The notes under the pieces: generated by a model
What the model was told of the DNA's origin: nothing
What the model saw: the letters and a program-made list of their open reading frames with translations, nothing else
The model's database searches: none
Made by a program: the position numbers and the translations under genes
Shown here: positions 1-64,000 of the stretch, piece by piece
Numbering within the stretch: the first letter of the stretch is position 1
How the letters are laid out: every line of letters begins with the position of its first letter
Source: a gamma proteobacterium symbiont of Ctena orbiculata
GTDB lineage: Bacteria; Pseudomonadota; Gammaproteobacteria; Chromatiales; Chromatiaceae
Assembly: GCA_003058525.1 (NCBI GenBank)
Contig: QBVD01000046.1
Span: 62,001-126,000, forward strand
Direction: 5' to 3'
Length of the DNA stretch: 64,000 nt

Positions 1-155
1 ACCCAGCAGCAATAGCCGACACGCAGACAGTCCTGAAAAATCCCCAGGGTCCAGGGGTGAGGATAGACCGCCTCCTCGATCGCCATGACCTGTGGAAGAT
101 CCGCCACTTGCATGGGGCGGAGACCGAGCAGAGGATCCTGTAACTGGGCACTCAC
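1..155 (-). CDS. rimI: ribosomal protein S18 alanine N-acetyltransferase, N-terminal part (cut by window edge)
   Basis: This is the first ~51 codons of a GNAT-family acetyltransferase running off the left edge. The reading frame gives PHPWTLGIFQDCLRVGYCCW, matching the conserved RimI region for substrate and acetyl-CoA-proximal strands. RimI acetylates the N-terminal alanine of ribosomal protein S18. The likely start is a GTG at 155-153 that overlaps the stop of the upstream glycosylase gene (GTGTGA), so the two are translationally coupled. An internal ATG at 111-109 is an alternative start. A RimI gene next to a family-4 UDG is a familiar arrangement in gammaproteobacteria. The catalytic C-terminal half is outside the window. 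Confidence 0.8.
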   Translation of the reverse strand, partial: MSAQLQDPLLGLRPMQVADLPQVMAIEEAVYPHPWTLGIFQDCLRVGYCCW

Positions 156-916
156 ACTCGATCCCCCCGCAATATGGAAAGCGCCAGCTGCAGATCCTGC
201 CAGGCCTTGCCTTTCTGTTCGGGGGAACGCAAAAGATAGGCCGGGTGGTATGTCACAACCAACGGAACACCATGATTTCCGAAGCTGTGAATCCGCCCCC
301 GCAGTTTACCCACGGCAATATCGGTTTTGAGTAGATTCTGCGCCGAAATGCGACCCACCGCGAGAATCACTTTCGGCTTTATCAATTCAATCTGTCTCTG
401 CAGGTAGGGCTCACAGCTCAGGGCTTCCTCCGGCTTTGGATCCCGATTGTTGGGCGGTCTGCATTTTACGATGTTGGCAATAAAGACAGCCTCTCGTTTG
501 TAGCCCATGGCCAGCAACATCCCATTCAGAAGCTGACCGGCTCGACCGACGAAGGGTTCACCCTGCCTGTCCTCGTCGGCACCCGGGGCCTCACCGATCA
601 CAAGCAGCTCCGCCTGGGGATTACCGACACCGAATACGGTTTGTGTGCAACCGGCACGCAGTCCGCATGCATTGCATCGCTTTACACTTTGCTGCAACTC
701 CTGCCAATCGAGTTCCGGGTTCGCCCGCGCTGCCAAGGCAGGTGCCGTCTCATCTATCGGATCGGAATCAGCCACAGCTGTTTCTGAACCAACCGCCCAG
801 GCATCTTCTGCGCCCTCCCGCGACTCATCCCCACGCCCGGCCTTGGCGGCAATCCGCCGCCGCCATAGAGTCAGACCCATGGCCTTCAGATAGTGAATCC
901 GACGCGGCTCCTTCAT
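152..916 (-). CDS. uracil-DNA glycosylase, family 4 (4Fe-4S)
   Basis: This enzyme excises uracil from DNA to start base-excision repair. The 254-residue product has the family-4 motifs: GEAPGADED at 109-117 (motif 1), followed by [12 protein letters not shown], and HPAYLL at 224-229 (motif 2). Four cysteines that bind the 4Fe-4S cluster can be placed: C81 and C84 (C-x2-C), then C152 and C168. The N-terminal ~75 residues are a low-complexity, charged extension before the catalytic core. The gene overlaps the downstream rimI start and lies 97 bp downstream of leuA on the same strand. Family assignment is firm; no gene symbol is used because family-4 enzymes have no settled one. Confidence 0.93.
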
Positions 917-1013
917 GCTACAGGGGCGCAGAAGACGAAGTGCTGTGGGCGGCTTTTTACCACAGTAAAGCCTGCTCCGGATGGATCGATCGCAGAATTA
1001 CAATTGCAAGCCA

Positions 1014-2564
1014 CTAAACATCCCCGGTTTGCGGATGGGCCTTCTCCACCGGCTCCAGAATCTTGTTCACCGCATTGATATAGGCCTTTGCGGAAGCGAT
1101 GACAATATCGGTATCGGCACCCTGCCCATTGGCGATTCTTCCACCTTTTTCCAACCGAACAGTAACCTCCCCCTGGGCATCGGTGCCGCTGGTGATGTTG
1201 TTTACGGAATAGAGCTGCAGTTCCGTGCCGCTGTTGACGATGCTTTCAATCGCCTTGAAGGCGGCATCCACGGGACCACCACCCGATGCCACACCCGGCT
1301 CCTCCTCCCCATCGATGCTCAGCGTCACCTCTGCATGGGGTGTCTCACCGGTTTCGGAGCAGACCTTGAGGGCGATCAGCTTGACCCTTTCGTTGAATGA
1401 CTCGGTCTTGGTATCTGTCACCAAGGCCTGCAGATCCTCGTCGAATATCTCATGCTTTTTATCCGCCAGATCCTTGAAGCGCGAAAAGGCCGCGTTCAGC
1501 TCCTCTTCCGACTCAAAACTTATTCCCAGACTCTCCAGGCGTGTGCGAAAGGCGTTGCGTCCGGAGTGCTTACCCAAGACCATGCGGTTCTGGCTCCAAC
1601 CCACATCCTCCGCACGCATGATTTCGTAGGTCTCCCGCGACTTCAGCACCCCATCCTGATGTATGCCGGATTCATGGGCAAAGGCGTTGGCGCCGACGAT
1701 CGCCTTGTTGGGCTGCACCGGAAAACCGGTGATATTGGAAACCAGCTTTGAACAGGCGACGATCTGGGTGCTATCTAGCCTGGACTGGCAGGAAAATGTG
1801 TCGGGCCGGGTTCGCACAGCCATCACAACCTCTTCCAGGGAGGCGTTGCCAGCCCTTTCACCGAGACCGTTGATCGTGCACTCAACCTGTCGCGCCCCAT
1901 TGCTGACAGCCGACAGCGAGTTCGCCACGGCCAAACCCAGATCGTTATGACAATGGACTGAAAAGATCGCCTTGTCGGCATTCGGGATCCGCTCACGCAT
2001 CCGGCGGATCAGGTCGCCAAACTGGTGCGGCATGGCATAACCCACCGTATCGGGTACATTCAGGGTAGAGGCGCCCGCATCGATAACCGCCTCGAAGATA
2101 CGGCATAGAAAATCGATTTCGGAACGACCGGCATCCTCGGCGGAGAACTCCACATTATCAGTGTATCTTCTGGCCCGCTTGACTGCATGCACCGCCTGTT
2201 CGACGACCTGGTCCGGGGTCATACGCAGCTTGTGCTGCATATGAATGGGCGAGGTCGCGATAAAGGTGTGTATACGGGCTGAATTGGCCGCTTTCAATGC
2301 CTCACCGGCACGATCGATGTCCTTGTCCAGGGCACGGGCCAAACCACACACTGTCGAGTCCTTTACCACGTTGGCCACCGCAGAGACAGCCTCGAAATCG
2401 CCCTGGCTTGCGATCGGGAAACCCGCTTCTATGACGTCGACACGCAGTTTTTCCAAGGCCTTGCCAATGCGGACCTTTTCGTCCTTTGTCATGGACGCAC
2501 CGGGACTTTGCTCACCGTCGCGCAAAGTCGTGTCGAAAATGATCAATTGATCAGCTTGGCTCAT
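1014..2564 (-). CDS. leuA: 2-isopropylmalate synthase
   Basis: It condenses acetyl-CoA with 2-ketoisovalerate, the first committed step of leucine synthesis. The 516-residue length is standard for the long, feedback-regulated LeuA. The N-terminal TIM barrel shows [15 protein letters not shown] at residues 11-25 (the catalytic R and metal-binding D) and HCHNDLGLA near residue 200 (metal-binding histidines). The C-terminal ~120 residues form the LeuA allosteric domain that senses leucine. The start ATG at 2564 is preceded by a GGAGTGGAG ribosome-binding site. The neighbour upstream is pssA; leuA next to pssA is a common gammaproteobacterial arrangement (ilvC-pssA-leuA), here without the ilv genes in view. 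Confidence 0.97.
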
Positions 2565-2838
2565 ACTCCACTCCAGCAGGATTCAGCGCGGCAGCGATTG
2601 GCTACCCGCCAAACGGCTTTTCTTAAGATAACAATCGAATATAACCCACGCCCTACGGAATGCCAATCATCGATAATCCGAGACCCTCGAAGGGTAATGA
2701 TTGCGCGCAGGCCGCTTGCATGTAGACAAGATAGACACAACAAATATCCAAGCTGACCGGATACCTGGCCAACGACTCAGAAACGAGCAACTCGTGTAGT
2801 GTCTTGGATTAGTGTTAACAGGCCCTAGCCGATAGCAC
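2565..2838. other. intergenic region upstream of leuA
   Basis: This 274-bp gap lies between pssA and leuA. It holds a solitary copy of the MITE end repeat at 2804-2827 and probably the leuA promoter. I see no leucine-rich leader peptide followed by a terminator, so classical attenuation is not supported. No gene is evident. Confidence 0.6.
2804..2827. repeat. solitary MITE terminal repeat
   Basis: The bases TTGGATTAGTGTTAACAGGC followed by CCTA match the right terminal inverted repeat of the two MITE-like elements at 18586-18879 and 53323-53588. No partner end is seen within several hundred bases, so this is a solo end or a remnant. It lies 12 bp past the pssA stop codon. Confidence 0.7.
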
Positions 2839-3609
2839 TCAGGGTTCATCACCCCTGCGTTCGCTGGTGATTCGTTGCTCGCGATGCTTACGCAACTGGA
2901 CCAGGGTCAGGACAGGCCCTGAGATCGCATAGGCAAGAAACAGAAGAAACAGCACCGTGGGTGGATGGGTCTGCACGATAGCCAGCACGATCACAACCAC
3001 CACCAGGGCGATAAACGGTACCTTGCCCTGGAAGTCGATCTCCTTGAAACTGTGATAACGAAAATTACTCACCATCAGTAACCCGGTGAGGGTTGTTATG
3101 ATCGCGGCCGGCCAGCCCAGCGTATTACCGTCCATACCATAATCGACACCCAGCCAGACCCCCCCGGCCATGATGGCTGCTGCGGACGGACTCGGCAATC
3201 CTTGAAAATATTTTTTATCCGTATTGGTCAGCTGGGTATTGAACCGGGCCAGTCGCAAGGCAGCGGTGGCGGTATAGATAAAGGCCGCCAACCAGCCCAG
3301 TTTACCCAGATCACTCAATGCCCAGATGTAGACAACCAGGGCCGGTGCCAGTCCAAATGAAACCATATCCGACAGACTGTCATACTCTGCACCGAAGGCG
3401 CTCTGGGTCTTGGTCATCCGCGCCACACGCCCGTCCAGGCCATCCATCAGCATGGCAACGAAGATAGCGACGGATGCGATCTCATATTTACCGTTGACGG
3501 CCGCCAGGATGGCATAGAAGCCTGCAAACAGGGCGGCGGTCGTGAACAGGTTCGGTAACAGATAGATCCCTCGACTTCTTTTCTTCTGCTTGATCTCTTC
3601 AGGCTCCAT
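2839..3609 (-). CDS. pssA: CDP-diacylglycerol--serine O-phosphatidyltransferase
   Basis: This inner-membrane enzyme makes phosphatidylserine, the precursor of phosphatidylethanolamine. The 256-residue product carries the CDP-alcohol phosphotransferase signature starting at MDGLDGRVAR and continuing with FGAEYDSLSD, which supplies the metal-binding aspartates. Several hydrophobic segments surround it, and the C-terminus is basic (RKHREQRITSERR). It is the membrane-embedded PssA subtype, unlike the peripheral E. coli phospholipase-D-like PssA. It lies upstream of leuA on the same strand. Confidence 0.95.
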   Translation of the reverse strand: MEPEEIKQKKRSRGIYLLPNLFTTAALFAGFYAILAAVNGKYEIASVAIFVAMLMDGLDGRVARMTKTQSAFGAEYDSLSDMVSFGLAPALVVYIWALSDLGKLGWLAAFIYTATAALRLARFNTQLTNTDKKYFQGLPSPSAAAIMAGGVWLGVDYGMDGNTLGWPAAIITTLTGLLMVSNFRYHSFKEIDFQGKVPFIALVVVVIVLAIVQTHPPTVLFLLFLAYAISGPVLTLVQLRKHREQRITSERRGDEP

Positions 3610-3787
3610 GGTTCCGACCAGATTAACTGATAATTTAAAGGATTATAACAAGGCTGATCATCAAAAGCGCCACACTGAATGATTCCTTTATACCCACAAT
3701 ATTCAACTGCTGAGCTGGTTAAGTCAGCAGCGTAAAGCAGGGGCCCACTTACGCACCACCTGATGTCATGATGCTTTGTTGAAATAA

Positions 3788-3848
3788 TATTTGCGTTTAT
3801 TCGCTTTCATTTGCGGACTTATCACTATTTGCGTCGATTTGCGGCTTG
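3788..3848. repeat. TTTGCG-type short repeat cluster
   Basis: Four copies of TTTGCG occur within 60 bp, in the pattern ATTTGCGTTTATTCG, CATTTGCGGACTT, ATTTGCGTCGATTTGCGGCTT. The ends resemble the arms of the 30-bp inverted repeat at 15311-15515 (TTTGCGGTGATTGGCG, TTCATTTGCGGCTT). It looks like a dispersed intergenic repeat family. It lies just past the end of the DUF58 gene. Confidence 0.5.
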
Positions 3849-3868
3849 CTTTTACAACACCCTTCATC

Positions 3869-5173
3869 TCAAAGGCGACCCGATCCCTTCACATCGAGAT
3901 AGGTGTTTACCAGAGTGACCGGCAGTTGCTGAGGCCGACAGTCCATTATCAGGGCGCCCCGGTGAGCGAGTCTCTCATGGCCCTGTTTCCGCTGCCCGAG
4001 ATAGTCCATCACGGCTTGAAAGCGTAGCGCTCCCTGCAGGTTGACAACCGGCGTCTGAACCACAGTATCCAGCGACGCCTCATGTAAATCCGCGATTACA
4101 ACCAGATGTCTGCGCACCAGTAGGGATACCGCCTTCAGCAAATCGTCTCGTTCCTCGTTACGGCTGTTTGTCAAGATGACCACGAGGGCCCGTCGCCGCT
4201 GCAACGACGTCAGCTTATGCGCAGCGCCGAGATAGTCAGAGGCCTGCAGGGTGGAATCGATATCATAGGTTCGATCCAGCAGACGACGCACCACGTCCCC
4301 GCCTTTCATCGGCGGTTGCCACCGCTCATCCCCGCCAAAGCTGAGAAACCCGACGGCGTCTCCCTGACGGTCTGCGACATAGCAGAGCAACAGCATTGCA
4401 TTCAATGCCTGGTCGAGATGTGCGCCTGCGCCATCTTCATGGCGCATATGTCTGCCGCAATCAAGCATGAACACCAGCTGTTGGTCACGTTCATCCTGAT
4501 ACTCCTTGGAGATCAGGCGGCGATAACGGGAACTCGCCTTCCAGTCGATCTGCCGCAATGAATCCCCCGTTCTGTACTCCCTCAGCTGGTGGAAATCACT
4601 CCCCTCGCCACGACGTTGCCGCCTGCGGACACCCATTTGACTGAGATGATTGTCGGTAGCCAATAAGGCGTAGCGGGCTATTTCACGAAAATTCGGGAAT
4701 ACGCGTACTTGGGTGAGGTGATCGACGAAGCGTTTCTGTCGCCACAATCCCAGGGGGGAGCGAATCACCAGATCGGCACCGCTGAATCGCCCCTCACCCC
4801 GACGTTTAGCCAATACGCGATAAAACAGATTGAGCTGGCGATGCGCGGGGACAACAAGGGACTGGGGCTGCTGTTCCACTTCGAATCCTTGCGGATAGTG
4901 ATCGTGAACCACAACATCGAGCGCAATATCCGACCGGTTGCGCAGATCCAGCTCCACGCCGGTCCAGACACCCACGGGTATGCTGGTACGGGCCTTACGC
5001 AGCAACTCAGGCGACGGTAACCGGCGTAATCGCAGCAGATCAAGCAGGGCAAGCGACAACAGCAGCGGCGTGAGCAGTTTCCAAGATAGCCCCCAAAAGG
5101 GAAACCAAACCGCCAGCAGTGCCGGCAGTATCAACAGGGCTGTGGCTATTGTCAGGCGGGTTGTGGGGATCAC
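3869..5173 (-). CDS. DUF58 domain-containing protein (MoxR-partner VWA-like)
   Basis: This 434-residue membrane-anchored protein starts with two hydrophobic segments (about 8-25 and 30-47). A beta-rich region follows, then the DUF58 signature YRTGDSLRQIDWKASSR at 200-216, and a von Willebrand A-like fold beginning LVFMLDCGRHM. The MIDAS metal-site motif is degenerate (D-C-G-R-H instead of DxSxS). DUF58 proteins are encoded with MoxR ATPases and are thought to act with them in assembling or activating envelope proteins. Its start overlaps the MoxR stop by 4 bp (ATGA), implying coupled translation. The specific substrate is unknown. Confidence 0.9.
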   Translation of the reverse strand: MIPTTRLTIATALLILPALLAVWFPFWGLSWKLLTPLLLSLALLDLLRLRRLPSPELLRKARTSIPVGVWTGVELDLRNRSDIALDVVVHDHYPQGFEVEQQPQSLVVPAHRQLNLFYRVLAKRRGEGRFSGADLVIRSPLGLWRQKRFVDHLTQVRVFPNFREIARYALLATDNHLSQMGVRRRQRRGEGSDFHQLREYRTGDSLRQIDWKASSRYRRLISKEYQDERDQQLVFMLDCGRHMRHEDGAGAHLDQALNAMLLLCYVADRQGDAVGFLSFGGDERWQPPMKGGDVVRRLLDRTYDIDSTLQASDYLGAAHKLTSLQRRRALVVILTNSRNEERDDLLKAVSLLVRRHLVVIADLHEASLDTVVQTPVVNLQGALRFQAVMDYLGQRKQGHERLAHRGALIMDCRPQQLPVTLVNTYLDVKGSGRL

Positions 5174-6153
5174 TGGCGTGGTGCGGGTATATTTGCCAAC
5201 AGATCGTTCAGTACATCGTCCGGCTGATACCCTTCGATCTCCAGGTCGGTCGCGAGTCGAATACGATGTCGCAGAACCGGCAGCGCCGCCACCTTGATAT
5301 CGTCAGGTGTAACATAGTCACGCTGGGATAAAAACGCCTCAGCCCTGGCTACCCGCAGCAGCGCTATACTTCCGCGAGGCCCGGGACCCGCCTCGATCCC
5401 GTTCCAGTCGCGTGCCGCCCTGACCAGGCGTACCGCGTAATCGATGATCTGCTCATCCATCTCCAGTTTCGCGATATATGATTGCAATCGCGGGATCTCG
5501 TCCGCATTCAACTGGGGACGAATGGCGGATGTATCGAGCTGATCGCCGACAACTCCCCGGGTCACCTGTTTTACCATCGACTGTTCATCTCCCTCGGCGG
5601 GATAGTCGATAAACACCTTGAGCAGAAAACGATCGAGTTGCGCCTGAGGCAGCGGATAGGTACCCTCCTGTTCGATAGGATTCTGGGTCGCCAAAACCAG
5701 GAATGGGGGAGAGAGCGGGAAGGTACGGCCTTCGATGGTGACTTGTTGCTCCTGCATCGCCTCAAGCAGTGCCGATTGGGTCTTGGCCGGAGAACGATTG
5801 ATCTCATCAGCGAGCAGTAGATTACAAAATACCGGTCCCTTGCGCACCCGGAAGTTTTCACTCTTCATATCAAACATGATATGACCTGAAATATCACTCG
5901 GCATCAGGTCCGGCGTGAACTGGATGCGACTGAACGATCCCTTCACTGCCGCCGCCAAGCAGCGCACCAGCAATGTCTTGCCCAATCCCGGCACCCCTTC
6001 CACCAACACATGCCCGGCAGAGTAGAGCGCCAATATCACTTCATGCACAACGCGCTGCTGGCCGATTACCGCACGTGCTATCTCCTCTTCCAGCCCTCTG
6101 GCACGCTGTATAAGAGACTCACTTAACCCTGCTTCCGCTACCATTGTATTCAT
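5170..6153 (-). CDS. MoxR-family AAA+ ATPase
   Basis: This is a cytoplasmic ATPase of the MoxR group, chaperone-like machines that work with VWA proteins. Walker A (GVPGLGKT) lies near residue 55, Walker B with sensor (LLADEINRSPAKTQSALLEA) near 115, and LATQNPIEQEGTYPLPQAQ near 170. A C-terminal lid domain follows. The length (~327 aa) is normal. The ATG at 6153 or the one at 6144 is the probable start; the second has an AGGA at better spacing. Either way the start lies inside the 3' end of the upstream DUF4350 gene. It is part of the seven-gene cluster 3869-11717. Confidence 0.93.
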   Translation of the reverse strand: MNTMVAEAGLSESLIQRARGLEEEIARAVIGQQRVVHEVILALYSAGHVLVEGVPGLGKTLLVRCLAAAVKGSFSRIQFTPDLMPSDISGHIMFDMKSENFRVRKGPVFCNLLLADEINRSPAKTQSALLEAMQEQQVTIEGRTFPLSPPFLVLATQNPIEQEGTYPLPQAQLDRFLLKVFIDYPAEGDEQSMVKQVTRGVVGDQLDTSAIRPQLNADEIPRLQSYIAKLEMDEQIIDYAVRLVRAARDWNGIEAGPGPRGSIALLRVARAEAFLSQRDYVTPDDIKVAALPVLRHRIRLATDLEIEGYQPDDVLNDLLANIPAPRQ

Positions 6154-7288
6154 TCCTGTCTGGGTGCAACGCGGCAAAAAGCCGTTGCAGATTTGTTGTG
6201 GTTTTGATCAGTTGACCCGTATCACCCCGCTGGGAATAGAGTGCTCTATGTATCGAATCGGCGGTCATCCCCGTGTGGTTCGCCAACCAGCTGCAGCGGG
6301 CCTTTCGATCCATCTGTTGCAACAGAGGGTGGCTTGCCAACCAGCGCTTTTCCACCTCTTTGCGCGTCGCCTCAAGCAAACCCATTGAAGGATTCTGCCG
6401 CCAGGTAAACTCTGCAGTCGCCTGCAGATGCTCCAGTAGATCCCGATGCTTCGTCATGCGCGGTGAAAGCAAGGGACCGGTGGTGTACTGGATTCGCCGA
6501 ATAGCGGCAATTCCAAACAATGCAATGCTGATCAGCAGATAAGGGGCAACCCGCCAGATGAATGATATCAGGGATGGCATCTGGGAATCGTATAGAAGCC
6601 AGGCATGATCCAGATCAACGGCAAGATATGCCAACAACAGGGCATGGTCCTTCTCACCAATCCGGTCATTGGTCAAAAAGTCGCTGTCGCTGAGAAAGGT
6701 CACGCTACCCTCGCCCCAGGGAAAACGCAACAGATGCGAAAACCCGTCATCCGGTGATGCTGAATAGGTATCCTCGCTATACACACTAAACCATTTGTCT
6801 GAATCGAAATCGATCTGCAGCGAAACCTCGCTCCACGGCACTGTGATGGAACCAGCCTCTTCCGCTTCGAAAAATTCATCCGATTCCACCACCACCGCAA
6901 ACTGCTCCAATAACGGATGCCCGCGCCCCTCCTCAACGGCATTGCCCGGTGTCACAACCAGAGAGCCACCACGCTCCACCCAACCCAACAGATCAGCCAC
7001 ACGGGATTGGGGAAGTGGAGGCCCAAGATCTCTGACCAGAAGCAATCCCGACCGCGGCGGGGGTTCGATGAGGAGCTGACGGCCCGTTTGACTGCTCGCG
7101 GAGAGACCAAGACGGGACAGATAGCGTTCAGCGGCAAGCAGGGAATTGCGTCTCGCCTCTGCTCCCATGTTGCCTCGAACCTGTTCCGATACATATTCGA
7201 AATTATTCATAAACCATGAACCAAGCAAGCCTCCGATGAGTATCAGCACTATCAGAGCGGCTGCAATTGGCACACCGTTATTCCGCAC
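6119..7288 (-). CDS. DUF4350 domain-containing membrane protein
   Basis: The ~389-residue product begins with a transmembrane segment (PIAAALIVLILIGGLLGSW). A soluble domain of the DUF4350 type follows, with a Rossmann-like core (LLLVRDLGPPLPQSRVADLL and VERGGSLVVTPG). A second membrane segment follows (YLLISIALFGIAAIRR), and then a basic, helical C-terminus. Such proteins occur in MoxR/DUF58/DUF4129 clusters; their biochemical role is not known. The GTG at 7288 is chosen because it has a GGGG upstream and only slightly overlaps the DUF4129 stop; the frame remains open further upstream but would overlap more. The 3' end overlaps the MoxR start region. Confidence 0.8.
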   Translation of the reverse strand: MRNNGVPIAAALIVLILIGGLLGSWFMNNFEYVSEQVRGNMGAEARRNSLLAAERYLSRLGLSASSQTGRQLLIEPPPRSGLLLVRDLGPPLPQSRVADLLGWVERGGSLVVTPGNAVEEGRGHPLLEQFAVVVESDEFFEAEEAGSITVPWSEVSLQIDFDSDKWFSVYSEDTYSASPDDGFSHLLRFPWGEGSVTFLSDSDFLTNDRIGEKDHALLLAYLAVDLDHAWLLYDSQMPSLISFIWRVAPYLLISIALFGIAAIRRIQYTTGPLLSPRMTKHRDLLEHLQATAEFTWRQNPSMGLLEATRKEVEKRWLASHPLLQQMDRKARCSWLANHTGMTADSIHRALYSQRGDTGQLIKTTTNLQRLFAALHPDRNEYNGSGSRVK

Positions 7289-8762
7289 TGCTGGCCCCGA
7301 AAAAGCTATGCCAATCACGACACAGCAACAGCGCCTTCTCCTTCGGCGGCTGCACATGTCCATAGGCTATTTGCTGCCACATTCCGGTCAAGCGGGAAAA
7401 GTAGGCACTGGAATCATCCTCGATCACACTATGGACGCTGCTCAGGCACTCACCCTCAGTGGCACCCTCGACAATCTCTATTGCATGATCGTGAACCAAC
7501 ACCGACAAGGCGGCCCTGTAGAGCAGGCTGAATCCTCCCCTGTAATCACCATCTTCGATCAGGGAGGCGGCCTTTGCGGCCGGATCGTCCGGCAAGCTCT
7601 CAGGACGCAGATCGAGTCCGGCAACCTGACTGGGAATCTGTCTGATGTTGTTGCGCTGTGGTCCCCTCCTCCCCTGTAGTAGCGAGCGGTTTTGGATAGA
7701 CCAGTTGAGCAGATAGGCCAGAATGCCCGCCACAACCAACCACAGGGCCACCTCGCCGTAATATGCCAGGTCATTGGCAAACCCGCCGATGAGTCGTTGC
7801 AACCACTCGACCAGCCAACCGTTCTCTTCCCCGTCTGACTCCTCGCCGATGTATTTCCAGTAACCAAGCTCTTGATAACGACCGAACTCATTCTCGGCCA
7901 AAACCTCATTGATCAAATCCCGAGACTCCCTGGGATCCATCGCCAACGCATCAACGGTTCCAGGTTGCATGCCAACCACTGTCAAGGCGGCGACAAGCAG
8001 GAGTGATACCGCACCCGCCAATGGCCTGCGTTGATGACGTTGAGCCATGTTTCTCAAGCCAATCTCCAGATCCCAGGCTTCGAGCTGGCTACGCCGGTTG
8101 AGATAGAGTGCAAAGCCGCCGGATACGTAGAAGGGGGCGATAAGCGACATCGCCAACAAGGCACAACCATGGTGCAGCCACTCACTCAATGGATCGGGAT
8201 CGAAAATGTAACTTTGCCAATCAATCCAGAGCAGTTCTTGTGGGATCAGGCTGAGAACAAGCAAAATAAAACCCAGCTCCAATACGATTTCGAAATGAAG
8301 ACCTACCAGCGTCAACCAACCGGCCGCATGGGTCCCACGACTGAGTACCCCGATACGACTGCTGCGTTGACGGCCCTTCAATCCCTCGAGAACGACCACC
8401 GGCATGACAAAAGAGCGGGAGGGACTCAGGCGGCGCCATGTAAGATTGGCCACCAGCTGGGGCAGTACAATCTTCAACCAACTGCGAAATACCGTCTTGA
8501 TAGAGGTAGTTTCTGCGAACAGGCGGCGACTCAACCAATACAGCAGTGTCGGTTCATATAGCGGCTTAAACCACCACAGTATCAGACCGGCCAACCAAAG
8601 CGGCAAAGGCAACAGCGCCAATACAACCATCATTGGCAGTGCGCTGCAAAGCCATAGGGACCAAAGTGGTATAAACCAATTCCGTGCCATGGCAAAACCC
8701 AGATCGATACTCTCCCAGGCTTGCCGTGGTCTCAGCTTGATGGCAATCCTAGTGAGATCCAC
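7278..8762 (-). CDS. DUF4129 domain-containing membrane protein
   Basis: This 494-residue integral membrane protein has an N-terminal block of several transmembrane helices. A periplasmic-type stretch in the middle carries a glycine/glutamate-rich part (GEESDGEENGW). A further membrane helix follows (GEVALWLVVAGILAYLLNW). The cytoplasmic C-terminus carries the DUF4129 signature (DYRGGFSLLYRAALSVLVHD, then EGATEGECL). In other proteins DUF4129 follows a transglutaminase-like domain; none is present here. It overlaps both the SpoIIM-like gene upstream (14 bp) and the DUF4350 gene downstream. Function unknown; inferred to act with the MoxR/DUF58 pair at the membrane. Confidence 0.85.
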   Translation of the reverse strand: MDLTRIAIKLRPRQAWESIDLGFAMARNWFIPLWSLWLCSALPMMVVLALLPLPLWLAGLILWWFKPLYEPTLLYWLSRRLFAETTSIKTVFRSWLKIVLPQLVANLTWRRLSPSRSFVMPVVVLEGLKGRQRSSRIGVLSRGTHAAGWLTLVGLHFEIVLELGFILLVLSLIPQELLWIDWQSYIFDPDPLSEWLHHGCALLAMSLIAPFYVSGGFALYLNRRSQLEAWDLEIGLRNMAQRHQRRPLAGAVSLLLVAALTVVGMQPGTVDALAMDPRESRDLINEVLAENEFGRYQELGYWKYIGEESDGEENGWLVEWLQRLIGGFANDLAYYGEVALWLVVAGILAYLLNWSIQNRSLLQGRRGPQRNNIRQIPSQVAGLDLRPESLPDDPAAKAASLIEDGDYRGGFSLLYRAALSVLVHDHAIEIVEGATEGECLSSVHSVIEDDSSAYFSRLTGMWQQIAYGHVQPPKEKALLLCRDWHSFFGASSAE

Positions 8763-9738
8763 GCCGCCCCCTGCCCATCATTAACAGGTAGGCGATAACC
8801 ACAGACCAGAGAAGGGCCGCCACCAGATACTTAGTCATGGGTTGCAACTGCATGGAAGACCAGAAGGCCTCGATAAAGGCAGCCACGAGCAGCATCAGCG
8901 CCGCCCCCATGACCAGCTGCAATGCCTCTTCCGCCTGATCCTTGAGCGCCTGCACGCGCGTCCGCTGTCCGGGTGCGATCACCGCATGCCCCAGGCGCAA
9001 TCCCGCAGCACCGCAAATTACGATGGCGGTCAACTCGAATGAGCCATGGCCGGAGACAAATGGCCAGAATGTATCGTGATAACCAAGTTGCGTTAAGTGA
9101 CCGGCCAAACCACCGATCACCAATCCGTTGAACAGCAGTATAAAGAGTGTCCCAACAGCAAATAGTATTCCACTGGCGAAGGTCCTGAAGCCGATCCCGA
9201 TATTGTTCAGGATATAGTAACCGAACATGGTGAAATCGGTTTCAGACTCACGCTCGAGCGCACGCCCCAATCGTTGATTGGTCGGATCGTAACTGCTCTC
9301 CATCTGCGCCACAGTCGTTTCGTCGATAAGCGTGTAGATTAAATCCTCCTGCTGATAACAACCTACCCCCATCAGCACAGCCGGTAGAAGAAAAAAAAGC
9401 AAAGAGATTGCAAAATAACCACCGCTTCGGCGCACAGCACTGGGAAACCCGGCAGAGATAAATCCAAGCAGTCGCCATCGCCATCCCCCCTGCTGGCGAT
9501 AGAACAGCGAATGTCCGCGCAATACCATGCCGTGCAACTGCTCGATCAGGGCAGGACTGAAACCGCGACCACGCGCCAGCGCATAGTGGCTGCAGAGCTG
9601 ACGATAGAGGGCGGGAAAGCGTAACTGCTCCTGCAACGACAGGCGCCGTTTGCCTTGCGGGCGTCTCAGGTCATTCATCAACGCCGTAATATGATCCCAT
9701 AGGGACTGGTTTTCCGTTTCAAACTGCTGTTGTCTCAT
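8749..9738 (-). CDS. SpoIIM-like (stage II sporulation protein M family) membrane protein
   Basis: This 329-residue protein has a soluble helical N-terminus (~100 residues, Q/R-rich). At least five transmembrane helices follow, among them FAISLLFFLLPAVLMGVGCY, GILFAVGTLFILLFNGLVIG and FELTAIVICGAAGLRLGHAV, which carry the SpoIIM/DUF95 pattern (NGLVIGGLAGHL, HGSFELTAI). The organism is not a spore-former; this family is common outside Firmicutes inside MoxR/DUF58/RDD clusters, where it is a proposed membrane partner. Its start codon touches the stop of the RDD gene (position 9738 shared). Confidence 0.88.
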   Translation of the reverse strand: MRQQQFETENQSLWDHITALMNDLRRPQGKRRLSLQEQLRFPALYRQLCSHYALARGRGFSPALIEQLHGMVLRGHSLFYRQQGGWRWRLLGFISAGFPSAVRRSGGYFAISLLFFLLPAVLMGVGCYQQEDLIYTLIDETTVAQMESSYDPTNQRLGRALERESETDFTMFGYYILNNIGIGFRTFASGILFAVGTLFILLFNGLVIGGLAGHLTQLGYHDTFWPFVSGHGSFELTAIVICGAAGLRLGHAVIAPGQRTRVQALKDQAEEALQLVMGAALMLLVAAFIEAFWSSMQLQPMTKYLVAALLWSVVIAYLLMMGRGRRGSH

Positions 9739-10451
9739 CAGCGTCCCTTGAGTATCCAGTTTGCATAGGCGTAGAGCACATCGACAGCAGCATCTCCTCT
9801 CAAACCTGTCTGTTCATTCAACAATTCCGCCAGCTCCTGGCGTCGTCCCAGGGAAAGCCTCTCACCTCGCTCGGCGAAGGCCAACAGGGTCAACTGCTCG
9901 GATTCGGAGAGTTCAACGGGCGGTTTACTGGCAACCGCCTGTGGAGGCAGATCCCGTTTTTTCTGTGTATCACGATAGACCACCACAGTACCTGCCGCCA
10001 GATCGCCCAAACGCTTGAATCGCCTGTTGACCAGCATAACCAGCAAACCGGTTGCATAGAGAAAGGGTAGAAAATCAGCCGTTCTCAACAGGTTTCTTAT
10101 CACTGAGGCACTTGGCGTCACCGGTGTGCCATTGTCCTGTATGACATGAATACCCATGGCACGCTTACCCGGAGTGGCGCCGTTTTGAATTTCGAACACC
10201 ACTGGATAAAACCATTCAATGAGAAAAAAACCGATCAGAATGACGGCCATGCCCAAACCACCCAGAAGGGACATTACGAGCACCAGAACGAGATAGATTA
10301 CACCGCGCACTGCGGTATCTATCGCCCAGGCGCAGGCTCGCACTACCGGTCCGGCCAGGCGATAATCGAGAAGTACCCCCTCCGGGATTTCATAACTCAG
10401 CAGGGTATCGAGTGGTTCTACAGAATCCTCTTCTGTGAGTTCAACCTGCAT
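9738..10451 (-). CDS. RDD family membrane protein
   Basis: The 237-residue product contains an RDD domain: DYRLAGPVVRACAWAIDTA supplies the first conserved R and D, and KRAMGIHVIQDNGTPVT with FRxLGDLAAGTVVVYRD-type sequence supplies the rest. There are three or four membrane helices between residues 45 and 150. The C-terminal ~70 residues are soluble and charged (ESEQLTLLAFAERGERLSLG). RDD proteins are of uncertain function; some are linked to ion transport. It lies 3 bp after the upstream zinc-ribbon gene and overlaps the SpoIIM-like gene, so it is an internal gene of the cluster operon. Confidence 0.88.
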   Translation of the reverse strand: MQVELTEEDSVEPLDTLLSYEIPEGVLLDYRLAGPVVRACAWAIDTAVRGVIYLVLVLVMSLLGGLGMAVILIGFFLIEWFYPVVFEIQNGATPGKRAMGIHVIQDNGTPVTPSASVIRNLLRTADFLPFLYATGLLVMLVNRRFKRLGDLAAGTVVVYRDTQKKRDLPPQAVASKPPVELSESEQLTLLAFAERGERLSLGRRQELAELLNEQTGLRGDAAVDVLYAYANWILKGR

Positions 10452-10454
10452 GGA

Positions 10455-11717
10455 TCAGCTGTAGTAGATATCCCGGTAGGCCGAATAGATTGCAGCGATC
10501 AGAATTGGAGAAACGATCAGCAGTCCCAGGCCAAACGGGATGAATCCCACGATCATCAACACAATAGCAGCCAGGCTATAGAGAAAAAACGGCAGGATAT
10601 TCTTCAGGCAACCCGTGAAGCTTGCTTTCATTGCCTCCCAGGCGGACATCTCGTTCAGTGCCACCAATGCCGGTGCAAACAGATAGGCCATCATTATCGG
10701 TATAAACAACAGGGCCGCGACCAGCAGACCAATCACGAATGAGGATGAGAAAAACATCATCGCCATCGCTTCAGGATCGGCTTGTTGCGCAGCCAGTTCA
10801 CCAATACTGCCAAACATCAAGGCGGCAAACCCGACTGCGAAGAGGATCATAATTATCAGATAGAAGACACCAATCATTATGGCTTGACCGGCATTGTTGG
10901 CGAATCCTGCAAACAGGTAGCTGACAGAGAAATCTTCTCCCTGATCCTGCTCGTGACAACCTATCATCAGGCCGGCAATCAAAACCGGGGTCAAAACGTT
11001 GACGACAAGGGCGCCAAGGATAGGAATCAAACTGAACACGAACGCCAAGACAAACCATATGAGTATAACCGCAATCCAGCTCACGGGCGCCTGTTTGAAA
11101 TGCCACCACCCTTTGCCGATCCACTTCAGTCCGTTCCCGGCGGATACACCATGGGGACCTGTCATATCACCTTCCACGGGTTGCTCAAGCTCTGCTTCAG
11201 GCGTGGTGTAGGGATTCTCTTCAGTTCCTGCGTCTGCCTTTCCCTGATCGATCTGAGTGGCCATATCAGCTTCCTTGGCCTGGGCTGCATGATATTTGGC
11301 GGCTACGATACCGCAATCCTGACAGATTCCCATCTGCATGTTCGGAGATCCACATTTGGGACAGCGCCCACCGGCAGGATTCATTGTGGGATCCAACACC
11401 TCGGTTGCATCCTCATCGCCGTTATCGAAACTCACAAGGGAGAGATCGGATGATATTTCGGGTATCTCCGGCTCTTCTACCGGGGGTTTAGGATCGAGTT
11501 CGATGGTCAGCCCCAACTTCTCAAGGGACTCCTGATACTTCTCTGCCTTCGCCAGATCGATATCCTTTTTCAAGGTCACCGGCCTGCCGCTGATAATCAG
11601 CTTTTCCGCCTTATCCGGCCCTAATTTGAATTTCTCACTGAACAGGGCAATGACCCGATCCTGGTTGGTGCCCGGTTTCAGCTTACCGGTATAGATAACT
11701 TTATAAACTTCTGACAT
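10455..11717 (-). CDS. zinc-ribbon multi-pass membrane protein (BPSS1780-like C-terminus)
   Basis: This ~420-residue protein has three parts. Residues 1-75 form a soluble domain (KVIYTGKLKPGTNQDRVIAL, then FKLGPDKAEKLI), resembling a small alpha/beta domain that recurs in such proteins. A zinc ribbon follows near 125-145 (CPKCGS and CQDCG, two CxxC pairs). The C-terminal ~230 residues have about six hydrophobic helices typical of BPSS1780-type membrane proteins. The ATG at 11717 is preceded by GGAGAGAGGGG. It is the first gene of the cluster 3869-11717, so its promoter should lie at 11720-11980. Function unknown. Confidence 0.8.
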   Translation of the reverse strand: MSEVYKVIYTGKLKPGTNQDRVIALFSEKFKLGPDKAEKLIISGRPVTLKKDIDLAKAEKYQESLEKLGLTIELDPKPPVEEPEIPEISSDLSLVSFDNGDEDATEVLDPTMNPAGGRCPKCGSPNMQMGICQDCGIVAAKYHAAQAKEADMATQIDQGKADAGTEENPYTTPEAELEQPVEGDMTGPHGVSAGNGLKWIGKGWWHFKQAPVSWIAVILIWFVLAFVFSLIPILGALVVNVLTPVLIAGLMIGCHEQDQGEDFSVSYLFAGFANNAGQAIMIGVFYLIIMILFAVGFAALMFGSIGELAAQQADPEAMAMMFFSSSFVIGLLVAALLFIPIMMAYLFAPALVALNEMSAWEAMKASFTGCLKNILPFFLYSLAAIVLMIVGFIPFGLGLLIVSPILIAAIYSAYRDIYYS

Positions 11718-12184
11718 TACCCCTCTCTCCAATAAACCCCTTTGGAAGGCAAAACCCGATGCATTCCATTCTCCATATAAACGGCAATATGCGCCTGTTC
11801 TTAAATCGGGGCAGAATCAGTCTGCACAATAATCGCGCCTTAACGATGCCACATAACTTAATGATTATTAAGCTAAATAATAAACTAAATATCTGTACTG
11901 CCTGAATTTACTCCCCATAATGTATTGATCATGATCAATAAATCTGCAGTTTTTTACTCAGTTTTCGACTAAAAGGTCACCGGCAATCCAATGTCTGTTG
12001 GTTGATCAGCCCCCTGAGCCTCCCCATGACGGGATCTTTGTACACCGTATTCACCACTTGCCCCAGCAACGGCACAGCGTAGAGAGGGATGACCATTCTC
12101 ATTTTCCGAGTGCCTGCATTGTATCTGTCAACACTAACACACATCCCATATGACATAAGTTACAACATATCAAGCAAGAAAAAC
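11718..12184. other. AT-rich intergenic region upstream of the MoxR cluster
   Basis: This 467-bp gap is clearly AT-richer around 11840-11960 (runs such as TTAATGATTATTAAGCTAAATAATAAAC), fitting a promoter region for the membrane-protein operon on the minus strand. Only one very short possible gene (11977-12102) is seen in it. A stretch at 12122-12138 (TATCTGTCAACACTAAC) loosely resembles the MITE end repeat but is too diverged to call. Confidence 0.5.
11977..12102 (-). CDS. possible 41-residue small protein
   Basis: An ATG at 12102 opens a 41-codon frame starting MRMVIPLYAVPLLGQVVN and ending in LINQQTLDCR. The first half is hydrophobic, and the product might be membrane-associated. The upstream GGAA is a weak ribosome-binding site. 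No family is recognised and there is no conserved context. It could equally be chance or the remnant of a larger gene. Confidence 0.2.
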   Translation of the reverse strand: MRMVIPLYAVPLLGQVVNTVYKDPVMGRLRGLINQQTLDCR

Positions 12185-12652
12185 TCAAATGGAATCCTCA
12201 ATAATGCCCTCCATTAGGGCAATGATCTCATCGGCTACCTCTTTACCCTTTCCAGCGAGATGAGGGGAACGATAGGCGACATATACCTGTTCCGTATCTG
12301 TCTGCTTTACATAGACCGCAATTGTAAAAGGACATATGGCGATATTCTCCGGGGCTGCCTGGGCCATTTTGTGTGAAATCAGTGCACTGCAAAACTCAAC
12401 AGACTCCGCTTTGGCAAATACCTCGGTGTATCCCAGGTCCGGTGCCGTGCGGTTCAACATATCACTCACATGGAGGGTGCCGCTGACCAGGAGCCCTCGC
12501 TCGACAATAGCCATCTTGATGTTATCCACAACATCTTCGAAAGGTTCCCCGGACCTGAAGACTTTTACCGCAGAGGATGAATCCGCAGGCCCATTCGCCA
12601 TACAAGGACCGGTAATCAGAAACAGCGTACAGAGTGCCAGAATAACACGCAT
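12185..12652 (-). CDS. secreted DUF302 domain-containing protein
   Basis: The 155-residue product starts with a signal peptide (MRVILALCTLFLITGPCMA). The rest is a DUF302 domain: the first half includes FEDVVDNIKMAIVERGLLV, and the second half has the family hallmark FCSALISHKMAQAAPENIAI with CPFTIAVYV. DUF302 folds bind small ligands or metals in some proteins, but no general function is established. The start ATG at 12652 is 1 bp past the stop of the TRAP permease and has GGAG at good spacing, so it is probably the last gene of the TRAP operon. Confidence 0.85.
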   Translation of the reverse strand: MRVILALCTLFLITGPCMANGPADSSSAVKVFRSGEPFEDVVDNIKMAIVERGLLVSGTLHVSDMLNRTAPDLGYTEVFAKAESVEFCSALISHKMAQAAPENIAICPFTIAVYVKQTDTEQVYVAYRSPHLAGKGKEVADEIIALMEGIIEDSI

Positions 12653-12653
12653 T

Positions 12654-15230
12654 TTATACTCCCAGGTTTGTCTGCTCACGCAGGTTGCTGCGACGATACT
12701 GGAGCCACAAAACACCTCCCATCAACAACAGGGGCGGTATCAGAAACCAGCTGCTATGTGGCTGTTTGCTTTGACTGTAGTAACCGGTAATCCGGTGATT
12801 GAAACCGGCGATCAGACCGGCTTGCTCGGCCGCGCTAAGGAAACCAATATCGATAACACGAAGCGTATCGCCATCCGGCTCGGTAATAAAGCCCATACTC
12901 TTAAGGTAACCTCCTGTGTGTGATTCAGGTTTGGTGAAAATGATCTCCCGAGTCCTCATCAGACTCTCTTCATCTTCATCTTCCACTTCAATCTGCAGTC
13001 GCACCTTACCTCCCATCGGCAGGGAATCGATATGTGACTCGACACCCTGCACGGGGCGCCACTCCATGGCGGGAAAAAAATAACCCTGCCAGAAGTCGGG
13101 ACGAAAAAGGGAAAAAACCACCAATAACAGTAGCGGGGTTTCCCATAAGCGGTTACGGACCAACAACCAACCCTGGGTTGCGGAGACGAACAGCAGCATA
13201 GCCACGACGCCCTGCAATACAACAACAAGAAATTCTATCAGGCTATCGATACCGATCATCAAAAGATTGGTGTTGAAAACGAACATGAATGGCAGTATTG
13301 CGGTACGGATATCGTAATAAAACGATTGCAGACCTGTTCTGATCGGATCGCCGTTGGAGATACCGGCTGCCGCATAGGCGGCCAATCCCACCGGTGGGGT
13401 ATCATCGGCCAGAATACCGAAATAGAATACAAACATATGTACAGCTACTAGCGGTATGTCCAAACCATGGGCGGCGGAGAGCTGCACGATAACCGGCGCC
13501 ATCAATGTCGAGACAACGATATAGTTGGCGGTCGTCGGCAGCCCCATACCCAAGATCATGCAAATCAAGGCCGTTAACAACAACATCAGTACTACCGAAC
13601 CGAGGGAAAGTGTCTCGACCAACTCACCCATCACCTGCCCTATACCAGTCAGACTGACTGTACCAACCACGATGCCTGCAGTCGCGGTCGCGACTCCGAT
13701 ACCGATCATGTTTCGTGCACCGTTCTCCATTCCTACGACCAGTGCAGTAAAACCATGCCTGAAACCCATGATTACGGACCCACCCTGGAACAGTGCCCGC
13801 AATCCCTCCTGGGTAAGTTGAATCACAATCATCAAACAGATGGAGTAGAACACGGCGGTTGCCGGAGAGAGGCGTAACAACATCAGACACCAGACCAATA
13901 CCAGGATCGGAAGCAGGAAGTGGAGACCACCCAGGAGTGCGGTACCGACGGTCATGGTTTCAGCAGATTCCTGTCGGCGCGTTCGTAAACCACAACGCAC
14001 TTCGCAATAGATCAACAAGCTATAAAAAAGCAGAACCAATCCTGCATTGGCGTAAAAGCTATAGTCACCGAACAGCTTGCTGACCATCGCAAGCAGCCAA
14101 TAGGCCAAAAACAGAAAGCAGCTCACACCTGAGAGGGTCAACCCCCAACCCAACAACCGCTGTTTTAAAGTCAGAGCTCTACTGCGTTTCTCAGCCTGCA
14201 TTCCCGCCTTGACCGCTTCAAGGTGCACCAGATACATAAGACCGATATAGCTTAAAACCGCCGGTAGAAAGGCGTGTTTGATGACCTCCAGATAGGAGAT
14301 ATTGAGATACTCCACCATCAGGAAAGCGGCAGCCCCCATCACTGGCGGCATGATCTGACCATTGGTTGAGGCAGCCACCTCGATGGCACCGGATTTCTCC
14401 GCACTGAATCCCACCCGCTTCATCAGTGGAATGGTAAAGGTGCCTGTGGTAACGACATTGGCAATGGAGGAACCCGAGACCATCCCCGTTAATCCCGAGG
14501 CCAATACTGCAGCCTTTGCCGGGCCTCCCCGTCGATGCCCCACCAGGGCATAGGCGACACGGATGAAATAGTGTCCCCCTCCCGCCTGCTCCAACAGGCT
14601 GCCGAACAGCACGAACAGAAAAACGAAACCTGCGGAGACACCGACGGCAACACCGAACACGCCCTCAGTCGATAACCATTGATGAGAAGCAACGCGCGCT
14701 AAAGAGGCGCCTTTATGGGCAAGCAGATCGGGTAACCAGGGTCCGCTGAAGGTATACCCCAGAAAGCAGATCCCGATCACCATCAGCGGCCAACCCAGAG
14801 CACGTCTGGTGGCTTCCAACAGTAATAACAGGCCCAACATGGCAACAGCAATATCCAGGCTTGTCGGTGCTCCCGAGCGGTCTGACAACGCTTCGTAGAA
14901 GAGAAACAGATAGATGGCGCAGATGGCTGCCACCGAGGCAAGCACCCAGTCTGTGATGGGTATGGTATGGGTAATCACCTTACGGCGCGGGAAAGAGAGA
15001 TAGGCCAGAAATATCGCAAATGTCAGATGGATTGAACGGATCTCTGTATCGTTAAACACCCCGACAGCCAGACTGAACGGCAGGGGCGATGCGACCCATA
15101 GCTGAAACACAGCCCACGCCAGGGCGGTTCCCAGCAAAACCTTGCGTGCAAACCCTTCAGGCCGCCTGCCGCCAAACTCGGCCGCCTCGATCATTTCAAG
15201 CTGCAGACTGTTGTTCTGGCCCTGGTTCAT
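12654..15230 (-). CDS. TRAP transporter fused permease (DctQM-type, TAXI class) with C-terminal DUF3394
   Basis: This 858-residue inner-membrane protein fuses the small (DctQ-like, residues ~30-190) and large (DctM-like, ~190-690) permease subunits of a TRAP importer. DctM-type signatures include GLTGMVSGSSIANVVTTGTF, VAASTNGQIMPPVMGAAAF and LGMGLPTTANYIVVSTLMAP. A C-terminal DUF3394 region (~700-830) contains a PDZ-like stretch (DIGFLSAAEQAGLIAGF) and ends in another membrane helix. It uses the Na+ or H+ gradient with a periplasmic binding protein; the TAXI gene upstream is the obvious partner. The substrate is unknown. C4-dicarboxylates or glutamate are usual for TAXI systems, but the sequence does not decide. 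Confidence 0.93.
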   Translation of the reverse strand: MNQGQNNSLQLEMIEAAEFGGRRPEGFARKVLLGTALAWAVFQLWVASPLPFSLAVGVFNDTEIRSIHLTFAIFLAYLSFPRRKVITHTIPITDWVLASVAAICAIYLFLFYEALSDRSGAPTSLDIAVAMLGLLLLLEATRRALGWPLMVIGICFLGYTFSGPWLPDLLAHKGASLARVASHQWLSTEGVFGVAVGVSAGFVFLFVLFGSLLEQAGGGHYFIRVAYALVGHRRGGPAKAAVLASGLTGMVSGSSIANVVTTGTFTIPLMKRVGFSAEKSGAIEVAASTNGQIMPPVMGAAAFLMVEYLNISYLEVIKHAFLPAVLSYIGLMYLVHLEAVKAGMQAEKRSRALTLKQRLLGWGLTLSGVSCFLFLAYWLLAMVSKLFGDYSFYANAGLVLLFYSLLIYCEVRCGLRTRRQESAETMTVGTALLGGLHFLLPILVLVWCLMLLRLSPATAVFYSICLMIVIQLTQEGLRALFQGGSVIMGFRHGFTALVVGMENGARNMIGIGVATATAGIVVGTVSLTGIGQVMGELVETLSLGSVVLMLLLTALICMILGMGLPTTANYIVVSTLMAPVIVQLSAAHGLDIPLVAVHMFVFYFGILADDTPPVGLAAYAAAGISNGDPIRTGLQSFYYDIRTAILPFMFVFNTNLLMIGIDSLIEFLVVVLQGVVAMLLFVSATQGWLLVRNRLWETPLLLLVVFSLFRPDFWQGYFFPAMEWRPVQGVESHIDSLPMGGKVRLQIEVEDEDEESLMRTREIIFTKPESHTGGYLKSMGFITEPDGDTLRVIDIGFLSAAEQAGLIAGFNHRITGYYSQSKQPHSSWFLIPPLLLMGGVLWLQYRRSNLREQTNLGV

Positions 15231-15310
15231 CGAATAAGTTTAAAGATGAACGGTGCAGAAGACTCAAGTACTCCGCACATACCCAAGCGGGTAATATATT
15301 TAGAAAAGAC

Positions 15311-15515
15311 AAGCCGCAAATGAACGCCAATCACCGCAAACACACGCAAACCACATGAAAGGAAAAAGAGTTGACCGAAGTCATGCAACTCAAATCCCGG
15401 ATCCTCCGACTCTCTACCCAGATTGTTTATACCTGCTGCAGAATCTCTGACGGTTTGTTTGTTAGGCATATGAATTGTCATACCATTTGCGGTGATTGGC
15501 GTTCATTTGCGGCTT
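15311..15515. repeat. perfect 30-bp inverted repeat flanking a 145-bp spacer
   Basis: The left arm 15311-15340 starts AAGCCGCAAATGAACGCC. The right arm 15486-15515 ends TTCATTTGCGGCTT and is its exact reverse complement over all 30 bases; similarity stops sharply on both sides. The spacer has no gene. The arms resemble the TTTGCG cluster at 3788-3848. The structure lies between the TAXI gene and the TRAP permease gene. It could be a small mobile element, or a paired dispersed repeat. Confidence 0.75.
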
Positions 15516-15523
15516 GAATTGTA

Positions 15524-15540
15524 TTAGGGCCTGTCAACGC
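15524..15540. repeat. solitary, diverged MITE terminal repeat
   Basis: TTAGGGCCTGTCAACGC matches the left terminal repeat of the elements at 18.6 and 53.3 kb (TAGGGCCTGTTAACACT) apart from transitions at T-to-C and A-to-G positions. No partner end is seen nearby. Confidence 0.5.
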
Positions 15541-15596
15541 TAGGCGCATGTTTACGCAGGTTAAGATTCTGCCGCATTGCGTGATTATGAAGGCGC

Positions 15597-16547
15597 TTAG
15601 AGCAAGCCCTTCTCTTTGTAGTAACGCAGCGCACCGGCATGGAAGGGAGCGGAGTTCCCCTTCAGCATCTCCTCGGCCTGGAGATGGGAAAAAGCGGGAT
15701 GCAGTTTCCTGAAAACCGCCAGATTCTCAAATACTGCCTTCACCAGCTGGTAGACAACCTCCTCATCCACCGTCTCGGAAGTCACCAGTGTCGCCTTGAC
15801 CCCGAAGGTCGCGGTTTCACTGTCACTGCCCCGATACATACCGGCTGGAATGACTGCGGATGCATAGTATGGATTGGTGGCGATCAAGGCGTTCACCACT
15901 TCACCGCTTACCGGCACCAAATGCGTATCACAGGCGGTAGCAGCTTCTTTGATTGAAGCATTCGGATGACCAACCGTATAGATCATGGCATCGATTTTGT
16001 TGTCGCACAGCGCCCTGGCCTGCTCGGTGGCCTTTAGCTCTGACGCTAATTTGAAGTCGCCCTTGTTCCAGTTATATTCATTCATCAACACTTCCATGGT
16101 GCCGCGTTGTCCCGAACCCGGGTTGCCTATATTGACCCGCTTTCCCTTCAAATCGGTAAACACCTTGATATGGCTGTCGTTCCGGGCCATCACGGTAAAC
16201 GGCTCGCTGTGAATGGAAAAAACGGCACGCAAGGATTTGTTCGATCCCTGCTGACTGAATTTCGAACTTCCATTATAGGCATGGTATTGCCAGTCAGACT
16301 GTGCCACACCGAAATCTAGTTCGCCGCTGGCGATGGTATTGAGATTGAAAATCGAACCTCCCGTGGACTCCACGGAACAACGAATACCATGGCTCTTTCG
16401 GCCCTTATTCAGCAGCCGACAAATGGCTCCTCCCGTTGGGTAGTAAACACCGGTCAGTCCACCGGTACCGATGCTGGTGAAGCGTTGCTCGGCCGCAATA
16501 CCGAACATAGGCGCCAGCAATAGACACAGCGCGATGAGTTTATTCAT
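15597..16547 (-). CDS. TAXI family TRAP transporter solute-binding protein
   Basis: This periplasmic binding protein has 316 residues with a signal peptide (MNKLIALCLLLAPMFGIAA). The mature protein begins EQRFTSIGTGGLTGVYYPTG, the TAXI signature region. SGELDFGVAQSDWQ and GNPGSGQRGTMEVL follow, also typical of the family. It should deliver a solute to the fused permease encoded downstream on the same strand. The start ATG at 16547 follows an AGGAGGATC ribosome-binding site. Length is normal. Confidence 0.95.
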   Translation of the reverse strand: MNKLIALCLLLAPMFGIAAEQRFTSIGTGGLTGVYYPTGGAICRLLNKGRKSHGIRCSVESTGGSIFNLNTIASGELDFGVAQSDWQYHAYNGSSKFSQQGSNKSLRAVFSIHSEPFTVMARNDSHIKVFTDLKGKRVNIGNPGSGQRGTMEVLMNEYNWNKGDFKLASELKATEQARALCDNKIDAMIYTVGHPNASIKEAATACDTHLVPVSGEVVNALIATNPYYASAVIPAGMYRGSDSETATFGVKATLVTSETVDEEVVYQLVKAVFENLAVFRKLHPAFSHLQAEEMLKGNSAPFHAGALRYYKEKGLL

Positions 16548-16598
16548 AGATCCTCCTGATAATATATTTCACACGATAGTGTATATAGACCGCAAATT

Positions 16599-17378
16599 TT
16601 AAAGAAAACCCTTTATAGCCTGGGCAAAAAGCTGAGGCTGTTCCGCATATAACCAGTGACCGGCACCATGTAGCATGCGTTGCCTAAAATGGGGAAAGAG
16701 TTGGCCCATGCTTTCTCGATAACTATCTCTGACGTAATCCGATTTTTCACCATGGATAAACAACGCCTCGCCGGCAAAGATGCGCCTGCCGGGATCCGGA
16801 AATCCGGTCAAATGCGATATCGACTTACGCAAAACGTCAAGATTGAAACGCCACGACCAACCCTGGTGCTGCTTTACAAGATTCTGCAGCAAATACTGTC
16901 GCACACCCTTTTCGGCAACCCACCCGGCAAGCAACTGATCTGCTTCCTCTCTGTGCTGAATCTTATCAAGCGGTAGTCCGCATAGTCCCTCGAAGACATT
17001 GTCGAAACCATGTTCATAGGCCACCGGCGCAATATCCGCAACTACTAGTTTTTCGATCCGCTCAGGTTGCTGTAAGGCCAACCACATTGCAACCTTGCCC
17101 CCCATGCTATGTCCCAACAGATTGACTCCGTTTATCCCCAAACGATCGAACAGTTCCAACAGATCCCCGGCCATCAGCGTGTAGTCCATGCCATTATGGT
17201 GGGGAGAGCGGCCATGGTTACGTAAATCCGGGGTAATGATGTGAAAATCATCCTGTAGATACTTTACAATGCCCATCCAGTTGTTGGCTGATCCGAACAG
17301 GCCGTGCAGTAAACAGAGCGTGGGCTGCTCGGGCTTGCCGAATTTACGAAAATACAACTCAACAGCATGCTTGCTCAT
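16599..17378 (-). CDS. alpha/beta-fold hydrolase (YbfF-like esterase)
   Basis: The 259-residue cytoplasmic hydrolase has the oxyanion motif LLHGLFGSANNW near residue 23 and the nucleophile elbow GHSMGGK near residue 90. A late catalytic histidine lies in HGAGHWLYAEQP near the C-terminus, and the acid is probably the aspartate of GEKSDYV. This pattern matches the YbfF group of thioesterases/esterases. Substrate unknown. Its ATG at 17378 overlaps the stop of the upstream methyltransferase (ATGA), so the two are likely co-translated. Confidence 0.88.
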   Translation of the reverse strand: MSKHAVELYFRKFGKPEQPTLCLLHGLFGSANNWMGIVKYLQDDFHIITPDLRNHGRSPHHNGMDYTLMAGDLLELFDRLGINGVNLLGHSMGGKVAMWLALQQPERIEKLVVADIAPVAYEHGFDNVFEGLCGLPLDKIQHREEADQLLAGWVAEKGVRQYLLQNLVKQHQGWSWRFNLDVLRKSISHLTGFPDPGRRIFAGEALFIHGEKSDYVRDSYRESMGQLFPHFRQRMLHGAGHWLYAEQPQLFAQAIKGFL

Positions 17379-18580
17379 GCCAGATCATCCCCTGCCGCAT
17401 GGGGACAATACAATAATTCATGCTCAACCGCGTGCAGGATGCCTTGGATAATCAATTGTGAACCGAGATTTTGTTTCAAGAGTCGATCGATTAGCTGCTG
17501 GCCGGGGAATTCATCTGAAAGTTGGGCTGCTTGAGCCAAAACCAGATGCGTTAATGGATGGCTGTTCAAATCAACCCTGCGACCTCGCAGGAGACAACCC
17601 TCGACATGCTCACCCTTTCGATCCACCATCAGCTGTGGATTGAGCGCATATTGACTCGCCGCCACCTCAGTTGCCCGCAGGAGTGGTCGGGGTTTGTCTT
17701 CACGCCTGGACACCAACAGTGTGAACTTGGGAAGAAATTTGAGGCGCTCGGTGAGTTGAAAGCGTTTCATATCATCGATCGAATCGATAAGACGCAGCAA
17801 CTCCGGATTATCGATCACCTGCCGTATCTCCCAATCATTTGGCTCCAGCCAACGGATAAAACGCAGACCTGCCGAGTCAAGGAGTCGCCATAAACCGGCT
17901 ATGTCGTAGCTTTTTTGGTGAACATGCAAGCACCGGTCGGCAAACTCAATATCATCGACACTGGCGGTTCCCTGCCAACAGTTACCGTTGAAAAGTGTTG
18001 TTTCCGCCGCATCCGCCAGCGCTCTCGCCATCGACAATCGGTCCATGGAGCGGCTATCGTGACCGATGATACTCAAGGCCTGCAGGTATCGATCCAGGGG
18101 TTGCCGGCCATAACTGCCATCGAGCATGATGGCGATTACACCCTGCGGCGCCAACAGCCTACTGATATGTCGTAATCCCAGCAACGGATTACTCAAATGG
18201 GTCAATACACCATAGGACAGAATGACCTGGTAGCCGCCTTCCCTCACCGGCAGCGATTCATGATCCAGCAGGTCGCAAATGAAATAACGGAGATTGTCTA
18301 TTCCTCGTTGCTTGCTGCGATGAGTGGCCTCAGCAATGGCGACACGATTGATATCAACACCGGTAAAATCGACATCCGTCTGTCTTTCGGCAGCTGCCAG
18401 CAGATTCAAACCTCTGCCGCAACCAGCCTCCAGGACATGTATTCGCCCGGATTCATCGCTGTCGCGCTGCAGGTAGCTGAGCAACAGACGCGCATGATAT
18501 CCATCACAATTCACGCGACCATCCGGCGGATAGGGATAGGCCTCGTAAAACGCCTGTACCTCAGCGGTGATCTTATCCAA
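17375..18580 (-). CDS. class I SAM-dependent methyltransferase (TTG start next to a MITE)
   Basis: The 401-residue product has a SAM-binding Rossmann domain in its first 190 residues (motif I HVLEAGCGRGLNLLAAAE, motif II-like FTGVDINRVAIAEA, post-motif LLDHESLPV). A ~200-residue C-terminal region, which I cannot assign, follows. The N-terminus contains VQAFYEAYPYPPDG, a pattern seen in related methyltransferases. The frame starts at a TTG (18580-18578), and no Shine-Dalgarno sequence is visible. The MITE-like element begins 5 bp upstream, so the native leader has been replaced. Substrate unknown. It is followed by an overlapping esterase gene. Confidence 0.82.
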   Translation of the reverse strand: MDKITAEVQAFYEAYPYPPDGRVNCDGYHARLLLSYLQRDSDESGRIHVLEAGCGRGLNLLAAAERQTDVDFTGVDINRVAIAEATHRSKQRGIDNLRYFICDLLDHESLPVREGGYQVILSYGVLTHLSNPLLGLRHISRLLAPQGVIAIMLDGSYGRQPLDRYLQALSIIGHDSRSMDRLSMARALADAAETTLFNGNCWQGTASVDDIEFADRCLHVHQKSYDIAGLWRLLDSAGLRFIRWLEPNDWEIRQVIDNPELLRLIDSIDDMKRFQLTERLKFLPKFTLLVSRREDKPRPLLRATEVAASQYALNPQLMVDRKGEHVEGCLLRGRRVDLNSHPLTHLVLAQAAQLSDEFPGQQLIDRLLKQNLGSQLIIQGILHAVEHELLYCPHAAGDDLA

Positions 18581-18585
18581 GGCCT

Positions 18586-18879
18586 AGGGCCTGTTAACAC
18601 TCATCCAATCGGCCCTGCTGGGATTATTTTTTCGTCCAGCAAGGCAGCATGAACGATGTGTAGCTGCTCTAGATGAGTGAATGCTAACGCCGCTGGGCGG
18701 AAAAATAGCCCCAGCCCTTCGGGTTGCGCCCCGAAGGAAGTGCCCTTGGGGTACCCCTGAAAAAGCGCCACTCTGCGTTACTCGTCGCTCATTTGGAATA
18801 ACCAAACCTCTCTCCTCGCGCCTTGATTGGCGCTTTTTCAGGGGCAACAGGGCCAATTGGATGAGTGTTAACAGGCCCT
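18586..18879. mobile_element. MITE-like element, copy 1 (294 bp)
   Basis: This non-coding element is bounded by terminal inverted repeats of about 32 bp. The left end starts AGGGCCTGTTAACACTCATC, and the right end is its reverse complement with one mismatch. Inside is a second 85-bp inverted structure (18757-18841) with ends CTGAAAAAGCGCC and GGCGCTTTTTCAG. TA flanks both outer ends, fitting a TA target duplication. It fills the whole gap between lpdA (stop at 18884) and the methyltransferase start (18580). Copy 2 at 53323-53588 is in the opposite orientation. No transposase is encoded; short open frames within it are not credible genes. Confidence 0.85.
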
Positions 18880-18883
18880 AAGT

Positions 18884-20611
18884 CTACTTCCGTTTCTTTG
18901 GTGGCAGCAGATCGGTAATCGTGCCTTCTGCCATCTCAGCGGCAAAACAGATGGTCTCATTCAGGGTTGGATGAGGATGTATGGTCAATCCGATATCCTC
19001 GGCATCGGCGCCCATCTCCAAGGCAAGCACGGTCTCACCGATCAATTCACCGGCATTGGGTCCGACAATACCCGCACCGAGAATGCGTTTCGTGTCCGGA
19101 TCGAAAAGCAGTTTTGTCAAACCCTCGTCGCGGCCGATTCCTAATGCACGTCCACTCGCAGCCCACGGGAAGGCACCCTTTTCATAGGCTACACCCTGGG
19201 CCTTGGCCTCGGTTTCTGTCAAGCCCATCCAGGCGACCTCCGGATCGGTATAGGCGACCGAGGGCACGGTCAAGGGATCGAAGCTGGCCGGCAACCCTGC
19301 GATGACCTCCGCCGCAACCTTGGCTTCATGGGTCGCTTTGTGGGCCAGCATGGGTTGGCCTACGACGTCACCTATGGCGTAGATATTCGGGACATTAGTC
19401 CGCATATGTTCGTCAACGGGGATAAAGCCAGCATCATCAACCGCTACACCCGCCGCTTCCGCATTGATCCTCTTACCGTTGGGAGTACGCCCGACAGCCA
19501 CCAAAACCCGATCATAGGTCTGTGGTTTCTCCGGCGCCTGCTTACCCTCGAAAGTCACCTTCAACCCGCTCTTCAGTGCCTGGATATCGATAACCTTGGT
19601 GCCCAACATGATCTGTCTGTAGCGTTTAGCGATTCGCTTTTGCAAAGGGCGCACCAGGTCGGGATCGCAACCCGGAATCAGTCCATTCTGCAGCTCAACC
19701 ACATCGATCTCGCTGCCTAGCGTGCTGTAGACTGTGGCCATTTCGAGCCCGATGATACCGCCACCAACCACCAACATGCGCTTCGGGATATCCGCCAGGG
19801 CCAGGGCGCCGGTCGAGTCGATCAGACGCGGATCGTCATTGGGAAATCCAGGGATCTGCACCGGACTGGAACCGCAGGCGATTATGGCATCGTTGAATCC
19901 GATAGAGAGTGAACCACTCGCTGACTTGACTGCAATCCTGTTCGGCGATTCAAAGCGGGCAACTCCATGCACCAGCTCCACCTTGCGCTGCTTGGCCAGC
20001 TGCTTCAGACCGCCGGTCAAGCGCTTCACGACCTTATCTTTGCCGGCGCGTAGCTTGTCCAGGTCGATTTTGGGTTTGCCGAAGGTGATCCCCATCTCAG
20101 CCATTTCTGCCGCTTCACTGACCACCTCAGCGGCATGAAGCAGAGCCTTTGAGGGTATGCATCCGACGTTCAGACAGACCCCACCCAAATCATCATAGCG
20201 TTCGATGAGAATCACTTTTTTGCCCAGGTCGGCAGCCCTGAAAGCTGCCGTATAACCACCCGGTCCGGCACCCAGCACAACAACATCGGCCAGCTTATCT
20301 GCACTGCCTCTGACCGCCTCTGAGACTGGCGCCTTGGTCGGTGATGGTTTTTCGTCCACTGAGTGGCCTTGAGACAACTCAAGCTTGAGGATTTTGCCAC
20401 CCACTGAGATTTTGTCACCCACCTTGACGTGCAGCTCCTTTACCACGCCTGCATATGGAGAAGGAATATCCATCGTTGCCTTATCACTCTCCAGAGTGAT
20501 GATTGAGTCTTCAGCTTCGATCTTATCTCCTACCGCAACCAATATCTCAATGATATCAACCTGCTCAAAATCGCCGATATCGGGAAGGGTAACCTCTACG
20601 ATGCCACTCAT
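18884..20611 (-). CDS. lpdA: dihydrolipoyl dehydrogenase (E3) with N-terminal lipoyl domain
   Basis: This flavoprotein re-oxidises dihydrolipoamide in the pyruvate dehydrogenase complex. Residues 1-80 form a lipoyl domain with the modified lysine in TLESDKATMDIPSPYAG. FAD-binding VVVLGAGPGGYTAAFRAADL follows, then the redox disulfide in GGVCLNVGCIPSK, an NAD-binding GGGIIGLEMATVYSTLGSE, and the C-terminal catalytic HPHPTLNE. At 575 residues it is about 100 longer than plain E3, because of the lipoyl domain. It belongs with aceE and aceF although two unrelated genes (20892-25081) lie between. Confidence 0.96.
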   Translation of the reverse strand: MSGIVEVTLPDIGDFEQVDIIEILVAVGDKIEAEDSIITLESDKATMDIPSPYAGVVKELHVKVGDKISVGGKILKLELSQGHSVDEKPSPTKAPVSEAVRGSADKLADVVVLGAGPGGYTAAFRAADLGKKVILIERYDDLGGVCLNVGCIPSKALLHAAEVVSEAAEMAEMGITFGKPKIDLDKLRAGKDKVVKRLTGGLKQLAKQRKVELVHGVARFESPNRIAVKSASGSLSIGFNDAIIACGSSPVQIPGFPNDDPRLIDSTGALALADIPKRMLVVGGGIIGLEMATVYSTLGSEIDVVELQNGLIPGCDPDLVRPLQKRIAKRYRQIMLGTKVIDIQALKSGLKVTFEGKQAPEKPQTYDRVLVAVGRTPNGKRINAEAAGVAVDDAGFIPVDEHMRTNVPNIYAIGDVVGQPMLAHKATHEAKVAAEVIAGLPASFDPLTVPSVAYTDPEVAWMGLTETEAKAQGVAYEKGAFPWAASGRALGIGRDEGLTKLLFDPDTKRILGAGIVGPNAGELIGETVLALEMGADAEDIGLTIHPHPTLNETICFAAEMAEGTITDLLPPKKRK

Positions 20612-20786
20612 GGACGCTCCTCAATCTATTGTTTTAACTATTCTAACCATTTATAGCATTTCTATATGGAGGAGCGTAGCCAAAGGACGGAATTTATTTG
20701 TGAATGGATGATGTTGACCCGGCAACCGAATTGAACATATTCAGGACATCAAGATGAGCCTAACCGATTGATCTATAAATGTCAGA

Positions 20787-20822
20787 TCGCCGTGTGCCTG
20801 CCCAAAGCAAGCCACACGGCGA
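20787..20822. terminator. hairpin downstream of the GGDEF-EAL gene
   Basis: A perfect 10-bp inverted repeat (TCGCCGTGTG / CACACGGCGA) with a 16-nt loop lies 70 bp past the GGDEF-EAL stop, in the 280-bp gap before lpdA. There is no T-run on either side, so termination is uncertain; it may stabilise the upstream mRNA end. Confidence 0.4.
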
Positions 20823-20891
20823 CTGAACATGATCTATTAAGTTGCCGGATTAATTGAGGGTGATTTCGATAAGGCCCGAATTCCGGCCAAA

Positions 20892-23800
20892 TCAGGTTGT
20901 ACCCGTGCTTCGCATATCCCTTTGCAGCCAGGCTGTCATATCGGCAGCCGACATCGGTCTTGCATAGTAGAAACCCTGTAGATTGCCACATCCGTTTTGC
21001 ACAAGAAATTCAGCCTGCGCCTTGGTCTCCACTCCCTCTGCAATCAATCCCAGGTTCAAACTGTCCGCCATGGCCACGATCGTCTTGACCAACTTTACAT
21101 CACCCGTATTCGCCGGCAGGTCACTGACAAACGAGCGATCGATTTTAAGGATATCTACAGGAAATCGCTTGAGGTAGCTCAGTGACGAGTAACCGGTGCC
21201 GAAGTCGTCAATCGAGAGATTGACACCAAGAGTTTTAAAGCTTGAAAGCCAGGTAATCGCCTCTTCGGTATCTCGCAACAGAAGGCTTTCGGTAATTTCC
21301 AGTGTCAGCATATCCGGATCCAGGTTTGATTCCTGCAGTATCTGCTGCAGATAACCGGCCTCCAAGCCGAGTTCACGCTGACGGCTGGATAGGTTAACCG
21401 CCAATCTAAGGTCGGAATGACCCGAGTTATGCCACCTGTTCAGTTGTTCGCATGCACCTTGCAGCACCCATTCACCGATCGGACCGATCAATCCGCTGTC
21501 TTCCGCCAACGGAATGAAAACACCGGGATTGACAATACCCCTGTGAGGATGATTCCAACGCAACAAAGCCTCTACGCTGACAATCTTTTCGAATTCAGCG
21601 TCAATAACCGGTTGATAATAGATCTCCAACTCACTACGTTGAACCGCAAGTCTTAAATCAAGTTCAAGCTGCTGCCGCTCCAGAGTTCGTTTTTGCATGG
21701 AGGCGGTAAAAAACTGATAGTTGTTCCTGCCACGATCCTTAGCCTGATACATTGCCATATCCGCATTTCGTAACAAAGAATCCGCATTCATCGCATCATC
21801 GGGAAAGATGGTAATACCAATACTGGCTCCGATGAAGATTTCACGTTCATAGAGCGTGAAGACCTTGGTTATTTTATCGATCACTTTAGTTGCGATATGG
21901 GCCACAGCATCCATATCACTCACATCCTGCAGCAATATGACGAATTCATCACCGCCAAATCGGGCGATTGTATCGGATTCCCTGACACAATCGCTGATAC
22001 GTTTAGCGACAAGCTGTAACAATTCATCGCCCATGACATGACCAAAGGTATCGTTAACCATCTTGAACTGGTCCAGATCGACAAACAGTATCGCCAGCTT
22101 CCACTGCTCTCTCAATGCTGATCCTATGGCCTGATCCAGTCGATCTGAAAACAGGGAACGGTTCGGTAAACCCGTCAAGGCATCATAGTTCGCCTGATAA
22201 AGTATCTGCTCCTCATTCTCTTTATGCTTGGAGATATCCGAAAATACCGCCACATATTCTTTTGCAATACCCTGATCATCGGGTATTGCCGCTATCGACA
22301 GCCATTCCGGATAAACACTACCGTCCTTGCGTCGGTTCCAGATCTCGCCGGACCAGTAGCGCTTATGCAGCACCGAATCCCAGAGTTCCTCATAAAAACC
22401 ATCTTCATGTCTGCCGGAACTGAGAATACTTGGTGACTGGCCGATTACCTCTTCAGGGGAGTAACCCGTTATCCGGGTGAAAGAGGGATTGACGGTCTTT
22501 ATCAGATTGTCGGCATCGGTGACCATGATGCCTTCCTGGGTCGTATCGAAGACCGTAGCATTCATACGCAATTGATCTTCAGCACGTTTTTGTGCGGTAA
22601 CATCCTCTTTCACAGCGATGAAGTGGGTAATCTGCCCCCTGTCGTCACGCAGTGGTGAAATCGAAGCCGACTCCCAGTAGATGGACCCGTCCTTACGCTT
22701 GTTGTGGAATATGCCGCGCCACTCCCTGCCTGCCAGCAGGGAATCCCACATCGCCTTATACTCTTCCTTGGTCTTGTCACCACTCTTGAGTATTCGTGGA
22801 TTCTTGCCTACAACCTCCTCCGCACTGTAACCTGACACCTTTTCGAAACGTGGATTGACATACTCGATACCACCATTGATATCGGTGATCATCACCGATG
22901 TGGGACTCTGCTCCAACACCCTGCCGAGTTTTCTCAAATCGACTTCAGCCTGTTTCGATTCAGTGACATCACTTCTGACACAGACAATGCCGCCCTCATT
23001 GGTATAACTGTTACTCGCCAGATACCAGGCGCCATTATCGATCTGCTCCAGGTACTGCCCCATTGGCATCGACTCAACTATCGACTCACCTTCGAGGCTT
23101 AGATTCTTGATGCGGTTCCCCGTAACCGATTGCAGAGCATCGATATTGACACCCTCCTTGATCCATCCCTTCAACCAGGAATAAAACTCGCCAAAGCGAC
23201 GATTGTGCAATACCAGACGGCCCTCTGCATCGAACAGGGCAAATGCTTCTGAGAGATTATCCACAGCGTCATGTAACCGGAACCATGCGCGACTAACCTC
23301 AAGGTTGGCATTCTGTAAACGCCTTATCAATTGCCAAAGACTCAATAGCAATATGATCACAAACACGGACAGGGCCATGATCAGGCGTCTTTTTTTAGTT
23401 GTTTCGTCAACCCGGTTTTGCTCATACCTCGAGTGAACATGTTCGAAATACTCCTGGCTCGGTACAGCCAGGTAGCGTGTTTTCAAGGCCCCGAGGTTGG
23501 TCAGATCCACGATATTTGAGTCTATATGAAAGAGTACCTGATCGAATTTCTGCTTGTTTTCAGGTGAAAATATTTCATAACTTTTAAGTTGCTTTAGCGT
23601 TGAAACGATATCATCCAATTGCGAGTCGGTATAGAAAAGATCGTAGGCTAAAAGGGAGTTGAGCAGTTCCAGTACATCCTGATAGACCAGGGGATCCACA
23701 GATTTCAACTCTTGCGCGACGATGGGCAGGTAGTGTATGCCGTTACGCACCACCGCTGCCTGGAATTTTATCTTTTCGATGATGGCCAGTTTCTCATCCA

Positions 23801-24125
23801 TGCCCTGCCAGTATCGGTCCGTTAGACTAGACAGTACGCGATCATCCACTTCTGTCACTTTAGCGACGATCTGCTGTCGTAAATCCCTTAAACGGTTAGT
23901 GGTGCGTACCAACGGATCGTATTGATTCAACAGAAAAGAGGTGATCTTGAGAACGTCTCGGTCAAGACGTGCATCCATCTCTTTTAACTGGAGCAGATTA
24001 TGTGAAAGTTCAGCGTAATTCTCGGATTTATCATCCCAATAGACCACCAACAACAGAATCAAGGCAATACAAAGCGAGACAAGCAGGAGGCTGCGTTTGC
24101 TGTACATTTGTTTTAGCATACTCAT
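20892..24125 (-). CDS. membrane sensor diguanylate cyclase/phosphodiesterase (DAHL-PAS-PAS-PAS-GGDEF-EAL)
   Basis: This 1077-residue c-di-GMP signalling protein begins with a transmembrane helix (LLLVSLCIALILLLVVYW). A ~220-residue periplasmic, all-helical DAHL-type sensor domain follows, then a second helix (LIMALSVFVIILLLSLWQLI, ~255-272). In the cytoplasm there are three PAS folds (~285-390, 405-520, 525-650), a GGDEF domain with intact RFGGDEFVILL, and an EAL domain with SVEALLRWNHP. Later EAL residues (ITESLLLRD, DDFGTGYSSLSYL, KIDRSFV) are also intact. Both activities may be functional. Its start overlaps the stop of the cytochrome c peroxidase gene by 4 bp, a strong hint of coupled function. 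Confidence 0.92.
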   Translation of the reverse strand: MSMLKQMYSKRSLLLVSLCIALILLLVVYWDDKSENYAELSHNLLQLKEMDARLDRDVLKITSFLLNQYDPLVRTTNRLRDLRQQIVAKVTEVDDRVLSSLTDRYWQGMDEKLAIIEKIKFQAAVVRNGIHYLPIVAQELKSVDPLVYQDVLELLNSLLAYDLFYTDSQLDDIVSTLKQLKSYEIFSPENKQKFDQVLFHIDSNIVDLTNLGALKTRYLAVPSQEYFEHVHSRYEQNRVDETTKKRRLIMALSVFVIILLLSLWQLIRRLQNANLEVSRAWFRLHDAVDNLSEAFALFDAEGRLVLHNRRFGEFYSWLKGWIKEGVNIDALQSVTGNRIKNLSLEGESIVESMPMGQYLEQIDNGAWYLASNSYTNEGGIVCVRSDVTESKQAEVDLRKLGRVLEQSPTSVMITDINGGIEYVNPRFEKVSGYSAEEVVGKNPRILKSGDKTKEEYKAMWDSLLAGREWRGIFHNKRKDGSIYWESASISPLRDDRGQITHFIAVKEDVTAQKRAEDQLRMNATVFDTTQEGIMVTDADNLIKTVNPSFTRITGYSPEEVIGQSPSILSSGRHEDGFYEELWDSVLHKRYWSGEIWNRRKDGSVYPEWLSIAAIPDDQGIAKEYVAVFSDISKHKENEEQILYQANYDALTGLPNRSLFSDRLDQAIGSALREQWKLAILFVDLDQFKMVNDTFGHVMGDELLQLVAKRISDCVRESDTIARFGGDEFVILLQDVSDMDAVAHIATKVIDKITKVFTLYEREIFIGASIGITIFPDDAMNADSLLRNADMAMYQAKDRGRNNYQFFTASMQKRTLERQQLELDLRLAVQRSELEIYYQPVIDAEFEKIVSVEALLRWNHPHRGIVNPGVFIPLAEDSGLIGPIGEWVLQGACEQLNRWHNSGHSDLRLAVNLSSRQRELGLEAGYLQQILQESNLDPDMLTLEITESLLLRDTEEAITWLSSFKTLGVNLSIDDFGTGYSSLSYLKRFPVDILKIDRSFVSDLPANTGDVKLVKTIVAMADSLNLGLIAEGVETKAQAEFLVQNGCGNLQGFYYARPMSAADMTAWLQRDMRSTGTT

Positions 24126-25081
24126 GGTTTCAGCCTGACATGCTCTCCGACCAACGTGTGGAGGAACGCAGCAATATCATCGATATCGCTTTCCGGCAGA
24201 TCGCGCCCCAATTGGTAACGACCCATGATCCTTATCGCACCTTGCAGGGTTGTTTGCGATCCATCGTGAAAATAGGGTGGGTTGATTGCCGCCAGGCGTA
24301 AACTGGGTACTTTGAAATAGTGCTTGTCTTCGTCCTGTTTGGTGACATTATATCGTCCCAGATCAGGTTCCGTGATCCCGCCATGCCGATCCTTGAAATA
24401 GTCTCCCTTCGCACCCATGACACCGAACATATTGCCACCCACATTGTCGCCCTGATGGCAGCTGATGCAGCCGTAGCTTTTAAACAGGCGGTAACCGCGT
24501 AATTCCCTTTCGGTAAGCGCTCCCTCTTCTCCCTTGAGCCATCGATCGAAGCGTGAGTTGACTGTCACTAAAGAGCGTTCAAAGGCTGCGATGGCAACAA
24601 CGATATTCTCCCCGCTGATACCATCATGAAAAAGCTCTTCAAATTTTTCCACCGTGGATGGATCCTTGCGTAACTTGGATATAACCTCCTCCCAGTTGGA
24701 GCTCATTTCAATAGGATTATGGACCGGACCGGCCGCCTGCTCTTCCAGCGTCAGAGCCCGGCCATCCCAGAATTGAACGAAGTTGTATCGGGTGTTGTAG
24801 ACCGTGGGTGCCTTGATACCCCCAACGTTACCCCCTACGCCAACAGAGTTCTTTTTGCGATCGGTCCCACCAGTCGAGAGAACATGACAACTGGAGCAAC
24901 TGATGCTGTTATCCTGCGATAGCCTGACATCATGAAATAGCTGATCCCCAAGGGACACCAGCCTCGGATCCAGATTGCGCTCGATTGTCAATGGCCCTAT
25001 GGGCTCATTCTTCAATCCTGCAGCACTGGCAAAAGATATTACCAACCAAAATAATAGCAGTGTTTTCAACAGGTTATTCAT
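24122..25081 (-). CDS. dihaem cytochrome c peroxidase (MauG/CCP family)
   Basis: This 319-residue periplasmic protein has a signal peptide (MNNLLKTLLLFWLVISFASA) and two CxxCH haem c sites, C62-C65-H66 (CSSCH) and C205-C208-H209 (CISCH). It also has the family features QFWDGRALTLEEQAAGPV and a late YFHDGS that precede the electron-transfer region. It probably reduces hydrogen peroxide using electrons from small c-type cytochromes; a MauG-like oxidation role is possible. It overlaps the sensor GGDEF-EAL gene downstream and lies 293 bp downstream of aceF. Confidence 0.92.
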   Translation of the reverse strand: MNNLLKTLLLFWLVISFASAAGLKNEPIGPLTIERNLDPRLVSLGDQLFHDVRLSQDNSISCSSCHVLSTGGTDRKKNSVGVGGNVGGIKAPTVYNTRYNFVQFWDGRALTLEEQAAGPVHNPIEMSSNWEEVISKLRKDPSTVEKFEELFHDGISGENIVVAIAAFERSLVTVNSRFDRWLKGEEGALTERELRGYRLFKSYGCISCHQGDNVGGNMFGVMGAKGDYFKDRHGGITEPDLGRYNVTKQDEDKHYFKVPSLRLAAINPPYFHDGSQTTLQGAIRIMGRYQLGRDLPESDIDDIAAFLHTLVGEHVRLKP

Positions 25082-25373
25082 ACATCATTGATGCTATGAG
25101 CGACTATATTTGACATCCCTGAAGAAAAAGTCGTCTGTAGCTGGGTAGTGCAATGCTTACTACACTATGTTAGCGGTCTCTCTTTGGCTAACTTTAAGTA
25201 CAGAGAATCAGATAATCTATAAGCATAGGATGAACTACAACACATAATCCCAAAGGACAATTGTGCTTGCACCCTTAAATTGATGAAATATGTTAACTTT
25301 TTTGAGCTGTGTCAATTTGGACCGGTAAAAAAAGGCATGCGAACCGTACTTTGTCCGGGTTGATCACTGAAAA
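25082..25373. other. gap between aceF and the peroxidase gene
   Basis: This 292-bp gap separates the aceF stop from the peroxidase gene. It is AT-rich (for example TTAACTTTTTTGAGC) and probably holds the promoter for the peroxidase/GGDEF-EAL pair on the minus strand. No clear hairpin terminator or gene is seen. Confidence 0.45.
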
Positions 25374-26720
25374 TCAGAGCAACAAATGACGAATATCACC
25401 CAAAAGGGAAGAGAGATAGGTGGTAAACCTGACGCCATCAGCACCATCGATTACCCGATGATCATAGGAGAGTGAAAGCGGCAACATCAATCGTGGCTGG
25501 AAGGTCTCCCCGTCCCACACAGGCCGCATACTACTGCGGGAGACACCGAGTATTGCCACTTCCGGGGCGTTCACTATGGGAGTAAAGGCAGTACCGCCTA
25601 TCCCGCCAAGACTGGAGATCGAGAAACATCCGCCTTGCATATCCGCCGGCGCTAACTTGCCTGCCCGCGCCTTTTCACTGACGCTCATCAACTCTGCTGC
25701 AAGCTGGAAGACACCTTTTTGATCGACATCACGTACGACCGGTACGACCAGCCCATTGGGCGTATCCACCGCGACACCGATATGAATGTATTTCCTATAT
25801 ATCAAGGATTCGCCATCTGCCGACAGGGCAGCATTGAACATCGGCAACTGGTTAAGCGCTGCGGCGACCGCCTTCATCAGAAACGGCATCAGGGTGAGCC
25901 GAACGGACTGCCGGGATGCAGCCTCTTTTTGCGTTTGTCTGAATGCCTCGAGATCGGTGATATCAGCCTCGTCAAACTGGGTCACATGCGGTACGGTCAG
26001 CCAGCAACGATGAAGATGGGCTCCGCTGATTTTCCTGATGCGGTTTAACGCTGTTGCCTCAACCTCACCAAAGCGGCTGTAATCCACTTCCGGCCCCACC
26101 GGCATTTCAAAGGGCGACCTGGATGCGGCTGCCCCTTCGCCCTGCCGCAATGAGCGTTTAATGAACCTCTGAATATCCTCTTTCAGGATTCTATCTTTTG
26201 GACCGCTTCCCTTAATCAATGAGAGATCAACACCCAATTCACGGGCAAATCGGCGTACCGATGGGCTTGCATGAGGGGTGCCCTGTCCACCGCTCTCAAC
26301 GAATCCGGCTGGAACGGGCGGTACGCGGGCCTCTTTCTCACCTGGCAGTCGCTGTGGCTGCTCAGATGCTGAAGCAGACGCTTCATTTGGCGCCGGGGCC
26401 GGCGCTTGTACTGTCTCAACCTCCTCTGCCGCCGGTGCGGGGGTAGTTACCGGTTCACTCTCTCCTTTCTGTTGGCTGGTTTCAACCTCAAGAACGACTA
26501 TCCTGTCTCCTTCTTTGACACGATCACCAACCTTGACCAACAGGCGTTTGACCTCCCCGGTGTGGGGGGATGGAATCTCCATCGTAGCCTTGTCACTTTC
26601 AAGGGTCAGCAGAGACTCCTCGAGCGTGACTCGATCACCCTCTGAAACCAGAATCTCGATAATCTCGACCGAGTCGAAATCACCTATATCAGGTATCAGT
26701 ACATCTGTCGTATTACCCAC
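25374..26720 (-). CDS. aceF: pyruvate dehydrogenase E2, dihydrolipoyllysine acetyltransferase
   Basis: This is the core of the pyruvate dehydrogenase complex. The 448-residue product has one N-terminal lipoyl domain (TLESDKATMEIPSPHTG, modified lysine) and an alanine/proline/glutamate-rich linker (~80-145). A peripheral-subunit binding domain follows (SPSVRRFARELGVDLSLIKG). The acyltransferase domain ends in SYDHRVIDGADG with the catalytic histidine and aspartate. A single lipoyl domain on E2 is compensated by the one on E3. It lies 106 bp downstream of aceE, same strand. Confidence 0.95.
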   Translation of the reverse strand: MGNTTDVLIPDIGDFDSVEIIEILVSEGDRVTLEESLLTLESDKATMEIPSPHTGEVKRLLVKVGDRVKEGDRIVVLEVETSQQKGESEPVTTPAPAAEEVETVQAPAPAPNEASASASEQPQRLPGEKEARVPPVPAGFVESGGQGTPHASPSVRRFARELGVDLSLIKGSGPKDRILKEDIQRFIKRSLRQGEGAAASRSPFEMPVGPEVDYSRFGEVEATALNRIRKISGAHLHRCWLTVPHVTQFDEADITDLEAFRQTQKEAASRQSVRLTLMPFLMKAVAAALNQLPMFNAALSADGESLIYRKYIHIGVAVDTPNGLVVPVVRDVDQKGVFQLAAELMSVSEKARAGKLAPADMQGGCFSISSLGGIGGTAFTPIVNAPEVAILGVSRSSMRPVWDGETFQPRLMLPLSLSYDHRVIDGADGVRFTTYLSSLLGDIRHLLL

Positions 26721-26826
26721 GTCTTATCCTCTTTGCCGATCAGGCATAATCTGTTTCATTCAAACTAATCGCCGCCTTAGCTCACCGCAGTTTCGGCTGG
26801 CTACAGCAGTGTCCTTGGTCAACTCA

Positions 26827-29484
26827 TTAGACACTGCCGGGATTGGGCTTTTCCGGATCGATCTTGTACTTCTTGATCGCCCGGCTGACCTGCTCGGGTT
26901 TGATCTCACCCTCATCCGCAAGCGCTTTCAAGGCGGTGATCAGTATGTAGTACCGGTTTACCTCGAAAAACTTACGCAGCTGGCTGCGCATATCACTACG
27001 ACCGAAACCGTCAGTACCCAGCACGCTATAGCTGGCTGTGATGAACGGGCGAATCTGATCCGCATAGCTGCGGATATAATCCGTGGCCGCCACCACCGGT
27101 CCTATTTTGCCGTTCAGTTTTTCGGTGACATAGCTCAACTTGGGTTCCTCTTGCGGATGCAGGGTATTCCATCGTTCGATATCCAATCCGTCACGACGCA
27201 ACTCGTTGAAGCTGGTAACACTCCAAACATCTGCTGAAACTTTAAACTCTTTTTCAAGTAACTCTGCGGCGGCAATCACTTCGCGCAGAATGGTGCCACT
27301 ACCCAGTAGCTGTACCCGATGCTTATGTTTACCGCCCGTACTGAGCAAATAGAGACCACGTACAATACCCTCTTCCACACCGTCAGGCATTGCAGGCTGT
27401 GCGTAGTTTTCATTCATCACAGTAATGTAATAAAAAACATTCTCCTGCTCCTGATACATCCGGCGCATCCCGTCCTGAACGATTACCGCCAGTTCATAGG
27501 CGTAAGCAGGATCGTAACTGACACAATTAGGGATTGTTCCGGCCAGGATATGACTGTGTCCATCCTGATGCTGTAGTCCCTCACCCGCCAAAGTGGTACG
27601 ACCAGCGGTACCGCCGATTAGGAAACCCCGCGCCTGCATATCCCCTGCCGCCCAGGCCAGATCGCCAACACGTTGGAAGCCGAACATCGAATAGTAGATA
27701 TAGAATGGGATCATACTGATCCCGTGATTACTGTAGGAGGTGGCTGCCGCGATCCAGGAAGACATGGCGCCCGCCTCGTTGATGCCTTCCTGCAGGATCT
27801 GCCCCTTTTTATCCTCTCGATAGAACATCACCTGGTCCGCGTCAACCGGTTCATACAACTGACCCACCGATGAGTAGATACCCAACTGGCGAAACATACC
27901 TTCCATACCAAAGGTACGCGCCTCATCCGGAACTATAGGCACGACCTGTTTTCCCACCGCTTTATTTCGCACCAGCATGTTGAGCAGACGAACGAACGCC
28001 ATGGTTGTCGACTGATCTCTTTCCCCGCTACCTTCCAGCAGTGTCTTGAATTCATCCAGTGCCGGAACCTGCAGCGGCTCCACTTTGGTCCGACGTTGCG
28101 GAAGAAAACCACCCAAATCCTGACGGCGTTGATGCATATATTGCATCTCGGGACTGTCTGTCGGCGGTTTATAAAAGGGCGCGGCGCCAATCTGATCATC
28201 CGATATCGGTATGTTGAATCGATCTCGAAACGCCTTGAGTGCCGCTTCACCCATCTTTTTCTGGGAATGAGTGATGTTCTGACCCTCGCCGGCAACACCC
28301 ATGCCATATCCCTTGACTGTCTTGGCCAGAATGACTGTCGGTTGCCCTTTGTGGGACATCGCCTCCGCATAGGCCGCATATACTTTGTGCGGGTCGTGTC
28401 CGCCTCTGTTCAGACGCCAGATATCCTCGTCGGTCATATTGGCGACCATATCGTCGAGTTCCGGATATTTACCGAAGAAGTGCTCGCGTGTATACGCACC
28501 GCCCTTGGCCTTGTAAGCCTGATAGTCACCATCGACACACTCCTCCATACGTTTCAGGAGAATGCCGTTTTTATCCCGTGCAAAGAGCGGATCCCAATAA
28601 CCACCCCAGATTACCTTGATCACATTCCATCCGGCTCCGCGAAACACCGCCTCCAGTTCCTGGATAATCTTGCCATTGCCTCGTACGGGTCCATCCAGAC
28701 GTTGCAAGTTACAGTTAATTACGAATATCAGATTGTCGAGACGTTCACGCCCAGCCAGGGAGATGGCTCCGAGCGCCTCCGGCTCATCCATTTCACCATC
28801 ACCACAAAATGACCATACCTTGCGCTCATCCGTGTTCAGGAGACCGCGGTCATGCAGATAACGCATAAAGCGCGCCTGATAGATCGCCATCAACGGGCCA
28901 AGCCCCATCGACACGGTGGGAAACTGCCAGAATCCGGGCATCAGCCATGGATGCGGATAGGACGAGAGGCCCTGCCCATCAACCTCCTGTCGAAAACTAT
29001 AGAGCTGTTCTTCACTCAACCGACCCTCCAGATAAGCCCTGGCGTATACACCCGGAGCGGAGTGCCCCTGAAAAAAGATCAGATCTCCGTCCCGTTCCTT
29101 GCTAGGAGCGTGAAAAAAATGGTTGAAGCCCACATCAAAAAGCGTGGCGCTGGATGCAAAGCTGGAGATATGCCCTCCCAGCTCAGTCGATATTCTGTTT
29201 GCCTGAACCACCATCGCCATGGCATTCCAGCGTATGAAGGACCTGATACGGCGTTCCATGGCGCGATCGCCGGGAAATCGCCGCTGCTTGGTTACCGGTA
29301 TGGTATTGACATAGGCCGTATTGGCACTGAACGGCAGGTAAGCGCCGGACCGGCGCGCCTTGTCAACCAAGCGCTCAATAAGGAAGTGGGCACGATCCAC
29401 GCCTTCGTTCTCGAGCACGGCCTCCAATGCATCCAGCCACTCCTGTGTCTCTTGTGGATCGGTATCGGGTCTAGTCGGCATCAT
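26827..29484 (-). CDS. aceE: pyruvate dehydrogenase E1 component, homodimeric
   Basis: It decarboxylates pyruvate with thiamine diphosphate and transfers acetyl groups to E2 lipoate. The 885-residue length is standard for the homodimeric E1 of gammaproteobacteria. The TPP-binding motif is visible (CGDGEMDEPEALGAISLAGR, followed by LIFVINCNLQRLDG). Other conserved pieces are HSAPGVYARAYLEGRL, GLGPLMAIYQARFM and GTDGFGRSDMR near the C-terminus. It is the first gene of aceE-aceF, with a palindromic site and long leader upstream (29485-29896). Confidence 0.97.
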   Translation of the reverse strand: MMPTRPDTDPQETQEWLDALEAVLENEGVDRAHFLIERLVDKARRSGAYLPFSANTAYVNTIPVTKQRRFPGDRAMERRIRSFIRWNAMAMVVQANRISTELGGHISSFASSATLFDVGFNHFFHAPSKERDGDLIFFQGHSAPGVYARAYLEGRLSEEQLYSFRQEVDGQGLSSYPHPWLMPGFWQFPTVSMGLGPLMAIYQARFMRYLHDRGLLNTDERKVWSFCGDGEMDEPEALGAISLAGRERLDNLIFVINCNLQRLDGPVRGNGKIIQELEAVFRGAGWNVIKVIWGGYWDPLFARDKNGILLKRMEECVDGDYQAYKAKGGAYTREHFFGKYPELDDMVANMTDEDIWRLNRGGHDPHKVYAAYAEAMSHKGQPTVILAKTVKGYGMGVAGEGQNITHSQKKMGEAALKAFRDRFNIPISDDQIGAAPFYKPPTDSPEMQYMHQRRQDLGGFLPQRRTKVEPLQVPALDEFKTLLEGSGERDQSTTMAFVRLLNMLVRNKAVGKQVVPIVPDEARTFGMEGMFRQLGIYSSVGQLYEPVDADQVMFYREDKKGQILQEGINEAGAMSSWIAAATSYSNHGISMIPFYIYYSMFGFQRVGDLAWAAGDMQARGFLIGGTAGRTTLAGEGLQHQDGHSHILAGTIPNCVSYDPAYAYELAVIVQDGMRRMYQEQENVFYYITVMNENYAQPAMPDGVEEGIVRGLYLLSTGGKHKHRVQLLGSGTILREVIAAAELLEKEFKVSADVWSVTSFNELRRDGLDIERWNTLHPQEEPKLSYVTEKLNGKIGPVVAATDYIRSYADQIRPFITASYSVLGTDGFGRSDMRSQLRKFFEVNRYYILITALKALADEGEIKPEQVSRAIKKYKIDPEKPNPGSV

Positions 29485-29520
29485 TGTTCTCTAACAGTTG
29501 TTTTGGCAAAAAAAAACCGT

Positions 29521-29534
29521 TCTCCAGCTGGAGA
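29521..29534. promoter_or_regulatory. 14-bp palindrome upstream of aceE
   Basis: TCTCCAGCTGGAGA is a perfect palindrome 37 bp upstream of the aceE start codon, in the probable promoter or leader. It may be an operator for a dimeric regulator of pyruvate dehydrogenase. It does not match the PdhR box I know, so the regulator is unidentified. Confidence 0.4.
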
Positions 29535-29837
29535 CTATGAGCTATCTCATATGGCTAAAAGAAACTATTTGAATTGCCAATAGTTTGGATTGATTGAGGT
29601 AATATACAACAAGATGGGTTATTTTTCAGCGTTCTTAGCGGATTATTTATCGAACTTAATTCCCTGTTTTTATTGTTAATTAACCATCCTCTTTCTAGCA
29701 TACAAGTTACCAAAGGCCTGGCAATACCCAGCACTTCCAGCGGTGTTGCCACGACACTCCTGGTGACAGACAGGATGTTGCGCGCATCAAAGAAGGACAT
29801 ATCAACCGGCGCATATCAATACAGCCTCCCAACAATA

Positions 29838-29876
29838 GAAAAGGCGCTGCCGGTTATCCCGGAAGCGCCTTTTTTG
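29838..29876 (-). terminator. rho-independent terminator of the sulfur-globule genes
   Basis: The stem AAGGCGCT / AGCGCCTT with a 15-nt loop (29841-29871) is followed by T-runs on both strands (six T on plus, four on minus). It lies 21 bp past the stop of the 226-residue sulfur-globule-type gene and can end that minus-strand transcript; it may work bidirectionally. Confidence 0.75.
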
Positions 29877-29896
29877 GGCCTGCAGATATATTCTGC

Positions 29897-30577
29897 TTAG
29901 ATATCTTTGCGAGTTTCGAACGCAGGCATTTCGAAAGGTTTGCGCTCCATAGCAACATTCCGGCGCTCTTCCATCATCTTCATGGCCTCTGCACGACGGG
30001 TTTCCATCTCTTTAATCATCTCGTCACGGCGAGCCTGAGACTCTTCCATACGTTTTGCGATGGCTTCGGGCATCTCAGGTCTGGCAGGCGCTCTGTTGTC
30101 AAAACGCGATTGCATCTGTTCACGCTGAGCCTGCATCTGCTCCTGGAAAGCCTTCATTTCAGCTTCCATAGCGGCACGAGGATCAGCATTGTACTTTTCT
30201 GCATACTCGCGTTGGGCGGCAACAGCCTGCTCGAACGCCTTTTGCTGCTGTTCGGCAAACGCCTTCTGTTGCTCGGCAAAGGCCTTCTGCTGCTCTTCCA
30301 TTGCAGCTTTCTGCTCTTCACTCAGAGCTGGAACCGCAGGTGCATAACCATATGGCGCATAACCATAAGGGCCATAACCATGATAATTACGATAGTTGTT
30401 GTAGCCGCGGCCATAACCGCTGCCACGTGCATGCATGTTGAAATTGAAGTCGAAATCACCAGCACCGAAGCCGTCGCCAAAGAAATCGTCGCTCCAATCG
30501 TTACCCCACCAAGCGTTGACGGTTGCCGATGAGGCTGCCATGGCGATTGCCGCAGCAATGATAGAAATCTTTTTCAT
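29897..30577 (-). CDS. sulfur-globule-type protein with coiled-coil C-terminus
   Basis: This 226-residue exported protein has a signal peptide ending ...SATVNA and a mature N-terminus WWGNDWSDDFFGDGFG. A Gly/Tyr-rich region follows to about residue 85 (GSGYGRGYNNYRNYHGYGPY). This composition matches the structural proteins of sulfur globules in purple and colourless sulfur bacteria (Allochromatium Sgp proteins). Unusually, residues ~88-200 are a long, highly charged Q/E/A/K/M-rich segment with repeated QQKAFAEQQ units, predicted to form a coiled coil. Its location would be the periplasmic globule envelope. The upstream neighbour (30670-31017) is a shorter paralogue. Confidence 0.8.
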   Translation of the reverse strand: MKKISIIAAAIAMAASSATVNAWWGNDWSDDFFGDGFGAGDFDFNFNMHARGSGYGRGYNNYRNYHGYGPYGYAPYGYAPAVPALSEEQKAAMEEQQKAFAEQQKAFAEQQQKAFEQAVAAQREYAEKYNADPRAAMEAEMKAFQEQMQAQREQMQSRFDNRAPARPEMPEAIAKRMEESQARRDEMIKEMETRRAEAMKMMEERRNVAMERKPFEMPAFETRKDI

Positions 30578-30669
30578 TTTTTCGTACCCAGAGTTTTAAT
30601 GTAAAACCACGCTGACTTTCTATGCACGTCCCTGTGCCGAGGAATCCCTGTGATTAAGTTCTAATCAAT

Positions 30670-31017
30670 TTACTTAGCGGGAGCAGCCGGGGCAGCAGGA
30701 GCAGCCGGGGCAGCAGGTGCTACAGGCGGGTAGCCATAGCCATAGGGAGCGCCATAACCATAAGGTGCGCCATAGCCATAGGGACCGTAGCCATAGTAGT
30801 CGCGATAGTAGTTGTTGCCACGACCGTAACCGGAACCGCGGGCACTGCCACTCATACCAAAGCTGAAGTCACCGGAGCCATCACCCCAGCCGTCGCCCCA
30901 ACCGTCGTTATTCCAGCCACGGTTGCCCCAACCTGGACCGCCGCCCCACCATGCGGAAGCGGAAGCGGAAGCCACGATCAGTGCAGCAGCTGCAGAAGCT
31001 TGAATGATCTTTTTCAT
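30670..31017 (-). CDS. sulfur-globule-type protein (Gly/Tyr-rich, Pro-Ala tail)
   Basis: The 115-residue exported protein has a signal peptide ([22 protein letters not shown]). Its mature sequence starts [13 protein letters not shown] and is full of Gly, Tyr, Trp and Asp, including tandem [18 protein letters not shown]. It ends in repeated PAAPAA. Its composition fits the small sulfur-globule proteins that coat periplasmic sulfur deposits. It has a strong GGAGAG ribosome-binding site before the ATG at 31017 and an AT-rich promoter region in the 189 bp shared with pyrC. It is probably transcribed with the following 226-residue paralogue (93 bp apart). Confidence 0.82.
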
Positions 31018-31206
31018 TATTCACTCTCCTCGAGATAGAATGTAATCATGATGTAATTTGAGAAAGCAGATACAGCGCAGCTTTCGAGATATAGAATATT
31101 AGAAATTACTTAAATTAACAAATTGCGATTTTTAATTGTGCAAAAAATTTAAATAGTCATTTTCTAATAAGCCAAGAAACCCTAAAGCGGACTGAAACAG
31201 CAATCC

Positions 31207-32238
31207 ATGCAAATCACCCTTATCAGACCAGACGACTGGCACCTGCATCTGCGCGATGACGAGGCCATGAAATCCGTAGTGGCCCATACCGCAGAACGAT
31301 TCGCTCGCGCCATCGTGATGCCCAATCTGAAACCGCCAGTCACCACTACGGCCATGGCCATGGCATATCGAGAGCGCATACTCTCCGCACTCCCGCATAA
31401 CAGTGACTTTACTCCTCTGATGACCCTCTATATGACTGACCGTCTCACCAGCGATGAGGTGATTGCGGCAAAAAAGAGTCAGATAATCAAAGGAGTAAAA
31501 CTATACCCAGCAGGTGCGACAACCCACTCAGACGCTGGTGTCACGGACATACGCAAGCTTTATCCTGTACTGGAGACAATGCAGAGGGAGGGACTCCCAC
31601 TGCTGATTCACGCCGAAGTGACCGATCCGGATGTGGATATATTCGATCGTGAGCAGGTCTTTATCGAACGTCATCTGCATCCTCTGGCACGGGACTTTCC
31701 AGCCCTGCCCATGGTTTTCGAACACATCACCACTAGGCAGGCCGTCGATTTCGTCCGTGCCAATGAAGGCACTGTTGGGGCCACCATCACCGTGCAACAT
31801 CTGCTTTACAATCGTAACGCCATGCTGGTCGGCGGCATTCGGCCCCACTACTACTGCCTGCCGATATTGAAACGGGAGAGCCACCAACAGGCATTAATCG
31901 AGGCCGCAACCAGCGGTGAGTCCCATTTCTTCCTCGGGACGGATAGCGCTCCGCATCCTCAAAAAGCCAAAGAGTGCGCATGCGGCTGCGCGGGGTGTTA
32001 CACCGCACATGCCGCGATTGAACTCTATGCAGAGATATTCGAACGGGCCAACGCACTCGACAGATTAGAGGGATTCGCCAGCCTGTTCGGTCCGGATTTC
32101 TATGGCCTGCCCAGAAACCGGGACACAATCACCCTGGCGAAGAAAGAGTGGAAGGTCCCGGAAAGTTACCAGTTCGGTCAGGATCGGGTCGTCCCTTTGG
32201 GCGGCGGAGAAGCTGTCAACTGGCAACTGGTCCGCTGA
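31207..32238 (+). CDS. pyrC: dihydroorotase
   Basis: It cyclises carbamoyl aspartate to dihydroorotate in pyrimidine synthesis. The 343-residue product is the homodimeric, E. coli-type enzyme. It has the metal-binding [10 protein letters not shown] at residues 10-19, the carboxylated lysine in [11 protein letters not shown] near 100, H ligands in LLIHAEV and VFEHITT, and the catalytic aspartate in LGTDSAPH. It is divergent from the sulfur-globule genes and convergent with mlaA, with only 6 bp between the two stop codons. Confidence 0.96.
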
Positions 32239-32244
32239 GCCGCG

Positions 32245-33009
32245 CTATTCGTCCCCTTCGAACAGCGACTCCTCTTCATCGAAAAAAGTATCGTCGAACA
32301 GATCGTCTTCATCCATGTGGTTGGGGCCGTCTTTGATCTGCGAATCCCTTTTCTGCAGGTAAAACTCCCTCTGGAATGCATATCGATCGACAGCCGCCTC
32401 ATCCAGAACATCCCCTGCCTCGAGTAAATCGGCACGAACATCTATGAGTCGCAGGGTCGTCAGGGCATAGTAGGTCTCCTGACTTGGATAACTGATCGGA
32501 TTTATCCAGGTGTCGCCGACCAGGCCTATCAGATCACGTAGTGTGGTGGGCCCCAGGAAAGGCATGACCAGATAGGGTGTATCCCCCATACCCCAGAATC
32601 CCAGGGTCTGGCCCAAATCCTCCTTGTAGTTGGGCAGGCCCATATCGGATGCCACATCGAAAAATCCGAATATACCCAGTGTCGTATTGATACAGACACG
32701 CCCAATATCGGTCAATGCATGCGTGGGCTTGAGTTGCAGAAGATTATTGACTGCCGATGGAACATCCGCGAGATTATTGAAAAAATTAGTGATCCCCAAA
32801 TCCAACACCGAAGGAGTCACAACCCGATAGCCCTTGGCTACAGGTTTTGCCACGACCTTATCAAACTCCTGGTTGAATTCATCGATCCCACGATTGATCG
32901 ACTCCAGCGGATCCGTGGGGTGCTTGTTCTGCATGCTGGCACAACCTGTTAGAAACAGCAGCAGCAGACTGATAATGACAATCCTTTTACTCACAGCTAT
33001 CAAGCTCAT
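32245..33009 (-). CDS. mlaA: MlaA/VacJ family outer-membrane lipoprotein
   Basis: This lipoprotein removes misplaced phospholipids from the outer leaflet of the outer membrane, working with MlaC and OmpC. The 254-residue precursor has a lipobox (LLFLTGCAS). The family core is PLESINRGIDEFNQEFDKVV, followed by FFNNLADVPSAVNNLLQ and PYLVMPFLGPTTLRDLIG. The last ~30 residues are very acidic (DEDDLFDDTFFDEEESL), longer than usual. The other mla genes are not in this window. Confidence 0.93.
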   Translation of the reverse strand: MSLIAVSKRIVIISLLLLFLTGCASMQNKHPTDPLESINRGIDEFNQEFDKVVAKPVAKGYRVVTPSVLDLGITNFFNNLADVPSAVNNLLQLKPTHALTDIGRVCINTTLGIFGFFDVASDMGLPNYKEDLGQTLGFWGMGDTPYLVMPFLGPTTLRDLIGLVGDTWINPISYPSQETYYALTTLRLIDVRADLLEAGDVLDEAAVDRYAFQREFYLQKRDSQIKDGPNHMDEDDLFDDTFFDEEESLFEGDE

Positions 33010-33288
33010 TGTTTGGCCGGGAATCTATGCCCTAATTCGTGGGAGCATGAAACACCACGACCATACTCTTGTTTAACGCATTGGGGTGGCTAAATGCGAC
33101 ATCATATCAGCCCGATAGACCGCAGGTGAAATGAAAAGTGTAAAAAATCTATAGGGGAGTTTACTGACACTAAACCGATCAAAGCCAACCACTGGAAGTA
33201 CTGACTATCTCTGGTCAGAAGATTGAAGGTGTTGTGGGATGTATGAAAAAGTGTCGAAAAAAACACTACCTTTCTTTATCCTTAGTCG

Positions 33289-33930
33289 ATGAATGAGATC
33301 AACTACAACAACGCTATGGCGCAACGATTTCGCGGATACCTGCCAGTGGTCGTCGATGTGGAGACCGGTGGTTTCGATTCAACCAATGATGCATTACTGG
33401 AAATAGCCGCCACTACGATCGCCATGGATCAACAGGGCATGCTCTACCCCGCTGAGACCCATGCCTATCATCTGATCCCGTTTGAAGGTGCCAATATCGA
33501 TCCCAAGGCACTCGAATTCACCGGTATCGATCCACAGCACCCGTTTCGCGACGCCCTGCCTGAGAAGGAGGCCCTGCATCTTATCTTTGCCCCCATCCGC
33601 AAGGCGGTCAAGGCAAGCGGTTGCAAAAGAGCGATCCTGGTCGGCCACAACGCATTTTTCGATCTCGGTTTCCTCAATGCCGCCGTTGAGAGGTCCGGTA
33701 TCAAGCGTAATCCCTTCCATCCCTTCAGCACCTTCGACACCGTCACCCTGGCAGGCGCGGCCTATGGCCAAACCGTGCTCGCAAAAGCGGCAAAGGCCGC
33801 CGGCCTCGATTGGGACAGTAGTGAGGCCCATTCAGCAATCTATGACACACAACAGACCGCAAAACTGTTCTGCGGCATCATAAACAGATGGCAGGCATTA
33901 TCGCCTGAGAAACCTTGGGTAAAAGATTGA
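33289..33930 (+). CDS. rnt: ribonuclease T
   Basis: This 3'-to-5' exoribonuclease matures tRNA and other stable RNAs. The 213-residue DEDDh exonuclease shows [20 protein letters not shown] (catalytic D and E), [13 protein letters not shown] (third D) and [14 protein letters not shown] (H and last D). Length is typical. It is divergent from mlaA with 279 bp between them, which should hold both promoters. Confidence 0.95.
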
Positions 33931-34034
33931 TCGACTTTAAAAACGTCAGGGATTGTTTCAGCATGGAGTCTCGATAAGCGTGCCATCGGCTCCCTGACAC
34001 TCCAATCATTTCAGAAGGGGCCATACGAAGCCTC

Positions 34035-34068
34035 GGTCATACCGAAAAAAGTAATTCCCGGTATGACC
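34035..34068. terminator. inverted repeat between convergent rnt and apbC
   Basis: A perfect 10-bp inverted repeat (GGTCATACCG / CGGTATGACC) with a 14-nt loop lies between the two convergent stop codons. No strong T-run flanks it, but its position fits a bidirectional terminator. Confidence 0.45.
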
Positions 34069-34082
34069 CAATGGCATCGTCA

Positions 34083-35174
34083 TCAGTTGTTCTGAATCAC
34101 GATATTTGGAAACTTGGCCGCATAATCCTTGGCCTGTAGAGAGAGCTTGGCCGCTGTTTTACGGGCAATTTCGCGGTAGATCTGAGAAATGCGCGATTCG
34201 GGTTCGGCAACGACAGTCGGTTTACCGCCATCGGTCTCTTCCCGGATACGGATATCGAGCGGCAGCGCACCCAACAGATCCACTTTGTACTGGTTGGCCA
34301 TTGATGAGCCGCCACCCTGACCGAAGATATGCTCTTCATGTCCACAGTTTGAGCAGATATGGATACTCATGTTCTCCACGATCCCAAGCACCGGAACCTC
34401 CACTTTCTCGAACATCTTTAGACCCTTGCGCGCATCCAGCAGGGCAATGTCCTGGGGGGTGGTAACAATGACGGCGCCGGACACCGGCACCTTTTGCGCC
34501 AAGGTCAGTTGTGTATCGCCAGTACCGGGGGGGAGGTCCACAACCAGATAGTCGAGGCTGTCCCAATTGGTATCATTCAGTAATTGCTCAAGGGCCTGGG
34601 TAACCATAGGTCCACGCCAGATCATAGGCGTCTCTTCATCAATCAGAAACCCGATCGACATCGCCTGCATGCCATAGCCTTGCATCGGCTCCAGGGTCTT
34701 GCCGTCCTTCGATTCCGGCTTACCGTTGATACCCAGCATGCGGGGCTGAGACGGCCCATAGATATCCGCATCGAGCACCCCTACCTTGGCACCCTCTTCA
34801 GCCAGGGCCAGGGCCAGATTGACCGCTGTTGTGGATTTACCGACGCCCCCTTTGCCGGATGCAACAGCAATGATGTTCTTGATGTTGTCGATCGGCTTGA
34901 GCGCTTTCTGCACAGAGTGGGAAACGACCTTTGAACTGATAGTGACATCGACGCTCTCTACACCGGGTAGTGCTTCGACCTTTTCGCGCACGGCTGAAGA
35001 AATATCTTCAATACAGCCTCTTGCAGGAAAGCCCAGCTCAACTGTGATAGCAACCTTGCCACCCTCAATCTCAACACCTTTGATCACCTTGGCGGTTACC
35101 AGATCCTTCTCAAGGTGAGGTTCTACATACCCCTTAATGGCCTCTTTTACGGAATCTTGTGTCAATTCAGACAT
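34083..35174 (-). CDS. apbC: iron-sulfur cluster carrier protein ApbC (Mrp/NBP35 family)
   Basis: This P-loop ATPase transfers Fe-S clusters to apoproteins. The 363-residue product has an N-terminal MIP18-like (DUF59) domain (residues 1-95, with GFPARGCIEDI). The deviant Walker A is SGKGGVGKSTTAVNLALAL, switch regions include DADIYGPSQPRMLG, and the cluster-binding pair is in NMSIHICSNCGHEEHIFG (CxxC). Family members are annotated as Mrp or ApbC interchangeably. Upstream lies a 285-bp region with no gene, then the TetR gene. Confidence 0.94.
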   Translation of the reverse strand: MSELTQDSVKEAIKGYVEPHLEKDLVTAKVIKGVEIEGGKVAITVELGFPARGCIEDISSAVREKVEALPGVESVDVTISSKVVSHSVQKALKPIDNIKNIIAVASGKGGVGKSTTAVNLALALAEEGAKVGVLDADIYGPSQPRMLGINGKPESKDGKTLEPMQGYGMQAMSIGFLIDEETPMIWRGPMVTQALEQLLNDTNWDSLDYLVVDLPPGTGDTQLTLAQKVPVSGAVIVTTPQDIALLDARKGLKMFEKVEVPVLGIVENMSIHICSNCGHEEHIFGQGGGSSMANQYKVDLLGALPLDIRIREETDGGKPTVVAEPESRISQIYREIARKTAAKLSLQAKDYAAKFPNIVIQNN

Positions 35175-35347
35175 CGTCAGTTACTCCTGCTGCGGACTTA
35201 ATAAGGGTCCGGCATATTTTCTCAAAAACTACTGGCGGTGGATTCTACACGAAAATCGAATCGATATACCAAGCATTTTGCTGGGTTTTGAGTCGGCCAC
35301 TACAGGCCTTACATGCATATGGGCTGATGGAATCCCCAATCCGGTCA

Positions 35348-35376
35348 GCGGCACCTGCGGTACAGCAAGGTGCCGC
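35348..35376. repeat. 9-bp hairpin downstream of tetR-type gene
   Basis: GCGGCACCT and AGGTGCCGC flank an 11-nt loop in the 285-bp gap between the TetR gene and apbC. There is no T-run, so termination is only possible. Nothing else is recognisable in this gap. Confidence 0.3.
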
Positions 35377-35459
35377 CAGGTTCGTTTGCGCCAGACAGCT
35401 GAAAATGAAGCAGACAGGCTATCAGATGTTCTCTATCCGCACCCTGCCCGGGATGAGGA

Positions 35460-36113
35460 TCATTTTGGGTAATCGACTGCTCGACCGGCCGTTTGCATGA
35501 TCACGTTACTGAAATCAGTCGTGCTCAGACCGGTGAGATAGTGAGTGATCAGATTGATACTGAGCTGATGAGCCAATTGTACACCCTCGGCATGCGGATT
35601 TCGGGTGATGGTCATTGCAACAATACCATGCACACTGCTCCAAAGAGCTCTGGCAGCCAGTACGATCTCTTCCTCGGGTCGGGCGGCCAATGCCTTCAGC
35701 TGCTTCTCAACCAATTCGTAGCAGCGCTCCATCTTCTCCTTGTTGATTTCCGTAGGGGCCTCTTCATCCCGTGGTCGGTGTTCAAAGATCATGCGCCAGC
35801 GGTGAGGATGCTGTGCGGCAAAGTCTATATAAGCCGTACCCAGCGCTAAAAGGCAGCGTTGCGGGTAGCGGCAGTCGGCCAACGCATTGATCAGGACAGC
35901 ATAGAGCTGATCCAGGGTTCGCCCGTTAATCCGAAGCACCAGTTCGTCTAGATTCCTGAATACGAAATAGAGGCTGCCAACCGTATAGCCAATGGCTGTT
36001 GCCACCTTGCGCGCGGAGAGGCCGGCATAACCCTCGTTTTCAATGATTGTCTCCGCAGCCTCAAGGGCCATACACTCAATTTCCAATTTGCTGTGTTCTC
36101 CCCGTCTTCCCAT
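35460..36113 (-). CDS. TetR/AcrR family transcriptional regulator
   Basis: The 217-residue repressor-type protein has a TetR DNA-binding domain in its first 60 residues (ETIIENEGYAGLSARKVATA, then IGYTVGSLYFVFRN). The C-terminal helical ligand domain includes WRMIFEHRPRDEEAPTE, a pattern seen in the TetR_C_33-like group. The ATG at 36113 has AGGAG five bases upstream; a GTG two codons earlier is less likely. Ligand and targets are unknown. It is not closely linked to a transporter on the opposite strand; the next gene upstream (36382-37830) is on the same strand. Confidence 0.9.
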   Translation of the reverse strand: MGRRGEHSKLEIECMALEAAETIIENEGYAGLSARKVATAIGYTVGSLYFVFRNLDELVLRINGRTLDQLYAVLINALADCRYPQRCLLALGTAYIDFAAQHPHRWRMIFEHRPRDEEAPTEINKEKMERCYELVEKQLKALAARPEEEIVLAARALWSSVHGIVAMTITRNPHAEGVQLAHQLSINLITHYLTGLSTTDFSNVIMQTAGRAVDYPK

Positions 36114-36381
36114 GGTCACTCCTGTTTACCTTTGTGCTTTCCGTTGCGATACATGCTCGCTCTCGTTCCCTGCCGAAACTGAAGTCCACTATCACACTAT
36201 TCGTCTATACACACAGTGATCTCATGCACAAGATGCCTATATTTAACAATGTTTTATTAAATGCTGTTTATTTTGAAAACTCCGGTTGCACCGGATGTCA
36301 TGCAGATATCTCCGTCAAATGAAATCCACAATATGTCATGAAGGGATCGGCTGCCGTGAGGATTACGGACGGTGTTTTTAT

Positions 36382-37830
36382 TCAATTTGCCGTATACAGC
36401 CTTGACGATGTAAGTCTGCTGACCAGCACAATCATCGCCAGCGAAATAAGAAATCCGGGAACGATTTCGTAAAGATCGAACAGGCCGCCTTGCAGTGGTT
36501 TCCACAGCACCACGGTCAAACCACCGCTTAGGATACCTGCCAATGCGCCCCATCGATTCATCCCTTTCCAGTAGAGGGAGAGAAGTACCGCTGGACCGAA
36601 GGCCGCACCAAATCCGGCCCAGGCATAGGAGACCAGATCGAGTACCCTGCTTTCGCGATCCAATGCCAGCAGGAAGGCGATCAAGGCGATTGACAGCACC
36701 GCCAGACGACCGACGATCACCAGTTCAGCCTCAGTTGCCCGTTTACGTAATAAAAGGCGATAGAGATCGCCGGTAAAGGTGCTGGAGGAGACCAGTAGCT
36801 GTGAATCGGCGGTACTCATAATGGCAGCGAGAATTGCTGCCAGACAGACCCCGGCCACCAGGGGATGAAACAGCAGATCGACCAAGCGGATAAAAACCTT
36901 TTCCGCATCCTCCAGGGGAGTTTCAAAGATCGGAATGCCCACCAGGCCCGACAGAGTGGCTGCCGTCAGGGTGATGAACACCCAGCTTACCGCGATACGT
37001 TGCGCCTTGGGTACGAAGTCGCTCTGTTTAATGGCCTTGAAACGCGCCAGGATGTGGGGTTGTCCGAAATAACCGAGTCCCCACGCCATCAGGGAGACGA
37101 TAGCGATCACGCCGAGTGGCCCCCCGTTACTGTCCGTCAAAGGATTGAGCAACTCTGCATTGCTGCCTTCAACGGCTGACAGGAAACCTTCGAATCCACC
37201 GATTTCAACCAGCACGTAGAGCGGTATGGTCACTAGCGCCAACAACATCAGCAGCCCCTGAAATAGATCGGTCCAGGAGACGGCGAGAAAACCGCCGAAG
37301 GCGGTGTATAGAATAATGATCAACGCGCCGGATGCGACTGCCCAAAGATAGGGCAGGCCGAATACCGCCTCGAAAAGTTTGCCACCTGCGACAAGCCCTG
37401 AGCTCGTGTAGAAGAGGAAGAAAAGCAAGATAAAAAAGGAGGAAGAGATCCTGATCAAGCCACTGGTATCGTTGAATCTGTTCGATAGATATTCAGGCAG
37501 GGTAAGCGCATCGCCAGCCGCTTCGGACGCGATACGCAGGCGGGCCGCCACTAAACGCCAGTTGAGCCAGGTACCGATCAACAATCCCAGGGCAAGCCAG
37601 AAAGACTCAAGGCCTGCCAGGTAGGCATATCCCGGCAACCCGAGCAGCAACCAGCCACTCATATCGGAGGCGCTGGCGCTCAGCGCGGTCACCCAACTTC
37701 CCAGGCTTCTGCCGCCCAATACGAAATCGGAGAGGTTTCTGGTTCGACGCCAAGCAACGACGCCGATGATCAGCAGCGTCAGCAGATAACAGAAGAAACT
37801 CAATCCCACCAATAGATCACTACTACCCAT
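36382..37830 (-). CDS. sodium:solute symporter (PutP-like)
   Basis: This 482-residue member of the SSF family has about 13 transmembrane helices. Conserved SSF stretches include GGRSLGSWVTALSASASDMS, the sodium-site region ILAAIMSTADSQLLVSSST and GLGYFGQPHILARF. These favour a Na+/proline symporter (PutP type), but substrate specificity cannot be settled without alignment. The end of the gene overlaps nothing; its start overlaps the 3' end of the SPL-type radical SAM gene by 8 bp. Confidence 0.88.
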   Translation of the reverse strand: MGSSDLLVGLSFFCYLLTLLIIGVVAWRRTRNLSDFVLGGRSLGSWVTALSASASDMSGWLLLGLPGYAYLAGLESFWLALGLLIGTWLNWRLVAARLRIASEAAGDALTLPEYLSNRFNDTSGLIRISSSFFILLFFLFYTSSGLVAGGKLFEAVFGLPYLWAVASGALIIILYTAFGGFLAVSWTDLFQGLLMLLALVTIPLYVLVEIGGFEGFLSAVEGSNAELLNPLTDSNGGPLGVIAIVSLMAWGLGYFGQPHILARFKAIKQSDFVPKAQRIAVSWVFITLTAATLSGLVGIPIFETPLEDAEKVFIRLVDLLFHPLVAGVCLAAILAAIMSTADSQLLVSSSTFTGDLYRLLLRKRATEAELVIVGRLAVLSIALIAFLLALDRESRVLDLVSYAWAGFGAAFGPAVLLSLYWKGMNRWGALAGILSGGLTVVLWKPLQGGLFDLYEIVPGFLISLAMIVLVSRLTSSRLYTAN

Positions 37831-39118
37831 CCCGCTTTTCCCTGTTACGGATCTTGTTAAGATAGGCCTGCTTCATCGCCTCTTCAAAGGCTTGATTCGA
37901 TGGATAATCGAAGCCGAATACAGGTTGCCACAGACGCTGGTTTTCCATGCATAGATAGAAAAAGACCTCATCGTGCCAGAGCTGAAAAGACCGATAAGCG
38001 AAGCTGAACATCTCTTCCTTGATCGTCTGGGGATATGAGAGTTTGCCATCGCTCTCCACCATCGGCATCTGCAGTATCTTGCTGCGAAAGCCGCTGCGAG
38101 TCCGCAGCTGCCTGATCACAGGTTTAATGTAGGTCAGGGTACCCAGTGAAACCAGTGCCACCTCATCTGTGGAGAATTGCTCCGTCAGTTGTTGAAACAG
38201 GGCTCCATAATCCTCTCGCCAATCCGCATAGTGAATCATGGGGTGGAAATGAAAGCCGACCAACGCTCCCCGGTCTGCCACTCGGCGTGCCGCATTCAGG
38301 CGATCCTCCATCGATGCGGTAAGACGCTCCTCATGGGCAATCAACGTCGGGGTGTTGAGAGACCAGGTACAGAGCAGATTGGGAGGTAGATCCGCCTTCA
38401 TCAGGTGGTTGATATTCTTCGATTTGCTCTTCAACTCCAGGATGACATTCGGATGACGGTGAGCGAAATCGAGCAATGCATCGAGTATCCCCCCATGGTT
38501 GCCCCACATCAGCGAATCCGATGATTGGCCGGTACCGATATGATAGATACGTTCGGGATCGATCTCGAGTTTTGCCAGCTTCTGCGCAAACTGCCTGTCA
38601 AATCGCACCTCATCGCCATGATAGAAGGATTGAATACTGCAGTAACTGCAATCGAATCCGCAGTTCTCCACCGCATCCAGAGTCATCAGGTTGCAGCAGC
38701 GGGTCCGTGACGATGCCACAGGACAGGGGCCAAGAGCCAACTTGTCCTTTTCGGTGTCGATGCGTCTGATGCGCTGTACAGCCTGCCCGTCTGTAACCGG
38801 TATTGGTGGATAATGTTTGGGCCTCTGTCGCAATTGCCGCCAATGCTGCTGTATTAGCTGCAGAAGTCTTTGTCGCCGTTGCTTGGGATCCAGTTTGGTT
38901 GTCTCTATCTCGGGCCAGATTTCATACAGCGGACGCTCTCCCCACATCACCAGATCGACAGCGATATCACTGAGCTGTCGAAGCTGTTGCTGAGTAAATC
39001 GGAATTCGAGGGAGCGGTGCCTGAGGAACTGCTGGTGTTGCACATCAAGCCGATCGATACCCGACTGGATCAGCAGCGTTTCCAGCTTCTCCTCGTAGGC
39101 TAAGGATTTCGCCTTCAT
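37823..39118 (-). CDS. SPL (spore photoproduct lyase) family radical SAM protein
   Basis: The 431-residue protein has a radical SAM cluster motif CGFDCSYCS (C-x3-C-x2-C) preceded by TRCCNLMTLDAVEN. The following barrel includes YHIGTGQSSDSLMWGNHGG and VGFHFHPMIHYADW, features of spore-photoproduct-lyase-like proteins. The N-terminal ~110 residues are basic and helical. Gammaproteobacteria do not sporulate, so a DNA-photoproduct or other repair role is inferred, not shown. It sits between der and the symporter gene on one strand. Confidence 0.88.
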   Translation of the reverse strand: MKAKSLAYEEKLETLLIQSGIDRLDVQHQQFLRHRSLEFRFTQQQLRQLSDIAVDLVMWGERPLYEIWPEIETTKLDPKQRRQRLLQLIQQHWRQLRQRPKHYPPIPVTDGQAVQRIRRIDTEKDKLALGPCPVASSRTRCCNLMTLDAVENCGFDCSYCSIQSFYHGDEVRFDRQFAQKLAKLEIDPERIYHIGTGQSSDSLMWGNHGGILDALLDFAHRHPNVILELKSKSKNINHLMKADLPPNLLCTWSLNTPTLIAHEERLTASMEDRLNAARRVADRGALVGFHFHPMIHYADWREDYGALFQQLTEQFSTDEVALVSLGTLTYIKPVIRQLRTRSGFRSKILQMPMVESDGKLSYPQTIKEEMFSFAYRSFQLWHDEVFFYLCMENQRLWQPVFGFDYPSNQAFEEAMKQAYLNKIRNREKRDG

Positions 39119-39127
39119 CGAAACGTC

Positions 39128-40519
39128 TCACCGTTTGCGCGTCACGAATTGCTTGAGTCGCTGACGCTTCTGTATCTGACGTTTGGTGAGCTTGTTTCGC
39201 TTGCCCCGGTAGGGATTGTCACCGGAACGGAACTCGATTCGGATCGGTGTGCCGTCCAACCTCAGTGCTTTACGAAAGCGACTCACGAGATATCGTTTGT
39301 AGCTGTCGGGAACCTGTTCTGTCTGGTTACCGTGAATGACGATCAAGGGTGGATTTTTCCCCCCCTGGTGGGCATAGCGAAGTTTGATACGCCGCCCATG
39401 CACCTGCGGCGGCTGATGTTCCTGGACCAGCATTTCAAGCAGACGTGTCAGTTCAGGTGTCGGCAGATCGCTCATGGCGTTGGCATAGACCCGTTCTACC
39501 AGATCGAACAGGTCACCCACACCGGATCCATGCAACGCGGATATGTAATGGTGCCGGGCAAAATTGAGAAACGGCAGTTTACGATCGATCTCACTCCTGA
39601 CACTCTCCCGCTGTTCATCGCTCAATCCATCCCATTTGTTGATCACCAGGATCAGTGCCCTGCCACTCTCGAGCACATGTCCCGCCAGATTGGCATCCTG
39701 TTCACCTATGCCCTGGCGGGCATCAACCACCATCAGGACGACATTGGCCTCTTCAATCGACTGCAGCGTCTTGATGATACTGAACTTCTCTATCGCTTCC
39801 TTGATACGAGAGCGGCGCCTTACGCCGGCGGTATCGATCAGGGTATAGTGTCGGTCATTGCGGCTGAAGGGAATATAGATGCTATCCCTTGTAGTGCCGG
39901 GCTGATCGAAAGCGACGACACGTTCTTCACCCAGCATGCGGTTGACCAGTGTCGATTTACCCACATTGGGACGGCCGACCACTGCGATCAGGATACCCCC
40001 CCGATCCGGTGGCCCCGCATCCTCCGCAAGAGGCAGGGAGTCGAGCACCTCATCGATGAGGCTGCGTACACCCCGGCCATGCTCTGCCGCAATGGTGTGG
40101 AGTTGGTTGAAACCCAAGCGGTAGAAATCGCTGGCAGCAATATCACCCCCCATCCCCTCGCTCTTGTTGACCGCAAGGGTGACTGGCTTACCGGTACGGC
40201 GCAGTTGTTGGGCGATCGCCTCATCACCGGCGGTACATCCCTCTTTGGCATCGAGCAGAAACAGAATATGATCGGCTTCGCCAATCGCCTGCCTGACCTG
40301 CTGCTCCATCAATTGATCAATGCCTATCTGTTCGCCGCTGATGCCGCCTGTATCCACCACCACGAAGGGATGCTGGCCCAACTTGCCGGTACCGTATTTA
40401 CGATCCCGGGTCAGTCCGGGCTGATCGGCAACCAGGGCATCCCGGCTGCGGGTCAATCGATTGAAGAGGGTCGATTTACCCACGTTGGGTCGTCCGACCA
40501 GGGCGATGACCGGCAACAT
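39128..40519 (-). CDS. der: ribosome biogenesis GTPase Der
   Basis: This essential GTPase has two G domains in tandem and acts in 50S subunit assembly. P-loops are at residues 8-16 (GRPNVGKST, first) and near 185 ([14 protein letters not shown], second). The DxxG and NKSEG/NKWDG motifs are in each domain, and a C-terminal KH-like domain is present. Length 463 is standard. It is 1 bp downstream of bamB, part of the hisS-yfgM-bamB-der run. Confidence 0.97.
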
Positions 40520-40520
40520 A

Positions 40521-41678
40521 TCAGCGGTTCTCGGCCTCGATCGGGTGAGCTCTGAGGGCGCTCAGGGTTCCTCCCTCATCCAATACATAGACAATTTCGT
40601 CGATCACCAGAGGTTTAAGGCGGATGGCATCGCCTCCGACTCTGATACGGGCCAGCTGCCGTCCATCCTCCTGGGAAAGCCAGTGAACATAGCCGTCGAA
40701 ATCACCCACCACAAGGGTGTCGCCCACCATTGCGGGAGCGGAGAGCTTGCGCGCATGCAGCTTTTTCTGCTGCCACAGGGTCGCCCCATTGGTGGCATCC
40801 AGTGACCAGATATGGTCTTCCGCATCGGTAATGAATACCTGACGCCAACTGGCATCAAGCCCGGCATGGGAGGAGATGTCACGCCGCCACAGCACGACAC
40901 CGCTGGACTCGGAAACAGCAGCCACATCCCCCTGATAGGCCGAGACATAGAGGGTACCCTCCACCAGCACGGGATCTGCATCGATATCGACGACCCGCTC
41001 CAACTCCGTACGTCCCTTTGGCGTCGAAATTGTCGCCTCCCAATTCACCAGACCTGAATCGAGAGAGAGTCCGACAAACTTACCGCCGGCAAATCCGGCC
41101 AGCACTTGTGAATCGCTGACCAACGGAGAGCTGTCACCGCGTAGCGTCAATACCGGGACAGTGCGATCATATACCCAGCGTTTTTCACCACTATCTGTTG
41201 TGTAGGCGGTGACACCACCATCAGTGGTGCGGCAGATCACAGTACCGTCATTAACGGCAGGCGACGAGAGGACATCGCTGCTCACACGCTGCCGCCATCT
41301 CTCTCCGCCATCTTCACCGTCCAGCAGGATCAATTCCGCTTCCAGTGTACCGAGTGCGATCAATCCATCCGCGACACCAGGACCTCCGCTGAGCGGGCTA
41401 TCGGTATCCACCGACCAGTGCCGCTCCCCTGTCTCTGGATCGAGGGACGACACTTCTCCAGAGGGCTCCGCGATATAGAGCATGCCGTTGCTGTAGACAG
41501 GTTTGAGCTTGAGCAGGGTTTCATCTGCGTCATCAAATCCTTCATCCCATAGGGTTTCGATACGCAACTCCGGCTGAAACTCCACCAGTTCGGACGGTGG
41601 ATCCGCATTATCTTTACCGCTGAAGGCGCTACAGCCTGCGAGCAGCAACGGCAAAGGCCAGAAAATGGTGTATCTCAT
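40521..41678 (-). CDS. bamB: outer-membrane assembly lipoprotein BamB
   Basis: This scaffold subunit of the BAM complex inserts beta-barrel proteins. The 385-residue precursor has a lipobox ([11 protein letters not shown]) and repeated PQQ-like beta-propeller blades (for example [59 protein letters not shown]). It is encoded between yfgM and der, the usual order, with 7 bp and 1 bp spacing. Confidence 0.95.
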
Positions 41679-41685
41679 CTCAGCC

Positions 41686-42309
41686 TCAAGGGGTTGTGGC
41701 AGCGAGATCGTCGAGTTTCATCTGCAGCAGATTCCGGTTGCTGACCTCCAGGGTCATGGCCTGGGTGTATGCTTCTGCCGCGGCAGCCTTGTCGCCCCTG
41801 GCAAAGGCGATATCCCCCCGGATCACGGCGAACTCACCGGCGAATCCACCCTGTTCCGAGGCAACCTGTCTTTCGGCAGCATCAAGCTCTCCCTCATTTA
41901 GCAGAACCCTGGCCAGACTGAGTTGCACCAGCTGTTTCAGTGACGGGTTGTCCGCATTCTCACTGGCCCACTCCAGGCGGGAGATAGCAGTAGCCGCATC
42001 CCCCTCATCGAGCTTGACCCTCGCCTCGGCCATCGCGGCGAATATGGAATAGCTGTTGTCATAGTTGCCACGCATCAATTCCGCCTGCTTGACCGCCGAC
42101 GGTTTATCCCCCCGGTCCACCGCCGCCACCATCTGATTGAAGGCCAGTGCCGCTTCGGCGCCGATTCTATCCTTGTAGTTACCCCAGGCCTGCCAGCCGA
42201 AGACGCCACCCAGTCCAATCACCAATCCGGCAATCACTGAGGTACCGTTCTCTTTCCACCAGCGTTTAATCGCCTCGACCTGTTCTTCTTCGGTCTGATA
42301 CTCACTCAT
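41686..42309 (-). CDS. yfgM: YfgM-like tetratricopeptide membrane protein
   Basis: This ~207-residue protein starts at the ATG at 42309 (MSEYQTEEEQVEAIKRWWKE). It has one membrane helix (VIAGLVIGLGGVFGWQAW, ~20-40) and a periplasmic TPR-like domain. In E. coli YfgM associates with the Sec translocon and PpiD. The C-terminus (RGDIAFARGDKAAAAEAYTQ) carries a recognisable TPR. It lies in the standard place between hisS and bamB. Confidence 0.9.
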   Translation of the reverse strand: MSEYQTEEEQVEAIKRWWKENGTSVIAGLVIGLGGVFGWQAWGNYKDRIGAEAALAFNQMVAAVDRGDKPSAVKQAELMRGNYDNSYSIFAAMAEARVKLDEGDAATAISRLEWASENADNPSLKQLVQLSLARVLLNEGELDAAERQVASEQGGFAGEFAVIRGDIAFARGDKAAAAEAYTQAMTLEVSNRNLLQMKLDDLAATTP

Positions 42310-42393
42310 AGTGCATACCTTAAATGACTCATCGTTTATCCTGTTACTCAAGCAACGAGTGTAGTGTCCTATACTAGCGCTGCCGGCTGTTCA

Positions 42394-43674
42394 TCATTGT
42401 CCTCGATTAATCAACTCCGCAAGCCTGGTCTCCAATTGAGACAGTGCTATCTGCTCCTGCTTGCCTTCACTTCGCAGCGGTTTAAGGCCAATCTCACGGC
42501 GTACAACCTCGTCCTCACCGAGAACGAGTGCATAGCGGGCCTGGCTCCGATCCGCTTTCTTCAATTGATTCTTGAATGTACCGCCCCCGCAGTGACTGAT
42601 GAGACGCAGTGTCGGCAGTGCGCTGCGCAACCGCTCGGCCAGCAATACGCCTTCTCGGGACGCCCTGTCCCCCATCATCACCAGGTAGACATCGGGAACA
42701 GGCAGTTGTTCTTTCAAATCGAGCGTCTCCAACATGGCTATCAATCGCTCAAGCCCCATGGCAAAACCGACCGCCGGTGTCGCTCTTCCACCCAACTGCC
42801 CGACCAAACCGTCAAAACGTCCACCGGCACACACTGTGCCTTGGGCGCCCAGACTCTGCGTCACCCACTCAAATACCGTCCGACTGTAGTAGTCCAATCC
42901 GCGCACCAGGCGGGGATTTAGCCGATAACCCACCCCGGCATCGTCAAGGCCCTGTCGAAGGCGATCGAAGTGCGCCATAGATTGATCCCCGAGATACTCC
43001 ATAAGGCTGGGCGCATCCTCTATCACAGACGCCATCTGAGGATTCTTGCTGTCGAGAATACGCAGCGGATTACTCTCCAAGCGGCGCTGGCTGTCATTAT
43101 CGAGCTCATCGAAACGTTCGCGCAAATAGACGATCAGCTGATCACGATAGTTGGCCCGCTCCTCAGATGTACCCAAGGTGTTGAGCTGTAATTCCAGATC
43201 CTGCAGCCCCAATTCACGCCATATCCGGGCAGTGATCAAAATCAGTTCGAGGTCGATATCCGGACCCGCCAGGCCGAAGGCCTCAACACCTATCTGATGG
43301 AACTGACGGTAGCGCCCCTTTTGTGGTCGCTCATGTCGAAACATCGGCCCCTGATACCAGAGCCGCTGTGTCTGATTGAAAATCAGACCGTTTTCCAGAC
43401 CGGCCCGTACACAACCCGCGGTACCTTCCGGTCGCAGCGTCAGGCTGTCACCGTTACGATCGGCGAAAGTATACATCTCCTTCTCGACAATATCGGTAAC
43501 CTCGCCAATGGAGCGTTTGAACAGTTCGGTCATCTCGACGATGGGCATACGGATTTCGGCATAGCCGTAACGGCTAAGTACCGAACGCACCCGATCCTCG
43601 AGAAACTGCCAGAGCGGCGACTGTTGCGGCAGGATATCCTTCATCCCGCGTATGGCTTGGATCTGCTTTGCCAT
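42394..43674 (-). CDS. hisS: histidine--tRNA ligase
   Basis: This class II aminoacyl-tRNA synthetase charges tRNA-His. The 426-residue product shows [15 protein letters not shown] at the N-terminus, [12 protein letters not shown] (motif 2 region), [18 protein letters not shown], and [15 protein letters not shown] (histidine-binding). A C-terminal anticodon-binding domain is present. In E. coli ispG lies between rodZ and hisS; here rodZ is directly upstream, 88 bp away. Confidence 0.97.
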
Positions 43675-43762
43675 AGAATTCAGATTACAGGGTGTGAAAT
43701 AGGACTGGTTCGAATAAAACGGTGAAGGGTAACACGGATCTGTGGATTTGATCTAGAATCGG

Positions 43763-44755
43763 TTACAGCCGGTTCGGATCCAGATTGAATCGCGCCACCT
43801 TACCCCGGGTAAAAGGCTTGAGATCGAAAGGTTCGCCATCGATGGTCAACTCCACACCGGGTGCATTACCCAGTAAAACGGAAAAAGGACCAAGCTGGCT
43901 ATCCAGTGTTCGACGTTTACCAGAACCCAGTTCGCCAAAGATGCGCAGCTTGCCATCCCGATCACGCACCTCGGCCCAACAGGATTCGCTGAACAGGAAC
44001 ACCACCTTTTTTGACAGTAAAGGAGCCACCTCTTCGGCTGGTTCCTCCTCCTGCACCGGCGCAATCACCGGACCGGGCTCCTCTGTTTCAACAGATTGCT
44101 GCAGGGTGCCGCCCGCCGGCAATGGCGGTTGATCGGAGGTCGAGAGAACTTCCTCGATCTCAATCAACACCTGTTCCGACTCTTCCACCAGTTGTTCCGA
44201 TGGCGATGGGGGTTGTGACTCTTCCTCCTCGACAGCAGGTACCGGTTGCTGAATTTCCTGATCGAGGAGCGGATCCTGGATACCTGATTCAACCTGCTCT
44301 TGCGCTGGAAGAGCGGCAGGCTCCTCCAATTCCACACGGGTCTGCCACCAGAAGAAGACCAATGCGGCCAGTATCAACAGAATACCCCAGGTCACATAAC
44401 GCATAACCCCATGACCACTGTGCAGCTCACGACCAAAACTCTGCGTCTGCGCCCTACGCATAGGCAGATCATTGGAAGCTGGTAACAGACTCTGATAGGC
44501 TTCGATAACCGCTCCCTCATTGACGCCAAGCAGTCTGGCGTATTTACGCAGGTACCCCTGGACAAAAACGGGGCCGGGCAGATTATCGTAATCATCTGAC
44601 TCAAGGGCGGCTATCATTGCCTGACTCAAGTGCAATTGTGTTGCCATCTTTGCCTGATCCAGGCCTTGCCGCTCTCTCGCCTTACGCAGTTGGGTGCCAG
44701 GTCCAATGACGACCTCCTGGGTCATCTCGGTGTCGTCTTTAGTTGTGACATTCAT
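43763..44755 (-). CDS. rodZ: RodZ-like cytoskeletal helix-turn-helix membrane protein
   Basis: RodZ links MreB to the cell-wall elongation machinery. The 330-residue product has an N-terminal HTH domain (LRKARERQGLDQAKMATQL, then YDNLPGPVFVQGYLRKYARL) and a membrane helix (YVTWGILLILAALVFFWW, ~120-140). A Pro/Glu-rich periplasmic linker (~145-240) follows, and then a C-terminal DUF4115 beta domain (CWAEVRDRDGKLRIFGELGS). It starts 4 bp before the pilW stop (ATGA overlap). Confidence 0.92.
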   Translation of the reverse strand: MNVTTKDDTEMTQEVVIGPGTQLRKARERQGLDQAKMATQLHLSQAMIAALESDDYDNLPGPVFVQGYLRKYARLLGVNEGAVIEAYQSLLPASNDLPMRRAQTQSFGRELHSGHGVMRYVTWGILLILAALVFFWWQTRVELEEPAALPAQEQVESGIQDPLLDQEIQQPVPAVEEEESQPPSPSEQLVEESEQVLIEIEEVLSTSDQPPLPAGGTLQQSVETEEPGPVIAPVQEEEPAEEVAPLLSKKVVFLFSESCWAEVRDRDGKLRIFGELGSGKRRTLDSQLGPFSVLLGNAPGVELTIDGEPFDLKPFTRGKVARFNLDPNRL

Positions 44756-45537
44756 CGGCTTTTTTCAGCTTGGTAGAGCAACTGGACCTCAGGCGCATCC
44801 GGAAAATCCTTGAGCAGCCTTCTTCTATATTCGGTGCTTTTGGCCATGTCTCTAAGCCGTTTCTCTACCTGTACACCCAACCAAAGAGAGGCAGCCGTGG
44901 GTTTAATCTCGCTATGGTAGCGCTCCAGGTAGGCACGCGCGGAAAGATCGTTTTCCTGCTGCAATGAGATTTCCGCCATCTTGAAGAGTGCTATGGGGTA
45001 GGTGGGTCTGGCAGTCAGCGCCCGCCGGTAGAAGTTTTCAGCTTTAGCCTCGTCACCAGCACGCTCAACGCATAATCCGGCATTTGTCAGCGCCACCCAT
45101 GGCGTGGGATAGAGTGGATTGGCGAGGGCCTGCTCAAAGTCCTCCAAGGCATCTGAAAATCGACCAAGACGACAGAAATAACTTCCTCTCGCATTTCGTA
45201 TATATGGATCGCGTGCATCCAGTTCCACTGCCCGGTCATAATGTTTGCCGGCCCGATCTATCTCACCCAATTGCTGATAGAGTATGCCGATCACGTTGTG
45301 GGCTTCAGGGGACTTCTCATCCACCTCCAATGCCTTATTGAGTTTCTGCAGTGCCACCGCTGACTGGCCATCCCGCATATAGGCCATACCCATCTCTACA
45401 TAGATCTTGGCCGGACTATTGCGTTTCTCCTGGCCCAGGTTACCCGTGGCATCCGTGGTTTGCGGTTGGGTTGCACAGCCGCCCAAAAGCAGCACTGCCG
45501 GTAGTAAATAACGTAGATAACAGCCTGTCGACTTCAT
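44752..45537 (-). CDS. pilW: type IV pilus biogenesis/stability lipoprotein PilW (PilF)
   Basis: This TPR lipoprotein is needed for outer-membrane PilQ secretin assembly. The ATG at 45537 is chosen over an upstream frame extension because it directly precedes the lipoprotein signal (YLLPAVLLLGGCAT) and overlaps the rlmN stop (ATGA). The mature protein has about five TPR repeats (AYMRDGQSAVALQKLNKALE, IGILYQQLGEIDRAGKHYDR). Length ~261 is normal. Order rlmN-pilW-rodZ is conserved in gammaproteobacteria. Confidence 0.93.
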   Translation of the reverse strand: MKSTGCYLRYLLPAVLLLGGCATQPQTTDATGNLGQEKRNSPAKIYVEMGMAYMRDGQSAVALQKLNKALEVDEKSPEAHNVIGILYQQLGEIDRAGKHYDRAVELDARDPYIRNARGSYFCRLGRFSDALEDFEQALANPLYPTPWVALTNAGLCVERAGDEAKAENFYRRALTARPTYPIALFKMAEISLQQENDLSARAYLERYHSEIKPTAASLWLGVQVEKRLRDMAKSTEYRRRLLKDFPDAPEVQLLYQAEKSR

Positions 45538-46631
45538 GAAACACCCAATTTGATATTGCCCGTTTTCTCCATTCGCAACTCCCTGCTGCTCCGATCCCTG
45601 ACCTTGCCGACCAGCTGTCCACACGCGGCATCGATGTCATCACCGCGGGTCTTACGCGTGGTGGCGATAATGCCTGAGCGCTTAAGGCGCATCCGGAAAG
45701 CCTCCACCCGCTCTGCCGGTGATGTGCGATAGTGTGTACCCGGAAACGGATTGAAGGGAATCAGGTTGACCTTCGAAGGTGTCCCTTCAAGCAGGCGGAT
45801 CAATGCCTTGGCATGTTGCAGTGAGTCGTTTATGCCCTCCAGCATGACATATTCCCATGTCACTTTCCTGCGCTTATCCCCTTTGACATATTCGCGGCAC
45901 GCGGGAATCAACTGTTCCAATGGATATTTACGATTAATCGGCACCAATTTATCCCGTAACGCATTGTCAGGGGCATGCAGGGAGACTGCAAGACTGACAT
46001 CGCACGATTCCCGCAATCTTTTCAGTGCCGGCACAATTCCCGATGTACTTATGGTAACTCGATACTTGGATACCATATAGGCAAGATCATCCTGCATGAT
46101 TTTCATGGCGCTGATGACTGCGTCGAGATTGGCCAGGGGCTCGCCCATTCCCATCAACACGATATTGCTCGGCGCCGCACCCAATCTGCGACTGGCAACC
46201 CATACCTGCCCTATGATCTCAGCGACGCTCAGATTACGATTGAAACCCTGTCGGGCGGTTGAGCAGAAGCTGCAATCGAGGGCACACCCCACCTGAGAAG
46301 AGACACAAAGGGTGTTCCTTCCATCATCCGGTATCAATACAGTTTCGATACGCTGACTATCCTGCAACTCAAGAATCCATTTGCGGGTGCCATCAGTAGC
46401 GGGCTGCTCATAAACCAGCTTCGGCAGCTCAATAGATGCCTGTTGTTGCAGCTGTTGACGCAGGCGTTTGGAGATATCGGTCATGGCATCGAATTCGGTG
46501 ACGCCGTGTTTATGTATCCATTTGAAGACATTTCTGCCATGAAATGCCTTGCAACCCAATTCGAGGAAATAGGCCTCCATACCCTGCAGATCAAGGTCTA
46601 GAAGATTGGTGATTTCTCTCTGGTTAGCCAA
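45534..46631 (-). CDS. rlmN: dual-specificity RNA methyltransferase RlmN
   Basis: This radical SAM enzyme methylates A2503 of 23S rRNA and A37 of some tRNAs. The 365-residue product has the cluster motif CALDCSFCSTARQGFNRNL (C-x3-C-x2-C) at about residue 115. A conserved cysteine near the C-terminus is in DDIDAACGQLVGKV, which is methylated during catalysis. KCAF-type N-terminal recognition region is replaced by ELGCKAFHGRNVFKW. It is the first gene of this housekeeping run, 136 bp downstream of the relA stop on the same strand. Confidence 0.97.
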   Translation of the reverse strand: MANQREITNLLDLDLQGMEAYFLELGCKAFHGRNVFKWIHKHGVTEFDAMTDISKRLRQQLQQQASIELPKLVYEQPATDGTRKWILELQDSQRIETVLIPDDGRNTLCVSSQVGCALDCSFCSTARQGFNRNLSVAEIIGQVWVASRRLGAAPSNIVLMGMGEPLANLDAVISAMKIMQDDLAYMVSKYRVTISTSGIVPALKRLRESCDVSLAVSLHAPDNALRDKLVPINRKYPLEQLIPACREYVKGDKRRKVTWEYVMLEGINDSLQHAKALIRLLEGTPSKVNLIPFNPFPGTHYRTSPAERVEAFRMRLKRSGIIATTRKTRGDDIDAACGQLVGKVRDRSSRELRMEKTGNIKLGVS

Positions 46632-46766
46632 AACAGGTTACGCAATATTGATCTATAGACACTTGGGAAGGAGAAAAAGCATAAAATAACAAAGCGTTAG
46701 TTTAGCGGTGACATGGCGGACTGGCAATCTAAACCTGCCATATGAATCCGTGGGTTCAGGTGCCAC

Positions 46767-48974
46767 CTAAACCTGTCTTTTGACCAGGTTCACATCCTGC
46801 AACTGCTCGATTTTCGACAGCAAACGACTCAATTGTTCCATATCACGCACCTCAACCGTAAAACGCATCCGGGCTGAATCGGTCTTACGGTCACTGCTGG
46901 TGTTGACACCGATGACATCGATATCCTCGTTGGTCAGAATAGCCGAAATATCCCGCAACAGGCCTTTTCTGTCGCTGGCAATCACCAGGAAATCCACCGC
47001 ATAGCTTGTCTCCCGCTGTTCCGTACTCCAGTGCACAGTAACCAGACGGTCACTCTCTCTTTTTTTTATGGCACGGATATTCGGGCAGTCGGAACGATGT
47101 ATTGTAACCCCTCGCCCGCGGGTGACATAACCGATTATCGGATCATACGGAACCGGTTTACAACAACGGCCGATTGTGGTCATCAGGTCACCGACCCCGG
47201 CGACCACCACCTCCCCCTTGATCACCGCCTGGTTACGGTGGATTTCCGGTATCTCTTTTTCCCGCGACTCGCTCTTCGCCCGGCTGCCGAGGCCGGCGAC
47301 CTGGATGGGTGACAGATCACCACGACCTATCGCCGCGTAGACATCCTCCGTATGCATCAGGTTGTGCTTTGTCGCTGCCGTCTCAAGATCAGGCTTCTCA
47401 CTGATGGACAGGCGTGTCATTTCACGCTCCAGGGCTGCGCGGCCCAGCTCCACGTGGTGGTCATAGTCGAGTTGTTTGAACCACTGCTTGACCCGATTAC
47501 GCGCCTTTGATGAATGCAGATAACCCAGGTGCGGGTTTATCCAGTCGCGACTCGGGGTTCCATTCTTGGCAGTCAGAATCTCAACAGTTTCACCACTGCG
47601 TAAGGAGCGATTGAGTTGCACGATATGGCCATCCACCCTCGCCCCCCGGCACTGATGCCCTACATCGGTATGGATGGCATAGGCAAAATCGAGTGGCGTC
47701 GAACCCTTGGGCAGTTCTACCACTTTCCCCAGTGGCGTCAACACGTAGATCCGCGTCGCCTCAAGTTCACTCTCCGCACCATCGCCTGGTGCAGCGCCAT
47801 CCGTTCCCTCGTCCTTTCTCTCAAGCCATTGCCTCATCCAGACGATTCTTCGTTCGAAATCGCTATCCTGTTTGGCATTTTCCTTATACCGCCAATGTGC
47901 CGCCACACCCAGCTCCGAGTGAAAATGCATCTCACGCGTGCGGATTTGCACCTCCAGCGTCTTATCCTCGGGGCCGATCACAGCGGTGTGAATGGAACGA
48001 TAAAGGTTGGCCTTAGGTGTCGCAATATAGTCATCGAATTCACCGGGGATGTGTTTCCACAATCCATGTACGACACCCAATGCCGCATAACATTGAGCGA
48101 TGTCATCCACCAATACCCGCACCGCCCGTAAATCGAAGATCTGTTCGATATCCACCGCTTTACGCTGCATCTTGCGCCATATGCTGTAGATATGCTTGGG
48201 TCGTCCGCTTATTTCCGCATTCACGCCAACAGCCAGAAAATTTTCACGCAACAGTTCGATCACCTCTTTTTTAATGAACTGTTCCCGATCGGCGCGCCGA
48301 CCATCCAGTTGACTGGCTATGCGTTTGTATTCCTCAGGATGGAGAAAGCGCAGTGCCAGATCTTCAAGTTCCCACTTGACCTGCCAGATACCCAATCGAT
48401 TCGCCAATGGCGCATAGATCTCCTTTGTCTCATGGGCCAGGCGACGCCTCAGTTCCGGAGATAGCCTGCGTGCGGATCGCATCAGGTGGAGCTGCTCCGC
48501 CACAACCACCAGTACTACACGGATATCTTCCGCTATACCCAGCAACAGACGGCGCAGGTTCTCCGCATGCTGTGCTTCATCCTCAGCAGAGACATCAATG
48601 GACAGATCGGTCAGCAGATCGATGCGCGTCAGGTCATCCACCATATGGGCAGTGCTTCCACCCAATTCACGCTGCAGTATCTCAAGGGTAATTGTTGAAT
48701 CCTTCAATACATCCAGCAGAAGCGCCGCCGCAACCGTTTCGCGATCCATACGTAAATCGATCAGGATCTCTGCGATGGATAGGGCGTGCCTTAATTGGGT
48801 CTCCCCACACAGAATACGCTTATCAGGATTGGCCTTGAGGGCCAGATCCCCCGCCCTGCACAGCATCTGCCGGTCATTTGCGTCGAACTCCGCAGGCAGC
48901 ATCTCCAACCAGCGGGCAACAACCGCCGCATCGGCGCCATCCCCCTCCGGCAGTCGGCTGCGGGTAGTGACCAT
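46767..48974 (-). CDS. relA: GTP pyrophosphokinase (stringent response)
   Basis: It makes (p)ppGpp on stalled ribosomes. The ~735-residue product has a degenerate HD domain (VAAALLLDVLKDSTI, where hydrolases have HDxxED), so it should not hydrolyse ppGpp. The synthetase domain contains YRSIHTAVIGPEDKTLEVQI, then TGS (TPLGKVVELPKGSTPLDFAY) and the C-terminal zinc-finger and ACT regions. The ATG at 48974 overlaps nothing; a TTG nine bases earlier is the alternative. It follows the DUF1015 gene by 5 bp. Confidence 0.96.
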   Translation of the reverse strand: MVTTRSRLPEGDGADAAVVARWLEMLPAEFDANDRQMLCRAGDLALKANPDKRILCGETQLRHALSIAEILIDLRMDRETVAAALLLDVLKDSTITLEILQRELGGSTAHMVDDLTRIDLLTDLSIDVSAEDEAQHAENLRRLLLGIAEDIRVVLVVVAEQLHLMRSARRLSPELRRRLAHETKEIYAPLANRLGIWQVKWELEDLALRFLHPEEYKRIASQLDGRRADREQFIKKEVIELLRENFLAVGVNAEISGRPKHIYSIWRKMQRKAVDIEQIFDLRAVRVLVDDIAQCYAALGVVHGLWKHIPGEFDDYIATPKANLYRSIHTAVIGPEDKTLEVQIRTREMHFHSELGVAAHWRYKENAKQDSDFERRIVWMRQWLERKDEGTDGAAPGDGAESELEATRIYVLTPLGKVVELPKGSTPLDFAYAIHTDVGHQCRGARVDGHIVQLNRSLRSGETVEILTAKNGTPSRDWINPHLGYLHSSKARNRVKQWFKQLDYDHHVELGRAALEREMTRLSISEKPDLETAATKHNLMHTEDVYAAIGRGDLSPIQVAGLGSRAKSESREKEIPEIHRNQAVIKGEVVVAGVGDLMTTIGRCCKPVPYDPIIGYVTRGRGVTIHRSDCPNIRAIKKRESDRLVTVHWSTEQRETSYAVDFLVIASDRKGLLRDISAILTNEDIDVIGVNTSSDRKTDSARMRFTVEVRDMEQLSRLLSKIEQLQDVNLVKRQV

Positions 48975-48979
48975 CGCAA

Positions 48980-50218
48980 TCAATCAAGCACGTGACTGAC
49001 CAGTCCATCCGCCAATTTCGGTTCAAACCAGGTCGACTTGGGTGGCATGACTTCACCGGCATCCGCGACCGCCATCAGCTGCTCCATGCTTGTGGGAAAA
49101 AGCGAGAAGGCTACCGCCATCTCACCGGAATCCACCCGTTGCTCCAAGCCGGAAAGACCTCGGATCCCGCCGACAAAATCGATTCGATTGTCACGGCGTG
49201 GATCGGAGATACCAAGAATCGGCTCAATCAGATTGTCTGCCAGAAGACTGACATCCAGACGCGCAACAGGATCACTGGGGATCTTCGCCGCATCGAGACG
49301 CAGGCGATACCACTGCCCATCCAGATACATGCCGAATTCACCACTCCGCTCGGGTTTTACGGCCTGATCACTGGTTTGCAATTGAAAAACCGCTTCAATG
49401 CGAGTGAGAAAAGTCTCTTTATCCAGCCCGTTCAGATCCATCACAACCCTGTTGTAGTCGAGAATCTGCATCTGATTGTGCGGAAAGATGACACTCAGAA
49501 AGTAGTTGTAGGCCTCATCCCCGGTATGGCTGCTATTCGTCCCTTTCCTCGAAGCCGCCACCCTTGAACCGGCGGCGGATCGATGGTGGCCATCGGCAAC
49601 ATAGAGCGCCTCCATCCGATCAAATTCATGGGTCAGCGTAGCCACTTTCTCTTCATCATCCAACGGCCAGATCTCGTGCCTTACTCCATCTGCGGCAGTG
49701 ACATCCATCTCCGGGGGGGTCTGCGATATCTCATTGAGTAGGGCTTCCACTGCTGCGGCGCTCGGATAGACCAGAAAAACAGGACCCGTCTGGGCATTCA
49801 GGGCATCGATCTGACGCACCCGGTCATCCTCTTTCGCCGGGCGGGTGAATTCATGCTTTTTGATCCGGTCATGATCATAGGCCTCAACCGAAGCAGCGGC
49901 CACCAACCCTGTCTGTTGATGCTCCCCCATCGTCAGGCGGTAGACGTAGAAACAGGGCTGCTTGTCCCGAATGAGGATCCCCTCCCTTTCCATCTCCTTC
50001 AGATTCTCAGCGGCCTTGGCATAGACCTCGGGGGCATAGGGGTCGGTACCTTGCGGGAGATCTATTTCAGGCCTCGAAATATGCAGGAAGCTCCACGGAC
50101 GGCCGTGGGCCATCTCTCTGGCCTCAGCCTCGTTCATGACATCATAGGGTGGTGCGGCGACATCGGCAGCCCGCCCTTCGGCAGGACGCAGTCCGGGAAA
50201 TGCTCTGATCAGCGGCAT
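48980..50218 (-). CDS. DUF1015 family protein
   Basis: The 412-residue cytoplasmic protein shows the family signatures FPGLRPAEGRAADVAAPPYD and YVADGHHRSAAG near residue 200. A late AVADAGEVMPPKSTWFEPK matches the C-terminal ParB/sulfiredoxin-like fold pattern (MPPKSTWFxPK). DUF1015 proteins resemble ParB-type nucleotide-binding folds and are often near serA or phosphoserine genes; no biochemical role is assigned. It precedes relA by 5 bp, so relA probably depends partly on its promoter. Confidence 0.88.
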   Translation of the reverse strand: MPLIRAFPGLRPAEGRAADVAAPPYDVMNEAEAREMAHGRPWSFLHISRPEIDLPQGTDPYAPEVYAKAAENLKEMEREGILIRDKQPCFYVYRLTMGEHQQTGLVAAASVEAYDHDRIKKHEFTRPAKEDDRVRQIDALNAQTGPVFLVYPSAAAVEALLNEISQTPPEMDVTAADGVRHEIWPLDDEEKVATLTHEFDRMEALYVADGHHRSAAGSRVAASRKGTNSSHTGDEAYNYFLSVIFPHNQMQILDYNRVVMDLNGLDKETFLTRIEAVFQLQTSDQAVKPERSGEFGMYLDGQWYRLRLDAAKIPSDPVARLDVSLLADNLIEPILGISDPRRDNRIDFVGGIRGLSGLEQRVDSGEMAVAFSLFPTSMEQLMAVADAGEVMPPKSTWFEPKLADGLVSHVLD

Positions 50219-50328
50219 GGGGATACTTCCTCAGGAATATGCGGTCGGTTATCAATCGATCCGATTATGAACGAGGGACGGATTGTTTCAAAAGAACAGT
50301 CGAACAATCAAGTTGAAAAGCCCCTCCG
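50219..50328. other. DUF1015 promoter side of a divergent intergenic region
   Basis: These 110 bp lie between the DUF1015 start codon and the activating sequence of the plus-strand small RNA. They probably hold the minus-strand promoter for DUF1015-relA. No other structure is seen. The whole 386-bp gap (50219-50604) also contains the small RNA. Confidence 0.5.
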
Positions 50329-50346
50329 TGTAAGAATTGGCCTACG
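50329..50346 (+). promoter_or_regulatory. GacA/UvrY-type upstream activating sequence
   Basis: TGTAAGaattggCCTACG fits the GacA palindrome TGTAAG-N6-CTTACA in all six bases of the left half and four of six in the right half. It is centred about 65 bp before the inferred start of the small RNA at ~50402. A TAGAAT -10 box lies at 50390-50395; there is no good -35 box, as expected for an activator-dependent promoter. Confidence 0.7.
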
Positions 50347-50401
50347 CTGATTTGAGATCAATCCTACATTTTTTTTAAGGTTAATCACTTAGAATTATAA
50401 C

Positions 50402-50528
50402 CGTCGCATCAAGGAAGCAACGGATAGCAGGCTCGTACATGGATGTGCAAGGATCGAACCAATTGCCAACCAATCACTGCGACACGAGATCCTGGCGCCC
50501 AAGGATAGGGTGCCAGGGTTTTTTTTGC
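50402..50528 (+). ncRNA. candidate CsrA/RsmA-sequestering small RNA (RsmY/RsmZ/CsrB-like)
   Basis: This transcript of about 127 nt has five GGA motifs (50413, 50422, 50441, 50451, 50503). One is in GTACATGGATGTGC, a hairpin with GGA in the loop that matches the CsrA SELEX consensus RUACARGGAUGU at 11 of 12 positions. Another lies in the loop of the terminator hairpin (CCTGGCGCCC - AAGGATA - GGGTGCCAGG, then eight or nine T). A long-range stem pairs GTCGCA (50403) with TGCGAC (50478). With the GacA-type box upstream, this is the architecture of RsmY/RsmZ/CsrB RNAs that titrate CsrA. The start site is inferred from the -10 box. No primary-sequence family match was checked. Confidence 0.75.
50491..50528 (+). 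terminator. rho-independent terminator of the small RNA
   Basis: A 10-bp GC-rich stem with one G-U pair (CCTGGCGCCC / GGGTGCCAGG), a 7-nt loop containing GGA, and a run of eight T on the plus strand only. This strand bias shows that a plus-strand transcript ends here; folK is on the other strand. Confidence 0.9.
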
Positions 50529-50604
50529 TTATAATACAGCAATATAAGGATTACTCGACGCCATATTCAATGACTTACCCCATGGCTCATATAGAGATCT
50601 GACG

Positions 50605-51111
50605 TTACCGTACCCGATCCTCGACGCGCCACAAGTATTGATCCGGCTGGTCAAACGCCTCCCACAACTGGCTATAAGTTCGCCCTGAATGTGGGTGAAG
50701 TTCATCACCCGCCACATCAGACAGGGGCAGCAGGACGAATGCATATTTCACGATTTCATCCCGAGGCAACTGAATCGGCCCATCATCGACAATCTGATCG
50801 CCATACGTCAGCAGATCGATATCCAGGGTTCGTGAAGCAAACCTGTCCGGTGTCCGTCTTCTGCCGTGACGTGCTTCCAGCTTCCGCAACTCCACGACCA
50901 GCGCTCTCGGTGAAAGGTCAGTGTAGATCCCCACAACCAGGTTATGAAAATTATCGCCTTCAAGCCCGACGGCCTCACTTTCATAAATAGGGGAGACCTG
51001 CAGTTCACCGAATAGTGCCTCAAGATCGCGCAGGGCTCGGGGAATATGGTTCTCAGGCGCCATATTGCTGCCCAAACTCAACCAGGCATGTACACTCCCG
51101 CGATCAGTCAC
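50605..51111 (-). CDS. folK: 2-amino-4-hydroxy-6-hydroxymethyldihydropteridine diphosphokinase
   Basis: It pyrophosphorylates 6-hydroxymethyl-dihydropterin in folate synthesis. The 168-residue product has LSLGSNMAPENHIPRAL at the N-terminus, the loop motif RRTPDRFASRTLDIDLLTYG (residues in substrate and Mg2+ binding), and LPRDEIVKYAFVLLPLSDVA, matching FolK. Its start overlaps the 3' end of folB by 8 bp. Confidence 0.95.
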   Translation of the reverse strand: MTDRGSVHAWLSLGSNMAPENHIPRALRDLEALFGELQVSPIYESEAVGLEGDNFHNLVVGIYTDLSPRALVVELRKLEARHGRRRTPDRFASRTLDIDLLTYGDQIVDDGPIQLPRDEIVKYAFVLLPLSDVAGDELHPHSGRTYSQLWEAFDQPDQYLWRVEDRVR

Positions 51112-51460
51112 GCTGACCTCGTTCGATTATCACACCTACATCCCGTGCGGCACTGACAGCGCCCACTTTGTTCAGGGTCAGGCGAACCCAAGGCACTCTG
51201 AATTCTTGCAGAACAATTCCGGCACACCGCTCCGCCAAGGTCTCGACCAGCTGAAATTCGCTCTCCCGGACATATGAGACAAGCCGTTTACTCACCGCTT
51301 TGTAATCGAGCGTATCTTCTATGTCATCAGTGGCCGCCGCTTTGGCGATATCGGCACCCATTTCGAGATCAAAAATCACCGTCTGCCTGATCTTACGCTC
51401 CCAATCATAGATTCCGATCACGGTATCGACACGCAGATCCCGGATGAAGACTATATCCAT
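51104..51460 (-). CDS. folB: dihydroneopterin aldolase
   Basis: It converts dihydroneopterin to hydroxymethyl-dihydropterin, supplying the folK substrate. The ~118-residue protein starts at the ATG at 51460 (MDIVFIRDLRVDTVIGIYDW); the frame is open 24 codons further but that part has no family match. The glutamate and tyrosine of IGIYDWERKIRQTV and the lysine in LTLNKVGAV are conserved in FolB. The folB-folK order with divergent plsY is common in gammaproteobacteria. Confidence 0.94.
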   Translation of the reverse strand: MDIVFIRDLRVDTVIGIYDWERKIRQTVIFDLEMGADIAKAAATDDIEDTLDYKAVSKRLVSYVRESEFQLVETLAERCAGIVLQEFRVPWVRLTLNKVGAVSAARDVGVIIERGQRD

Positions 51461-51723
51461 AAATATTGGCCATATTGTAAGTAAATGGCACATGGTAGAG
51501 GAGAATAGGCAATGAGCAAACCCCTCACGCAAGGCCAGAGTTCAGGGTATGAGCCATGTAACGCGGCTAAACCTTGTAATATAACCGGTTCTGTAACAAC
51601 ATGAGCCCGTCAAAACAAGCCTGATGCATGCATCTGCCAGAGCCCGAAGGCGATGAGCAGCAACTGGTGAAATCTCGCTGGGCATATCGTTTGACAGAAT
51701 GGTGTAATTATTCAAGTGTACAC

Positions 51724-52332
51724 ATGATCACTGACTCTCTACTCATACTTGGCGCCTATCTGCTGGGTTCCATTTCAAGCGCCATCATTGTCTGCCGCAT
51801 CATGGGATTGCCCGATCCGAGAAGTCAGGGATCGAATAATCCGGGTGCCACCAATGTACTGCGTATCGGTGGCAAAAAGGCGGCAGCCATAACCCTGCTC
51901 GGTGATTCATTGAAGGGATTGCTGCCAATGGTTGCGGCTCATCTGCAAGGCGCCTCTGCACTGGTACTCGCCTTGACCGGTATGGCAGCCTTTCTCGGTC
52001 ATCTCTATCCCTTATTTTTCAGATTCAAGGGCGGTAAAGGGGTTGCAACTGCCCTGGGTGTGCAATTCGGTCTGCATTGGGGGATCGGATTGGCGGTTGC
52101 TTTGATCTGGTTGTTCATTGCAAAAGTGGTCAATATCTCTTCACTCTCAGCGCTTGTCTCAATGGCGCTGGCACCGTTGATAGTCTGGGTGATCTGGCCG
52201 GAGACTGAACTGGTGGTGATGCAGATCGTAATGTCGTCGATTCTGTTTTGGCGCCATCGATCCAATATTCAGAACCTGTTGCAGGGTGCGGAAGGGACCA
52301 TTGCCAATCAAGATAACAGTGAAGACAAATAG
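51724..52332 (+). CDS. plsY: glycerol-3-phosphate acyltransferase PlsY
   Basis: This inner-membrane enzyme moves the acyl group from acyl-phosphate to glycerol-3-phosphate, starting phospholipid synthesis. The ~202-residue product has five or so membrane helices and the PlsY motifs GSISSAIIVCRIMGLPDPR, GSNNPGATNVLRIGGKKAA and FKGGKGVATALGVQFG. The ATG at 51724 is chosen because the family starts just before the first helix. It is divergent from folB, with 263 bp between, and followed 8 bp later by an MBL gene. Confidence 0.94.
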   Translation: MITDSLLILGAYLLGSISSAIIVCRIMGLPDPRSQGSNNPGATNVLRIGGKKAAAITLLGDSLKGLLPMVAAHLQGASALVLALTGMAAFLGHLYPLFFRFKGGKGVATALGVQFGLHWGIGLAVALIWLFIAKVVNISSLSALVSMALAPLIVWVIWPETELVVMQIVMSSILFWRHRSNIQNLLQGAEGTIANQDNSEDK

Positions 52333-52340
52333 GTGGAGCG

Positions 52341-53300
52341 ATGCCGGAACTCGAGATCATAGAGTATGCGAATCATATAACCTGTATAGACACCCATTAT
52401 CAACGGCCCGAACTGGCTGCCTGTTATCTCGTGGAATCCGGGGGTGAAGCGGTATTTATAGATACCGGAACCAGTCATACTGTCCCCTATCTCATGGATG
52501 TCCTGGCGGCGAAAGGGATACAGCTATCACAGGTAAAATATGTCATACCGACTCATGTACACCTTGATCATGCCGGCGGCGCCGGGGAACTGATGCGCAG
52601 GTTGCCCAACGCATCCCTCGTAATCCACCCCTACGGCGCCAAACACATGATCGATCCTTCGAAATTGATCGCCGGTGCAACTGCGGTCTATGGCGAGAAA
52701 CAATTCGAGCGGCAGTTCGGTAAGTTGACATCCATCCCCAAAGAGCGTGTCATCGAGGCACCGGATAACACGCGCCTGAGCTTCGGTAACAGGGAGTTGT
52801 TGATATTGGATACTCCCGGGCATGCCCGACACCATTTCTGTGTCTACGACGCCATGGGCCAGGCAATGTTCACCGGCGACACTTTCGGCCTGTCCTATCG
52901 GGAATTCGACACCGAGCATGGCCATTTCATCATGCCGACAACAACCCCTGTGCAATTCGATCCAGAGGCATGGCAAAGCACGCTGGAGAGATTGATTACA
53001 CTGTCACCTGAACGTATCTACCTGACCCATTACGGTGAAATCGGGAGACCAAAGGAGATGGCTGAAAAGCTGAGCCGATATATCGAAGAGTTCGCGGCCA
53101 TTGCCAGGGCATCCCGTGCGAACCCCGGGGAGGAGCGGGTTGTGGATATTCGCAACAGCTTGAAGGATTGGATGATGGATAAACTCAAGACCCATGGCTG
53201 CCGCCAATCTCCCGAAATCATCGAACAACGGATGTCAATGGATCTGAAGTTGGACGCCCAGGGTCTTGATGTATGGCTGACTCGCCTGGAGCAGGCTTAG
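52341..53300 (+). CDS. MBL-fold metallo-hydrolase
   Basis: The 319-residue cytoplasmic protein has the metallo-beta-lactamase motif THVHLDHAGG (H-x-H-x-D-H) near residue 71, further ligands in DTPGHARHHFC and TGDTFGLSYREFD, and a late THYGEIG. It resembles glyoxalase II-like and lactonase-like MBL proteins, but the substrate cannot be named. The RBS GGTGGAG lies 8 bp past the plsY stop, so the two genes are probably one transcript. A MITE-like element follows immediately. Confidence 0.88.
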   Translation: MPELEIIEYANHITCIDTHYQRPELAACYLVESGGEAVFIDTGTSHTVPYLMDVLAAKGIQLSQVKYVIPTHVHLDHAGGAGELMRRLPNASLVIHPYGAKHMIDPSKLIAGATAVYGEKQFERQFGKLTSIPKERVIEAPDNTRLSFGNRELLILDTPGHARHHFCVYDAMGQAMFTGDTFGLSYREFDTEHGHFIMPTTTPVQFDPEAWQSTLERLITLSPERIYLTHYGEIGRPKEMAEKLSRYIEEFAAIARASRANPGEERVVDIRNSLKDWMMDKLKTHGCRQSPEIIEQRMSMDLKLDAQGLDVWLTRLEQA

Positions 53301-53306
53301 AATACT

Positions 53307-53613
53307 AGGGCCTGTTTACACTAGGGCCTGTTAACACTAATCCAATCGGCTCTGTTGTGTCTGAAAATGCGCCAATCAAGGCGCGAGGAGTGAAGTTTGG
53401 TGATTCCAAATGAGCGACGAGCAACGCCGAGTGGCGCATTTTCAGGCACAACCCGAAGGGCTGGGCTGTTTTTCCACCCAGCGGCGTTATCATTCGCTCA
53501 TTTAGCACGGCTAAACCTCGCTCATTCTGCCTTGCTGGGTAAAAAAACAGCTCCAGCAGAGTCGATTGGATTAGTGTTAACAGGCCCTAGTCCGATTAGC
53601 GCTAACAGGTCCT
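53307..53613. mobile_element. MITE-like element, copy 2, with nested outer end repeats
   Basis: The inner element 53323-53588 has near-perfect terminal inverted repeats starting AGGGCCTGTTAACACTAATC and an internal 85-bp inverted structure (53361-53445), as in copy 1 but in the opposite orientation. Outside it lie diverged extra ends: AGGGCCTGTTTACACT at 53307-53322 and ATTAGCGCTAACAGGTCCT at 53595-53613. So an inner copy appears to have inserted into the remnant of an older one. The outer right end supplies the TAG stop codon of the neighbouring antitoxin gene (53612-53614). No transposase is encoded. Confidence 0.85.
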
Positions 53614-54031
53614 AACAAGGTTTTGAACCGCTCTGGTCCCAGGCGAATGTACAGTCCAGCCTGGAGAGCACATAGATCATGCCCTGCTCTCCATCGCCGA
53701 TCATCATCGACAGTGGAGAGTGCTTGTTGAATTTGTGGCTTCGCTGGCGCAGCCAACGTTTGCCCATGCTCGGATTGGAGGGATAGGTCGTGCGCAGCGC
53801 ATCATCGATTCGCACAAGATATTCCACCCGCCTCATGACATCAGGGGTATCCGGTAGCGGTTTGTTGTAGCGATACTGTGTAAAATGGCGCGCCTTTCCC
53901 TCTAAATCCAACAGTGCCATCATCTCTTCTGAGTGCAGGCCCCAGTTCTCGAACATATTCATCACACCCCGAGTAATGGCCAGTCGGTCATTCAAGGACC
54001 TGCTTGTACTGATATCTTGAGTAGTTGCCAT
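53612..54031 (-). CDS. MbcA/ParS/Xre-type (DUF2384) antitoxin
   Basis: The 139-residue protein has the helical region RSLNDRLAITRGVMNMFENW, and the C-terminal DUF2384-like part RRVEYLVRIDDALRTTYP and NPSMGKRWLRQRSHKF, with SPLSMMIGDGEQGMIYVLSR. This is the pattern of MbcA/ParS/Xre antitoxins, which usually pair with a RES-domain NAD+-degrading toxin. No RES toxin is adjacent: the upstream gene (54106-54561) is unrelated. Its stop codon lies in the outer MITE repeat, so the original C-terminus may have been changed. Confidence 0.72.
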   Translation of the reverse strand: MATTQDISTSRSLNDRLAITRGVMNMFENWGLHSEEMMALLDLEGKARHFTQYRYNKPLPDTPDVMRRVEYLVRIDDALRTTYPSNPSMGKRWLRQRSHKFNKHSPLSMMIGDGEQGMIYVLSRLDCTFAWDQSGSKPC

Positions 54032-54105
54032 AGCCTACCAATTCCCCACGAAATTACTTGGTTAAGGAGAATAGCACGATTTGCCTGCATAAACCCCGAA
54101 AATAT

Positions 54106-54561
54106 TCAGGGTTTACTCCACAGTGCCTGCCACCATCGTTTGCGATTCTTCGGCACCACAGTGCCAGGCAGATCGACGGGTGGCAGCTTGCTCAATACCC
54201 AACCGGGTAGCGGCGGATTGTCGCTATATCCACAGGAGACGCCCAGATTATTCGGATCATAGATTTTGATGAAACCGGGTTGATCGAGATCGTCCGCATA
54301 AACGATGCCGCAATAGTCTTCTTCATGTTCGCTGCGCAACAGAACATCGATGCTATCGATGAACTTGAGAACCATATTGGCGTCAGCGGTGGAAGTCGGT
54401 GGCGGCTCGCCTATGGCGTAGATATACCACCCACCAGCGGCATCCTCTTTCAATACCTGCCACAAGACATCCAACTGATGCCATCTGAGGGTTGAAGTGA
54501 AACTCCCCCTGAAGGCTTGCAGATAAGCGTTCTGTTCATCCACGGAAGATACTTTGTTCAT
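54106..54561 (-). CDS. conserved hypothetical protein
   Basis: The 151-residue soluble protein begins MNKVSSVDEQNAYLQAFRGS. It has an aromatic-rich first third (TLRWHQLDVLWQVLKEDAAG, then WYIYAIGEPPP) and a middle with DYCGIVYADDLDQPGFIKIY. The C-terminus is basic and Trp-rich (KNRKRWWQALWSKP). No signal peptide or membrane helix is seen. It is transcribed 74 bp upstream of the antitoxin-type gene and divergently from purC. I do not recognise its family. It could be a partner of the antitoxin or merely a neighbour. Confidence 0.7.
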   Translation of the reverse strand: MNKVSSVDEQNAYLQAFRGSFTSTLRWHQLDVLWQVLKEDAAGGWYIYAIGEPPPTSTADANMVLKFIDSIDVLLRSEHEEDYCGIVYADDLDQPGFIKIYDPNNLGVSCGYSDNPPLPGWVLSKLPPVDLPGTVVPKNRKRWWQALWSKP

Positions 54562-54678
54562 GTGATGGATTATGTCATTTGTGAGCTTTGATTGAAGTAC
54601 CTTGAGATGTCTCTTTTGGGTTATTTAGCTATTGTTACGATATTGTCATTTTTTATTAGGGCTTATAACAGCATTGGG

Positions 54679-54684
54679 TATAAT
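54679..54684 (+). promoter_or_regulatory. -10 box of the purC promoter
   Basis: A perfect TATAAT lies 27 bp upstream of the purC start codon. The -35 region is AT-rich but not a good match. No PurR-type operator is seen. Confidence 0.45.
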
Positions 54685-54710
54685 GGAATTTTACACCCCC
54701 GGCTTGTGAT

Positions 54711-55616
54711 ATGAATAATGTTAGCAATACGCTGTTCGAGTCCGATCTAAACCTGAAGTTACTCAATCGCGGCAAGGTTCGCGATATCTATGAAGCGGAT
54801 GAGGATCTCCTGCTGATTGTCACTACAGATCGACTCTCAGCGTTTGATGTCGTATTGCCCCAACCCATACCCGGCAAGGGGGAAGTACTGACCAGAGTAG
54901 CCAACTTTTGGTTCAATCGCACCCGTCATATCGTACCCAACCATCTCAAGGATATCCCGCTGGAGAAGATTGTAACAGACCCACGACAGCGTGAGATTCT
55001 AGGGGATCGATGGATGCTGGTGCGCAAGCTGAAACCACTGCCTGTTGAAGCAATCGTCAGGGGCTACCTGATAGGATCCGGCTGGAAGGACTACCAACAG
55101 AACGGAAGTGTATGTGGCATATCCCTGCCTGAAGGGTTGCAACAGGCCGCCATGCTCCCGGAACCAATCTTCACGCCTTCAACGAAGGCGGAGGTTGGGG
55201 ATCATGATATGAATATTTCATTCGAGCAGGCTGAGGCACTGTTAGGAAAGGATGTTGCCTGTCAGGTTAGAGATCTGAGTCTGGATATCTACAAACAGGC
55301 GGCTGACTATGCCCTTGAAAGGGGAATTATCATCGCAGACACGAAATTTGAATTCGGTTTGGATGCTCAGGGCAGGGTCCATCTTATCGATGAAGTGTTG
55401 ACGCCGGATTCATCCCGATTCTGGCCGGCAAGCTCGTATCGCCCGGGATGCAGCCCTCCCAGCTTCGATAAGCAGTTCGTAAGAGACTACCTGGAGACAC
55501 TCGACTGGGATAAGACGCCACCCGGACCTGAGCTACCCCAAGAGGTAATTGATAAAACAGCGGAAAAATACAAAGAGGCGGAAAAACGCCTGACTGGCGA
55601 ATGGCGAGAAGAGTAG
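54711..55616 (+). CDS. purC: phosphoribosylaminoimidazole-succinocarboxamide synthase
   Basis: It joins CAIR and aspartate in purine synthesis (SAICAR synthase). The 301-residue product is the longer form (the E. coli enzyme is 237), with [39 protein letters not shown], and [18 protein letters not shown]. The catalytic region [19 protein letters not shown] is present. It is divergent from the hypothetical gene at 54106-54561. Confidence 0.96.
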
Positions 55617-55764
55617 CTCAATAACGAATTTTGTTCGTGCCGGGCTTCAATTTTTCTGTTTTCTTGCCGATTCTCTTGATAACCAAGCTAACTGTTTGTT
55701 GCATGATTGTGATTGAAACTAAATCAACCCGATTCAGCTATTGTGGTATAAAGTTTTGTCTGGT

Positions 55765-56028
55765 ATGACAGCAATCAATATTAAATCCGCCAGGGTGGTC
55801 ATCTATACCACGCTGAGATGTCCCCATTGCCAGCATCTGAAACGTTGGCTAAAGAGGAATAAGGTTCCTTTTTTAGACTTCAATGTGGGCAAACCTGGAA
55901 AAATGCAGAAACAGTTTTTTGAGATCGGTGGGCAAACCGTACCTCTGATCGTTATCGGTAATAATAAGTTTGTCGGCTTCAATCCCAATCAACTCAAGAA
56001 AGTACTGCAGAGAGAAGGCTTGTTATAG
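55765..56028 (+). CDS. glutaredoxin-like protein (CPHC)
   Basis: This small (~87-residue) thioredoxin-fold protein starts at the ATG at 55765. It has the redox motif TTLRCPHCQHLKRWLKR, the cis-proline region GQTVPLIVIGNNKFVGF and a terminal helix LKKVLQREGLL. The active site CPHC is not the classical glutaredoxin CPYC but occurs in NrdH/GrxC-like proteins. No partner reductase is near. It is followed by a terminator at 56061-56084. Confidence 0.85.
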   Translation: MTAINIKSARVVIYTTLRCPHCQHLKRWLKRNKVPFLDFNVGKPGKMQKQFFEIGGQTVPLIVIGNNKFVGFNPNQLKKVLQREGLL

Positions 56029-56060
56029 GGACGAGACGTAGCTACGTCACAGCAGAATGA

Positions 56061-56084
56061 CAAAGGGGGCTATCGCCCCCTTTG
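56061..56084. terminator. bidirectional terminator between glutaredoxin and fba
   Basis: CAAAGGGGGC-TATC-GCCCCCTTTG is a perfect 10-bp stem with a 4-nt loop, between two convergent genes. The T-rich trailing bases (TTTGTATTTC) favour the plus strand. Confidence 0.8.
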
Positions 56085-56111
56085 TATTTCTCGACTCTCT
56101 GCTCAATCGGA

Positions 56112-57176
56112 TCAGTTGACCTTAGGGTCGAGTTCGCCGCTCTCATAACGATTTTGCATATCTTCCAGCGAGATCGGTACGATCTTGTCAGCCATACCCG
56201 CCGAGCCAAAGGCTTCATAACGCGCCTTACAGATCTCCGACATCGCCTTGGTGGCTTCCTTGAGGAACTTCCGCGGATCGAAGTTGGACCTGTTGTCGTG
56301 CAGATGCTTACGGATAGAGCCGGTCGATGCCATGCGCAGATCGGTGTCAATATTGACCTTGCGTACACCATGCTTGATACCTTCGGCGATCTCCTCCACA
56401 GGCACGCCATAGGTCTCACCCATATCGCCGCCATACTCATTGATGATCGCCAGCCAGTCCTGCGGCACCGAAGAGGAACCGTGCATGACCAGATGGGTGT
56501 CAGGAATACGCGCATGGATCTCCTTCACCCGATCGATGGCCAGGATATCGCCCGTGGGGGGGCGGGTGAACTTGTAGGCGCCGTGGGATGTCCCAATCGC
56601 AATCGCCAGGGCGTCCACACCTGTCTTCTTGACGAAATCGGCCGCTTCATCGGGATCGGTCAACAGCTGGCTGTGATCGAGCGTGCCCTCGGCACCCACG
56701 CCATCCTCTTCACCGGCCTGACCGGTTTCAAGGGATCCCAGACAACCCAGTTCGCCCTCAACGGAGACACCACCGGCGTGGGCCATTGCGACCACGGTTT
56801 TGGTCACATCCACATTGTATTCGTATGACGAGGGTGTTTTGCCGTCGCTCATCAATGATCCGTCCATCATAACTGAAGAGAAACCCGATTGAATGGAACG
56901 CAGGCAGACTGAGGGTGATGTACCGTGATCCTGGTGCATACAGACCGGGATGTGCGGATACATCTCAGTTGCGGCAATGATCAGGTGACGCAGGAAAGGT
57001 TCTCCCGCATAGGAGCGGGCTCCGGCGGAACCCTGCAGGATAACAGGACTTTTGGCCGCATCAGCAGCCTGCATGATAGCATGCACCTGTTCCATATTGT
57101 TGACATTGAACGCCGGCAAACCGTAGCCGTTTTCCGCAGCATGGTCGAGAAGTTGGCGCAGGGATATCAGAGCCAT
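56112..57176 (-). CDS. fba: class II fructose-bisphosphate aldolase
   Basis: This zinc aldolase cleaves or forms fructose-1,6-bisphosphate in glycolysis and the Calvin cycle (and sedoheptulose-bisphosphate in autotrophs). The 354-residue product shows [10 protein letters not shown] (zinc ligand), the zinc-binding [12 protein letters not shown] region, [34 protein letters not shown] and [11 protein letters not shown]. It is the Calvin-cycle-like (CbbA) subtype. It lies 62 bp downstream of pyk in the run tkt-gap-pgk-pyk-fba. Confidence 0.95.
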
Positions 57177-57238
57177 GATAGCCTCCTTGGTTATGTGTCT
57201 ATAGTAATTTCAACTGTCGATGACCCCGCCAGACGGCG

Positions 57239-58696
57239 TCACCTTTTAATCGTGTCTTCAGCGAGAACATGCTCACCGACGCGCATCACTTTCATAATAT
57301 TGGTTTGACCCTCCACACCGGAGCGATCACCCTTGGTGATAATCACCAAGTCACTTTCACGAACCTCACCGCGTCTCAGCAGTTCATCGATCACTTCTTC
57401 GTTCACCTTATCGACATTTGTACTGGCAACGTCAAAACTCACCGGGTAGACACCGCGGTAGAGGGTGACCTTGCGTCTTGTACGCACATGACGCGTCAAA
57501 GCATAAATGGGGATATCGGAACTGATACGAGACATCCATTTCACTGTGGAGCCCGATTCCGTTAGTGCGGCGATCCCTTTCACACCCAAGTGATTGGCAG
57601 TATACATGGTCGCCATCGCAATCGATTCGTCGACACGGCCAAACACACTATCGATCCTATGATGCGAACGTCGTGCGGTTTGATGTTTTTCCGCCTCTGA
57701 ACAGACCCGGTCCATCGCTTCGATGACCTTGTACGGATACTTGCCCACCGAGGTTTCGGCAGAGAGCATCACCGCATCTGTGCCATCCATGACCGCATTC
57801 GCCACATCGAACACTTCGGCCCTCGTGGGTATGGGATTCTCGATCATCGACTGCATCATCTGGGTGGCGGTGATAACCACGCAATTCATCCCGCGCGCGG
57901 TCTTGATCAGCTCCTTCTGCACCGCTGGCAGCTCCGCATCGCCGATCTCTACACCCAGGTCTCCACGGGCAACCATAATGGCATCGGAAGACTTGATAAT
58001 CTCCTCGAGGCTGTCCAGTGCTTCGGCACGCTCGATCTTGGCGATGATACCACCGGTCCCACCCGCCTCGTCCAAGAGACGGCGTGCCTCCTTCACGTCC
58101 TCTCCATTACGTACAAAGGAGACGGCAAGATAGTCGACATCGATTTCAGCCGCAAATCTGATATCGCTCCTGTCCTTATCGGTCAATGCCGGCGCAGAAA
58201 GCCCGCCACCCTGCTTGTTGATGCCCTTGTTGTTGGAAAGCCTGCCACCGACAATCACCTTGCAACGAATCTCGTCACCTTCCACCTCGGAGACCCAAAG
58301 CACAATTGCGCCATCATCCAATAACAGGGTATCGCCACGAGCGACATCCCCCACTAGTTGCGGATAGGTCAATCCGACCCGCTGCTGATCACCTGCATCC
58401 AGTGCACAGCCGGCATCGAGCATGAAGATGTCGTCTTCACTCAGATTGATTGCACCCGACTTGAATCGGCCGATACGTATCTTCGGTCCTTGCAGATCGG
58501 CCAAAACACCAATCTGCCGTCCACAGGCACGTGCCCGATTACGTATCCTCTCAGCCCGCTGGCGCTGGGCATCATGATGATCATGGGATAGATTGAGGCG
58601 AACCACGTCCACCCCTGCATGGATGATGTCGTCAAGGATCTTTGGATCATCCGTCGCCGGTCCCAGGGTTGCAACAATTTTTGTTCGTCTTGGCAT
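57239..58696 (-). CDS. pyk: pyruvate kinase
   Basis: It converts phosphoenolpyruvate and ADP to pyruvate and ATP. The 485-residue product starts TKIVATLGPATDDPKILDD, has the catalytic IIAKIERAEALDSLEEII (lysine), MVARGDLGVEIGDAELPAVQ and ITATQMMQSMIENPIPTRAE, and a C-terminal allosteric domain. It is a type-A/II enzyme by length. It lies between pgk and fba. Confidence 0.96.
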   Translation of the reverse strand: MPRRTKIVATLGPATDDPKILDDIIHAGVDVVRLNLSHDHHDAQRQRAERIRNRARACGRQIGVLADLQGPKIRIGRFKSGAINLSEDDIFMLDAGCALDAGDQQRVGLTYPQLVGDVARGDTLLLDDGAIVLWVSEVEGDEIRCKVIVGGRLSNNKGINKQGGGLSAPALTDKDRSDIRFAAEIDVDYLAVSFVRNGEDVKEARRLLDEAGGTGGIIAKIERAEALDSLEEIIKSSDAIMVARGDLGVEIGDAELPAVQKELIKTARGMNCVVITATQMMQSMIENPIPTRAEVFDVANAVMDGTDAVMLSAETSVGKYPYKVIEAMDRVCSEAEKHQTARRSHHRIDSVFGRVDESIAMATMYTANHLGVKGIAALTESGSTVKWMSRISSDIPIYALTRHVRTRRKVTLYRGVYPVSFDVASTNVDKVNEEVIDELLRRGEVRESDLVIITKGDRSGVEGQTNIMKVMRVGEHVLAEDTIKR

Positions 58697-58772
58697 AAAA
58701 ATCCAGCTACATGCTCAACGCATGAATAAACCGGCTGAACTACTGCTCAACCGTTTTCGATCGATGCTCCGG

Positions 58773-59954
58773 TTACTCAGCTGCACGCGCTTCAAGCATT
58801 GCCACCGCAGGCAGAGTCTTACCTTCCAGGTATTCAAGAAAGGCGCCACCCGCTGTGGAGATATAAGAAACCTTGTCGTATATATCGTACTTTTGAATGG
58901 CGGCAATGGTGTCGCCACCACCGGCTAGGGAGAAACCGTCGGAATCGGCAATCGCCATGGATACGGTTTTTGTACCCTCGCCGAACTGATCGAACTCGAA
59001 AACACCAACCGGTCCATTCCATACGATGGTGCCGGCCCGCTTGATGATATCAGCAAGTTCATTGGCGCTATCCGGTCCGATGTCGAAGATCATTTCATCG
59101 TCTTCGACCTCACCCGCCGACTTCAATACGGCAGGCTCATCTTCCGCAAAGTTTTTGCCTACCACCACATCGGTGGCAATCGGAATAATCGCACCGCGCG
59201 ACTTCATCTTTTCGATCAATGCCTGAGCTGTCGGCACCAGGTCGTCCTCGCACAGGGATTTTCCCACGTTGTGCCCGGTCGCCTTGAGGAAGGTATTGGC
59301 AATACCGCCACCCACCACCAGTTGATCCACCTTTTCTGACAGAGCCTCGAGCACGGTTAGCTTGGTGGAGACCTTGGAACCACCCACAATCGCCACCATC
59401 GGCCGGGCAGGGTTGGCCAGAGCCTTGGCGAGATTATCCAATTCATCGGCCAGCAACAGGCCGGCACAGGCTGTCGGTGCGAACTTGCCGGCGCCATGGG
59501 TGGAGGCCTGGGCGCGGTGGGCGGTGCCGAAGGCATCCATCACGAAGACGTCGCAGAGGGCGGCATACTTCTTTGCCAGCTCCTCGTTGTCTTTCTTCTC
59601 ACCGCTGTTGAATCGGACGTTCTCGAACAACACCACCTCGCCTTCCGCCACCTCGGGCGCGCTCTGCAGATAATCCTTGACCAGACGGACCGTCTTACCG
59701 AGCTTGGCGCTCATGTCATCGGCGATCGGCTGCATGGAGTTCTCGGCATCCACCTCTCCCTCTGTGGGGCGACCGCGATGAGACATCACCTGTACCCTGG
59801 CACCCGACTTTACGCAGTGCTCGATTGTAGGCATGGAGGCGGTAATTCGTGCATCCGACGTGACTTTACCGTCTTTGACGGGAACATTGAGATCGGCGCG
59901 AATCAAGACACGCTTGCCGGCGAGGTCGAGGTCGGTCAACTTGATGAAAGACAT
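58773..59954 (-). CDS. pgk: phosphoglycerate kinase
   Basis: It interconverts 1,3-bisphosphoglycerate and 3-phosphoglycerate. The 393-residue product has [63 protein letters not shown] and the C-terminal [12 protein letters not shown] (nucleotide binding). The start has a good AGGAGTTCCTA upstream. It is 160 bp from the gap gene, a space that contains a hairpin (60072-60104). Confidence 0.97.
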
Positions 59955-60071
59955 TAGGAACTCCTAGGTCGATTCTAATTTTTCAGTATGAATTTTGAAT
60001 TATGAACTCATGACATCGTCAGTCGATGCATTGAAAGCAGGTAAATTCATATTTCCAAACTCACCACACTA

Positions 60072-60104
60072 CAACATGGGACGGTGTTTAACCGCCCCAT
60101 GTTG
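60072..60104. terminator. intercistronic hairpin between gap and pgk
   Basis: Arms CAACATGGG and CCCATGTTG plus an inner CGGT/ACCG around GTTTA make a 13-bp stem with one mismatch. No T-run follows, so it may be a processing or stability element between the gap and pgk reading frames rather than a full terminator. Confidence 0.4.
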
Positions 60105-60114
60105 AGCAGTCTTA

Positions 60115-61149
<1,035 letters not shown>

Positions 61150-61169
61150 CTAAATTGAATCGTTCACTC

Positions 61170-61190
61170 ACGGGTGCCCACGGCACCCGT
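61170..61190. terminator. GC-rich hairpin between tkt and gap
   Basis: ACGGGTGCC-CAC-GGCACCCGT is a perfect 9-bp stem with a 3-nt loop, 11 bp past the tkt stop. No clear T-run follows on the minus strand; it may partly terminate or protect the tkt message. Confidence 0.5.
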
Positions 61191-61200
61191 TCGTTTGTTA

Positions 61201-63189
61201 TCAGGCAGAAACCTCGTTGATGGCAGCAGCCACTTTTTCAGCGGTGAAGCCAAACGCTTTGAACAGTTCTCCAGCCGGTGCCGATTCACCAAATCGGTTG
61301 ATACCTATCACCTTGCCGTTGAGGCCGACGTATTTATACCAGCCATCGGTGACTGCAGCTTCCACAGCCACACGCGCGGTCACATTCGAGGGCAATACCG
61401 ACTCTTTGTAGGCGGCTTCCTGTTCATCAAACAGTTTGGTATTCGGCATGGATACCACACGCACATTCTTGCCGGAATCGGCAGCGGCCTGAATGGCGAT
61501 GCCCACTTCCGATCCGGTTGCGATAACGATCGCATCGGGGGTACCGTCGCAATCACTGATCACATAGCCACCCTTTGCGATATTCGCAATCTGCTCGTCA
61601 CTACGTTCCTGGTGTGCCAGGCCCTGGCGGGAAAAGATCAATGAGGAAGGTCCGTCTTTCTTCTCAATGGCGGCCTTCCAGGCGACGGCCGTTTCGACGC
61701 CGTCGCAGGGACGCCATACATCCATGTTCGGAATCATGCGCAGGGTTGGAATCTGCTCGATCGGCTGATGGGTGGGGCCGTCCTCGCCCAGACCGATGGA
61801 ATCGTGGGTATAGACAAAGATCGAGCGCAATTTCATCAATGCCGCCATGCGTAATGCATTACGGGCATATTCGGAGAACATCAGGAAAGTGCCGCCATAG
61901 GGGATAAATCCACCGTGCAGTGCGACACCATTCATGATTGCGGACATGCCAAACTCACGCACGCCGTACGAGAGATAGTTACCGTCGGTGTTGCCATCGG
62001 TGATCGAGCTCGATCCGGACCAGGCGGTCAGGTTCGAGGGGGTCAGGTCGGCTGACCCACCCATAAATTCAGGCAACAGGGGACCATAACCGTTGAGTGC
62101 GTTTTGCGATGCCTTACGGGTTGCCGGCGATTCTGCCTTGGCGTTGACCTCAGCGATGAATTTGGCGGCCTCCTCATCCCAGTTTGCGGGCAGATCACCC
62201 CCCATGCGCCGCTTGAATTCCGCCGCGAGTTCCGGATTGGCCTCGGCATAGGCCGTAAACTTATCATTCCATGCGTTTTCGGCACCGGTGCCTGCATCCT
62301 TCGCATCCCAGCCCGCATAGATCTCATCAGGAACCACGAACGGCTCATGCGACCAACCCAGCTGTTCCCGGGTGGCGGCGATTTCATCATCACCCAGTGG
62401 GGCGCCATGACAGTCATGACTACCCGCCAGATTGGGTGAACCGAAACCGATGGTGGTCTTGCAGCAGATCAGTGACGGCTTGTCGCTCATCGACTTGGCT
62501 GCCTCGATCGCCTGATCCACGGCATCCGCATCATGGCCGTCCACATCGCGAATCACATGCCAGCCGTAGGATTCGAAACGGCTAGGCGTATCATCGGTAA
62601 ACCAACCTTCGGTCTCACCGTCGATGCTGATACCGTTGTCATCCCAGAAAGCGATCAGCTTGCCCAGACCCAGGGTACCCGCCAGTGAACAGGCTTCATG
62701 TGAAATACCCTCCATCATGCAGCCGTCACCAAGAAATGCATAGGTGTTGTGGTCAACGATCTCATGACCTGGCTTGTTGAATTGTGCTGCAAGGGTTTTT
62801 TCGGCCAGGGCCATACCAACCGCATTGGTGATACCTTGTCCCAGCGGTCCGGTGGTTGTCTCAACACCCGGTGCATAACCGTACTCCGGGTGACCCGGGG
62901 TCTTGGAGTGCAGCTGGCGGAAACTCTTCAGGTCATCGATACTCAATCCATAGCCGGTCAGGTGCAGCAGTGAATAGATAAGCATTGAACCATGACCGTT
63001 GGAGAGAACAAAGCGGTCGCGATCCGCCCACTCCGGATTGGCCGGATTGTGCTTCATGTGGTTGTTCCACAGCACCTCTGCGATATCGGCCATACCCATG
63101 GGCGCACCAGGATGACCCGAATTGGCTTTCTGTACGGCATCCATACTCAGGGCACGTATGGCATTGGCGAGTTCTCTTCGTGAGGACAT
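61201..63189 (-). CDS. tkt: transketolase
   Basis: This thiamine-diphosphate enzyme transfers two-carbon units in the pentose-phosphate pathway and Calvin cycle. The 662-residue product has the N-terminal [20 protein letters not shown], the TPP-binding [20 protein letters not shown] and [20 protein letters not shown]. Pyrimidine-domain [19 protein letters not shown] and the C-terminal domain are also present. A strong AGGAGGGG Shine-Dalgarno precedes the ATG at 63189. It is first in the tkt-gap-pgk-pyk-fba run. Confidence 0.97.
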
Positions 63190-63474
63190 TGACCCCTCCT
63201 GATTAGAAAAAGTTAGTAATCTGTATCTGTCGGATAAAAGTTATTGTGTGGCAAGCCACTGAATTCGTTATCAATAAACCCCATTTTCACACCCCTACGC
63301 ATTGATATTTATCGGTGTACCGGGATGTTGACCCCTATTGCATAACCGAAGTCCGGAAGGGCAAAAGGTGAGCTATTCTGACCCAAGCCCCCTATCTGGG
63401 CAAAGCAGCTGACTTTACGGGGCAATAAGCTGGCTTGATGAATAAACCCTAATATCCTAATAAACAATGCAGTT
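63190..63474. other. promoter region upstream of tkt
   Basis: This 285-bp gap should hold the promoter of the tkt-gap-pgk-pyk-fba genes. Parts resemble a folded leader (GTCCGGAAGGGC and GGTGAGC around 63350), but no known riboswitch consensus can be matched. No gene is seen. Confidence 0.4.
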
Positions 63475-64000
63475 TCAAGTAGTTGGCTCTTCTCTCCACT
63501 TGATTGAGCAACCCATGCTGGGTATTTGCTCCTGCGGTCCATGACCCGTTTCAGCCACCAATTTCATGGCTTCATAGAGATCCCGCCGCACATCTGAGGG
63601 AGCTGTCTCTTTGCGACTCTCATCCAGGCGGCCACGATACTGCAGCTCCAGCGCCGCATTGTAGCCAAAGAAGTCGGGGGTACAGACGGCGCCATAGGCC
63701 TTGGCGACGGCCTGGGTCTCATCAAACAGATAGGGAAAGGGATAACCCATTTGCTCGGCAACCCGTTGCATATTTTCGAATGAGTCCTCTGCATATTCGG
63801 CAGGATCGTTCGACATGATTGCCACAGTATTGATGCCAAGTTGAGCTAACTCTTTGGTATCCCGAACAATCCTCTGCTGCACAGCCTTGACATACGGACA
63901 GTGATTACAGATGAACATCACCAGTAAACCGCGCTCACCAGCACACTGCTGCAGGGACCAATCCCGGCCGTCGACACCCGGTAAATTAAAATCCGGGGCG
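63475..64000 (-). CDS. thioredoxin-family (redoxin) protein, N-terminus cut by window edge
   Basis: This is a peroxiredoxin/thioredoxin-fold protein whose N-terminus lies outside the window. The visible part begins APDFNLPGVDGRDWSLQQCA and continues to VMFICNHCPYVKAVQ, with the redox-like CNHC motif. SNDPAEYAEDSFENM and GAVCTPDFFGYNAALELQY follow, as in AhpC/TSA-like 'thioredoxin family' proteins of ~190 residues. Its role is unproven; a thiol oxidoreductase is likely. The stop at 63475 is 286 bp upstream of tkt on the same strand. Confidence 0.85.
   Translation of the reverse strand, partial: APDFNLPGVDGRDWSLQQCAGERGLLVMFICNHCPYVKAVQQRIVRDTKELAQLGINTVAIMSNDPAEYAEDSFENMQRVAEQMGYPFPYLFDETQAVAKAYGAVCTPDFFGYNAALELQYRGRLDESRKETAPSDVRRDLYEAMKLVAETGHGPQEQIPSMGCSIKWREEPTT

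Follow-up and report, generated by a model that had tools for sequence, protein, structure and literature searches.

CsrA is a global post-transcriptional regulator. RsmX, RsmY and RsmZ of Pseudomonas and CsrB and CsrC of enterobacteria share an upstream palindrome of the GacA/UvrY type, repeated ANGGA motifs, a SELEX-like site and a Rho-independent terminator, and occur in genomes with csrA and gacA; in all these respects, the locus described here is like them, its genome having csrA and a gacA candidate. A second group is represented by McaS and GadY of E. coli. McaS acts on csgD and flhD rather than on csrA, and neither McaS nor GadY is known to be a GacA-driven sponge. Both are termed base-pairing RNAs and combine CsrA binding with mRNA pairing, according to the paper which also gives RUACARGGAUGU as the CsrA SELEX consensus and states that in E. 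coli CsrA acts through its own leader to inhibit its translation (PMC7652899).

The stretch of DNA that we analysed (the window; 64,000 nt, G000:C2:62001-126000) belongs to a 4.74 Mb genome, and its folK is 96% identical to folK of Candidatus Thiodiazotropha endolucinida strain COS, a lucinid symbiont. A sequence-only reading had proposed a GacA-controlled, CsrA-sequestering small RNA in the gap between a DUF1015 gene and folK. The position was as described; the gene there named DUF1015 has no NCBIfam match. The GacA-type box TGTAAG-N6-CCTACG (two mismatches to TGTAAGN6CTTACA), the -10 box TAGAAT, the five GGA motifs and the strong terminator with a GGA in its loop were all located (Table 1), and GTACATGGATGT indeed agrees with the SELEX consensus at 11 of 12 positions. 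As in Csr/Rsm sponges, a Rho-independent terminator is present and ORF conservation is absent: open reading frames inside the unit have 21-31 codons and are disrupted in relatives (genus alignment, judged by eye). The sequence-only reading is incomplete, as it lacked the second GacA-like site, the GTCGCA/TGCGAC closing helix, the second gene copy and the invariant non-GGA segment, which is the csrA-mRNA pairing segment treated below. Upstream of the unit, TTGAAA in the near-invariant block GATTGTTTCAAAAGA is predicted to be the -35 element of a divergent promoter towards the DUF1015 gene.

Table 1. Features of the predicted small-RNA unit, its neighbours and further copies (window positions unless a contig is named)
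Feature	Position	Strand	Remarks
Upstream neighbour (DUF1015 in the sequence-only reading)	48980-50218	-	gene start faces the unit
Near-invariant block GATTGTTTCAAAAGA	50281..50295		minus strand carries TTGAAA
Whole unit	50329-50526	+	box, -10, GGA motifs, terminator
GacA/UvrY-type box 1, TGTAAG-N6-CCTACG	50329..50346	+	-74 from predicted 5' end
GacA-like box 2, TTTGAGATCAATCCTACA	50351..50368	+	22 bp downstream of box 1; 3 mismatches
-10 element TAGAAT	50390..50395	+	
Small RNA, predicted transcript of ~124 nt	50403..50526	+	5' end assumed to be GTCGCA
Closing helix, 5' strand GTCGCA	50403..50408	+	two-sided changes in relatives
GGA 1, predicted CsrA site	50413..50415	+	invariant in 21/21
GGA 2, predicted CsrA site	50422..50424	+	invariant in 21/21
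GGA 3 (at 50441), SELEX-like site GTACATGGATGT	50435..50446	+	GGA invariant in 21/21
GGA 4, predicted CsrA site	50451..50453	+	invariant in 21/21
Putative anti-csrA segment ATTGCCAACCAA	50462..50473	+	perfect 12-nt complement of own-genome csrA mRNA leader
Closing helix, 3' strand TGCGAC	50478..50483	+	two-sided changes in relatives
Rho-independent terminator stem-loop, 15 pairs	50486..50522	+	GGA 5 (50503-50505) in loop
folK	50605-51111	-	gene end faces the unit
Second RNA locus in window genome	G000:C1:133101-133221 (L109:802-922)		found with R2
Tandem copies, four each	G002:C3:752582-753742; G016:C7:1043877-1045036; G012:C267:1540-2713		

GacA-like boxes with up to three mismatches occur 9 times in the window while 14 are expected; box 1, taken as a single sequence, is unremarkable and within chance. 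The GGA count (5 against 2.8 in dinucleotide shuffles, p 0.087) was not significant, ANGGA was found 5 times against 0.78 expected, with none of 2000 shuffles as high, and the predicted fold of a 131-nt stretch was better than those of its shuffles (z -3.3), only 2 of 200 of which equalled it. Predicted folds placed GGA in a small hairpin loop clearly for the terminator only, the other GGA motifs being mixed (mean unpaired probability outside the terminator 0.53). Lack of conservation of the GGA-in-loop hairpins in relatives would have spoken against the sequence-only reading; the GGA motifs are invariant, and the hairpin-loop setting is clear for the terminator only. On sequence grounds, the unit is a real small-RNA gene, because it is conserved in 21/21 genus genomes with all five GGA motifs invariant.

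This conservation is apparent from a blastn search with positions 50300-50535 against 56 genomes (21 of the genus, 14 from elsewhere in the family and 21 from outside it). All 21 Ca. Thiodiazotropha genomes, the window genome included, gave matches, as against 0/14 other family members; among the 21 non-family genomes there was one 20-nt match, judged spurious. The genus alignment has variable spacers between invariant elements, namely the five GGA motifs, GTCGCA, TGCGAC and TTGCCAACCAA. Upstream, box 1 is present as TGTnAGAA-N4-CCTAC in 18/21 genomes, the box 2 core GA--AA-CCT-CAT is retained across the 21, and the -10 element reads TAGAMT in 20/21.

Covariance models extended the family considerably. 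R1, a model made solely from sequences of the genus (among them the window RNA, which scores 130 bits), matched 50/146 family genomes at E<=1. Model R2, built from 48 sequences, matched 82/146 family genomes and 37/61 genera at E<=0.01 (72/146 genomes at the stricter E<=1e-4), and 112/210 order genomes at E<=1e-4. At class level, 13/369 genomes were matched, three of them belonging to the family; among the ten matches outside it, L097, L098, L099 and L101 were judged plausible and L100 and L104 doubtful, while L102, L103, L105 and L106 were rejected as spurious on inspection. A subset of all matches, comprising 93 promoters and 91 distinct RNAs (21 from the genus, 45 from R1 and 27 from R2), was used for the counts of motifs and boxes. 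The several ANGGA motifs expected of a Csr/Rsm sponge are conserved in it, with 4.6 per RNA against 0.9 in shuffles (91 distinct RNAs).

Compensatory changes in relatives, which the sequence-only reading had suggested looking for, were found both in the closing helix and in the terminator. The helix is 98.6% paired in 61 sequences, with C-G replaced by U-A at one pair in 13/61 and a further two-sided change of C-G to A-U in relatives, and the terminator has many two-sided changes across the family. Together, the two structures have 177 cells with two-sided changes, where shuffles give 44; the alignment leans towards the structure because it was fitted to it. A third model, R3, omits the inner pairs proposed by RNAalifold, for instance those between GG of GGA 1 and CC of CCAACC.

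The family could also be an artefact, a terminator and GGA motifs brought together by chance. Weak matches do behave in this way: L093, an R1 match of 28 bits elsewhere in the window genome, is nothing but a terminator that follows a coding region, and several weak class-level matches look spurious. Against this stand the conservation in 21/21 genus genomes, the box position and the covariation, which leave the artefact a negligible probability. A chance cluster of GGA motifs in particular is rejected on the basis of ANGGA, conservation and covariation, though the GGA count alone is not significant.

As for membership in a known family, the window and 20 related loci gave no match to Rfam 15 at gathering score, whether to RsmX, RsmY, PrrB_RsmZ, CsrB, CsrC or any other family; up to E 10, two matches fell at the site, both to unrelated families and neither to an Rsm/Csr family. 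The RNA belongs to an undescribed family without an Rfam 15 entry, which occurs in bacterial symbionts of clams and in related bacteria.

The second locus of the window genome is flanked by a TypA-like GTPase gene and a peptidase-like gene (names from reading the translations), so that this genome has two loci supplying candidate CsrA antagonists; L093 was rejected as a second copy. Multiplicity is the rule, as the order search gave two or more R2 matches in each of the 22 listed genus genomes and five matches in each of five genomes. Besides the fourfold tandem arrays of Table 1, at least three tandem copies are present in G007 and G010, and each copy read in G002 and G016 has a GacA-like box. 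In G076, two tandem copies at L062:1150-1750 are followed by another GacA-like box, perhaps indicating a third copy. In some copies the segment is missing, or no clear GacA box is seen. A paralog subtype (L068, L078, L092, L112) has the GGA array and the closing helix without CCAACCAAG; its promoter reads TTGACTTTAATTCC(C/T)AGGAA or TTGAATTTAATTCCCAGGAA, and its best GacA-box scores are 7-9 of 12, none of them clear.

We then examined the promoters and the Csr/Gac genes. The 130 bases upstream of 93 copies, which form part of no covariance model, were scored against TGTARGNNNNNNCYTACA, a consensus relaxed after inspection of the promoters. A score of at least 9 of 12 was reached by 84/93 promoters against 10% of 1860 shuffles, and at least 10 of 12 by 67/93 against 1.5%. 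Box starts among the 84 are concentrated at -72 to -75 (63 cases), -94 to -96 (12) and -51/-52 (5), and 80/84 share one 21-22 bp register. Thus, the upstream GacA/UvrY box of a Csr/Rsm sponge is found here at a fixed position.

The genes which such a system needs, csrA and uvrY/gacA, were also expected by the sequence-only reading. In the window genome, csrA follows lysC (named from its translation) and exceeds its cut-off (NF002469, 115.8 bits, cut-off 73). A GacA/UvrY-family candidate scores 274.3-274.8 bits, just below its curated cut-off of 280; after it come a 210-aa ORF and uvrC (named from its translation), in this order. A second, weaker CsrA-family match (44 bits) lies at G000:C91:94741-94860. 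Across the family, csrA was found in 130/146 genomes and ortholog-level GacA in 81/146, with a threshold (NF007018, E<=1e-66) placed post hoc in the observed score gap. The small RNA and the GacA ortholog occurred together in 74 of the 146 genomes, the RNA only in 8, GacA only in 7 and neither in 57; for the 61 genera, the corresponding numbers were 33, 4, 3 and 21. With the GGA motifs conserved and both csrA and a GacA candidate present, a GacA-controlled, CsrA-sequestering RNA is the best-supported core reading of the locus, as far as sequence comparison can tell.

Between the GGA array and the closing helix, the RNAs carry a segment with the consensus GCCAACCAAGC (window version ATTGCCAACCAATC). 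Because this segment is invariant yet contains no GGA, genomes were searched for its complement TTGGTTGGCAA, and the invariant part GCCAACCAA proved complementary to the 5' leader of csrA mRNA. In the window genome, the csrA leader reads GGAGGCTTGGTTGGCAATGG, with TTGGTTGGCAA at G000:C15:73038-73048 on the minus strand; there and in G002 and G009, it lies 68-73 nt before the csrA start. Contiguous pairing with the genome's own csrA leader amounts to 12 nt both for the window RNA and for the second copy, and of the 11 nt of the family site, the window RNA pairs 10, with one mismatch (row of the near-identical G009).

csrA leaders were obtained for 61 of the 82 sRNA-positive genomes (one of them shortened by its contig) and for 30 of the 64 others. 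TTGGTTGG is present in 44/61 of the former and 1/30 of the latter (Fisher 1e-10, genomes being treated as independent of phylogeny). Complementarity was then tested in 59 genomes of 30 genera, using whole RNAs minus the 5' closing strand and the terminator, with G029 (contig ends) and G098 (weak match) left out. The longest contiguous complement averaged 11.0 nt for the own leader, 9.7 for leaders of other genera and 6.8 for shuffled leaders; at least 11 nt were reached in 40/59 own leaders against 0/295 shuffled ones. None of 20,000 genus permutations, which handle phylogeny at genus level, reached the observed mean. Random 200-nt windows beside sRNA genes had a mean of 6.8, with 3/240 reaching 10 and the longest 14.

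Moreover, both partners change together. Compensated variants, read from cleanly registered rows since the column tally mixes registers, are CCAGACCAAGC with GCTTGGTCTGG (G075, G179), CAAGACCAAG with CTTGGTCTTG (G178), ACAAGCCAAGC with GCTTGGTTTGT, one G-U included (G069), CACTCAACCAA with TTGGTTGAGTG (G166) and AATACCAACCAG with CTGGTTGGTATT (G077). In genera g62 and g63, the register moves to GTTTGCCAACC, with 17 contiguous pairs in G148. Ten chosen segment pairs, taken as isolated duplexes, had predicted energies of -18.0 to -43.5 kcal/mol. The segment core was predicted to be more open than the whole RNA (0.63 against 0.44, 60 RNAs), while the leader site did not stand out as open (predicted 0.35 against 0.41 over the whole stretch; 45 leaders). 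Computationally, the RNA thus has the marks of a trans-acting sRNA, i.e. a conserved accessible segment, a conserved target and compensatory changes.

These data bear on a simpler explanation, a plain Csr/Rsm sponge which only titrates CsrA, with GCCAACCAAGC serving the RNA itself (its structure, RNase or Hfq) and the complementarity being incidental. The GGA array, the GacA boxes and the terminator would suffice for a sponge, and in the RNAalifold structure GG of GGA 1 is paired to the segment's CC. We hold this explanation to be unlikely, as the csrA-leader complementarity exceeds that of shuffled leaders, random genomic windows and other-genus partners, the changes in segment and leader are compensated, the segment core is more open than the RNA overall, and CsrB and CsrC of E. 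coli have no such match to csrA (values below).

Another possibility is that one DNA site for a transcription factor controlling both genes is present in two opposite-orientation copies, as the segment and as the csrA leader site. Both sequences are short and conserved, and a protein recognising a non-palindromic sequence could work whichever way round it lies. The csrA site, however, lies downstream of a TGNTANNNT -10 element in 54/57 leader sites against 5.9 expected (the list of site variants having been chosen after seeing the data), at a distance of 6-50 nt (median 37) from this predicted csrA -10; from the site to the csrA start codon there are about 62-118 nt. It should therefore be transcribed, and the segment likewise lies inside the predicted sRNA transcript. 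G-U and Watson-Crick changes which keep the pairing, and its extension to 15-17 nt in single lineages, would not be predicted by DNA recognition either; a shared DNA site is thus very improbable. We return to RNA pairing as the preferred reading.

There are exceptions to this pairing. A recognised leader site is absent in 3/60 genomes, i.e. G017 (whose best csrA is divergent, 78 bits), G031 and G029 (contig ends). A contiguous match of at least 9 nt at the expected place is absent in 5/59 (G017, G031, G069, G123, G149); when G-U pairs and mismatches were allowed, G069 and G149 were recovered, and G123 with an interruption. When R3 was run on the 30 sRNA-negative genomes with a csrA leader, six matches at E<=1 were obtained, of which only L277 resembles a member. 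It belongs to G034, whose csrA leader is the only one to contain TTGGTTGG among those of the sRNA-negative genomes. The csrA leaders of six further sRNA-negative genomes (G073, G089, G097, G112, G162, G177) carry the variant CTTGGTCTGG or AGCTTGGTTCAGG, from which further, diverged RNA members are predicted; these genomes may harbour such members undetected. If the pairing reading is true, RNAs with CCAGACCAAG beside the closing helix are to be expected where the csrA leader is of the CTTGGTCTGG type, and relatives with different leader sequences would in this way predict where to look for the rest of the family.

csrA might not be the only target. Each of 13 genus genomes has TTGGTTGGCAA at 4-14 places, while the reversed control is found at 1-7, which makes targets besides csrA possible. 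Of 20 such places inspected in five genus genomes, the majority fall within open frames of 50 codons or more, though these need not be coding; one, L301, is by reading the csrA leader of G011. An intergenic TTGGTTGGCAA at L302 (about 997-1007), common to G000, G009, G005 and G001, precedes a TolC-like gene by ~85 nt. The gene matches TIGR01844 at 130 bits, below the cut-off of 225, and its mRNA is a possible second target on sequence grounds.

Conservation, covariation, box position, co-occurrence with gacA and co-evolving complementarity were all observed directly in the genomes compared. The model that we infer adds to them transcription of the unit, binding of GacA and of CsrA, an RNA-RNA duplex in the cell and a direction of its effect. 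According to the model, GacA/UvrY would bind one or two helically phased upstream palindromes and switch the RNA on; the Csr/Rsm-type RNA of ~124 nt would titrate CsrA through its five ANGGA sites, and its segment would dock on the 5' leader of csrA mRNA, so that a single RNA would act on the CsrA protein as well as on its messenger. By eye rather than by computation, the docking site often appears just after an apparent 5' hairpin. That the RNA is a GacA-activated CsrA sponge which also base-pairs with csrA mRNA is, in our judgement, very probable, and it is quite probable too that a co-evolving antisense segment in a GacA-driven sponge lets one RNA set both CsrA activity and CsrA synthesis in about 30 genera.

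As for the direction of the effect, we are only moderately sure that pairing lowers csrA expression, in which case GacA would reduce free CsrA at two levels. In the main alternative, which we consider somewhat less probable, docking would keep CsrA-binding sites in cis and thereby relieve CsrA autorepression. Either outcome could follow from docking, given that the csrA Shine-Dalgarno region often has GGGA and that E. coli CsrA represses its own leader. Loss of CsrB lowered csrA mRNA in E. coli, and in the case of E. coli C the mechanism is described by the authors as not straightforward (PMC8151843). The roles might even be reversed, with an abundant csrA leader as the effector which captures the sponge and frees CsrA. 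csrA is indeed among the most abundant symbiont gill transcripts, at 78,450-85,249 median TPM in three hosts, according to the first row of Table 1 of a paper on Candidatus Thiodiazotropha endolucinida (PMC13137333). Since the reversed roles rely on the same pairing data, they are a variant of the main reading and not its opposite, and we regard them as quite unlikely.

If the main reading holds, in which the RNA titrates CsrA and pairs with csrA mRNA, it would represent a new circuit, with sponge and antisense regulator of one protein in one molecule, and a new way of setting the CsrA master switch. Neither this RNA nor a Csr sponge pairing with csrA mRNA was reported in the open-access titles and abstract openings searched, and the terms "sRNA" and "small RNA" are absent from the main text of the two Thiodiazotropha papers mentioning csrA. 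The Pf1, Pf2 and Pf3 RNAs of Pseudoalteromonas fuliginea are recent CsrA sponges from a non-model marine gammaproteobacterium; in the consulted part of that paper, only imperfect pairing with a few mRNAs is predicted for them, and the putative antisense sRNA predicted to act on csrA mRNA is a separate molecule, not a Pf sponge (PMC11882849). With McaS and GadY, the new RNA would share CsrA binding combined with mRNA pairing, here predicted; whereas those two are base-pairing RNAs, in the new RNA the GGA array dominates and the predicted partner is csrA (PMC7652899 for McaS and GadY). Unlike RsmX, RsmY, RsmZ, CsrB and CsrC, it has an invariant putative anti-csrA segment and the closing helix GTCGCM/KGCGAC; in E. 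coli, complementarity to csrA reaches 8 nt for CsrB and 7 nt for CsrC, with 7.7 and 7.4 in shuffles. The RNA thus appears to form a new family, whose predicted combination of sponge and antisense regulator is unlike the Csr/Rsm systems found in the open-access literature consulted.
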